Below are positions 1 to 46,711 of a stretch of DNA of 46,711 nucleotides, in pieces. Under the pieces are notes generated by a model. That model saw only the letters and a list, made by a program, of their open reading frames with translations. It did not search any database and was not told where the DNA came from. A program made the position numbers and the translations under genes. Location of the stretch: assembly GCA_026397605.1 (NCBI GenBank), contig JAPLUM010000752.1:1-46711 (forward strand), written 5' to 3'. The number at the start of each line of letters is the position of its first letter. Positions within the stretch are counted from its first letter, which is position 1. Source of the DNA: Verrucomicrobiota bacterium (GTDB lineage: Bacteria; Verrucomicrobiota; Verrucomicrobiia; Verrucomicrobiales; Verrucomicrobiaceae).

Positions 1-1323
1 GACGGCGGCACAAAGCATGGAAACCCAGATGAACTTCTCTCTCTCTGCGCCTGCTGGCATCTGATCTGCGCCGATCATGGCCGCAGCTGGGATGGCCACT
101 AAAAACCAAGGTTGCTCCCCAGTAGCCTTGGCCACCATGACGCCGATACCGCTGAACATGGCAATAAGCATATAGACGAGTACAAAGGTGCCGAGAAAGA
201 TCGGCAGTAAATCCTCTGCATTTCGGGTGAAGGGAAGGATCTGTATGAGCGAAGTCATCATCCAGACCGTGCAGCAAGCCAAGCAATAATAGGGGAGGTC
301 AGCAGCGCTTACCACAAGGTAGAAACAAAGTCCAACAAGCGAAGCCATGATGGCTGTGAGCGCAAAGCCGCTAGCCCAACCAGGACTGAAAAGTAAAAGT
401 GGCCGACTCAAAGAGCCGCACTTGTAAAAAGGCACGTAAGCAGAGGGCACGTCATTCAACGGTTCAGTCATGACATCCACAGTCAGGAAAGCGAGGACAG
501 CCATGGCAGCAGCAACCCACCCGTCCTCACGGGTGAAGAGAGAGATTCCCAGCAGCAGAAGAATGGTCAGCACATGAACCGAGCGCTTTTGCCAGGCCAA
601 AGGAGCCGCTGGCGGTGAAATGCGGGAAGCTGCGAGACTCAGAAAAGCATAAATGCACCAGAGTGCCGACAACAATGCCCCGACAACGTATAGCCACATA
701 TTGCCTGGGTCAGAGAAGCTGATCACAGATGATCCTGTGAAGCTGGAGAACATTAAATTAACCACCCCGAAGAAACTAAAGAACAGAGGCACGACGATGA
801 TGAGATTCTTTAACCAAGCTTGTCTGATGGTAGAAAGCATGACCAAGAGGGCTGAAATCACGATACCGATCAGCCATTTCATAACCAAAAAATTCAACTC
901 TAGCACCAGATCCATGCCGCCAAAGACATACCGTGCCACGATGTAAGGCATGAGGCTGAACGTAATGAGTAGCGACTGTAAAGCCACGCTGGCCCATTTC
1001 CCAAAAAGAATGCGAGTGCAGGTGATGCGAGTGAGCATGAGCATGTCTAGCGTGTTCATCTTCACCTCTTCTGACAACGCATTGAAGACTCGAAAAGGCA
1101 TGATCAAACAGAGCACGAGCGTGGCCATGCCATCAAGCATCCAGTGCATGCTAAGACTATTTTCAGAAAGACCCGTGATAAGGGTGATCAGAATGAGCAG
1201 CACATGCATGAGCAGCATCGTGCTGCTAAAGGCACGGGTGCGCAGGCCTTGACGCAGCTCTTTGACGACCATTGGGGACAGGAAATCTGGAAAATCGCGG
1301 AGAGGTGTCAGGGCAGTCGTCAT
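1..1323 (-). CDS. Multi-pass membrane protein, ABC-transporter permease-like (partial, runs off left edge)
   Basis: Not in the ORF track because it is open at the window edge. Reverse-strand translation from ATG at 1323 gives MTTALTPLRDFPDFLSPMVVKELRQGLRTRAFSSTMLLMHVLLILITLITG..., continuing open to base 1 with many hydrophobic segments; 'P(V)VKELRQGLR(T/S)R' is typical of ABC-2-like permeases. Confidence 0.75.
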   Translation of the reverse strand, partial: MTTALTPLRDFPDFLSPMVVKELRQGLRTRAFSSTMLLMHVLLILITLITGLSENSLSMHWMLDGMATLVLCLIMPFRVFNALSEEVKMNTLDMLMLTRITCTRILFGKWASVALQSLLITFSLMPYIVARYVFGGMDLVLELNFLVMKWLIGIVISALLVMLSTIRQAWLKNLIIVVPLFFSFFGVVNLMFSSFTGSSVISFSDPGNMWLYVVGALLSALWCIYAFLSLAASRISPPAAPLAWQKRSVHVLTILLLLGISLFTREDGWVAAAMAVLAFLTVDVMTEPLNDVPSAYVPFYKCGSLSRPLLLFSPGWASGFALTAIMASLVGLCFYLVVSAADLPYYCLACCTVWMMTSLIQILPFTRNAEDLLPIFLGTFVLVYMLIAMFSGIGVMVAKATGEQPWFLVAIPAAAMIGADQMPAGAEREKFIWVSMLCAAV

Positions 1324-1407
1324 GCAGGAGCCTATGAATGCGCCAGCAGGGGGCGATGTGGCAATGCATTTCTCTGGTTGAAACCTGATTCTTCAGGCTT
1401 CACCCAT

Positions 1408-1860
1408 ATGACCATGAAGCAACCCGGCTTCCAAGCCTCTGAACCGAAGCCCCTCGAAGCACCGCGCACGCGCAGTGCTAGGGGTTACCACCGCCCTGGA
1501 AGGTTGCTGCAAGTGGCGATCCTGCTTACCCTGGCCTTCTTTGGCTCACTGGCCTTTCTGACCGGTGCCGCAGGACTGGCGCTAACCAATGAACCCATGT
1601 GGGGCTGGCTGGCGCTGGGGGGCCTGGGCACCTTCACGCTTTGTCGGGTAGCGGTCTTTGTTTTATCCAAAACCCTGACCTGCCCGCTCTGCCATGGCAC
1701 GGTCATGCATGAGAAGCGCTGCCATAAACATGCCAATGCTTTCCGTATCTGGCCGCTCAGCTATCGCGCCTCCGCCGTGATCTCCATCCTTTTTACAGCC
1801 GGCTTCCGCTGCATGTACTGCGGCACCCCCTGGAAACTGCAAAGAACGTCACGCCACTGA
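1408..1860 (+). CDS. Small membrane protein with two CxxC motifs (CPLCHG / CMYCG)
   Basis: Part of ORF 1144..1860; the start is moved to ATG 1408 because the upstream part overlaps the reverse-strand permease. Two TM-like segments followed by CPLC...CMYC. Confidence 0.6.
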   Translation: MTMKQPGFQASEPKPLEAPRTRSARGYHRPGRLLQVAILLTLAFFGSLAFLTGAAGLALTNEPMWGWLALGGLGTFTLCRVAVFVLSKTLTCPLCHGTVMHEKRCHKHANAFRIWPLSYRASAVISILFTAGFRCMYCGTPWKLQRTSRH

Positions 1861-1909
1861 TACGCGGCCTTGCCATGGAGGCCAGAGTAGCGTTTTATGG
1901 AGCATCTTC

Positions 1910-2728
1910 ATGAGTTTACAGCAGTTTCTCTTCCTCGCCGCCGCAGTCGTCTTTGCCGTGGCGTGCCGCACTTTTGAGAACCGCTACGTTCATAAGCTGG
2001 GCTGGTTGTCCCTGCTGGGCGCTTCTTATTTAGGCGGTTACTTTCTCACCGGCAGTCATGCCGCGGGCGCGGGAAGTATTGCCCTATGGTTCATGCTGCC
2101 TTGGGTGGAAATCGTGGGTCGCGTGCGGAAGCTGCGCTTTCCCATGAAGAGCGAGGTCAAACACCGCTTTCCGCCATCTAGGGATCTGTTCCCAGATCTG
2201 GAAGAACTCAGCCGCGAGATCGAGGATGAAGGATTTGAGAAAACGGACGATACCGGCTGGAAGTGGAGTGAGACCCAGCACTTCATGCGCCTGTTTTACC
2301 ATGCAGAACTACGCACGCAGGCCGCTGTAGCCCTGGCGCAGCAGGAAGAATTTGCCTTTAGTTATGTGAGCCTGACCTCACGGACAGATCGTGGTATCAT
2401 CTACACCACAACGAATTACCCCTTTCCGCCGACCATGCAGTTCTCTCCGAGTCACCGCATGAACCGCTACACTTATGCAGACAGCATGGAGGATCTGATG
2501 GCGGAGCACGCCGAGTTTCTGGAAAGTCAGGGACTGGAAGTCACCGACCTCAGCGCTCTGGAGGCTGAGCAACTGCCGACCTTTGTCGAGCAGGACATGA
2601 ACGAGCAGATCCATCATAATATCAGCGTCGGGCTCATCGAGATGGCTGGGGATGGCGAGTTCCGCTACTCTTGGCGTGGCTGCTTTTATCTCTGGTTTGA
2701 GGTCGTAAAGGACATGGTGAAAGTGTGA
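1910..2728 (+). CDS. Hypothetical protein with N-terminal TM segments
   Basis: 272-aa ORF, hydrophobic N-terminus MSLQQFLFLAAAVVFAVACRTF; no family recognised. Confidence 0.7.
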   Translation: MSLQQFLFLAAAVVFAVACRTFENRYVHKLGWLSLLGASYLGGYFLTGSHAAGAGSIALWFMLPWVEIVGRVRKLRFPMKSEVKHRFPPSRDLFPDLEELSREIEDEGFEKTDDTGWKWSETQHFMRLFYHAELRTQAAVALAQQEEFAFSYVSLTSRTDRGIIYTTTNYPFPPTMQFSPSHRMNRYTYADSMEDLMAEHAEFLESQGLEVTDLSALEAEQLPTFVEQDMNEQIHHNISVGLIEMAGDGEFRYSWRGCFYLWFEVVKDMVKV

Positions 2729-2769
2729 GCTTCCCTTGACCTGAGCGGAAGCCTTGCCACATCGGATAG

Positions 2770-3555
2770 ATGCCCCGTATTGATGGCCGTAGTGCCGACC
2801 AACTTCGTCCGGTCGAGTTCGTTCTCGACGTCGCCCCCCATGCCACCGCTTCCGTGCTGATCGCCTTTGGCAACACGCGCGTGATTTGTGCTGCCACCAT
2901 TCAGGAGGAAGTCCCGCGCTGGATGAAATCCCAAGGCGTGCAGGGTGGCTGGCTCACCGCTGAGTACTCCATGCTCCCGTACTCCACGCTGGATCGCAAG
3001 GAGCGCGACAGTAACCGTGGTCGCCCAGATGGCCGCAGCATTGAGATCCAGCGCCTCATTGGCCGCAGCCTGCGCGCTGTGGTGGATCTCAAAAAACTCG
3101 GTTCCCGCACCCTCAACATCGACTGCGACGTCCTCCAGGCCGACGGTGGCACCCGCACCGCATCCATCACCGGAGCCTGTGTGGCTGCTGCCATTGCCTT
3201 CAATCGCCTGCTGGAGAAAGGCAAGATCACGCAACAACCGCTGAAAAAGAAAGTCGGTGCCATCAGCGTCGGCCTGTGGAAGGACGAAGCCCTGCTCGAT
3301 CTCTGCTATGAAGAGGACGCCAAAGCCGATGTCGATTGCAACATCGTGCTCACCGAAGATGGCGACTTTGTCGAGATCCAAGGCAGCGGCGAAGAGGCCA
3401 CCTTCACCCAGCCCCAGCTCGATGCCATGCTCCTCCACGGCCGCAAAGGCGTAAAAGAACTCTGCGCTCTACAGCAACAAATCATCGACAGCGCCATGAA
3501 ACCCGCTGGCGAGACCGATCTGAAGAAGCTTGCGGATTTCTTTGGGAAGAAATAG
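2770..3555 (+). CDS. rph: Ribonuclease PH
   Basis: R.DGR..DQLRPV, FGNTRVICAATI, GWLTAEYSMLPYST, GRSIEIQRLIGRSLRAVVD, TLNIDCDVLQADGGTRTASITGA. Confidence 0.97.
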   Translation: MPRIDGRSADQLRPVEFVLDVAPHATASVLIAFGNTRVICAATIQEEVPRWMKSQGVQGGWLTAEYSMLPYSTLDRKERDSNRGRPDGRSIEIQRLIGRSLRAVVDLKKLGSRTLNIDCDVLQADGGTRTASITGACVAAAIAFNRLLEKGKITQQPLKKKVGAISVGLWKDEALLDLCYEEDAKADVDCNIVLTEDGDFVEIQGSGEEATFTQPQLDAMLLHGRKGVKELCALQQQIIDSAMKPAGETDLKKLADFFGKK

Positions 3556-3591
3556 ATAAAAGCTCAGGAATTCGGTTTTTATCCTAAATCC

Positions 3592-3619
3592 AAGTTTCAG
3601 GTTTCACGTTCCAAGTTCT
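3592..3619 (+). repeat. Heptameric repeat array, left arm (aagtttc aggtttc acgttcc aagttct)
   Basis: Four consecutive 7-nt units related to AAGTTTC, read directly from sequence. Confidence 0.7.
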
Positions 3620-3685
3620 TTGAGTCAGGCCAGGACAGTCCAAAAGTGTGAGGCCCTTCCGTCACAGCGCTTTGGGCTTCAGGGC

Positions 3686-3713
3686 TTGAAACTTTGAACT
3701 TTAAACATGAAAC
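3686..3713 (-). repeat. Heptameric repeat array, right arm in inverted orientation (ttgaaac tttgaac tttaaac atgaaac)
   Basis: Four consecutive 7-nt units; the reverse complement (gtttcat gtttaaa gttcaaa gtttcaa) matches the left arm consensus. Confidence 0.7.
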
Positions 3714-3723
3714 AGATTTTAAG

Positions 3724-4809
3724 TTAAAGACGGACTTTGAATTCGTCTTTTTCCGTCATGTTTTCGGCAAAGGCCACGAGGAGTTGAATCACACTTTCGA
3801 CATCTCGCAGGTCGGCCATTTCGACGACGCTATGCATGTAGCGGAGGGGCAGGGAAACGAGTGCGCTGGGGATACCGTGCTGCTGGGTGAAAATCACGTC
3901 TGTGTCTGTGCCTGTGAATCTTGAGGAGGACTCATGCTGAATGGGAATCTTCTTCTTTCCGGCGACTTCAATGAGTCGCTGAACGACCTCAATGTGATTG
4001 GCGCTCCCATGAGTCAGGCTGGGGCCGCCGCCAAGTGTGACTTCACCATAGCGTTTCACATTCACAGTTGGTGTATCAGTGGCGTGGGTCACGTCTAAAA
4101 CGATGGCCACATCAGGCATCAGTCGGTGCGCTGCCATTTTAGCACCATTCCCGCCGATTTCTTCCTGCACAGCGTTCATGGCGATGATGGTTGAGGGCAG
4201 GCGCTTCTTGGACTTACTCAGACGCGCCATGACTTCAGCGATGATGAAGCCACCGATGCGGTTATCCAAGGCGCGGCCAAACAAACGATGTGGCCCGAGT
4301 TCTTCGACTGTATCCGAATAAACGGCGGGGTGGCCGACACGAATGCCTGCCTTGGCGACTTCTTTGTCGCTGGTGGCACCGATGTCGATCCAGAGTTCAT
4401 GCACTTTAGGAGCCTTTTCATTGTCACGATCTTCGCGGATGTGAATAGCGATGTTTCCGATGATGCCACGCACAGTACCTTTATCCCCGAGGATGTCCAC
4501 CCGGCGCCCGCGTGCTGTAGCTGCATCACTGCCACCGATGCGATCAACGCTGAGGAAACCATCTTTGGAGATGTATTTCACCATGTAGCCAATCTCATCT
4601 GCATGAGCTTCAAACATGAGGCGTTTGGGCTTCTTACTGCTGCCATCCAGCGTGGCCCAGGCGGTGCCATAGGCATCACTTTCGACTCGGTCAGAGAATG
4701 GGCTTGTGTAGTCCACCCATTTCCGCTGTCCTCGGAATTCAAATCCCGTCGGACTGGGTGTCGAGAGGAGATCGAAAAGAAACTTTTTGGAGGCGGATGT
4801 TAGGGCCAT
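3724..4809 (-). CDS. M42 family metallopeptidase (aminopeptidase/endoglucanase-like)
   Basis: LMFEAHADEIGYMVKYISKDGFLSVDRIGGSD, AMNAVQEEIGGNGA, GRALDNRIGG. Confidence 0.9.
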   Translation of the reverse strand: MALTSASKKFLFDLLSTPSPTGFEFRGQRKWVDYTSPFSDRVESDAYGTAWATLDGSSKKPKRLMFEAHADEIGYMVKYISKDGFLSVDRIGGSDAATARGRRVDILGDKGTVRGIIGNIAIHIREDRDNEKAPKVHELWIDIGATSDKEVAKAGIRVGHPAVYSDTVEELGPHRLFGRALDNRIGGFIIAEVMARLSKSKKRLPSTIIAMNAVQEEIGGNGAKMAAHRLMPDVAIVLDVTHATDTPTVNVKRYGEVTLGGGPSLTHGSANHIEVVQRLIEVAGKKKIPIQHESSSRFTGTDTDVIFTQQHGIPSALVSLPLRYMHSVVEMADLRDVESVIQLLVAFAENMTEKDEFKVRL

Positions 4810-4826
4810 AGAAGGTGGGGATTGGA

Positions 4827-6122
4827 TTATTTTTCGATCCGATAGAGAGCTTTGTCAGTTCGCAAATACAGGGTGCTATCGACGGCTATTGGACTCGCCA
4901 TCAGTGCGCCGTCCAAGGTGTTTTGGGAAAGGATTTTGAAGGTCTTATCCGTAGCAATAACGGTGACCACACCTTCGCGACTGGCAAAATAGATTTTTCC
5001 ATCGGCCACGATGGGTGAGGCACTAAATTTGCCGCCTAGCCGCTCGCGATAGTGGGCCTCTCCTGTTTTAGGATCGATGCAACTGACGATGCCTCCGTCG
5101 TCGATGTAGAAAAGCAGATCGTTGGTTAGAATAGGTGAGCACATCTTGGGGGCGTTCTTGGCATTTCTCCAAGCGATTTCGGGTGTTTTTATGCCTGCGT
5201 ATTTCAGGGCGATGACTTGTGATTTCCCGAAGCTAGTGCTGATGTAAACGCGCTCTGCATCTGCGACAGGGCAGGTGCTCATCGAGAAGCCCAGGCCTTC
5301 ATACGCGATCTTCCAGAGTTCTTTGCCGGTCTCTGGATGATAGCCATAAACCCAATCTGCTGCTGAGCTGACGACGACAGGCTGCCCATTCATGGTGACG
5401 ATGAGCGGTGTGCCATAGGCTTTACGCTGTTGTGGACGCGGGTCCATGGTGCCACTGCGATCTTTTTTCCAGGCAACCTTTCCTGTATCGATGTCAAAGG
5501 CGGCGATGAATTGCTGATCGCTGCCATCAAAGTGGGCGATGAGATGCTTGCCATGCAGGATGGCAGTGGAGCCTGGGCCGTTTTCGTGCATGATGTGTAG
5601 CTCCTCATTTTTCCAGAGAATCGCCTGTGTTGTCGTATCCATGCAGATGGTTCCAAAGCTGCCAAAATGCGCGTAAAGACGACCTGAGAAAATCAATGGG
5701 CTGGGTGAGGCGTAGCTGTTCAGTGTATGAGCCCACTGAGGTTCTTTGACATTCAGCACTTCGAGATCTGTCAGAATTACGCCAGTATTTTTGTCCACGC
5801 AAACGACCCGCAGGCTCACGGAGTCGAGCACGGTCAAAGGTTGGTCGCCTGTGTTGCTGGCAAGTTTGGCTTTGGCCTGATCGGCGGTGGCGGCTTTTTC
5901 GATGGCGGTGGTGAGCCAGATCTGATCTCCGACGACGATGGGTGTGGAGTGGCCACGGCCAGGTAGATCTTTTTTCCAGCGGATGCTGCTGGTCTCACTC
6001 CAGGTTTCAGGCAGGGCTTTGGCCGCACTGATTCCCTGTGCGCCTGCACCGCGCCATTCAGGCCAGTTTTCAGCTGAGGCGATGGTGGCGGCAAAAAGGA
6101 GTGCAAAAAATGAGGGCTTCAT
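4827..6122 (-). CDS. PQQ-binding-like beta-propeller repeat protein, secreted
   Basis: Signal peptide MKPSFFALLFAATIASAENWPEWRG, followed by propeller repeats (VYGYHPETGKELWKI, SCIDPKTGEAHYRERLGGKFSASPIVADGKIYFASREG). Confidence 0.88.
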   Translation of the reverse strand: MKPSFFALLFAATIASAENWPEWRGAGAQGISAAKALPETWSETSSIRWKKDLPGRGHSTPIVVGDQIWLTTAIEKAATADQAKAKLASNTGDQPLTVLDSVSLRVVCVDKNTGVILTDLEVLNVKEPQWAHTLNSYASPSPLIFSGRLYAHFGSFGTICMDTTTQAILWKNEELHIMHENGPGSTAILHGKHLIAHFDGSDQQFIAAFDIDTGKVAWKKDRSGTMDPRPQQRKAYGTPLIVTMNGQPVVVSSAADWVYGYHPETGKELWKIAYEGLGFSMSTCPVADAERVYISTSFGKSQVIALKYAGIKTPEIAWRNAKNAPKMCSPILTNDLLFYIDDGGIVSCIDPKTGEAHYRERLGGKFSASPIVADGKIYFASREGVVTVIATDKTFKILSQNTLDGALMASPIAVDSTLYLRTDKALYRIEK

Positions 6123-6146
6123 TGTTGGTTCGAATGGCAGTTTCAG

Positions 6147-7544
6147 TTAACGTCCTATCGCGGCACGTTTACGGCGGTAGTCGTCTCGCAGTTGTTTCAG
6201 CGAGGCTGGTAGATCGGCTTCATCTGTTTCGGGTAGAGGCTCGCCTTTTTGAATCCGTTGGAGCTCTTTCTGAATGAAGGGTAGCTCATCTAGCCGAACT
6301 TTTTCTAGAGCGGCACTGGCTTCGTTTTGTACGGAGGTCTGGTATTCGCTATTCAGACTGGCCAGGGCGTCTTGTTTGGGTAGGGGAATGGGTTTTGAAA
6401 TGGGAGCACTGCCGGTCTCTGGCAGCATCGGTGCTTCAGGTAGTTTGCCCAAGATTTCTGCAGGAATGGCTGGTTCCTCAACTGCGGAGTCTTTATCCCC
6501 AATGACGATCTTATCTTTGAGTAGGTAGGAGACAAAAAGGATGCCTGCTGCCACCCCAAAGATAAGCAGGTGTAAACTAGCGCGGAGGCAGGACCAAAGG
6601 AAGTCGTCTAGTCGTTTGCCGAAGCTCGGCTGGGCACGCTGCACGGGCGGAGGTGGGCGGCCAGGGGCATATCGTGGGGGTGCGTTGAATGGTTGCTCCG
6701 GTGGTGCTGAGATTGCTGGCGCTGATACGGGAGCTACGATGGGTACGGCCTGTGGCAGTGGGGCTGGGCTTGCCGCGGCGGCAGGAGTAGCGTTTTGTTT
6801 TTCGGATCTTAGAGCATTGATGAGGGCCTCTTTGACCTGAGCTGCGTCAGTGAACCGCCTTTCGGTCTCAGGATGTACGCAGCGGCGAATGACAGCAGCA
6901 AAGGTAGGCGGCAGATTTCTTGAAACACGCCCATCTTGGGCTAGGGGTTCTTTTCCAAACATCTCATGAAGCACGGCACCTAGAGCATAAAGGTCGTCGA
7001 TGATGCTGGCCTGGGCTTCATGCAGCCAGGATAACTCTCCCGTTTCATTGGCTGCCATGCCGATGCCGGTGAGCTTGATCTGCCATTCACGATCTACCAG
7101 CAAAGTCTGTGTGTTCAGTGCTCCATGGATGGTATGGTTGTCATGGATCATGGCCAGCGCATCACAAAGCTGAAGCGCTAGGGTGTAGGCTAGTTTGGGT
7201 GTGATCTGGCGCTCGCGGATGAGGTCACAGAGTAGGCGGCCATCCACATGCTCGGTGATGAGGTATAAGTGCCCTACAATGGTGCGCCCAAAGTCATAAA
7301 CTGCGACGATGCGCGGGTGAACCAGGCGTGCTCTTGACCTGAGTCTCTCCATCAGACTTGCGGCAGTATCAACCCCTGGCTCAGCAAGGATACGAATCAT
7401 CACCTGACGATCTAAAGCGGGCTGCCGGGCGCGATAAACCGCGCTTTCAGTCTCGACTTGGATCTGCTCCTGAATGTCGTATTGCAGCAGACTATTCCCC
7501 AGCTCTTCAGCAGAGGGGAAGGCAGTGGAAAGCGGTTCAGACAT
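6147..7544 (-). CDS. Serine/threonine protein kinase-like protein (probable pseudokinase) with C-terminal TM and coiled region
   Basis: Kinase-fold pattern YDIQEQI...YRARQPALDRQVMIRIL...LVHPRIVAVYDFG...LYLITEHVDGRLLCDLI...IHGALNTQTLLVD...LTGIG; TM LLIFGVAAGILFVSYLL. Confidence 0.8.
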   Translation of the reverse strand: MSEPLSTAFPSAEELGNSLLQYDIQEQIQVETESAVYRARQPALDRQVMIRILAEPGVDTAASLMERLRSRARLVHPRIVAVYDFGRTIVGHLYLITEHVDGRLLCDLIRERQITPKLAYTLALQLCDALAMIHDNHTIHGALNTQTLLVDREWQIKLTGIGMAANETGELSWLHEAQASIIDDLYALGAVLHEMFGKEPLAQDGRVSRNLPPTFAAVIRRCVHPETERRFTDAAQVKEALINALRSEKQNATPAAAASPAPLPQAVPIVAPVSAPAISAPPEQPFNAPPRYAPGRPPPPVQRAQPSFGKRLDDFLWSCLRASLHLLIFGVAAGILFVSYLLKDKIVIGDKDSAVEEPAIPAEILGKLPEAPMLPETGSAPISKPIPLPKQDALASLNSEYQTSVQNEASAALEKVRLDELPFIQKELQRIQKGEPLPETDEADLPASLKQLRDDYRRKRAAIGR

Positions 7545-7659
7545 AAGCGGGGGGAGCTATGGCTTTTTGGCGGCTTTCCATGCTCTTGGCAAGCACGTAT
7601 GCACAAGTATCTTCCGACAGCTTTCGCAGTCGGAGCTTGTGGGACCGATAGGCGTGGCG

Positions 7660-8778
<1,119 letters not shown>

Positions 8779-8950
8779 TTATGGACTCAGATCAGCGGCG
8801 GGGCAAGGGCAGAGTCAGGAAGAAAGAGTTTGAGCGTTTGGCCTTGCCTGCGGTCAAAGCTATTAAAGAAACTAATCATCGTTCAGATGAACACATCGTT
8901 ACTTTAGGATTGCCTTTGTTTCAAGATGTCAATACGCTGTCACTACAATT

Positions 8951-11900
8951 ATGAAAATAAATCCTCTCTACACTAGCGCGGTCTGTCTCGGATTCATGCT
9001 GTCCACGATGAGTGGCTGGGGCCAAGTGGTGCAGACCATCAAAGACATTAACACCGCTGCTCTGCAACCAAGTCCTACCATTAACGAGGAGATGTTAGCC
9101 GTCGGTAATCGACTCTATATGGCTACGGATGATGAGATTGTTGGATCGGAATTATGGTCCTTGAATCTTTTTGCCAGATTTGATTCACCCAAAGGCATCG
9201 CGCGAGATGCCTCTGGTAACGTTTTCGTAGCCGATACAGGCAATCATACCATTCGTCGGATTGACAGCACTGGGACAGTCATCACACAGGCTGGTAGCGC
9301 TGGGCTGACTGGCAGAGCGGATACGGGTAATCATGTGATCCGACGCATCGCTGCCATCGGGACGAGGGCGGTAACGACCTTTTCAGGCGTTGCTGGCACC
9401 ACATCCAATGGCTTTGTCGATGGGGCACCTGGGACTGCCAAATTTAATTCTCCTCGCGGCATCGTGATTGATAGTGCCGCCAATATTTTTGTGGCGGATA
9501 CAGGCAATCACGCCATCCGCCGAGTGGACGGAGCCGGTAATGTAATTACAATCTCCGGATCACCTACCAGCAGCGGTACGGCTGATGGGACTGGCCGAGT
9601 GGCAGCTAACCCAGGCAATGCACAGTTTTCCAGCCCTGAAGGAGTGACTCTTGGTAGTGCTGGCAATCTCTTTGTCGCTGATACCGGCAATCACACGGTC
9701 CGTAAAATTGTGGTGACCGCCAGTCTGGCAGGAGTTGTTTCAAATGTGGTCGTATCGACCCTGGCAGGTGGTGCAGGAGCCAGTGGATATCTCGACGGCA
9801 CAGGCACTACAGCCAGATTTAATAGTCCTAGTGGAGTCACTGCGGATACTAGTAATAACGTCTTTCTAGCCGATACTGGGAATCATGTAATCCGCCGTGT
9901 CACCTCCGCTGGGGTGACGACAACTCTGGGTGGGCAGCCTGCAAATCCAGGCAGTGAAGACGGCGCGGGAACGGGAGGTGTTTTTGGAAGTGTGCCATCT
10001 GTTGTCAAAGACATTGTAGCGGGTGGAGCCGGTTCTAATCCTGATCAGTTAACCCATGTTGTGAACTCAGGCGTATCGACTCTATATTTTACAGCTGAGG
10101 ACTCCGAGGGTAATCGGGAAATCTGGAAAACAAACGGGTCGGGCGCCGGCACGGTTCCGGTGAAAAATCAGGAGCTCGATAAATTGCCAGCCGGGAGCCC
10201 CAAGCAGCTGACGCACGTCAATGGCTTACTCTACTTTCTGGGGAATGACGGCATCAATGGGAAGGAGTTATGGAGCTCTAATGGCACGACAGCTGGCACT
10301 GTATTGGTGAAGGATAGACATGTCGGTGGTGCCGATGGTGCAGTCGGCAATCTATTGCCAGTGGGTAGCTCCCTGATCTATACGGCGACTCTTGGGACGA
10401 TCAGAGATAGTAATAATGATATCATCAGAGACGTCGGTCCTGAAATGTGGAGCACGGCTTTAACCGCCAATGAAGGAGCACTGTTTGTGCCGCCTGCTGG
10501 TTTTGACGGCCTGGGTTGGGATATCCAAAGTCTAAGGTTTTTTAGAAACCGTGTTTGGTTTGTCGCCAGCGGGATTGACCCTGCTAATAATAACGAGCCG
10601 ACAGGCACTGAGATTTTCCAGGTCAATCCTGCAAGCGCCGGGTCAGTTGCTTTAGTCAAAGATATTAACTTGGGTGGATTAGGCTCTGAGCCTGCACAGT
10701 TAACCATTTCTGGATCTACCACTACGGGAAAACTTTATTTTGTAGCCTTCACGCCAGATGACGGTAGAGAACTGTGGATGAGTGACGGTTTGTTGGAGGC
10801 AGACACTGAGCTGGTTGAAAACATTAATACTGCTGGGGGCGCTTCATCCGATATTCAGAATTTGACCCCAATTCGTATTTTAAATTCAAATGGCACGACC
10901 GCTGACAGCGTGGTTTTTACGGCTGATGATGGAATCAATGGAGTGGAGCTCTGGGTAAGTCAGGGAACTGCGGCAACAACAAATATCCTGAAGAATATCA
11001 CGACTACAAATCCGCCAGAGGATTCAGATTCAGTTTTGACGAATTTTGTGAGTCTCTCCCCTGGTCTGGTTGTTTTCACTCAGGTGTTAGACGGTAAGCT
11101 TCTTCTTTGGAGAACTGATGGTACCGCAACTGGAACCTTTATGATCGAGGACTTTATCACAGAGCCAGGTCGGGATGATGAACCTGATACTCCAGTTCAA
11201 TTCAGGCGCCCGACCGTGGTCGGCAATACACTCTACTTCATGCTGGCAGATGACCAGCTCTGGAAGACCACTGGTGCCAATGATGATACGACAGTCAGGA
11301 TGCATCGGTTCCGCCAAGGAACAGCAGGCTCTGACGCCGCCGATTTCACTCAGTTAGCCGATGGTCGGGTGGTCTTCTCCGCTTACACTACGGCGGAAGG
11401 GCGTGAGCCATGGGTTACTGATGGAACCGCTGCTAATACGATGCTCCTGAGTGACGTTATTCTCGGCAATAATCCATCTGAACCAACGCTGCCTAGAAAT
11501 TTCACGCCAGCCACGACCAATCGATTTTTCTTCACTCAAGGCAAAAAGCTAACCACTGACCCTTTCGATCTCACGTATGAAAGCGAAATTTATGTCGTTG
11601 ATGGCTCCAGTGTTTCTCTTTTGAAGGAAACCAATCCCTCGGGGGATTCTGCGGTGAGTAATCTCTGTTGGAATCCTAATAATTCCACACTCTTTTTTGC
11701 TGCTGAAAATGGGACAAACTCCAATCCGCCTGACATTGAGTTATGGAAGTCAGATGGAACAACCGTGGGGACCATGCTTGTTAAGGAAATCAATACGAGC
11801 ACTGGAGGGGCTTCTTCACCGGCCAATTTTGTGGCTCTGGGCAACAATGTATATTTCTCAGCCGCAACAGATGGTGTAGGCCGTGAGCTCTTCAAATCAG

Positions 11901-12253
11901 ACGGGACACCAGGAAATACCGTGCTGGTCAAAGACATAGCTGTTGGGACTAATGATTCAGATCTGGAGGAGCTAGTGGTCATGGGAGGGAAGATCTATTT
12001 TGTAGCGACTGGTATAGGTGGCTTGCTTGGAGTTCAGAATACGGGACGGGAACTCTGGGTGAGTGATGGAGTGCCTGAGAACTCTGATGGCGCACCGGTG
12101 CATACAAAGGTTGTGAGAGATATTGTGACTGGGAACGGCAGCTCCATTTCTGGCCAAGCCTATCTCACGGTCGTAAGCACACTCGTTGGAAATACAGTGG
12201 TTGGAAATACTCTGTATTTCGTCGCCTTTTCTTCACAGCGGATGATGGTGTGA
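8951..12253 (+). CDS. Secreted ELWxxDGTxxGT-repeat / NHL-repeat protein, N-terminal part (probably frameshifted from 12250..15165)
   Basis: Signal peptide MKINPLYTSAVCLGFMLSTMSGWGQ; five ADTGNHxIRxI NHL motifs; many LYFxAxDGxxGRELWxSDGTxxGT repeats; ends abruptly mid-repeat (TLYFVAFSSQRMMV*). Confidence 0.85.
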   Translation: MKINPLYTSAVCLGFMLSTMSGWGQVVQTIKDINTAALQPSPTINEEMLAVGNRLYMATDDEIVGSELWSLNLFARFDSPKGIARDASGNVFVADTGNHTIRRIDSTGTVITQAGSAGLTGRADTGNHVIRRIAAIGTRAVTTFSGVAGTTSNGFVDGAPGTAKFNSPRGIVIDSAANIFVADTGNHAIRRVDGAGNVITISGSPTSSGTADGTGRVAANPGNAQFSSPEGVTLGSAGNLFVADTGNHTVRKIVVTASLAGVVSNVVVSTLAGGAGASGYLDGTGTTARFNSPSGVTADTSNNVFLADTGNHVIRRVTSAGVTTTLGGQPANPGSEDGAGTGGVFGSVPSVVKDIVAGGAGSNPDQLTHVVNSGVSTLYFTAEDSEGNREIWKTNGSGAGTVPVKNQELDKLPAGSPKQLTHVNGLLYFLGNDGINGKELWSSNGTTAGTVLVKDRHVGGADGAVGNLLPVGSSLIYTATLGTIRDSNNDIIRDVGPEMWSTALTANEGALFVPPAGFDGLGWDIQSLRFFRNRVWFVASGIDPANNNEPTGTEIFQVNPASAGSVALVKDINLGGLGSEPAQLTISGSTTTGKLYFVAFTPDDGRELWMSDGLLEADTELVENINTAGGASSDIQNLTPIRILNSNGTTADSVVFTADDGINGVELWVSQGTAATTNILKNITTTNPPEDSDSVLTNFVSLSPGLVVFTQVLDGKLLLWRTDGTATGTFMIEDFITEPGRDDEPDTPVQFRRPTVVGNTLYFMLADDQLWKTTGANDDTTVRMHRFRQGTAGSDAADFTQLADGRVVFSAYTTAEGREPWVTDGTAANTMLLSDVILGNNPSEPTLPRNFTPATTNRFFFTQGKKLTTDPFDLTYESEIYVVDGSSVSLLKETNPSGDSAVSNLCWNPNNSTLFFAAENGTNSNPPDIELWKSDGTTVGTMLVKEINTSTGGASSPANFVALGNNVYFSAATDGVGRELFKSDGTPGNTVLVKDIAVGTNDSDLEELVVMGGKIYFVATGIGGLLGVQNTGRELWVSDGVPENSDGAPVHTKVVRDIVTGNGSSISGQAYLTVVSTLVGNTVVGNTLYFVAFSSQRMMV
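9180..9950 (+). repeat. NHL-type coding repeats (FNSPxGVxxDxxxNxFVADTGNHxIRRI), five motif copies
   Basis: GTAGCCGATACAGGCAATCA-like motif recurs near 9228, 9317, 9492, 9675 and 9870. Confidence 0.8.
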
Positions 12254-15165
12254 ATGGTCGTGAGCTATGGACGAGTAACGGTACCGCGGCTGGCACCGTC
12301 ATGGTCAGCACCAGCAACCGGACTGGCTTGGTGACAGGTCCTGGTGATGCGGATATCCAGAATTTAACCGTGGTGAATGATGTGGTCACTTTTGTGGCCA
12401 ATGATGGGGTCTTAGGACGTGAGGTTTGGCTTTCAGATGGTACAACAAGTGGCACTTTTGTGGCCGCGGACTTCATTCCTGGAACTAGTTCCTCCAATCC
12501 ATCAAGTCTTTTTGGGTTTAATGGAAACCTGATTTTCTCAGCCTCCAATGCGGAAACCGGTGCAGAGCCGCGTAGTGCAGTGACTGCTCCCAAGATCTCT
12601 ATTGAGCAGCCTGTCACGGTTGCGCTGCCAAGCAACGGATCGGCATTGGTCGATGTGACTCCGACGGCTCCGGTGCCATTCGGGACAGGTCCTACAGCCA
12701 GTGCGTCGTTGAGCTTCACCATTAAAAATGGGGGGATCAATAATCTCAGAAATGTGTCAGCACTGCTTAGCGGGCTCCATGCTTCTGAATTCTCTATTGC
12801 GACTAAGCCTTTATCGGTCATTCCCGGTTCTGGTTCCTCGACGCTGGTCATTAAGTTTACCCCGAAAGAGGGCGGAGAACGCGTGGCAAGGTTGACGGTG
12901 CTGAGCTCGGATCCTCTGATTCCGTCCTTTGTGATTAACTTGTCAGGTGAATGCACAAAGGAAACGACTGTAACAAGCCAGCCCACGTCGCAGTTTGTGA
13001 AGGTAGGTGCTCCCGTGACTCTCTCTGCTGCTGGCACCACAACTGCAACGACACCATTAACCATTCAATGGCGTAGAAATGGCGCAGCCATTGCGGGGGC
13101 AGTGACAAATCCATTGTATCTGTGGTCTGCCAAGCTCACGGATGCAGGTGCTTATACTGCACAATTTAAGAGTAACACTACCACTGCAGGCACTGGCACG
13201 AGTGACGCAGCACAGCTCTCTGTTGTGGAAGATTTCTCGCCGGCCCGTGTTCAATCAGGGGCGGCGACTGCTAAGACCACCATTGATGTTAAAGCTACAA
13301 GCAGTGGAACAGCTTTTCCCCTTCGCTATCAATGGAAACGGTCGGCCAACAGCAATCTCACCAGTCCAGAATCGTTGGTGAACAGCACGCCCGCGGCGGT
13401 AACAAAATACACGAATGTCACTACGCCAACTCTTACCATAACAGGGGCGGTGGAAGCAGATAGCCAATTTTACTTCTGTGAGGTCAGAGATGTTAATAAT
13501 AACATGCTCGTAGGCGGTACAACTCACCTTAAAGTTTTCAGCTTTCCTCCTCAGGTGGATGCGACACAGACCATGCCTCATGGCATTGTGAGCCGTTTTT
13601 ACAGCCATCAGATTCTGCTCGCAGACAACACGATAGCACGCACACCATTGACCTTTTCAGCAACCGGTCTGCCACCAGGATTGGCGGTTGATACAACGAC
13701 GGGACTGATTAGCGGACGACCAACCAAGTCGGGCTCATACTCATCAATAGTAATATCAGCCACCAATAAGGTTACGCCGCTTCCAGTAGCAATTACAATG
13801 AATACTGTGCAAATTTTGGCGATGCCAACGGGTCTGGACGGTTTTTATACAGGTCGTGTTGCGCGTGACCCGAATCTCAATGACGGCTTGGGTGGTCGTT
13901 TTGAATTAACTGTCACCAAAGATACAGGTGCTTTTTCAGGTCATTTCATCATGGGTACTCTTCGACTGCCATTCAAAGGAGGGCTGGATATCGGTATCAC
14001 AGCTGGCCAAAGCCCAACTACAGCTACTCCCTACGAAGCAACGGTTACGGTTCCCCGCCCTGGTTTTCTGGCTCCCATTACGTTCACCTTTACGATTGAT
14101 GACGTTACGAAGAACCATTTCTCGTCAGGGCAAGTGAGTGTGGCAACTTCAGCTGGTCCCGTGGTAGCCGCAGTGAGTGGCTGGAAGCAAATCCGAAAAG
14201 CGACTCCAACGGCGGAATCAGCCATTGCTTATGCCGGACTGTATAACTTTGGAATTCGCTTGCCAGCTCAGATCAATTCCGCAGCCAACCCAAATCTCTC
14301 AAATCTAAGTGTGCCCCAAGGGAATGGTTACGGCAGCTTTACCGTGGCAGCAGCAGGGACACTGACCCTAGCTGGCCGCACTCCAGATGGGGAGACCCTC
14401 ACAGGTTCCACTTTTGTGGGGCCGTCAGGGCAAGTCCTCTTTTTCCAGACCCTTTATACGACGGTTCGTAAAGGCTCCATCCTGGGTCAGCTTAATTTGG
14501 GCTTGGGAACTGCTCCCGATCCGAATGATACCACCGACAATACCCTTACCAGCACGGTTCTTGATTGGGTGCGGCCCCCGAATCCAGCGGTTGTTTCAGC
14601 AGCTGTGGCGACTCGAACCTACCGCGCAGGGTTTGGGCTTGCGGGAACTCCGGTTGTGACGCCTGTAGAGCTGGAAGCTTTTGGCGGGCGTTATGTGCCG
14701 CCGCTGACCTTATTGAAAATCACAAGTCCACCAACGCCAACCCCCGTGCCTACTATCGCCAATGCTGAAGTGAAATTCAATGAAGGTGGAGTGGATGTTG
14801 TCGCGCCGCCAGTGGTAGGATCATCTCCTGAGCCTGATATCACTGCCGCTGTCACTAGCACGAATACTGTCGTCGTTATCTCCCCGAATCCCAATGCGGC
14901 CAAAACCCGCATCACTCCGACCCGCACTACAGGAGCCATTTCGGGTGGGTTTACCCTCATCAATGGCAACGCTAGAACGGTGGCTCCGCTAACGCCGAAT
15001 CCCATTCTGCGAACAGCGACTTATCAGGGCCTGATTGTGCCAGACAATGTGGCAACCACGCATGAGGGAGTTGGTTACTTCATGCTGCCGCAGCTTCCTA
15101 ATAACACGACTTTGAACACCATGACGCCCATTTTGTCTGGCAAAATGACCTTTAAAAAGCTGTAG
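12250..15165 (+). CDS. C-terminal part of the same secreted repeat protein: last ELWxxDGT repeats, choice-of-anchor-D-like, Ig-like and putative-Ig segments
   Basis: Begins with GTG: MNGRELWTSNGTAAGT, exactly the continuation of the repeat broken at 12253; then SASLSFTIKNGG...FSIATKPLSVIPGSGSSTLVIKFTP, ITSQPTSQFVKVGAPVTLS-type Ig, LPPGLAVDTTTGLISGRPTKSGSYSSIVISATN. Confidence 0.8.
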   Translation: MNGRELWTSNGTAAGTVMVSTSNRTGLVTGPGDADIQNLTVVNDVVTFVANDGVLGREVWLSDGTTSGTFVAADFIPGTSSSNPSSLFGFNGNLIFSASNAETGAEPRSAVTAPKISIEQPVTVALPSNGSALVDVTPTAPVPFGTGPTASASLSFTIKNGGINNLRNVSALLSGLHASEFSIATKPLSVIPGSGSSTLVIKFTPKEGGERVARLTVLSSDPLIPSFVINLSGECTKETTVTSQPTSQFVKVGAPVTLSAAGTTTATTPLTIQWRRNGAAIAGAVTNPLYLWSAKLTDAGAYTAQFKSNTTTAGTGTSDAAQLSVVEDFSPARVQSGAATAKTTIDVKATSSGTAFPLRYQWKRSANSNLTSPESLVNSTPAAVTKYTNVTTPTLTITGAVEADSQFYFCEVRDVNNNMLVGGTTHLKVFSFPPQVDATQTMPHGIVSRFYSHQILLADNTIARTPLTFSATGLPPGLAVDTTTGLISGRPTKSGSYSSIVISATNKVTPLPVAITMNTVQILAMPTGLDGFYTGRVARDPNLNDGLGGRFELTVTKDTGAFSGHFIMGTLRLPFKGGLDIGITAGQSPTTATPYEATVTVPRPGFLAPITFTFTIDDVTKNHFSSGQVSVATSAGPVVAAVSGWKQIRKATPTAESAIAYAGLYNFGIRLPAQINSAANPNLSNLSVPQGNGYGSFTVAAAGTLTLAGRTPDGETLTGSTFVGPSGQVLFFQTLYTTVRKGSILGQLNLGLGTAPDPNDTTDNTLTSTVLDWVRPPNPAVVSAAVATRTYRAGFGLAGTPVVTPVELEAFGGRYVPPLTLLKITSPPTPTPVPTIANAEVKFNEGGVDVVAPPVVGSSPEPDITAAVTSTNTVVVISPNPNAAKTRITPTRTTGAISGGFTLINGNARTVAPLTPNPILRTATYQGLIVPDNVATTHEGVGYFMLPQLPNNTTLNTMTPILSGKMTFKKL

Positions 15166-15264
15166 TAATTTGCTGTTTTGCCTGCACTGCCGGAACGTCT
15201 GGCGGTTAAAGCTGAAGCAGAATCATTTTTTGTTCGAACCTTCACCCATTTTGATGGTCTGTTC

Positions 15265-15924
15265 ATGCCTATGCCGCTCTTCCGACTTCTTATCATCGCT
15301 GCTTTGGCCTGTGCGTGGTGTCTGGCTTTGCTGGGACTGCGCTTCCATTGGAGCGGTCACACTTGGTTCTCCTTCATGGCCTGGAACCTGTTTTTAGCAG
15401 GTATTCCACTGGGTTTCGCCGTGATTTTGGCCAAAATCGAACGCTGGCGGTTGGCCACCCCATTATTGGCGGGCTGGCTGCTCTTTTTCCCCAACGCACC
15501 GTATGTGCTGACGGATCTATTGCATCTTAAGGAGCGCGGGGGGATGCCGCTCTGGTTTGATCTGCTGATGCTGCTATCCTTTGCTCTGGTGTCTCTGTGG
15601 ATGGGTTTTCAGTCTTTGCATCTTGTTCAGGTATGGATTGCTGAAAAGACCTCAGCTGCTGTGGCATGGGCCTTTGTGGGGATCTGCCTGCTGCTTTCAG
15701 GTTTCGGCATTTATCTTGGCAGATTCCTGCGCTGGAACAGTTGGGACTTCATCCGCCGGCCTGAGGCCCTGATGAATGATATCTGGGTACGCTTTGCCGA
15801 TCCTTTGGCGCATGAGCGGACCTGGGGTGTCACTCTGGGTTTTGGTGGACTACTCATGATTGGCTATCTGTTCTGGATCTTCTCCACTTCAAACACCCGA
15901 GTCCCGCGCACCCATGCCGACTGA
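15265..15924 (+). CDS. DUF1361-like integral membrane protein
   Basis: FSFMAWNLFLAGIPLGFAVIL, LLFFPNAPYVLTDLLHLKER, FGIYLGRFLRWNSWDFIRRP. The internal ATG at 15265 is preferred over 15178. Confidence 0.82.
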   Translation: MPMPLFRLLIIAALACAWCLALLGLRFHWSGHTWFSFMAWNLFLAGIPLGFAVILAKIERWRLATPLLAGWLLFFPNAPYVLTDLLHLKERGGMPLWFDLLMLLSFALVSLWMGFQSLHLVQVWIAEKTSAAVAWAFVGICLLLSGFGIYLGRFLRWNSWDFIRRPEALMNDIWVRFADPLAHERTWGVTLGFGGLLMIGYLFWIFSTSNTRVPRTHAD

Positions 15925-16327
15925 GCCTAGTTGGAGTCACTTATTGCTCTTTGATGGCGTCTGCAATCTGTGTGCAGGCAGCGTGCAGTTTGTCCTCCAG
16001 CATGATCGCAGCGGACTCATCCATTTCTGTTCCATTCAGTCGGAGCTTGGTTCCAGGTTGTATCGTGAGCAGGGCTTTGACGCTCAGGAGCCTGAGTCAA
16101 TGCTCTTCATCACACCGACGGGCATTTATGCCAAAAGTGATGCAGCACTCAAGCTCGCTGAAACCATGGGTGGCCAGCTCTCTTGGCTGCGCTTTTTCCG
16201 CGTGATCCCGCGTTCGCTTCGGGATAGAGCCTATCTATTCATCGCCTCAAACCGCTATCGCTTCTTTGGCAAAAAGGATCAGTGCTGGCTACCACGCCCC
16301 GAATGGAAAGCGCGTTTTGTTTCTTGA
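15914..16327 (+). CDS. Thiol-disulfide oxidoreductase DCC (DUF393) family protein
   Basis: LLFDGVCNLCAGSVQFVLQHDRSGLIHFCSIQSELG...SWLRFFRVIPRSLRDRAYLFIASNRYRFFGK; start at ATG 15914. Confidence 0.9.
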   Translation: MPTEPSWSHLLLFDGVCNLCAGSVQFVLQHDRSGLIHFCSIQSELGSRLYREQGFDAQEPESMLFITPTGIYAKSDAALKLAETMGGQLSWLRFFRVIPRSLRDRAYLFIASNRYRFFGKKDQCWLPRPEWKARFVS

Positions 16328-16431
16328 AGATGGTTTGGGGCCAGTCGATGACGCAGCTGTGATTTAACAGATACAAATACTTGTAACCGCGGTGCGCATG
16401 TCTGAGAGTTCAGTTTCATCCTCACCGCCTC

Positions 16432-17688
16432 ATGCGCGACTACTTTATCCGACGCTTCCTGCTCATCCTTCCGACGCTGATCGGGGCGACTCTGGTTGTG
16501 GTTGGCCTAACTCGGGTCGTGCCTGGAGGGCCTATGGAACGTGCGATGCAGGCGGCCCTGGCGAGCGAGCACGGCGGTGGATCCAAGAACGCTGGCTCGT
16601 CTCTGACCGATGAACAGAAGGAGGAGATGGCTGCCTACTACAACTTCGACAAGTCTTACCTCCCAGCCTATGCCATTTGGCTTGGCATCTGGCCGCGTGA
16701 GGAAACGAAGCAGCTGATCAAGTTTGACGAGGGCAAGAACGAGATGCCCATCACGCTGAAGATCCTGCTCCCACGGGCCGAATGGACGGCGACCAATGCT
16801 TACAAGGTTTCCCAGGTCACGGTGAAGCGTGATGGCACGCTTAATGGTCCAGATGCGGATGTGATCGCCCACTTCAAAACACGCGCTGAGCCTGAAAAGC
16901 AGCGCGTGGCCGTGTTTCATCCTGCCTTCAGCGGCCTGCTTCAGGGTAACTTTGGTCTCTCCACAAGCTACAACCTGAGCGTGCTGGACATGATGCTCTC
17001 CAAGATGCCGGTCTCGATCTTCTACGGCCTACTCACGTTCTTCATCGCCTACATGGTCTGCATACCGCTCGGCATCCTGAAGGCGATTAAGCATCGGACG
17101 GTGATTGATAATGTTACTTCGATCCTGATCTTCATCGGCTATGCCATTCCGGGTTTTTTGCTTGGCAGTCTGGTCGTGGTGTATCTTGCCGCGCGTATGG
17201 GCTGGTTTCCCACTGAGGGATTCACCAGCGAGAACTTTGCCTCGCTCACTTTCGGCGGTAAGTTGTGGGACATCATCCATCATGCTATCCTGCCACTGGC
17301 CTGCTACATGGTCGGAAGCTTTGCCTTTCTCACGATGCTGATGAAGAACAATCTGATGGACAACCTGGCCGCTGATTATGTGCGCACGGCCATCGCCAAA
17401 GGTTCAAGTTACAAGCACGCAGTGCTGGGACATGCGCTGCGCAATTCGCTGATCCCCATCGCTACGACGCTCGGCAGCATCACGACCGTATTTGTCGCGG
17501 GCTCACTGCTGATTGAGCGCATCTTTAACATAGACGGCTTCGGCCTGCTCACGATCCAGAGCATCAGCGACCGCGACTATCCGCTGGTCATGGGCATCCT
17601 CACGCTGGATGTGATCCTCATCATGCTGGGAAACATTCTGTCTGACTACCTCGTCGCGCTCACTGATCCGCGTGTGCGCTTCAACTAA
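16432..17688 (+). CDS. Peptide ABC transporter permease (Yej/Opp/Dpp B-type)
   Basis: MRDYFIRRFLLILPTLIGATLVVVGLTRVVPGGP, VSIFYGLLTFFIAYMVCIPLGILKAIKHRT, DYVRTAIAKGSSYKHAVLGHALRNSLIPIAT, LIERIFNIDGFGLL. Confidence 0.93.
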   Translation: MRDYFIRRFLLILPTLIGATLVVVGLTRVVPGGPMERAMQAALASEHGGGSKNAGSSLTDEQKEEMAAYYNFDKSYLPAYAIWLGIWPREETKQLIKFDEGKNEMPITLKILLPRAEWTATNAYKVSQVTVKRDGTLNGPDADVIAHFKTRAEPEKQRVAVFHPAFSGLLQGNFGLSTSYNLSVLDMMLSKMPVSIFYGLLTFFIAYMVCIPLGILKAIKHRTVIDNVTSILIFIGYAIPGFLLGSLVVVYLAARMGWFPTEGFTSENFASLTFGGKLWDIIHHAILPLACYMVGSFAFLTMLMKNNLMDNLAADYVRTAIAKGSSYKHAVLGHALRNSLIPIATTLGSITTVFVAGSLLIERIFNIDGFGLLTIQSISDRDYPLVMGILTLDVILIMLGNILSDYLVALTDPRVRFN

Positions 17689-17691
17689 ACC

Positions 17692-19197
17692 ATGTCCCCT
17701 CGCACCACAGGCATAGCCCTCATCGCCTACTCGCTGCTCTCCCTGGCGCAGCGGCTGGCGAGCCTGCATGTGCCTGTGCTGAAGATACCTTTCCTCGCTG
17801 GAAATCCTGTGGGATTCATCCTTGCATCCCTGCTGCTCGCGTTCGGTCTGTGGTGGGTGATCAAAGGCCGCACTGAGTGGAACATCTCGCCTTTGACGTT
17901 AAAGAAGCTCCAGCGCTTTGCCCACATCCGACGCGGCTATGTTTCCTTCATCCTCATCCTCGGACTCGCCGGCATCGCATCGCTGGACACCCTGATTGTT
18001 GGCAAGCGCGCCTTGATGGTGAGCTACCAGGGGAAGTGGAGTTTTCCTTTTGTGAAGGGTGTCATGCCTGGCAAAACCTACAGTCTGGAAAGCGATGCCG
18101 AGGCTGACTATCGCGAGCTGAAAAAGCGTTTCGAAAAAGAGGACAAGGGCGACTGGGTGCTGATGCCGCTGGTGCCCTATGACTCGGCGCTCGACACGCC
18201 GGAGGTCATCGAGACACTCGACATTCAGGACGGCAAACTGCTGCGCAATGGCAGGCCCTACAGCGGCGCGGCCTACACAGTTTTTGCCTCAGATGCTGAG
18301 ATGAAGCGCCAGGAGTTCCAGTTCCGCAATGGCGTGAAGCACGGCGACTTCCGTGGCTGGAATGAAAAGGGTGAAACCATCGAGCAGGGTGCTTTCACCA
18401 AAGGAAGCCGCACGACCTACAGTGACTTCATTGATGGCAAAGCGGCAGCCTATGAATCCCAGGCTGGCGGTGTCTGGCAGCGCCTCGTCTATCCACCCGC
18501 GCCGCCTTCGTCCACCCAGAAGCACTACCTCGGCACGAACACCACAGGCGCGGATGTGCTGGCCATGCTATATGGCGGCCTGCAGCAGGCCTTGATCGCT
18601 GCGGTGCTGTTTGTCATCGTCGTGTTCGCGGTCGGTGTCCTCATCGGTGGCACGCTGGGCTACTTCGGCGGATGGGTGGATCTGACCGGACAGCGGCTCA
18701 TCGAGATCTGGCAGGTGCTGCCCTTTTTGTTCGTCGTGATGTTCATCAGCTCGCTGCTCAATCCCACGCTCAGCGTTCTGGTGATGATCCTTGCATTGTT
18801 CGGATGGATGAAGACCACGAGCTACCTGCGCACGGCCACCTACAGGGAAAAGGAACGCGATTATGTGGCTGCCGCGCGTCTGCAAGGCGCCAGCACTCCG
18901 CGTGTGATCTTCCATCATGTGCTGCCGAACGTCATCGCCATCCTGGTGACGCTGGCCCCCTTCGAGGTGGCGCTGGTCATCACGGATCTCGCCGCGCTGG
19001 ACTTCCTCGGCTACGGCCTGCCACCAGATGTGCCAAGCTGGGGCCGCCTGCTTCATGAAGGCGTGGATAACTTCAACTACCCCTGGATCGTCAGCAGCGC
19101 GTTTGCCGCCATGAGCCTGGTGCTGGTGCTCGTCACCTTTGTGGGCGAGGCCGTGCGCGAGGCCTTTGATCCGAAAAAATTCACCACCTACCAATGA
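17692..19197 (+). CDS. Peptide ABC transporter permease (YejE/OppC-type) with an extended extracytoplasmic insert
   Basis: LGTNTTGADVLAMLYGGLQQALIAAVLFVIVVFAVGVLIGGTLGYFGGWVD, DYVAAARLQGASTPRVIFHHVLPNVIAILVT, LGYGLPPDVPSWGRLL. Confidence 0.92.
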   Translation: MSPRTTGIALIAYSLLSLAQRLASLHVPVLKIPFLAGNPVGFILASLLLAFGLWWVIKGRTEWNISPLTLKKLQRFAHIRRGYVSFILILGLAGIASLDTLIVGKRALMVSYQGKWSFPFVKGVMPGKTYSLESDAEADYRELKKRFEKEDKGDWVLMPLVPYDSALDTPEVIETLDIQDGKLLRNGRPYSGAAYTVFASDAEMKRQEFQFRNGVKHGDFRGWNEKGETIEQGAFTKGSRTTYSDFIDGKAAAYESQAGGVWQRLVYPPAPPSSTQKHYLGTNTTGADVLAMLYGGLQQALIAAVLFVIVVFAVGVLIGGTLGYFGGWVDLTGQRLIEIWQVLPFLFVVMFISSLLNPTLSVLVMILALFGWMKTTSYLRTATYREKERDYVAAARLQGASTPRVIFHHVLPNVIAILVTLAPFEVALVITDLAALDFLGYGLPPDVPSWGRLLHEGVDNFNYPWIVSSAFAAMSLVLVLVTFVGEAVREAFDPKKFTTYQ

Positions 19198-21188
19198 TCG
19201 GCAAGCCACCAGTGAACAGTGAAGAACGACGTAGCACCAGCCGCGTCGCTCCATGGGCATGGCCACTCTGCGCCTTGCTCGTGTTGCTGGGCTCCTCCTG
19301 CTCAGACGATGCTGATGAACGCTTCCCGCCCTACGACAACACGGCGGAAGTCGAGGCCGAGTGGAAGGCGAACCCGCAGATCTACCAATTCAAGACCCTC
19401 GCCGACCTGCCGCCTAACCTACAGTGGGAAACAGGGGCTGATTATCCGGAGCTTGGCGATCCGGCGGCGAAGAAGGGCGGCACCTTCAACTACGACATGC
19501 CGAACTTCCCGCCCACGCTGCGCTTCATAGGGCCGGATGGCGGAAACACCTTCCGCAGCGAGCATTGGGACAACATTGAGATGTCGCTCGTGCAACTCCA
19601 TCGCAACGTGGGCAAGTGGATGCCTTGCATCGCGGAAGCGTGGGCGGTGGGGGATGACCGCAAGACGGTCTATTTTAAATTGGATCCGTCTGCGACTTAT
19701 TCCGATGGCGTGAAGGTCGAGGTCGAGGACTTCTTCATGACGCTGTACATCGCGCGTTCGAAGCACACGAAGGATCCCTACTCTTACGCTTATTCGAGGG
19801 AACACTACGCCTCGATCTCCAAATACGATGACCACACCATGTCCATCACACTGGTGGAAACGGCTCCCGATCCTGTGCTCCTCACCGGCGCTCCCCAGGA
19901 CGGTCTTGGCGGCCCCATGCCGCGCCATTTTTTCCGTGAGTTTGGCGATGACTTTCCCGCCCGCTACCAGTGGCGCAAGATGCCGACGACAGGTGCCTAC
20001 GACATTCTGCCGGAGGACATCAAGTATGGCCGCAGCATCACGCTGACCCGGGTGAAGAACTGGTGGGCCAAGGACAAAAAGTACTACCGCTATCGCTACA
20101 ATGCGGATCGCTTCGTTCACAAAATGGTGCCCAATCTGGACACAGCGTTTGAGTTGTTCCGCCAGGGCAAGATCGACCACTTCAGCTCAGCTGCGCAGAT
20201 GCTGCCGCCGAACTATTGGTATGATAAGGGTGACATCCCCGAGCTGCTGAATGGCTATATCGAGCGCTACACCTTTTATAACAGCTTCCCGCAGATCCCG
20301 CGCTGCCTCTACATCAACCAGAGCAAGCCCTTTCTCGACAACCTGGACGTCCGAACCGGCCTGCACTACGCCATGGACATCGAGAAAGTCATCGCCGTGG
20401 TGCTGCGTGGCGACCCGGTGCGGATGCAGAACAGCTGGTCAGGCTTTGGGCGCTTTATGAATCCTAATCTCCGGGCACTGCTCTATGACCCTGTGAAGGC
20501 CCAGGAGCATTTTGCAAAGGCGGGCTTCACCAAACGCAACTCCGCCGGCATCCTGGTGAATGCGGAGGGCAAGCCATTGTCCTTCACGCTCACCATCGGC
20601 ACTTATCCCGCCTACACCCAGGCGGCGCTGATCTGGAAGGAAGGCGCGCTTAAGGCCGGGCTGGACCTGAAGATTGAGTCCATTGACTTCACCCAGCTCT
20701 TTAAGAAGGCAGAGGAAAAGGAGCATGAGATCATTATGGCGGGGTTCGGGGCCACACCGCCATACCCGGAGATGTGGCAGTACTTCCACTCGATCAACGC
20801 CTATGAGATGAAGGACGGCAAAAAGGTAAAGAAGCCCAACACTTCTAATTTCACGATGACGGACAACCCGGAGCTAGACAAGCTGATTGACCAGCAGCGC
20901 AAAGCGCCCAACGATGACGAGATGCAGCGCCTGTGTTGGCAGATCCAGGAGATCACCCACAACAGTCGCTGCCAGATAACGACCTGGGAGGCACCGCTTT
21001 ACCGCTATTTTCACTGGCGCTGGCTGCGCTGGCCGAAGGATGGCAATCTGAAGCAGACACGCGAGGGCCTCGACTCTTTTGCATGGTGGATTGATGAGGG
21101 CATCAAAGCCGAGACCCTGGAGGCCATCCGCAATGGTAAGAGCTTCGGTGAAGTGTCACGTGTGTTTGATCAATACCGCCAGAAATGA
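19194..21188 (+). CDS. Extracellular solute-binding protein family 5 (YejA/OppA-like lipoprotein)
   Basis: Lipobox-like [70 protein letters not shown]; overlaps the upstream stop (ATGA). Confidence 0.92.
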
Positions 21189-22888
21189 TGAGCAACACTG
21201 CCCCCATCCTCCAAGTCAATCATCTGGTGACCGCATTTGACACCGACGCAGGCCGCATGACAGCTGTCGATGGTGTGTCCTTCGATGTGCCGCGTGGCAA
21301 GACGCTCGGCATCGTCGGTGAGTCGGGTTGTGGTAAGAGTGTGACCGCCTTCTCCATCACACGCCTGCTTCCGCAGCCGCATGGGAAGATTCTCGGCGGC
21401 AGCATCCTGTTTGAAGGCAAAGACCTCGTGACCCTGCCGCATGAGGAGATGCGCAAGCTGCGCGGCAATGACATCTCCATGATCTTCCAGGAGCCCATGA
21501 CGGCGCTCAATCCCGTGCAGACTGTCGGGAAACAACTCGCCGAAGCCATTCTACTTCATGAGCAGGCCAGCCCGGACCAAGTCCGCACTCGCTGCATCGA
21601 CATGATGAAAAAGGTGCGCATTCCCGCGCCCGAGCAACGCATCAACGAGTATCCTCACCAACTCAGCGGCGGCATGCGTCAGCGCGTGATGATCGCCATG
21701 GCGCTGATCAACACGCCGAAGCTCCTCATTGCCGATGAACCCACCACCGCACTTGATGTCACCGTGCAGGCGCAGATCCTGGAGTTGATCAAAGAGCTGC
21801 AAGTTGACCTCGGCATGAGTGTCATTCTCATCACTCATGATCTCGGTGTCATCGCTGAAGTCTGTGATGAAGTGGCCGTCATGTATGCTGGCCGCATCGT
21901 CGAGCGTGCCAGCGTTTTTGATCTTTTTAAAAATCCACGCCATGCCTACACCCAAGGTTTGCTGGAAAGCATTCCCCGTCTCGACAGTAAGCCGAAGACT
22001 CTATTGAAAGCCATTTCTGGCAATGTGCCCGGCATCGCTGACTTCAAGCCCGGCTGCCGTTTCGCCGAGCGCTCCGGTCGTGAGCATACAGAGGCTCACC
22101 TCACCACTCGTCCACCTTTCGTCGAGATCGCGCTGGGGCATTGGGTGGAAAACTGCCCCATCTGTGCTGGATTGAGCGTTGCCGTTTCTTTTTCCGCTAG
22201 TAATTTAAATCCTGAAACCCAGACCCGCTATGACCCCCCTAGCAACCGAGATGCTCAAGACACGTTTACGGATGCCCTCCGCTACCTTCGAGCAAATGAA
22301 AGCACAGGTCATTCGTCACAAAGCCGTGCGGAGCGCGAGACAGAACGCCAGCGGCAGCTCGGGCTCCTCTCCGAATGGTGCCGCGAACATGGGAAAATAG
22401 TTTCTGCGGAGACAATGGGTGAAGCCCTCGACCAAGGTGCTGAACACACCATTTATGGAGATCTCAAACGCAACCGCGCCATCAAAGTCACCTATCCTGG
22501 CCGTGCGGGCAATGACTTCAGCCGAGGGCGACTTCTCGCAGCTCATCCTACCGAGTACTTCGAGCGCTGGATCAATCACAATGAACTGTTCGGGGATGCG
22601 GCAATGTTCGAAGGTCTGATCGAAGCTGAAGACGGACACCAACTGGTGATTTCTCAGCCTTGGATCATGGGCGATGTTCCCGACCGTCAGCAAACTTGGG
22701 AGAAACTAGCCGAGATGGGCTTCGAGCCAGTTCCCAATGGACAAGATTTTTTCCGAGTGTCCGACTCACTTGCATTGCTCGATTGTCACGATGGTAATTT
22801 CATCCTCGCAGAAGATGGGCGGCTTTTGTCCATTGATGCGCATCCCATCTTTGCCGATGATTCTTTGAAACGCGCACTTTATCTCTAG
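21185..22888 (+). CDS. OppD-like ABC transporter ATPase with an in-frame C-terminal polyvalent-protein-type kinase-like domain
   Basis: Walker A GESGCGKS, signature [15 protein letters not shown], Walker [19 protein letters not shown], OppD/F C-term [12 protein letters not shown] at ~22135-22170. Then ~200 aa: [20 protein letters not shown]...[43 protein letters not shown]...[29 protein letters not shown]. Confidence 0.85.
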
Positions 22889-22891
22889 CTA

Positions 22892-23866
22892 ATGCCCCTC
22901 CTCACTGTCCAAAATCTCCAGCAACACTTTCCTGTCCGTGGGGGTTTGCTCAGGCGTTCTGTGGCTTCATGCAAGGCCGTAGATGGAGTGAGTTTTTCTT
23001 TGAATGCGGGGGAAACTCTCGGGCTAGTCGGTGAGTCAGGCTGTGGCAAGACGACGCTGGGAAAGGCCATTGTGAGATTGTTAAAGCCGACATCAGGGAA
23101 GATCGAGTTTGATGGTCAAGACATCACTACTTCTAGCATCGGTGCGTTGAGACCGATGCGGCGGCATGTGCAGATGATCTTCCAAGATCCGGCTGAGTCT
23201 CTCAATCCACGCCATACGGTGCGGGATATCTTGGAAGAGCCTTTCATCATTCAGAAAATGGGGGCCAAAGAGGAGCGCCAAAAGTGGGTGCTGGAGCTTT
23301 TGGATAAGGTAGGACTTCCTTCCAGCGCGATGGATCGCTTCCCTTTCGAGTTCAGTGGTGGTCAGCGTCAGCGTATCGGCATTGCGCGCGCCATTGCTTT
23401 GAAGCCAAAGCTCATCGTGTGTGATGAGCCCGTGTCAGCGCTGGATGTGTCGGTGCAAAGTCAGGTGCTGAATCTGTTGCTGGATCTCCAGCGTGAGATG
23501 GGACTGAGTTACCTTTTTATCGCCCATGGTTTAAGTGTGGTGAAGCACATGAGTGATCGGGTCGCGGTCATGTATCTGGGCAAGATTGTCGAGCTAGCGC
23601 CTGCGGAAGAGCTTTATCAAAACCCACGCCATGCTTACACGAAGGCGCTGTTGGATGCCATTCCGGTGCCTGATCCAGCAATGCGGCGTAAGCGCGAGTT
23701 GCTGCAGGGGGACGTGCCTTCGCCCATTAATCCGCCAGCAGGCTGTGCTTTTGGGCACCGTATGAAGCATGCTCAATGGCAGGCCAGTGTGGGCATGGAT
23801 TTGTCGCTCAAAGAAGTGTCGCCAGGACACTGGGTGCAGCCTTGTCCTTGCTGCACCCAGGTGTAG
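22892..23866 (+). CDS. OppF-like ABC transporter ATPase
   Basis: GESGCGKTTLGKAIVRLLKPTSG, IFQDPAESLNPRHTV, FSGGQRQRIGIARAIALKPKLIVCDEPVSALDVSVQ, C-term GHWVQPCPCC. Confidence 0.94.
   Translation: MPLLTVQNLQQHFPVRGGLLRRSVASCKAVDGVSFSLNAGETLGLVGESGCGKTTLGKAIVRLLKPTSGKIEFDGQDITTSSIGALRPMRRHVQMIFQDPAESLNPRHTVRDILEEPFIIQKMGAKEERQKWVLELLDKVGLPSSAMDRFPFEFSGGQRQRIGIARAIALKPKLIVCDEPVSALDVSVQSQVLNLLLDLQREMGLSYLFIAHGLSVVKHMSDRVAVMYLGKIVELAPAEELYQNPRHAYTKALLDAIPVPDPAMRRKRELLQGDVPSPINPPAGCAFGHRMKHAQWQASVGMDLSLKEVSPGHWVQPCPCCTQV
23830..23860 (+). terminator. Perfect 10-bp hairpin CTGGGTGCAG-N11-CTGCACCCAG inside the 3' end of the oppF-like gene
   Basis: Inverted repeat read directly; lies immediately before the stop of the last opp gene. 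Followed by GTGTAGATTTGAGTT with no long T-run, so a terminator role is only possible. Confidence 0.45.
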
Positions 23867-23873
23867 ATTTGAG

Positions 23874-26549
23874 TTATCCCAGAGCGGCCATCATCTCGCG
23901 CAGCTTGGCTAGCTTTTCCTGCCAGTCGGTTTTGCGCAGTTGATGTTCATCCAGCACTTTTTGCGGGACTTTGCTGGTGAAGTTTTCATCGGCCAGTTTG
24001 GCGGTGACTTTCTCCAGCTCGGACTCGGCTTTGGTGAGCTCTTTGCCAATGCGGGCGCGCTCGGCTTCGATGTCGATCAGGCCATCTAAGGGCAGGAAGA
24101 TGGTGCCAAGCGGGGTGATGGCGCTTGGTGTGCCTTTGGTCGGCACAAAGGCGGCATCGACCTGAAGGGGATCGGCATTCAGGAGAATGCGCAGGACTTC
24201 GATCTCGTAAGCGGGTAGCTCCTGGTTCGGTTGGAGGACAAAGCGGACCTTCTTGGTGATGTTGAAGGTGCTTTTCAGGCCACGGCCCAAATTGACGGCT
24301 TCATACTTCTCGTTCGCGGTCTTTTCGTCCTCTGGAAGGATGCCGAAGTGAGCGAGTTCGTCAGCATCCAGCGGCTTCGGCCAAACGGCGAACATGATGC
24401 TCTTGCCGCCTTGGTTTTCAGGAAGGTCGGCGTTGAAGCCCATCCCGTGCCACAGCTCCTCGGTGATGAAGGGCAGGAATGGATGGAAGAGACGAAGTGT
24501 CTGGCCCAGCACAAAGTCGATAACGGCGAGCGTGTTCTCTTTGCGCTTCGCATCGCTTCCTTGAAGGACGGCTTTAGACGCCTCCACGTACCAGTCGCAA
24601 TACTCGCTCCAGAAGAAGCGGTAGAGCGTGGCGGTGGCGTCGCTGAAGCGGTATTCTTCGAGCGCGATGCTGACTTCGGTGATAGCGGTGTTGAGGCGCA
24701 GGAGGATCCATTTGTCGTCGCTGCTGAGCAGGGCGGCGCTGATTTCCGTCTCTACCTCGCCGCCTTGCATCTGGCGGAAGCGGGCGGCGTTCCAGAGCTT
24801 GGTGCAGAAGTTGCGGCCGAGCTCGACGTTCTTTTCGTCGAAGCAGATGTCCTGGCCGAGCGGAGCACTGCGCATGATGCCGAAGCGCAGAGCATCTGCG
24901 CTATAAGTGGCGATGAGGTCCAGCGGATCAGGCGAATTACCGAGTGACTTGGACATCTTGCGGCCTTGCTTGTCGCGGATGATGCCGGTGTAATAGACGT
25001 TCTTAAACGGCAGCTCGCCCATCCATTCGAAGCCCGCCATGATCATGCGGGCAACCCAGAAGAAGATGATGTCTGGACCGGTAACGAGATCGGTCGTGGG
25101 GTAAAACGCACGAAGCGTTGGAATGGTAGAGTCATGGGCTTTGTCTCCAGTCCATCCCATCGTCGCAAACGGCCACAGCCAAGAGCTAAACCACGTGTCG
25201 AGGACGTCGGGGTCTTGCTCCCAGCCTTCACCTTCTGGGGCTTCTACACCGCAGTAAGTTTCTTCGCCGCGATACCACACCGGCACACGGTGTCCCCACC
25301 AGACTTGGCGGCTGATGCACCAGTCTTGCAGGCCACCCATCCAGTGATCAAACACTTTGGCCCAGCGGTCGGGGTGGAACTTCATGGTTCCGTTAGCCAC
25401 GACTTCCTGGCTTTCTTTCACACTCGGATATTTGAGGAACCATTGCTCACTCAAACGAGGCTCGATAGGCACGTCGGCGCGTTCGGAGAAGCCGACGTTG
25501 TTCTGATGGGGTTCCTCTTTGATCATGGCGCCCATTTCGGTGAGCAGCTCGACCGCTTTCTTTCGGCCTTCAAAGCGATCCAAGCCAGCGAGGTCTTTGC
25601 CAGCAAGCTCATTCAGCACACCGTTTGGATGTAACACGTCGATGACCTCTAGGCTATGACGTTGGCCGATTTCAAAGTCAGCCTTGTCGTGAGCGGGCGT
25701 CACTTTCAATACACCTGTACCAAATTCGAAATCGACATGGTCATCCGCCACGATGCGAATCGATGCCTGATTCTCCAAAGGCAACGGACGACGAATGTGT
25801 TTACCGACGAGATCGGCATAGCGCGGATCTTTCGGATTCACAGCCACCGCTGTATCGCCAGGGATCGTCTCAGGACGCGTCGTCGCAATAGTGAGCCAAG
25901 TGCCGGGAGCTTCGACAACTTCCACTTTAAAATGATACATGAAACCTTTTTGCTGCTTCATGATGACTTCCTCGTCGCTCAGGGCGGTGAGGGAGGAGGG
26001 ACACCAGTTCACCATGCGTTTGCCACGGTAGATGAGACCCTTTTGGTAGAGATCCACGAACACGCGCATGACGCAGCGGTTGTAGTCCTCATCAAAGGTG
26101 AAGCGCTGGCGGCTCCAGTCACAGGATGAGCCGAGCTTTTTCAGCTGATCGATGATGATGTCGCCCTGTTTCTCTTTCCATTCCCAGATTTTTTCGATTA
26201 GCTTCTCACGGCCCAGATCGTCGCGGTGTTTGATGACGCCTTGTTTTTTCAGCGTCTTTTCCACCACATTTTGGGTGGCCAGACCGGCGTGGTCTGTGCC
26301 TGGCAGCCAGAGCACTTCCTTCCCAGCCATGCGGGCGCGGCGGCAAAGGATGTCCTGGATGGTGTTATTCAGCACATGGCCCATGTGCAGCACGCCCGTG
26401 ACGTTTGGCGGTGGGATGACGATGGAGTAGGCAGGGCGTGTCTCGCTGACGCGAGCGGGATCGGCCACAAAGCATTTGTCATCCAGCCAGCGCTGATACC
26501 AGCGGGCTTCCACGTCGGCTGGGGTGTAGGTCTTTTCGAGTTCGGGCAT
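23874..26549 (-). CDS. valS: Valyl-tRNA synthetase
   Basis: PPPNVTGVLHMGHVLNNTIQDILCRRARMAGKEVLWLPGTDHAGLATQ, KMSKSLGNSPDPLDLI, C-terminal coiled coil; start MPELEKTYTPADVEARW at 26549. Confidence 0.97.
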   Translation of the reverse strand: MPELEKTYTPADVEARWYQRWLDDKCFVADPARVSETRPAYSIVIPPPNVTGVLHMGHVLNNTIQDILCRRARMAGKEVLWLPGTDHAGLATQNVVEKTLKKQGVIKHRDDLGREKLIEKIWEWKEKQGDIIIDQLKKLGSSCDWSRQRFTFDEDYNRCVMRVFVDLYQKGLIYRGKRMVNWCPSSLTALSDEEVIMKQQKGFMYHFKVEVVEAPGTWLTIATTRPETIPGDTAVAVNPKDPRYADLVGKHIRRPLPLENQASIRIVADDHVDFEFGTGVLKVTPAHDKADFEIGQRHSLEVIDVLHPNGVLNELAGKDLAGLDRFEGRKKAVELLTEMGAMIKEEPHQNNVGFSERADVPIEPRLSEQWFLKYPSVKESQEVVANGTMKFHPDRWAKVFDHWMGGLQDWCISRQVWWGHRVPVWYRGEETYCGVEAPEGEGWEQDPDVLDTWFSSWLWPFATMGWTGDKAHDSTIPTLRAFYPTTDLVTGPDIIFFWVARMIMAGFEWMGELPFKNVYYTGIIRDKQGRKMSKSLGNSPDPLDLIATYSADALRFGIMRSAPLGQDICFDEKNVELGRNFCTKLWNAARFRQMQGGEVETEISAALLSSDDKWILLRLNTAITEVSIALEEYRFSDATATLYRFFWSEYCDWYVEASKAVLQGSDAKRKENTLAVIDFVLGQTLRLFHPFLPFITEELWHGMGFNADLPENQGGKSIMFAVWPKPLDADELAHFGILPEDEKTANEKYEAVNLGRGLKSTFNITKKVRFVLQPNQELPAYEIEVLRILLNADPLQVDAAFVPTKGTPSAITPLGTIFLPLDGLIDIEAERARIGKELTKAESELEKVTAKLADENFTSKVPQKVLDEHQLRKTDWQEKLAKLREMMAALG

Positions 26550-26600
26550 AAAGGGCCGCCAAGATGGGGGAAAGCGACCGTTTTGCAAGGAATCAGGAAA

Positions 26601-27293
26601 TCAGAGTACGGCGCACTCTCGGAAACTGAAGTACGGCTGGGATCTGCCCTCTGCTGGTGTGCCGATGATCAGGTGGTCTAAAAAGACAATATTAAAGAGA
26701 TCCGCCGCATCCTTGATGCGGCGGGTGAGCCTGCGGTCGGCATCGCTAGGATCGGGGTCGCCACTGGGGTGATTATGCACCAGGATAAAGGCGTAGGCTT
26801 TATGCAGCAGCGCCTTTTGGATCACTTCACGGGGATGGGCGCTGGTTTCATTGAGCGTGCCGCGAAACAGCTCCTCATGGCGCATCAGGCAGAGACGGGT
26901 ATTCAGCAGCAGAATGCGTACCGTCTCGTGATTGAGGGACTGGAGTTCTGAGCCGATGAACTTGTAGGCCAGTTCAGGGGTGTTGAGAGGCATTTCCCGA
27001 GCTTCCTGCTGCTCAGCACGGCGACCTAGCTCAAAGGCCGCTGCAAGATGAGCCGCTTTAGCTGGTCCTAGTCCGCGCATATCCACCAGGGTAGGGGCCT
27101 CGATCCGTGACAAATTGCGCAGAGAGCCCTGATCTTTCAGCAGCCGCTGGGCTATCTGGATCGCATTTTCCCCTTTCATCCCTGTATTGATGAAAATGGC
27201 CAAAAGCTCGGCATCTGATAAGGCTCCCGCGCCTAGGCGCAGGAGTCGCTCTCGCGGACGATCTTCTTCGGGGATGTCATGGATACGAGACAT
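26601..27293 (-). CDS. radC: DNA repair protein RadC family (JAB domain)
   Basis: IPEEDRPRERLLRLGAGALSDAELLAIFINTG...HPREVIQKALLHKAYAFILVHNHPSGDPDPSDADRRLTRRIKDAADL. Confidence 0.94.
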   Translation of the reverse strand: MSRIHDIPEEDRPRERLLRLGAGALSDAELLAIFINTGMKGENAIQIAQRLLKDQGSLRNLSRIEAPTLVDMRGLGPAKAAHLAAAFELGRRAEQQEAREMPLNTPELAYKFIGSELQSLNHETVRILLLNTRLCLMRHEELFRGTLNETSAHPREVIQKALLHKAYAFILVHNHPSGDPDPSDADRRLTRRIKDAADLFNIVFLDHLIIGTPAEGRSQPYFSFRECAVL

Positions 27294-27319
27294 GAGTGAG
27301 GGCGCAGATTAGGGTTAAT

Positions 27320-27904
27320 TTAAGCTTCAATTTCAATGTGATAGCGTGGCAGTGTCGGGTCAATCTGCTGGCTGTAAGCATCGATCCCTCCTGTCAAACA
27401 GCGTGCCTGGGTGAAACCGTGGCCGATGTAGTAGGCCACCGCATCCAGCGCGCGGCTGCCGGTGTGATCATAAAGGACGATAGGCGTGGTTTTATCCCAA
27501 TTCGAAAAGGCATGCTGAACCAGCGTCTGATCCATGAATTGGGCACCAGTGATCTTCACCGCGTCATGCTCCTCGCGAGTGCGTGCATCGAGGAGTTGCA
27601 GTTTGGGCTCCGTTTTCATCAGCTCGGCCAGCTCTCGAGGGCTGATTTGCAACTGATCATCTTGGGAGTGGCTGTCCTGAATATGCTGGATCATCTCGGC
27701 CACGGGAATGTTTTCATTGCGTGCACAGACCGCAGCCAGAGTCTCAGTCGGGCTAAAAGCACAGCTACTGCAGCCGCCGATGTGGTAGCGGGCGAAAAGG
27801 GAGCGCTGGGCTCCTGGGTAGTAGCGCAGCACTTCGCCTAGAGTCGTTTCTGGAGTCAAAGGGGGAAGGTCGATGTTGGGCATGAGCCATTCATAGCTCA
27901 TCAA
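27320..27904 (-). CDS. Rhodanese-like domain protein with N-terminal ScdA/DUF1858-like GCSSC module
   Basis: TLGEVLRYYPGAQRSLFARYHIGGCSSCAFSPTETL; LLDARTREEHDAVKITGAQFM...PIVLYDHTGSRALDAVAYYIGHGFTQARCLTGGIDAY. Confidence 0.82.
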   Translation of the reverse strand: MMSYEWLMPNIDLPPLTPETTLGEVLRYYPGAQRSLFARYHIGGCSSCAFSPTETLAAVCARNENIPVAEMIQHIQDSHSQDDQLQISPRELAELMKTEPKLQLLDARTREEHDAVKITGAQFMDQTLVQHAFSNWDKTTPIVLYDHTGSRALDAVAYYIGHGFTQARCLTGGIDAYSQQIDPTLPRYHIEIEA

Positions 27905-27967
27905 AGAATTGGCGAAACTGTAAACTTCGTCTGTGCAATGTGCTCGAACACGCTAGAATTGCGCGTC

Positions 27968-28834
27968 ATGCTTGAACGCGAACCACGCATCTATGTGCTC
28001 CCCACGATGATGACGGCAGGAAATATCCTGTCCGGCTTTGTCGCCATTCTTCAGATTTTCAAAGGTCGAGAGGGAGAAATCACCGAACATTACTACTGGG
28101 CCATCATTGCCATCCTCGCGGCTTGTCTCTTTGACGTGCTAGATGGCCGAGTGGCCCGTATGGGTGGCCAGGAGTCGCCCTTTGGCCGTGAGCTGGATAG
28201 CATCGCAGATATCGTCAGCTTTGGCGTAGCCCCTGCGCTACTTGTGCATGACATCGTCTTGAAAGACATCGAAAGGCCCGCTGGTCTCGGTTGGCTGATT
28301 GCCTCGGTCTATCTTGGATGTGGAGCCATGCGCCTGGCCCGCTTTAACTGCATTTCCGCCGCCAGCGACGGCACCGGCAGCAAACATTTTCGTGGTTGCC
28401 CCATCCCTGCTGCCGCTGGGGTGATCGCCTCTCTCACACTGCTGATGCTTTGGCTGGAGCAGGGGAACAAAGAGATCGGCCCGTGGAAATATGGGCTCGC
28501 AGCACTCATGGTCATGCTTTCTTACCTCATGATGAGTGATCTGGAGTATCCCAGCTTCAAGTCCATCAACTGGCGCACGCGCCGCTCCCCAGCCTGGGTG
28601 CTCATTTCCATCATCATCGTGGCATTCTCCGTGCAGAATTGGCAGTGGATGCCCTCCGTGCTCTTTGTCAGTTACCTGATCTACGGACTCGTGCGTCCCT
28701 GGGTCAGCCGCAGAGTGCGTCAGCAGATCGAGATCGAGTATGATGGCGGAGATGACCCCATCACCTCTGATTTAACAGATCAGCGAGAATCCAAAGATGA
28801 GGTCTTGCCAAAGGATGCGGCATCGCAAATCTAG
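27968..28834 (+). CDS. pssA: CDP-diacylglycerol--serine O-phosphatidyltransferase
   Basis: MLEREPRIYVLPTMMTAGNILSGFVAI; CDP-alcohol phosphatidyltransferase motif FDVLDGRVARMGGQESPFGRELDSIADIVSFGVAP. Confidence 0.92.
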   Translation: MLEREPRIYVLPTMMTAGNILSGFVAILQIFKGREGEITEHYYWAIIAILAACLFDVLDGRVARMGGQESPFGRELDSIADIVSFGVAPALLVHDIVLKDIERPAGLGWLIASVYLGCGAMRLARFNCISAASDGTGSKHFRGCPIPAAAGVIASLTLLMLWLEQGNKEIGPWKYGLAALMVMLSYLMMSDLEYPSFKSINWRTRRSPAWVLISIIIVAFSVQNWQWMPSVLFVSYLIYGLVRPWVSRRVRQQIEIEYDGGDDPITSDLTDQRESKDEVLPKDAASQI

Positions 28835-28877
28835 CGCGCTCTCGTATCTCCTCTCCTCCCGACCTCCCCCCCCCCGA

Positions 28878-30080
28878 ATGGCCGATTTTTATCAGCACGC
28901 GCGACTTCCGACCCTGCATCACCTCTCCACGCCAGACAGCAGCGCGCGTGAGGCCGAGCTGACAGAGCTCGCTGAAAAGCGGCCCATCGCCCTACTTTTA
29001 CCTGCCCTTTATCAAGAGGTCGGGCGTCCTGCCTTGCCAGATATCTTGCGGAAAGTAGCTGCCGTGCCCTACATCTCTGAAGTCGTCCTCAGCATGAATG
29101 GCATGGACGAGGCCCAGATGACCCAGTCGCACAATCTGTGTCGCGATTGGCTAGGCGATAAAAAAATGACCCTGCTCTGGAATGACGGCCCCGCACTGCG
29201 CGCCGCTAACCAGCACTTTGAAGATGCCGGATCTCAGAGTGGCAAAGGCGCCAATATCTGGATGGGCATCGCCTATCTGAAAGCCGCAGGTCATGATGGC
29301 ATCATCATCAGTCACGATACCGACATCCTCAATTACAGCCCCAGCTTGTTAGCGAAGCTCGGCTACCCCATCGCCCATCCACGGCTCGGCTACCGCTTTG
29401 CCAAGGGATATTACAGTCGTGTTGCAGATCGCCTCTATGGCCGTGTCACACGCCTGCTCATTTTCCCCTTGATTCAGGCCTTTCAGGAAGTGCTCGGCGC
29501 CACACCGCTTCTGGAGCATTTAGAGAGCTTCCGCTATCCCTTGTCAGGCGAGTTTTCGGGCGACTGCCACACGCTCGCCAGCTTCAGCATCCCCTCCGCC
29601 TGGGGACTTGAGGTCGCCATGCTTTGTGAGGTGCATCGTCATCTTGAGGTCAAAGAAATGTGCCAGGTCGATCTAGGCTTCCACTACGAGCATCGGCATC
29701 GCCAGCTAGAAGCTGGCAGCCTGGAGCCAGGCCTCGTCGCCGCCGCCGCAGACGTCGCCCGTTGTTTGTCATTCCATGTCCTGCGCGAGTCCCAAGACCG
29801 TGCCGCCGAGGCTTTGCTGAAACTTGTGCTTGAGCGCTATCGCGCCCGTTCCCTGGAGTGGATGGATCGCTATGAGCACGTCGCTCTTTTAAATGGCCTG
29901 AAGTTTGATCGCGCAGACGAAGCCTTCGCCGTCACCGCCTTTACAGAGGCATTAAAAGAGCTGACTCAAAGTGTCGCCAAAGAAGGACTGCACGCCCCGA
30001 AATTGCGCCCATCACCCGCTTCTGCCTTGAGCAGCATCACTGGTTTAGGTGCAGAAATCCAGGCCGCCGCGATCCGGTAG
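28878..30080 (+). CDS. Glucosyl-3-phosphoglycerate synthase-like GT-A glycosyltransferase
   Basis: IALLLPALYQEVGRPALPDIL, GKGANIWMGIAYL, IISHDTDILNYSPSLLAKLGYPIAHPRLGYRFAKGYYSRVADRLYGRVTRLL, FRYPLSGEF, WGLEVAMLCEV. Confidence 0.85.
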   Translation: MADFYQHARLPTLHHLSTPDSSAREAELTELAEKRPIALLLPALYQEVGRPALPDILRKVAAVPYISEVVLSMNGMDEAQMTQSHNLCRDWLGDKKMTLLWNDGPALRAANQHFEDAGSQSGKGANIWMGIAYLKAAGHDGIIISHDTDILNYSPSLLAKLGYPIAHPRLGYRFAKGYYSRVADRLYGRVTRLLIFPLIQAFQEVLGATPLLEHLESFRYPLSGEFSGDCHTLASFSIPSAWGLEVAMLCEVHRHLEVKEMCQVDLGFHYEHRHRQLEAGSLEPGLVAAAADVARCLSFHVLRESQDRAAEALLKLVLERYRARSLEWMDRYEHVALLNGLKFDRADEAFAVTAFTEALKELTQSVAKEGLHAPKLRPSPASALSSITGLGAEIQAAAIR

Positions 30081-30090
30081 ATCATTTTAC

Positions 30091-31251
30091 ATGCGCTTTA
30101 CAGACGGCCTTATCGAGGTCGTGCAGACTTGGGGTGCTATGAATGCACTTACCCAAATCCTCTGCCTCACCACCCTCAGTTTTACCCTCGGCGCAGCTTT
30201 GCTGCCAGCGGCGGAACCCAATCAAGACAAAGCCATCGGCGACAACGAGTCGTTGGTGCAAATTGCCATCCTGATAGACACCAGCAACAGCATGGATGGT
30301 CTCATCGAGCAGGCGAAAAGCCAGCTCTGGAAGATCGTCAATGAATTCAATGATGCCAAGCAGGGCGACAAAACGCCTGTCGTTCAAGTGGCCCTGTATG
30401 AGTATGGAAATACCAATCTCAGCATTGGCACCAATTACATCCGCCAAGTGCTGCCCTTCACGCGGGATCTGGATCAGGTCTCTGAGCAGCTTTTCAAACT
30501 GACCACCAATGGCGGTGATGAGTATTGTGGGGCGGTCATTCGGGAGGCGCTGGATAAGCTAAGTTGGGAAAAAGATAGCAAGACCTACAAAGCCATCTTC
30601 ATCGCAGGCAATGAGCCATTTTCCCAGGGGCCAATCAGTGCCAATGACGCCTGCAAAGCTTCCATTCAAAAAGGTGTCGTCATCAATACCATCCACTGCG
30701 GCAATCATGCGGAAGGTGAAAACGGCGGTTGGCGCACAGGGGCAGCTCTGGCAGAAGGTCGATTCCTCACCATCGATCAAGACAAGGCTGTCGTGCATAT
30801 CGAAGCTCCGCAGGACAAAGAAATCACCCGACTCAGCATCGAGCTGAACAAAACCTACATCACCTATGGCAAAGACGGTGCTCGTGGATGTGCCAATCAG
30901 ATTGCCCAGGACTCCAATGCCACTCGTTATGAAAAAGCGGGTGCCTCCGTGCAGCGTGCTCTGACCAAAACCTCCAGCAACTACTCCAACGCCACCTGGG
31001 ATCTCGTGGATGCCACCAAGAAGGGCGGCGTCAAACTCGAATCCGTCGCTGAATCCGAACTGCCCGAAGAACTCAAGGTGCTAGCCCCTAGTGCCCGCCC
31101 CGCTTACATCGAGGGAAAATCCGCCGAACGCGCCAAGATCCAAAGCGACATCAAAAAACTCAACGAAGACCGCCAGAAATTCGTGGCCGAAAAAGACAAG
31201 GAAAGCGGAGAAGTCGCCCATGCCCACCATTCTTGTCATCGAAGACGATAG
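30091..31251 (+). CDS. VWA-domain secreted protein (C-terminus possibly truncated)
   Basis: Signal-like MNALTQILCLTTLSFTLGAALLPAAEP, MIDAS-like ILIDTSNSM. The start could be 30091 or 30139. Confidence 0.85.
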   Translation: MRFTDGLIEVVQTWGAMNALTQILCLTTLSFTLGAALLPAAEPNQDKAIGDNESLVQIAILIDTSNSMDGLIEQAKSQLWKIVNEFNDAKQGDKTPVVQVALYEYGNTNLSIGTNYIRQVLPFTRDLDQVSEQLFKLTTNGGDEYCGAVIREALDKLSWEKDSKTYKAIFIAGNEPFSQGPISANDACKASIQKGVVINTIHCGNHAEGENGGWRTGAALAEGRFLTIDQDKAVVHIEAPQDKEITRLSIELNKTYITYGKDGARGCANQIAQDSNATRYEKAGASVQRALTKTSSNYSNATWDLVDATKKGGVKLESVAESELPEELKVLAPSARPAYIEGKSAERAKIQSDIKKLNEDRQKFVAEKDKESGEVAHAHHSCHRRR

Positions 31252-31900
31252 CGCTATCCGCCGTGGGGTGACGGATGCTTTGCGGTTCTCTGGTTACACG
31301 GTGCTGGAAGCGGCTGAAGGATCTGCGGGGATGGAGCAGGCGCAGAAGGCTACCTTTGATCTCATGCTGCTGGATCTGGTGCTGCCGAATTACAGCGGCT
31401 TTGAAATCCTGCGTGCTCTGCGTGATCATCGTCCTGGAACTCCGGTGATCATTCTTTCCGCTCGTGGAGAGGAGGCGGATCGTGTGAAAGGTCTGAAACT
31501 CGGCGCTGACGATTATGTGGTGAAACCCTTCAGCGTGCGCGAGCTGCTGGCACGTGTGGAAGCCGTCCTGCGCCGCTCCCCCGAGCGTCCGCATGCAGTG
31601 CAGCAGATCGAGTTCCCGCAAGGCGTTGCTGATATCGAACGCATGGAGTTGCGCTACACAGACGGCACACGCGCTGAGTTGTCGGATCGCGAAGTCGGCC
31701 TCATCGAATACCTGGCAGCTCATCGAGGCCGCGCCATCTCTCGAGACGAACTCCTTCGCCGCGTCTGGCGCATCGAACCCCAACACACCGAGACCCGAAC
31801 CATCGACATGCACATCGCTAATTTGCGCGCCAAGCTCCGCGATAGTGACGCTACTTTTTTGTTAACAGTCAGAGGCAAAGGCTACATGCTGGCGCAGTGA
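31220..31900 (+). CDS. OmpR/PhoB-type response regulator
   Basis: MPTILVIEDDSAIRRGVTDALRFSGY, LLDLVLPNYSGFEILRALR, KLGADDYVVKPFSVRELLARVEAVLRR, C-terminal wHTH ETRTIDMHIANLRAKLRD...TVRGKGYML. Confidence 0.95.
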   Translation: MPTILVIEDDSAIRRGVTDALRFSGYTVLEAAEGSAGMEQAQKATFDLMLLDLVLPNYSGFEILRALRDHRPGTPVIILSARGEEADRVKGLKLGADDYVVKPFSVRELLARVEAVLRRSPERPHAVQQIEFPQGVADIERMELRYTDGTRAELSDREVGLIEYLAAHRGRAISRDELLRRVWRIEPQHTETRTIDMHIANLRAKLRDSDATFLLTVRGKGYMLAQ

Positions 31901-31925
31901 CAAAAGTTTCGTCATTTTAACTTCC

Positions 31926-33614
31926 ATGCGCCCCTTCCTCCGCTGGTTTCTCTTCACCGCCTGCCTTGCTGTTTTCACAGCGGCCATGCTGTGGATCAGT
32001 GCGCGCATTTTGGATCTTGAGGGGCAGCGTCAGCGCACAGCGGAGGAGGCTCAGGTGCAGGAAAAAGTGCGCTTGGCACTGTGGCGCATGGATTCGCTGG
32101 CCAGCGCTTTATTGATTCGTGAAAACTCACGGCCTGCTTGGCATTATCAGGCGTTTTATGCGCCGGATAATCTCTTTGCCAGCAGCACTCAGAGCATCCC
32201 CAAAGGCCAGGCGCTCATGCCGTCTCCTTTGTTTGGCAGTTTGCCAGATCTCGTGCAGCTGCATTTCGAGATCGTGGCTGGAATGTCATGCAGTCCGCAA
32301 GCCCCAGCAGGTCCGCAGAAGGAGCTCGCTTCCAACTGGTATGCTTCATCACCGCAGACAAGCCAGGCCACGAGCAAGCTGGATCAACTGCGGGAGCTCA
32401 TCAAAAAGCACCCGGAAGTACAACTCCCGCCTGCTGTCAGCGTTGCACCTTCTGCGCCCGCTCCTGCCGCTGAGGATAAAACGAAGACTGCTGAGTTAAA
32501 GAAGGATCAACAAGACGCACAAATGGTCTCTAACTACATCGAGCAGACCCAGCGATCTCAGATCATCACTCCTGTGTGGGCAGATCAAGAACTACTGCTC
32601 GTCCGCCAAGCCAGCTTAGAAGGCTTGACCCGCCTGCAAGGTGTTTGGTTAGACTGGCCACTGCTCCAGACGCGGTTGCTGGAAACCGTGCGTGATCTAC
32701 TACCTGAGGCCACGCTGATGGCCCTCAGTCCTGAAGCAGCGCGCACCGATGCCAGTGCTTTGGTGACGTTGCCTGTGAAGCTTCTCACGGGCAACGTCCC
32801 CATCACTCTGGTCGGAGCCAGTTCCCCTTTGAGGCCTGCCTTAGCCATTGCTTGGGCTTGCCTGATCGCTGCTGCACTGGCCATCGCCTTTGTGCTGCAT
32901 CGGGCCGTTTTACTCAGCGAAAGGCGCGGTGCTTTTGTGTCTGCGGTCACCCATGAGCTGCGCACTCCGCTCACGACCTTTCGTTTGTATTCCGAAATGT
33001 TGGCAGATGACATGGTGCCCGACCCTGAACGCCGCCGCGAATACCTGAACACACTCTGCGACGAGTCCACCCGTCTCATGCATCTGGTGGAAAATGTGCT
33101 GTCCTTTTCCCGAATCGAGCGCGGACGCACCGCGGCACGGATGGAGGTCGTCAGTGTTCAGAGCCTGCTTCAGCGGATCGAGCCACGTCTGCGCCAGCGC
33201 ACAGATCAGGTGGGGCTCACGATTCAAACGCAGATCGATCACGCCGCAGGTCTGGCCTCAGTGCAGGTAGATGCCCTGGCCGTGGAGCAGATCCTTTTTA
33301 ATCTCACGGACAACGCCTGCAAATACGCCGCGCCTGATTCGCAGCCGAAAGAGCTGCATCTTTCCGCCATCGCAGAGGGCAGGGAAGTCCACTTTACCCT
33401 GCGCGACTTTGGTCCTGGTCTGTCTAAGCAAGCCCGCAAAAAGCTCTTCCAGCCCTTTGCCAAATCTGCCACTGAAGCCGCCCACAGCGCCCCTGGAGTC
33501 GGCCTAGGTCTGGCCCTTTGCCGACGCCTGGCCCGCGAGCTTGGTGGCAGTTTAAAGCATCAAGTTGTCAGTGGACGTGGAGCCTGTTTTTGTCTGAGTT
33601 TGCCACGACATTAG
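31926..33614 (+). CDS. Sensor histidine kinase
   Basis: SAVTHELRTPLTTFRLYSEMLADDMV (H-box), ILFNLTDNACKYA (N-box), LRDFGPGLS, GVGLGLALCRRLARELGGSL. Confidence 0.94.
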   Translation: MRPFLRWFLFTACLAVFTAAMLWISARILDLEGQRQRTAEEAQVQEKVRLALWRMDSLASALLIRENSRPAWHYQAFYAPDNLFASSTQSIPKGQALMPSPLFGSLPDLVQLHFEIVAGMSCSPQAPAGPQKELASNWYASSPQTSQATSKLDQLRELIKKHPEVQLPPAVSVAPSAPAPAAEDKTKTAELKKDQQDAQMVSNYIEQTQRSQIITPVWADQELLLVRQASLEGLTRLQGVWLDWPLLQTRLLETVRDLLPEATLMALSPEAARTDASALVTLPVKLLTGNVPITLVGASSPLRPALAIAWACLIAAALAIAFVLHRAVLLSERRGAFVSAVTHELRTPLTTFRLYSEMLADDMVPDPERRREYLNTLCDESTRLMHLVENVLSFSRIERGRTAARMEVVSVQSLLQRIEPRLRQRTDQVGLTIQTQIDHAAGLASVQVDALAVEQILFNLTDNACKYAAPDSQPKELHLSAIAEGREVHFTLRDFGPGLSKQARKKLFQPFAKSATEAAHSAPGVGLGLALCRRLARELGGSLKHQVVSGRGACFCLSLPRH

Positions 33615-33722
33615 GAATACGCTCCGTTTTTGGATAAAGGCAGTTTTAGCCGTGAGTTCCGGCTGCTACTATTGTCTCAATCGGGTGTGGATGGCGGGTA
33701 TATCTGTGTTAGGAGGTTCATC

Positions 33723-34616
33723 ATGCAGGTCGAGCGTGAAAAAATCCAGATTCCCAGTGGGCATTCGTTTCGTTTGCTACGCTGGTCGCGGTCGGTGAGG
33801 GAGGTAGAGTGTGTGTTGGCTCCGGGTAAAGTGGAAAAGATCTTGGGTGAAGGCACACGTTGGCATTTCCATGTGGAGATGGAATTGACGCTGTTCACCG
33901 AAGGCAATGGTTCGCGCTTTGTGGGAGATCACATTGGCACTTTTGAGGCAGGCGATCTTGTCCTTCTAGGCAGTAAGCTTCCGCATTACTGGCACACTCG
34001 GGGAAACTCTAGCGGGATCTCCGTGCAATGGCATTTCCCAGAGGGGCATCCCTTTTGGGCTTTTCCAGAGAATCTGGCGCTCCAACCACTTTTTGATCAG
34101 GCTGGTCGCGGATTGCGTTTGAGTGGGCAGACAGCCGCGCGAGTCTCGGTTTTACTCCATGAAATGATGCCTACACAGGGTGCTGAGCAGCTAGCTCTGC
34201 TTCTGCGCACCCTAGCCCTCATTGCTGCAGCTCCAGAAGCAGAACGAACTTATCTTTCCGTACGTTCCTTTGCCCTCGCGGCAGAGTCGCACTATCAGCA
34301 GTCCATCTCAAAAGCCATGCGTCATTTGATCGCCCATTTTCGCGAGGAAGTCCGGCTAGAGGATATCCTGCTACTTACCGACCTCAGCCGCCCCACCTTT
34401 GCCCGTCAGTTTAAAAAACACGCCGGCCGCACCATGAGCGAGTTTTTGAATCATCTGCGTCTGCAGGCCGCCTGCCGCGAGCTTTTAGAGAGTGATCTCG
34501 GAGTTTTAGAGATCGCTCTCGGTTGCGGATTTACCCAGATATCCTTTTTCAACCGCCTCTTTCGCCGTCTACAGCATTGCAGTCCTACGGAGTATCGGGC
34601 CCGCCGGAAAAAATAA
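33723..34616 (+). CDS. AraC-family transcriptional regulator with N-terminal cupin-like domain
   Basis: AGGAGG upstream of ATG 33723; RWHFHVEMELTLFTEGNGSRFVGDHIGTFEAGDLVLLGSKLPHYW; C-terminal AraC HTH LEDILLLTDLSRPTFARQFKKHAGRTMSEFLNHLRLQAACRELLESD...GFTQISFFNRLFRR. Confidence 0.92.
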   Translation: MQVEREKIQIPSGHSFRLLRWSRSVREVECVLAPGKVEKILGEGTRWHFHVEMELTLFTEGNGSRFVGDHIGTFEAGDLVLLGSKLPHYWHTRGNSSGISVQWHFPEGHPFWAFPENLALQPLFDQAGRGLRLSGQTAARVSVLLHEMMPTQGAEQLALLLRTLALIAAAPEAERTYLSVRSFALAAESHYQQSISKAMRHLIAHFREEVRLEDILLLTDLSRPTFARQFKKHAGRTMSEFLNHLRLQAACRELLESDLGVLEIALGCGFTQISFFNRLFRRLQHCSPTEYRARRKK

Positions 34617-34691
34617 GCTGGGATACCAGTTCCCTGACAAGGCTTACGCCCGTAGTTTGACAAGCTAGCCTGTCACCTCTTGATTACCGCC

Positions 34692-35342
34692 ATGTCCCAA
34701 TCCCCATCCGATTTCCCCACCATGATCTCTCCGCCCTCTAACTTCATCGTCCCGATGGTGATCGAGAGTGAAGGGCGCATGGAGCGCTCTTACGATATCT
34801 ATTCCCGCCTGCTGAAGGATCGCATCATCTTCCTCGGCAGTGATGTGAATGATCAGGTCGCCAATGTCATCATCGCCCAGTTCCTCTTTCTCCAGATGCA
34901 GGACCCGAAGAAAGACATCCATTTCTATATCAACAGCCCTGGTGGCTCCGTCACCGCTGGCCTGGCCATCTATGACACCATGCAGTTTGTCACCTGTGAC
35001 GTGAACACCTACTGCATCGGCATCTGCGCCAGCATGGGAGCCGTCCTCCTGGCCGCAGGCACGAAAGGTAAGCGCTTTGCCCTGCCAAACAGTGACATCA
35101 TGATCCATCAGGTCTCTGGTGGTGCCCGTGGAACCGCCAGTGATGTGGAGCGCACCGTGGACTTCATGTACAAACTGAAGCGCCGGTTGAACCGTATCCT
35201 CGCCCACCATTGTGGCAAGACCCCAGAGGTGATCGAAAAAGACGCTGACCGCGACAATTACATGAGCGCAGAAGAAGCCGCCGCCTATGGGCTCGTGGAT
35301 AAAGTCTTGGTGAGCAATCGCGACCTGGCAGCGAAGGAGTAG
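34692..35342 (+). CDS. clpP: ATP-dependent Clp protease proteolytic subunit
   Basis: [74 protein letters not shown]. Confidence 0.96.
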
Positions 35343-35366
35343 TTTGAGGCTTTGATCAATGAAGAG

Positions 35367-35391
35367 GGCGGACCGACTGGTCCGCCTTTTT
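35367..35391 (+). terminator. Rho-independent terminator after clpP
   Basis: Perfect 8-bp stem GGCGGACC-GACT-GGTCCGCC followed by TTTTT. Confidence 0.9.
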
Positions 35392-35444
35392 CATAAAGGT
35401 AAAGAATTCAGAGATTCATCACCAGCCTGAGCTATCGAGGGGCC

Positions 35445-38171
35445 ATGCCGCCGCTGATTACTGTCATTCATCGCCATGGCATTTATGTGCCGGAGGCTGA
35501 TCTGTGGTTGGACCCGCATTTTGGAGTGGAGCGGGCATTTATTTCTCATGCCCATGCGGATCATGTGGCTCGGCATCAGGTGACTTTTTGTTCGGACCTG
35601 ACGCTGCGACTGATGGAGGCCCGGTTTGGGCTGAAAAAGGATGGGCTGTTTCATGCGCTGCCGTTGCGTGAGGTCCATGAGTGGGAGGGCTGGGAAATGC
35701 GGTTGCTGCCTGCGGGGCATATTCTGGGTTCGGCGATGCTGCATCTGACTCGGAAAAGTGATGGGGCGACGCTTCTCTACACGGGCGATTATAAACTGCG
35801 TCAAGGGCTGAGCTCTGAGCGCTGTGAGCTGCTGGCAGCAGACACACTGATCATGGAGACGACCTTTGGCCTGCCGCAATTTCACTTCCCACCACTGCCA
35901 CAGGTGGTGAAGGAGTTGTTGAAGTTTGTTCAGGAGACTCTGGAAGATGGATGTATCCCCGTGCTGCTGGGTTACTCACTCGGAAAGGCCCAGGAGATCC
36001 TCTGTGCGCTGGCGGTAGCGGGTTATCCGGTGATGCTGCATAAGTCAGTGCATGAGATGACGGAGGTGGTGAAATCACTGTTAGGTCCTTTGCCCGAATA
36101 TCGACTTTTTGAGGCATCCTCCGCTAAGGGGCATGTGCTGATTTTTCCGCCGAGTCATGGGAAGTCACTAGCGCTGAAAAAACTAAAGGTCTGCCGCACG
36201 GCGATGTTTTCCGGCTGGGCACTGCAATCGGGGGCGAAGTATCGCTACCAGGTGGATGAGGTGTTTCCCCTCAGTGACCATGCCGACTATCCTGAGCTGC
36301 TGGAAACAGTGGAGCTAGTGAAGCCGCGACGCGTTTATCTGGTTCATGGTTACACGCAGCAATTCGCTGCTGATCTGCGTGCTCGAGGTGTGGAGGCGTG
36401 GACGCTGGAAAAGGCAGATCAGATGGAGCTGACTTTAGCAAACTCTCAGGAAAAGGTGTCGTCGATAGCGGCTCAAACGGGTGTGCAGACTCATGCGGCA
36501 TCAAGCCTAGATAAGTGTGAGGTTTATGCCGATGTTTCGGGATTCAGTGCCTGGGTGCAAGTTTGTGTCAAAGCATCGGCGGAGTCTTCCAGGTTGAAAA
36601 AAGTGGCGCTTTTAGCTGATTACTTGCGTGCGCTGAGTGAGGCTGATTTGATTCTGGCAGTGCGCTATTGCTCTGGGATGACGAGTGATCCTGCGGCTGA
36701 TGCAGCGCCGCTAAATACAGGCTGGGCTCTGATTCGGCGCGCCTTGCAGGAGGTCAGTGGGGTGTCGGACGTGGAGTATCGGTCTATCTCACGAAGCCAA
36801 GCAGATGCGGGACGCACGGCCTATCTTGTCTTGCAGCGTGCGCCCCTGCACCCTGCTGCATGGAGCTTGTCAGAAGTGGCTGCTTTTTTTGATCTTCTGC
36901 GGCAGACCAGCAGTCAGGTCGCGCGAGTCACATTGCTACGCGATCAATTCAGCAAGAGATCAGCTGAAAGCGGATCATGGCTGGTGAGGCTGATGACGAG
37001 TGATCTGCGCATGGGATCGAAAGAGGGACTGATCGAAGAGGCTGTGGCGGCGGCCTTTGATCAGAAAGCCGAAGCCGTGCGAGAAGCGGCGATGCTTTGT
37101 GGTGACCTTGGTCGCGCGGCTGTGTTAGCCAAGGCTGGAAGCTTGCATGAAGTTTCTCCCAGGGCCTTTGTGCCGATTAAAGTCATGCTGGCCTCGCCTG
37201 AGGAAACGGCAGGTGCCATCTGGGAGCGGATAAATGCTGCTAAGACAGACACCATCTGGCTAGAAGACAAGTATGACGGCATTCGTGCGCAAGTGCATGC
37301 ATTGGCTGGTCGAGCAGAGATCTACACCCGGGATTCAAAGCTGATCAGCGATCAGTTCCCCGAGATCACTGGAGCTATGAGACATCTGGGAGCCGATGTG
37401 ATTTTTGATGGTGAGATCATTGCTTATGCTGAAGGCAAGAAGCTGACGTTTTTTGACCTGCAAAAGCGATTGGGCAGGAAGGATCAGGCGGACCTTTTCA
37501 TGCCAAGTGAGATCCAGGTGCGGTATGTGGTCTTTGATCTACTTTGGCTCAATGGCTCATCTTTGATGAATGAGTCGCTGTCTGCGCGTCGGGCAGCTTT
37601 GGAGCGATTAGAACTGCCGGCTGGGATCGTTCGGATCGACGTGCAACAGGTCAGCTCGGTGGAGGAAATCGAGGCAGCTTTTTTAGCTGCACGGCGGCGA
37701 GGTAACGAGGGCCTGATTGCTAAAGAAGCCGCAAGCGCTTACACACCAGGGCGTCGGGGTAAGTCCTGGCTCAAATTGAAGAAAGCCTTTGCCACACTAG
37801 ACGTGGTGGTGGTGAAGGCCGAGCAAGGCCACGGCAAACGCAGGCATGTGCTCAGTGACTACACCTTTGCCGTGAGAGATGAAACCCAGGCACTGCGAGT
37901 AATTGGCAAGGCCTACAGCGGTCTGACGGATGCCGAGATTGAAAGGCTCACGGAGCACTTCACCCAAAATACCCTGAGCGAAAGTGGGCGAGTTAGGACG
38001 GTGGTGCCGGATACGGTTTTGGAGATTGCTTTTGATTCCATTCAAGCCAGCAAGAGACATGACAGCGGTCTCTCTCTGCGCTTTCCACGCATCAAAGCCA
38101 TCCGTGATGATAAGAAGCCTGAGGAGATCGACACACTGGCCTATGCTCAGAAGCTGGCAGGCTTGACCTGA
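35445..38171 (+). CDS. Fusion: ligase-associated MBL/beta-CASP-type exonuclease + ATP-dependent DNA ligase
   Basis: N-term FISHAHADHVARH, LLPAGHILGSAMLHL, LLYTGDYKL, FPLSDHADYPELLE, VYLVHGYTQQFAADLRARG; C-term ligase motif I EDKYDGIRAQVH, FDGEIIAYAEGKKLTFFDLQKRLGRK, EGLIAKEAASAYTPGRRGKSWLKLKK. Confidence 0.92.
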   Translation: MPPLITVIHRHGIYVPEADLWLDPHFGVERAFISHAHADHVARHQVTFCSDLTLRLMEARFGLKKDGLFHALPLREVHEWEGWEMRLLPAGHILGSAMLHLTRKSDGATLLYTGDYKLRQGLSSERCELLAADTLIMETTFGLPQFHFPPLPQVVKELLKFVQETLEDGCIPVLLGYSLGKAQEILCALAVAGYPVMLHKSVHEMTEVVKSLLGPLPEYRLFEASSAKGHVLIFPPSHGKSLALKKLKVCRTAMFSGWALQSGAKYRYQVDEVFPLSDHADYPELLETVELVKPRRVYLVHGYTQQFAADLRARGVEAWTLEKADQMELTLANSQEKVSSIAAQTGVQTHAASSLDKCEVYADVSGFSAWVQVCVKASAESSRLKKVALLADYLRALSEADLILAVRYCSGMTSDPAADAAPLNTGWALIRRALQEVSGVSDVEYRSISRSQADAGRTAYLVLQRAPLHPAAWSLSEVAAFFDLLRQTSSQVARVTLLRDQFSKRSAESGSWLVRLMTSDLRMGSKEGLIEEAVAAAFDQKAEAVREAAMLCGDLGRAAVLAKAGSLHEVSPRAFVPIKVMLASPEETAGAIWERINAAKTDTIWLEDKYDGIRAQVHALAGRAEIYTRDSKLISDQFPEITGAMRHLGADVIFDGEIIAYAEGKKLTFFDLQKRLGRKDQADLFMPSEIQVRYVVFDLLWLNGSSLMNESLSARRAALERLELPAGIVRIDVQQVSSVEEIEAAFLAARRRGNEGLIAKEAASAYTPGRRGKSWLKLKKAFATLDVVVVKAEQGHGKRRHVLSDYTFAVRDETQALRVIGKAYSGLTDAEIERLTEHFTQNTLSESGRVRTVVPDTVLEIAFDSIQASKRHDSGLSLRFPRIKAIRDDKKPEEIDTLAYAQKLAGLT

Positions 38172-38172
38172 C

Positions 38173-38922
38173 TCACGAATGCGGACCACGAATGCGGTAA
38201 ATACCTAGCATTTGGCGCACCGCAGCGAGCATGTCCCCGAGCTTCCCCCAATAAGGTCGAGGCGGCGTGAGCACGGTGACATCAGCTGCGGGAAAATGGG
38301 CGCGCAATTTGCCACTCGGATGCACGAGCACGCGATTCCCGACGAACTCCAGCAGCGGTATGTCAGCAGCGCTGTCGCTATACGACCAGCAATGAAAACG
38401 TTGCTCTTCCGTGAGTGCTGCCACGCCAGGAATGCGCTCATTCATGGCCAGGATTTTAGCTTCACGTTTGTTGTTCGTGCCGATGATCGGTGGGCGCATG
38501 GGCATGTCATTGCCGATCTGAAACTGAGTGGCGATGCAGTGATCAAAACCAAGTGCTTCAGCGATGTCGTGAGCGTAAAAGTCAGGGCTGGCAGTGTTTA
38601 GCACGAGCTTCCGATTCTGATGCTTATGCCGAAGAATCTCAGCACGCAGATCTGGGTAGATCCAGGTATCCACGCAGTCATGGGCAAAGTCGCGAGCAAG
38701 GTGACGGAGATGCGCGCGCTTCATGCCTGTGAGGTAGGAAAGAAAGGCGCGTTTAGCCGTCGCTGTGCTGACGAGACCCAGAGCACGCCCAATGGCAAAA
38801 GGGATGAACCAAAGATGCAGGACGATCCGCCAAGGATGACGCCGAAGCACGAAGTTGCAAAACAACGCCTGGGTATCGAAGGGCAGCAGAGTGTGATCGA
38901 GATCGAAAAAGGCGTAGCGCAT
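38173..38922 (-). CDS. HAD-IB family hydrolase (phosphoserine phosphatase-like)
   Basis: MRYAFFDLDHTLLPFDTQALF (DxDxT), KLVLNTASPDFY, CWSYSDSAADIPLLEFVG. Confidence 0.9.
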   Translation of the reverse strand: MRYAFFDLDHTLLPFDTQALFCNFVLRRHPWRIVLHLWFIPFAIGRALGLVSTATAKRAFLSYLTGMKRAHLRHLARDFAHDCVDTWIYPDLRAEILRHKHQNRKLVLNTASPDFYAHDIAEALGFDHCIATQFQIGNDMPMRPPIIGTNNKREAKILAMNERIPGVAALTEEQRFHCWSYSDSAADIPLLEFVGNRVLVHPSGKLRAHFPAADVTVLTPPRPYWGKLGDMLAAVRQMLGIYRIRGPHS

Positions 38923-39053
38923 GAGACTCTTTTAACGGTGAATGAGCGCTAATAAATGCTAATTCCCAGTGGAATCACGGTTTAAAGTCTGAAGAAAACT
39001 GTTTTCGCTGTTGCATTCGTCCATAAAGACACGATTCTAACCGTCCAATAGAT

Positions 39054-39130
<77 letters not shown>

Positions 39131-39133
39131 AAT

Positions 39134-39168
39134 GAAGGCCGTGCAGCAATGCGCGGCCTTCACCTTTT
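39134..39168 (+). terminator. Terminator-like hairpin after tRNA-fMet, 12-bp stem with GCAA tetraloop
   Basis: GAAGGCCGTGCA-GCAA-TGCGCGGCCTTC (one G.T pair) followed by ACCTTTT. Confidence 0.8.
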
Positions 39169-39240
39169 AAAGGTATTCAGTTTCACCGATTTTTAGCCAG
39201 TGATTGAAATTCTTGCAGTCATGCATTGCCTTCGCCATTA

Positions 39241-40134
39241 ATGGCCGACATGTCTGACCTGAAATCTTACCTCACCGAACGCTGCCAATACGTGGACTCT
39301 TGGCTGGATCGGCTTATTCCATCTGCTGAGACAGCTCCAGCTACCATCCATAAGGCCATGAGGCATAGTGTCTTTGCTGGTGGTAAAAGGTTGCGGCCCA
39401 TTTTATGCCTGGCGGCTGCGGAAGCCTGTGGCGGCAGCGTGGAGTCAGCGGCTGCAGCTGCCTGCGCTGTGGAGTGTCTGCATACGTATTCTTTGATTCA
39501 TGACGATCTGCCGAGCATGGATAATGATGATTTCCGTCGTGGAGTGCCGACTTGTCATAAGGTCTATGGAGATGGCATCGCTGTGCTGGCGGGAGATTCA
39601 CTTCAGGCAATTGCTTTTGAAATGGTAGTAAAGACGCCTCTCACCGCTCACTATCATGCAGGGGATCTGGTGCATGAATTGGCTCTCACCGCGGGTAGCC
39701 TGCATCTCGTGGGTGGGCAGGTGGCAGATTTGGAGGGAGAAGGTAAAAAACTGCCTCTGGAGGCGCTACGCTTCATTCATGAAAATAAGACAGCAGCCCT
39801 ACTTACAACAAGTTTGAAGCTCGGTGGTATGAGTGCCAATGCCACCCCAGAACAAATGATGGCGTTGCGTGATTTTGGCATGGCCACAGGACTGGCTTTT
39901 CAGATCATCGATGACATTCTTGATGTAACCCAGACGAGTGAAAAGTTGGGCAAAAGCGCAGGAAAAGATCTCGCTTCCGAAAAGTCCACTTATCCAGCTC
40001 TCATTGGACTGGATGCCTCCCGAGATGAGGCTCATCGCCTGACTCAAGTGGCACATGATGCCCTTGCCATTTTTGGTCCGCAGGGAGCGCGCTTGCGTGA
40101 ATTAGCAGATTACTTATTGGCTCGCGACTATTGA
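39241..40134 (+). CDS. ispA: Polyprenyl (farnesyl/geranylgeranyl) diphosphate synthase
   Basis: FAGGKRLRPIL, HDDLPSMDNDDFRRGVPTCHKVYGDGIAVLAGD, FQIIDDILDVTQTSEKLGK. Confidence 0.92.
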   Translation: MADMSDLKSYLTERCQYVDSWLDRLIPSAETAPATIHKAMRHSVFAGGKRLRPILCLAAAEACGGSVESAAAAACAVECLHTYSLIHDDLPSMDNDDFRRGVPTCHKVYGDGIAVLAGDSLQAIAFEMVVKTPLTAHYHAGDLVHELALTAGSLHLVGGQVADLEGEGKKLPLEALRFIHENKTAALLTTSLKLGGMSANATPEQMMALRDFGMATGLAFQIIDDILDVTQTSEKLGKSAGKDLASEKSTYPALIGLDASRDEAHRLTQVAHDALAIFGPQGARLRELADYLLARDY

Positions 40135-41927
40135 GTCGCAGGCTTATCTTTCGGACTGCGCACCCGATCACTGTAAAAGGTCATTTGATAGCTCAGATTC
40201 TCCTTGGCCCCTATTGACGAAGCCATGAGAGGTATAGCCACTCTGAAGGGGAATTCTGGGTAAGGTTGAAAATCCTTTTCAAAAGCCAGTAGTGGCCCCC
40301 GAAAGATCAGGTCTGGCCACTCACTATAGGGGCCTGCAAAGGCTTCATGCAGATAATTGACTTTAGCGCTGATCGGCGTGACGACGAAGCCTGCAACGTC
40401 TATTTTCTGTTCCTTAAGCTGGCTTTGCATCGTGGTAAAATCGGCGCGTTTCACCGGCATCCAAGCGCAGGGGATGTCTGCATACCAGGCAATGAACCAA
40501 GGCGCATCGGTGAAGACGATTTCCTCTGGCTCAATCAATCTCTTCAGAACTGGCACTTGGCTGGGTACGTAGGGTGGCCAGTAGGGGTAAATTCGGTTTC
40601 TCATGGTTAGACCCATTTTCAGATCTCCAGGTAGGGTGGCCATCATCGGAATGGCCGAAATTGTGAGCGCAATCACGGCAAAGCCATAGCGCTGCCAGAA
40701 GAAGCCCGCGGAGATCTGAAGGCGTGCCCAAAGAACGGCCAACATGGCGGAGCCGCCAATCGTCATCGCAGGGATAAGCACCATGTAGAGTGCATTATCG
40801 TCCTGAGTTTTGTCCGGCAGTCCGAGGAAGCCCATCCCAACTGCGGTGCAGAGGAAAATCAGACCTATGCCCTGAATCGATCTGACCACTTCAGCTCGAC
40901 GGAAACGATGCATCAAGGCCGCAAAGAAGGAAAGCGCAGGCACCGAGTGTCCCAGGTAGGCATAGAGCTCGGTCAGTTGATTGGTCAAATTCCAGGCCAC
41001 TTTACGTAGCAAATCGTCCACAAAAACCGGTGGTGTCACGATGGAGAATTCACGCTGCAGCATGCTGGGTTCTTGGGCTAGCAAGTGGGCCTGAAAAAGG
41101 GTTTTGGCACCACCGAGCACATCTCCCGACTGCTGCGTCAGCCACAAGCTCCAGGCAATCATGGTCAAAAAGGGCAGCCCAGCGACCCAAAGTGCTCCCT
41201 TTCGATGGCCAGGGAAGCCATGGGCCACCGCAACCACCAGTCCAAGGATGATCCAAACAGCCATCCAGTGCGTGAGCAGCATGAGCGAGGCCAGGAATCC
41301 CATGGCGATCATAGCCACACTCGTGCCGAGTCCTTCCTGAATCCGTATTTGCGCTGAGGCATAAACACGGATCGTAAGTGCGAACAACGGTAGGAGCAGC
41401 GCGACCGGACTACCGCTGACAGAAAGCTTCCAAAGTGGCTCACATAGAATCAACGCACCGACAGCAATGGCTGCAACCGAGTCATCGAAGAGTCGTCGCG
41501 CTGCCCCATGCGTCCATAAGATGGTGAAAAGCAGAAAGGTCACACCTATGCAGGCAATCGCCCGATCCATCAGATAGATGCCGCCATTTTTCGTCGGCTC
41601 AAAGGGGAAATGTCTTTCTAGTGCTTTGAACACAGGTGCCCAGATCACAGGTTGCAGAGGAGACTGTGTTATTTCCGGCATCTGCCCTGGCGTCACAGTT
41701 TTAGCCGAAGCATTGAACCGAGCTAAAGCATACGGGCGTATTACCTTGGTTTGCAGCCCATTCCCACGAGCTATCTCCCGGGCAAATTGAGCCTGCTCCA
41801 TACCCGAAGCGCTATTGAGCCCTCTGAAAGTGATAAACACATGCACAAGAGCCAGTCCGATCGCCACTGCATAAAAGGCCAAACGAAAGATGGGCCGAGT
41901 GGCGTTAGTCTGGGGTTGAGGTGTCAT
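40128..41927 (-). CDS. Multi-pass membrane protein, glycosyltransferase-39-like (GT-C) architecture
   Basis: Start at ATG 41927 (MTPQPQTNATRPIFRLAFYAVAIGLALVHVFITFRGL); ~10 hydrophobic segments with large C-terminal soluble part; specific function not recognised. Confidence 0.65.
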   Translation of the reverse strand: MTPQPQTNATRPIFRLAFYAVAIGLALVHVFITFRGLNSASGMEQAQFAREIARGNGLQTKVIRPYALARFNASAKTVTPGQMPEITQSPLQPVIWAPVFKALERHFPFEPTKNGGIYLMDRAIACIGVTFLLFTILWTHGAARRLFDDSVAAIAVGALILCEPLWKLSVSGSPVALLLPLFALTIRVYASAQIRIQEGLGTSVAMIAMGFLASLMLLTHWMAVWIILGLVVAVAHGFPGHRKGALWVAGLPFLTMIAWSLWLTQQSGDVLGGAKTLFQAHLLAQEPSMLQREFSIVTPPVFVDDLLRKVAWNLTNQLTELYAYLGHSVPALSFFAALMHRFRRAEVVRSIQGIGLIFLCTAVGMGFLGLPDKTQDDNALYMVLIPAMTIGGSAMLAVLWARLQISAGFFWQRYGFAVIALTISAIPMMATLPGDLKMGLTMRNRIYPYWPPYVPSQVPVLKRLIEPEEIVFTDAPWFIAWYADIPCAWMPVKRADFTTMQSQLKEQKIDVAGFVVTPISAKVNYLHEAFAGPYSEWPDLIFRGPLLAFEKDFQPYPEFPFRVAIPLMASSIGAKENLSYQMTFYSDRVRSPKDKPATQ

Positions 41928-42032
41928 GTTGGGAGTGAGCTGGCAGATTTGCCTTAGTTTAGTGAAAAAAGCAATCCTTGTCACCGCACTCACAGGGTTG
42001 CGGCCAGACGGTCTGCGCGCATAGTGGCGTGC

Positions 42033-42491
42033 ATGTCTGATTCTCAATCCGCTGATCTTTCCCTTCTCGGCCGCTCCGAGCACCGTCTTCCTGCCTCACC
42101 TGATGAGGCCGCGCTGGAGACCTTTCCGAACCGCACATTGGCCCGCAACTACAGCATCCATCTCAGCGCCCCAGACTTTAGCTCACTCTGCCCTGTGACC
42201 GGTCAGCCGGACGCTGCCCATGTCGAGATCCTCTACATCCCAGACGAGCGCTGCGTGGAAACGAAGTCACTAAAATTCTACCTAGCCAGCTATCGCAATC
42301 ATGCCTCGTTTAATGAAGCTATCGTCAATCGCATCCTCGATGATCTGGTGAAAGCCTGCGCGCCAAAGCAAGCGATAGTGCGTGGGCGATTTGTCCCTCG
42401 TGGTGGCATTCAGCTCACTTGTGAGGCACGCCATCCGAATCGTGATGTGCCGCTTGAGTGGCCTGCTTCGTCCCTCAGCTCATCGCATTAA
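42033..42491 (+). CDS. queF: NADPH-dependent 7-cyano-7-deazaguanine reductase
   Basis: SSLCPVTGQPDAAHVEILYIPDERCVETKSLKFYLASYRNHASFNEAIVNRI. Confidence 0.94.
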   Translation: MSDSQSADLSLLGRSEHRLPASPDEAALETFPNRTLARNYSIHLSAPDFSSLCPVTGQPDAAHVEILYIPDERCVETKSLKFYLASYRNHASFNEAIVNRILDDLVKACAPKQAIVRGRFVPRGGIQLTCEARHPNRDVPLEWPASSLSSSH

Positions 42492-42498
42492 CTTCATT

Positions 42499-43188
42499 AT
42501 GGCAAAGACGCTCATCTTGCTCAGTGGCGGTATGGACTCCACCGCAGCTCTCTATTGGGCCAGAAAAGAGCATGAAGTCGTCGGAGCTGTGAGCTTTGAC
42601 TACGGTGCTAAGCACAATCAAAAGGAGATCGCCTTTGCCCAATGGCATGCTCAGCAATGTGGCATTCGTCATGACATCGTGGCCCTGCCTTTTATCAATG
42701 ATCTCTTTGCCTCGGACTTGCTGAAAAGCGGTGGAGACATCCCGGATGGGCATTATGCCGATGAGAACATGAAGCGCACTGTCGTGCCTTTTCGTAACGG
42801 CATCATGCTCGCCATTGCTTGTGGCATCGCTGAATCACGTGGTGCAGAGACGCTGGTGATTGCTGCACATTCTGGGGATCACGCCATCTATCCAGATTGC
42901 CGGGAACCCTTCATGCAGGCCATTGCCGACTCCATGCGCGAGGGCACTTATGCGCGCATTGAGCTGCTTCGACCCTTTATCGCTATCGATAAAATTGGCA
43001 TTGGCATCGCCAAACTAGGTCATGAGCTTGGGCTCGACTTCGCTCAGACTTGGAGCTGCTACAAAGGCGGAGACATCCACTGTGGTATCTGCGGCACCTG
43101 CGTCGAGCGTCGAGAGGCCTTTATCGAGGCCCAGTTGCCCGATCCCACCATCTATCTCAGTGCTGGCCCGCTTCCCTTGAAGCAATGA
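42499..43188 (+). CDS. queC: 7-cyano-7-deazaguanine synthase
   Basis: MAKTLILLSGGMDSTAALYWA, SFDYGAKHNQKE, TWSCYKGGDIHCGICGTCVERREAF. Confidence 0.96.
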   Translation: MAKTLILLSGGMDSTAALYWARKEHEVVGAVSFDYGAKHNQKEIAFAQWHAQQCGIRHDIVALPFINDLFASDLLKSGGDIPDGHYADENMKRTVVPFRNGIMLAIACGIAESRGAETLVIAAHSGDHAIYPDCREPFMQAIADSMREGTYARIELLRPFIAIDKIGIGIAKLGHELGLDFAQTWSCYKGGDIHCGICGTCVERREAFIEAQLPDPTIYLSAGPLPLKQ

Positions 43189-43336
43189 AAACTGCAGCAG
43201 CTTTTGTAGAGTAGGTGCCTGACGTTTTATCCCATCGACTTAACTTTAAATAGCGCACGGACATAGAGTATTCACGGAGAGGATCGATTCTGAAATTACA
43301 GGATGCTTCACGGAGGTCTCAGTGCCATGAATTGGC

Positions 43337-45280
43337 ATGTCTTCGGAATTACAGGTCACGCTCAAAAAACACTTCGGCCATGCGGCTTTTCGCCCAGGCC
43401 AGGAGCAGGTGATGCAGTCGTTGCTGGCGGGCAGAAGTGCGCTTGCGCTTTTCCCAACGAGTGCCGGAAAGTCTCTCTGCTATCAGCTGCCTGCTCTGCT
43501 GATGGATGGGGTGACTCTGGTTATTTCTCCGCTGATTGCCCTGATGAAGGATCAGGTGGAGACGCTGAAAGGGCGGGGAATTGCAGCGGCACGGCTGGAC
43601 TCTTCGCTTTCACTAGAGCAGTCTCAGCGGGTCTTTGATGACATGAGATCGGGCGTTTTAAAGCTGCTCTACATCGCGCCAGAGCGACTAATGAATGAAA
43701 ACTTTGTCGCGCGCCTCAAAGAGGTGAAAATTTCCATGATGGCGGTGGATGAGGCGCACTGTATCTCGGAGTGGGGACATAATTTCCGCCCTGAATATCT
43801 GCGATTGGCGCTGATGGCTCGTGAGCTGGGAATCAAGCCTTTGTTGGCACTGACGGCTACGGCGACGCCTGAAGTGGCGCGTGATATTCGAAAGGCCTTT
43901 GGCATCGCGGATGCGGATCACGTGCAGACCTCGTTTCATCGGGCCAATTTACATTACCGCATCACCCCCTGTCCTGCGCTGAAGAGGAAGGAGTATCTGG
44001 CCAAGGTACTGGCAAAGCGGAAAGGCGCTGCAATAGTTTATGTCACACTGCAAAACACAGCCGAGGAAGTGGCAACGTATCTCCAGCGCAATGGGGTGAA
44101 TGCTTTGGCCTATCACGCAGGTCTGCCAGATGAGCATCGGCACGCGGCGCAGGATTCCTTTATGAATGGTACGCTGGATGTCATCGTGGCCACCATCGCC
44201 TTTGGTATGGGGATCGATAAGGCAGACATCCGAGCAGTGTATCACTATAATCTACCGAAAACGCTGGAAAACTACATGCAGGAAACAGGTCGCGCTGGGC
44301 GTGATGGCAAGCCATCTCTCTGTGAACTGCTGGCCTGTAAAGACGACTGCATTGTGCTAGAGAACTTCACCTTTGGAGATACACCGACACCTCAGGCACT
44401 GCGCCAGCTCGTGGATCATTTGTTACGTCAGGGGCAGGAGTTTGATTTTTCACTCTACGATCTTTCCCAGTCCACAGACATACGCCCGCTCGTGATCGAG
44501 ACCGTTTTGACAAACCTAGAGCTCACCGGTGTGCTGCGGCCTCTGGGAATGTTTTACTCCAGCTATCAGTTCCGCTTTCTTCAGCCTGAGGCGCGGATTT
44601 TGTCGGGGCATAAACCTGAACGTCAGGCGTTTTTGAAGCGTGTCTTTTCCGCAGGCAAACGTGGCACGAAGTGGATTACTCTGAATCCAGATGAGGCCGC
44701 TGAGGAGATCCAAGAACCGAGAGAGCGGATCATGAAAGCCCTGACCTGGCTTCAGGAGTCTGGTGAGATCGAGTTAAAGCCCAGCAAGGCGCGCCAGCGC
44801 TATCGACTCTGTGATGATGCCAGCGAGCGTGATCCCGGACCGATCAGTGTGCAGATGCAGCAGCTTTTTATCCAGAGAGAGACGAGGGACGTGGAGCGTC
44901 TGAATCAGGTCTTAGAGTTGGCTGAGCATCGCGGCTGCCTCACACGCTGGTTAATGCGCTATTTTGGAGAAGAGATGCTCGAAGACTGCGGCACCTGCAC
45001 GAGTTGCCAAGAGCGGGCCAAAGGCGTGAATGAAGAAACCCCACGCCCGCTGCCCCAATCAGCTATTCCAGAGATCACCATGGAAAATGTGGCCTCCATC
45101 CGTGCTCTGATGGACCAGCGTCATGTCAGCCTGCGCACACCCAGGCAGCTAGCCCGTTTTCTCTGCGGCCTATCCAGCCCTGCTACCATTCGCGAGCGTC
45201 TCACTCGTGACGAGGCCTATGGAATGCTGGAGAAAGTGCCCTTTGCAGATGTGCTGGCGCAGACGGAGTCGATGCGTTAA
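43337..45280 (+). CDS. recQ: RecQ-family ATP-dependent DNA helicase
   Basis: FRPGQEQVMQSLLAGRSALALFPTSAGKSLCYQLPAL, VDEAHCISEWGHNFRPEYL, LALTATATPEV, QETGRAGRDGKP, C-terminal YFGEEMLEDCGTCTSCQ. Confidence 0.93.
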   Translation: MSSELQVTLKKHFGHAAFRPGQEQVMQSLLAGRSALALFPTSAGKSLCYQLPALLMDGVTLVISPLIALMKDQVETLKGRGIAAARLDSSLSLEQSQRVFDDMRSGVLKLLYIAPERLMNENFVARLKEVKISMMAVDEAHCISEWGHNFRPEYLRLALMARELGIKPLLALTATATPEVARDIRKAFGIADADHVQTSFHRANLHYRITPCPALKRKEYLAKVLAKRKGAAIVYVTLQNTAEEVATYLQRNGVNALAYHAGLPDEHRHAAQDSFMNGTLDVIVATIAFGMGIDKADIRAVYHYNLPKTLENYMQETGRAGRDGKPSLCELLACKDDCIVLENFTFGDTPTPQALRQLVDHLLRQGQEFDFSLYDLSQSTDIRPLVIETVLTNLELTGVLRPLGMFYSSYQFRFLQPEARILSGHKPERQAFLKRVFSAGKRGTKWITLNPDEAAEEIQEPRERIMKALTWLQESGEIELKPSKARQRYRLCDDASERDPGPISVQMQQLFIQRETRDVERLNQVLELAEHRGCLTRWLMRYFGEEMLEDCGTCTSCQERAKGVNEETPRPLPQSAIPEITMENVASIRALMDQRHVSLRTPRQLARFLCGLSSPATIRERLTRDEAYGMLEKVPFADVLAQTESMR

Positions 45281-46336
45281 TTAACGGCGGAGCATGGACT
45301 GCATGAGCGGTAGCACTTTCGAGTAGTGGGTGCTCCCACCGCTGCGGCTGAGTTGTTCGCTGATGAGGTCGGCGGCGCTGACGACGTCTGCGGGCAGCAG
45401 TTCTTCATGGCTGTGCCCTTCACAGATGGCGTTGACCCGCACAAAGCTGGAGAGTCCTTCCCGAGTGACACTGACTTCTAAACAGGGGGCAGTGAGGCGC
45501 AATGACTGCAGGGCACATCCAGTTTCGGTCTCGATCAAGGTGACTCGCAGGATGGAGCCGTCGGCCTTTTGAAAGACGAGTCCTTTTTGGCTTTCGTCCA
45601 TCACGGCTCCGAGCCGCTGAGTCACCCAGCCTGCCAAAAGAAGGGCGGCGCAACGTTCGGTTTTGACGTGGGTGATCTCGATGTTTTGCAGCTTGTCCAG
45701 ATGCTCGCGCGCTTTCATATCCTGAAAGGCATTGGCTAAGGCCGTGCGTAAAAAATGACTCCGTGTCCAGCTCAGGTCGCGAACATCGAAGTGGGCCGTT
45801 TCTGCGGCTTTGGCAGTGGCCAGGCTAGCGAGCTCACGCTGAGGATCAGTCCAAGTGCTGCTGTCAATGATGAGGGTGCCGATCCGGCTGTAGAAACGCT
45901 CTTCAAAGTTCTTCGTCAGCTCACCCTGCCACCAGACGATGAGTGGTAGATCAGAGTCGAGATGGGCAAAGACAATGTTTTGCACCTGGGCCGCATCGCC
46001 GCCTTCCAGCACAAAAGAAATCTGCTCGCTGCAGACGATCTGCTTGCCCTGATAGGGCCTGCAGAGCGCATTGATCCAGGCACGGGCCCGTTGTGGCTTG
46101 ACCTCTGGCAGGCACGTGATCATCAATGCCCGGCAGGCGTTTTCCGCAGTGATCTTGGCTAGTAAGTCATTGTTTTCAGTGAGTGACTCTGCGTCTTCAC
46201 TGTAAATGGCAAAGTTGATCAAGGAAGCTCGTGTCTTCGCCACGTCACTGTCCCACAGCTCTTTGAGCGCGCGGTCGATCTTGGTGAGTGGAACTTCGGT
46301 GCCGAGGCAGGCAAGGGTATCTTCGGTGAGGGGCAT
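45281..46336 (-). CDS. opcA: Glucose-6-phosphate dehydrogenase assembly protein OpcA-like
   Basis: TRASLINFAIYSEDAESL...PLIVWWQGEL...LIIDSSTWTDPQRELASLA...DLSWTRSHFLRTALANAFQ. Confidence 0.85.
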   Translation of the reverse strand: MPLTEDTLACLGTEVPLTKIDRALKELWDSDVAKTRASLINFAIYSEDAESLTENNDLLAKITAENACRALMITCLPEVKPQRARAWINALCRPYQGKQIVCSEQISFVLEGGDAAQVQNIVFAHLDSDLPLIVWWQGELTKNFEERFYSRIGTLIIDSSTWTDPQRELASLATAKAAETAHFDVRDLSWTRSHFLRTALANAFQDMKAREHLDKLQNIEITHVKTERCAALLLAGWVTQRLGAVMDESQKGLVFQKADGSILRVTLIETETGCALQSLRLTAPCLEVSVTREGLSSFVRVNAICEGHSHEELLPADVVSAADLISEQLSRSGGSTHYSKVLPLMQSMLRR

Positions 46337-46532
46337 GATTCTTCACTATTCTGCAAAGCAGTTCGCATCATACAACTAGGGAGTCGGCGCTAAACGCATC
46401 TCTGCAGGTTTAATTCTGTAAAATTGGCGCTTTGGTATGGGGTGGTTCAGCGGAGTCGATGTTGAAGCAGTATGCGGTTACGTGGGAAACTTTTTCGTCT
46501 TCGATTGCCAATCGAAGCTACACAACGAAGAA

Positions 46533-46558
46533 CGCGGACCCCGTTGCCAGAGTCCGCG
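46533..46558 (-). terminator. Hairpin CGCGGAC-N12-GTCCGCG, possible terminator for the right-edge reverse gene
   Basis: 7-bp perfect stem located downstream (in reverse-strand sense) of the stop at 46616; followed on that strand by TTCTTCG. Confidence 0.45.
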
Positions 46559-46615
46559 CCTTGTCAGTCCCTTCACAACGACGTGTCAGGAAAATGGGTT
46601 TGTGTGGTCAGTGCA

Positions 46616-46711
46616 TCATGGCTGGCCAATGTAAATAATACCTCCCTGCTTGCCATCAAAGAAGTAGCCAATGCCGACGCCGTTGAGGCCAGGAAGGTCG
46701 CGGAGGGAACC
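46616..46711 (-). CDS. C-terminal fragment of an unidentified protein (runs off right edge)
   Basis: Reverse-strand reading ...GSLRDLPGLNGVGIGYFFDGKQGGIIYIGQP*; too short to assign a family. Confidence 0.5.
   Translation of the reverse strand, partial: GSLRDLPGLNGVGIGYFFDGKQGGIIYIGQP

Follow-up and report, generated by a model that had tools for sequence, protein, structure and literature searches.

The locus described here raises the question of why an ATPase subunit of a peptide transporter should continue in frame into a second domain, and of what else is encoded by the DNA where the two parts meet. The window, which is the whole 46,711-nucleotide stretch of Verrucomicrobiota DNA that was analyzed, contains a peptide ABC transporter operon on the forward strand (16432-23866) with the gene order B-C-A-D-F. 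The operon begins with an oppB-like permease (16432..17688), an oppC-like permease (17692..19197), and an oppA-like solute-binding protein (19194..21188). The best NCBIfam models for the two permeases were PRK15133 YejB (215 bits, below the cut-off of 445) and PRK15021 microcin C permease (223 bits, below the cut-off of 439), respectively, leaving the YejB/YejE (microcin C) models nearest with scores far under their cut-offs; the solute-binding protein matched NikA/OppA-type families, all below cut-off. The fourth gene (21185-22888) encodes 567 residues with no internal stop, in which OppD (residues 1-329, 21185..22171) is joined in frame to a tail (residues 330-567, 22172-22885) that starts at approximately 22172, just past the usual OppD terminus, CPICAG. 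The gene for oppF (22892..23866) follows directly. Pfam matched ABC_tran (E 1.3e-30) and oligo_HPY (E 2.8e-15) in the OppD portion and PF18762, Kinase-PolyVal, in the tail (E 6.9e-15; 55.8 bits versus a cut-off of 27), the latter domain spanning 22322..22888 as the C-terminal half of the fusion.

The OppD-kinase fusion was found between oppD and oppF in nine Verrucomicrobiaceae genomes, counting that of the window, in a comparison with 68 genomes of the family, and the B-C-A-D-F order was the same in the fused relatives. Six of the eight further genomes carried complete ORFs without stops (G083, G109, G166, G004, G195, and G106), and in two (G157 and G174) the fusion was split by contig ends; the carriers include metagenome-assembled genomes named Prosthecobacter and Phragmitibacter. 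In the other relatives, OppD stops at approximately residue 330, typically with a TGA that overlaps the oppF ATG; a corresponding overlap between the kinase stop and the oppF ATG is seen at five fused loci. At the level of sequence, this comparison showed that the OppD stop was lost and that reading passes through a small-gene region into the kinase, which would therefore be made as a C-terminal domain of OppD. In G109, G166, G004, and G106, the stretch from the OppD end to the kinase core contains no kinase-frame ATG, GTG, or TTG, so that the kinase in these genomes would be produced only as an OppD fusion (or by frameshifting). The OppD portions of the complete fusions were 64-83% identical, and the tails of the relatives were 31-42% identical to that of the window. 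For the kinase cores of G083 and G157, dN was 0.19 and dS was saturated, which indicates that the core is under purifying selection. The joining of two genes through a sequencing or assembly error was also considered, as the carriers known by name are metagenome-assembled; given the same in-frame architecture in nine independent assemblies and the saturated synonymous divergence in the measured pair, we regard this explanation as extremely improbable. A missed indel or assembly artefact was rejected on the basis of the nine genomes with this architecture. As a separate observation, oppD of one relative (L127, in G094) lies in two frames, an apparent frameshift or assembly error.

PF18762 denotes the kinase of phage and mobile-element polyvalent proteins, a family defined by a Glu before strand 2, a conserved Gln that ends the N-lobe, and loss of the C-terminal subdomain (Iyer et al. 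2017, PMC5512222). The tail resembles this family in its sequence, its Glu and Gln, its Lys/Asp/Asn/Asp set, and its missing C-lobe. Tail residues E91 (preceding strand 2) and Q162 (at the N-lobe end) were fully conserved, and Lys434, Asp533, Asn538, and Asp551 of the fusion (K105, D204, N209, and D222 of the tail) were near-invariant in 59 kinases, with the catalytic residues invariant in all nine fused proteins. The AlphaFold2 model of the kinase (188 residues; pLDDT 92.2, pTM 0.85) terminates approximately 15 residues past the metal-binding Asp and lacks the kinase C-terminal subdomain. When this model was used for a fold search of the PDB, all 50 listed matches were protein kinases (IRAK4, PknB, RIPK2, and others), with probabilities of up to 1.0, E-values of 1e-3 or weaker, and TM-scores of 0.27-0.42 for partial matches to whole kinases; the low TM-scores and weak E-values are expected for a truncated, divergent kinase. 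The combined sequence and model evidence confirmed the tail as a Kinase-PolyVal domain, a predicted minimal protein kinase with its active-site residues intact. The original prediction had proposed that OppD reads in frame into a tail of the polyvalent-protein kinase family with the Lys, catalytic Asp, Asn, and metal-binding Asp present, had asked whether the same fusion occurs elsewhere, and had named AlphaFold and a fold search as a check. The fusion, the kinase family, the catalytic residues, and the kinase-type predicted fold all stood, but the role it suggested in transport or peptide modification gained no support, and an overprinted ORF in the +1 frame was overlooked.

This small ORF lies at 22230..22400 of the window, encodes 56 residues, ends with TAG, and is separated from the usual OppD end by a linker (22172..22229) through which the OppD/kinase frame stays open. 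Each of the nine fused loci has such an ORF, running from ATG to stop in the +1 frame across the linker and the N-terminal region of the kinase; it is 56 or 59 aa long, its sequence is conserved, and the kinase frame is open over it. Pairwise base differences among the fused loci at kinase-frame codon positions 1, 2, and 3 were 1094, 792, and 870, respectively, and the most variable of these, position 1, is the third codon position of the small ORF. The chance of the kinase frame remaining open given the small protein was P 0.02-0.21 per gene using one codon usage and P 0.17-0.71 per gene when a conservative codon usage was applied to the initial 60% of the small ORF. The G+C content at the third position of the small ORF was 0.71, a coding-type value. 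AlphaFold2 predicted a helical hairpin for the small protein (residues 3-14 and 20-40, block pLDDT 81-93) with a disordered tail that starts where sequence conservation stops. The small ORF had no Pfam match above the cut-off and no match in PADLOC or PHROGs, and a tblastn search against phages and plasmids yielded no match.

The same arrangement was observed well beyond the fused loci, in standalone kinases and in kinases inside very large polyvalent ORFs. A +1-frame ATG ORF was present in 85 of 96 Kinase-PolyVal domains, compared to 37.9 +/- 4.4 (maximum 47 in 200 draws) in a null for which codons were redrawn with the kinase protein kept; the 96 domains were counted without presupposing the ORF. 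As a control, +2-frame ORFs were found in 3 of the 96 versus 2.0 in the null, and in a later-fetched set the +1 and +2 ORFs occurred in 15 and 0 of 20 kinase loci, respectively. The +1 frame is open by chance in approximately 57% of cases, which alone is weak evidence, and the tests were for this reason directed at position, ATG, and conservation of the amino-acid sequence. The start of the small ORF is mostly approximately 70-80 codons upstream of the Glu-His core, and both its ATG and its stop are at a near-constant distance from the kinase core. Over 33 divergent kinases analyzed by codon redrawing, the small ORF was conserved beyond the kinase-frame expectation (z=11-13), with the signal located in the first 60% (z=13.1) rather than the last 40% (z=1.3), and the same test gave z=0.4 in the kinase core. 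In the reverse test, with the small ORF taken as given, the kinase frame also showed conservation (z=17), and in 53 of 55 genes it continued without a stop across the small ORF versus 20 expected with redrawn codons. Chance openness as an explanation of the +1 ORF was rejected from the ORF position and ATG counts together with the amino-acid conservation. At the level of sequence, these results showed constraint on each of the two overlapping reading frames. Base-difference phase was saturated and uninformative in the non-fused set. Evidence from ribosome-binding sites was likewise uninformative, with a Shine-Dalgarno-like 4-mer upstream of only 2 of 19 window genes; the gene starts of the window sit in a C/A-rich context.

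Two explanations of the overlap that dispense with a separate small protein were weighed against these data. The conserved region might instead be a DNA or RNA element, such as a recombination or regulatory site, that encodes no protein, and the movement of the module between loci and operons would suit such an element. We consider this very unlikely because it is the amino-acid sequence that is conserved, the third positions of the small ORF being the most variable in the fused loci, because the ATG and stop keep a near-constant spacing to the kinase core, and because the third-position G+C is of coding type. Alternatively, the small ORF might be the N-terminal part of the kinase, joined to it via programmed -1 frameshifting. 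The frame relation is invariant in nearly all listed pairs, small-ORF conservation is confined to the first 60% whereas kinase-frame conservation is strongest in the last 40%, the standalone kinases L032 and L072 lack any usual start codon in the kinase frame, and the window locus has G GGA AAA right before the small-ORF stop, all of which fit such a mechanism. Against it, the upstream kinase frame is open in 53 of 55 genes, which would be needless with frameshifting, an independent ATG lies a few bases 5' of the small-ORF ATG in many standalone kinases, and small ORFs occur without a kinase. Slippery heptamers of the type X XXY YYZ were found in only 4 of 55 genes, and programmed frameshifting was rejected as a general mechanism on this basis. 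The reading is unlikely as a whole, although the two frames may be joined in some genes, for example L032 and L072.

The oppD/oppF junction is an insertion hotspot. HicA/HicB-type pairs (HicA being PF07927) were present at this site in 11 relatives, as assigned by Pfam for representatives and by eye for the remainder, and two near-identical operons (L058 of G080 and L059 of G029) differ in that G080 has a HicAB pair of ~460 bp as a clean insertion at this site. Further relatives have nothing inserted there. In G052 (L040) and G213 (L110), a small-ORF homologue stands alone at the junction with no kinase, the G213 homologue having a different C-terminal half, and in G146 (L122) OppD still extends across the small ORF, with the kinase absent. 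The nine fused kinases form one clade (SH-aLRT 98), the fusion is scattered over the OppD tree like shuffled labels (8 changes versus a shuffled mean of 8.5), and the kinase and OppD trees disagree for G195 and G106. From this combination, the fused lineage probably arose once and was then exchanged between operons and lost many times, with gain and loss pooled in the change counts.

The original prediction suggested that the kinase could phosphorylate a transported peptide or antibiotic or regulate the transporter. In its fuller form, this explanation takes the OppD fusion as placement of the kinase at the cytoplasmic exit, where its role would be transporter regulation or the modification of imported peptides, and the small ORF as a regulatory subunit. 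It is consistent with the maintenance of an obligate in-frame fusion in nine divergent genomes, the intact catalytic residues, and the constraint on the kinase core between G083 and G157. Most family members, however, have the operon without the kinase, state changes on the OppD tree are about as frequent as in shuffles, and other Kinase-PolyVal kinases are standalone or lie within unrelated large proteins; we judge it unlikely. The suggested role was left without support, and a conflict- or addiction-type insert is indicated instead by the sporadic distribution of the module over the OppD tree, a kinase far more divergent than OppD, and the site shared with HicAB toxin-antitoxin inserts.

Additional findings bear on this conflict-type interpretation. 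The tight linkage of a small gene with a putative effector gene, as in type II toxin-antitoxin systems, was observed, the small ORF overlapping 85 of 96 kinases. The small ORF stands without an intact kinase at approximately 19 loci, among them those of G052, G213, and G146 at the oppD/oppF junction, the kinase being deleted, truncated, or frameshifted, and few kinases clearly lack the small ORF. Sampling in this comparison is asymmetric, as the kinase-less loci were located by small-ORF search; a 5' ORF could also outlast 3' deletions without having any function. Kinase-PolyVal genes occur in multiple copies per genome. Neither the kinase nor the small ORF matched the defence and toxin-antitoxin families of PADLOC. 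The kinase-less small ORFs, the hotspot shared with HicAB, the sporadic spread, and the several copies per genome suggest that the kinase and small ORF make up a module of the conflict or addiction kind, in which the small protein would be the partner or inhibitor. Our preferred explanation, to which we assign an even chance, is a two-component module of overprinted kinase and small protein at the oppD/oppF junction. The small protein would be translated from the internal ATG at 22230 inside the fused gene and may act on the kinase in a toxin-antitoxin manner, the kinase would phosphorylate protein targets, and the module would persist and spread between operons as a conflict or addiction element, helped in this by being entangled with a transporter gene that is of use to the host. 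A broader version, which we put forward tentatively, is that throughout the Verrucomicrobiota, Kinase-PolyVal genes represent toxin-antitoxin-like modules of overprinted type, with an inhibitor in the +1 frame over the kinase N-terminal region, and that one lineage in Verrucomicrobiaceae became bound to peptide-transporter operons through fusion of the kinase to OppD, so that loss of the module would harm a useful gene.

Whether bacteria have out-of-frame overlapping genes is a matter of debate, as evidence of selection is missing for most of them. The overprinted small ORF offers a testable conserved example, with dozens of divergent copies, a control frame, a control region, and a partner of predicted activity. 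If the small protein does control the kinase, this would be a natural effector and regulator sharing DNA, and a conflict-type module fixed onto a housekeeping transporter. The protein resembles OppD/DppD peptide transporter ATPases in its complete ATPase and oligo_HPY domain and its B-C-A-D-F operon, but differs in its 238-residue additional tail and internal out-of-frame gene. Like type II toxin-antitoxin systems such as HicAB, which occupies the same junction in relatives, the module pairs a small gene with a putative effector gene and is sporadic; unlike them, its effector has a kinase fold and its partner is overprinted in another frame rather than adjacent. Kinase-PolyVal is a known family, abundant in Verrucomicrobia, whereas its attachment to the C-terminus of a housekeeping OppD and the overprinted +1-frame ORF are apparently new: the family's description mentions neither transporters nor overlapping genes (PMC5512222), and no account of a Kinase-PolyVal/transporter-ATPase fusion or of the overprinted ORF was found in the open-access literature. 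One report describes artificially entangled genes, in which a toxin gene is encoded within another gene (PMC10359631); both cases involve two proteins, one of them predicted in the present case, in alternative frames of one DNA, the present case being natural, widespread in a phylum, and linked to a kinase.

Three more Kinase-PolyVal genes, each with an N-terminal +1-frame ORF, were noted in the window genome (L002, L003, and L194 on contigs C568, C709, and C772, respectively). The kinase subgroup L191-L194 has a conserved but unrelated-looking +1-frame ORF (MPSTPSKPLFS...LTTAQALKGYDYLKS). A strikingly conserved small-ORF subtype that ends in ...SSRRSITSEEFRQQV..HLGRPLSPGRKKTFVNGREVWVCC was seen at L167, L173, L176, L179, L183, L187, and L189, often beside truncated kinases.
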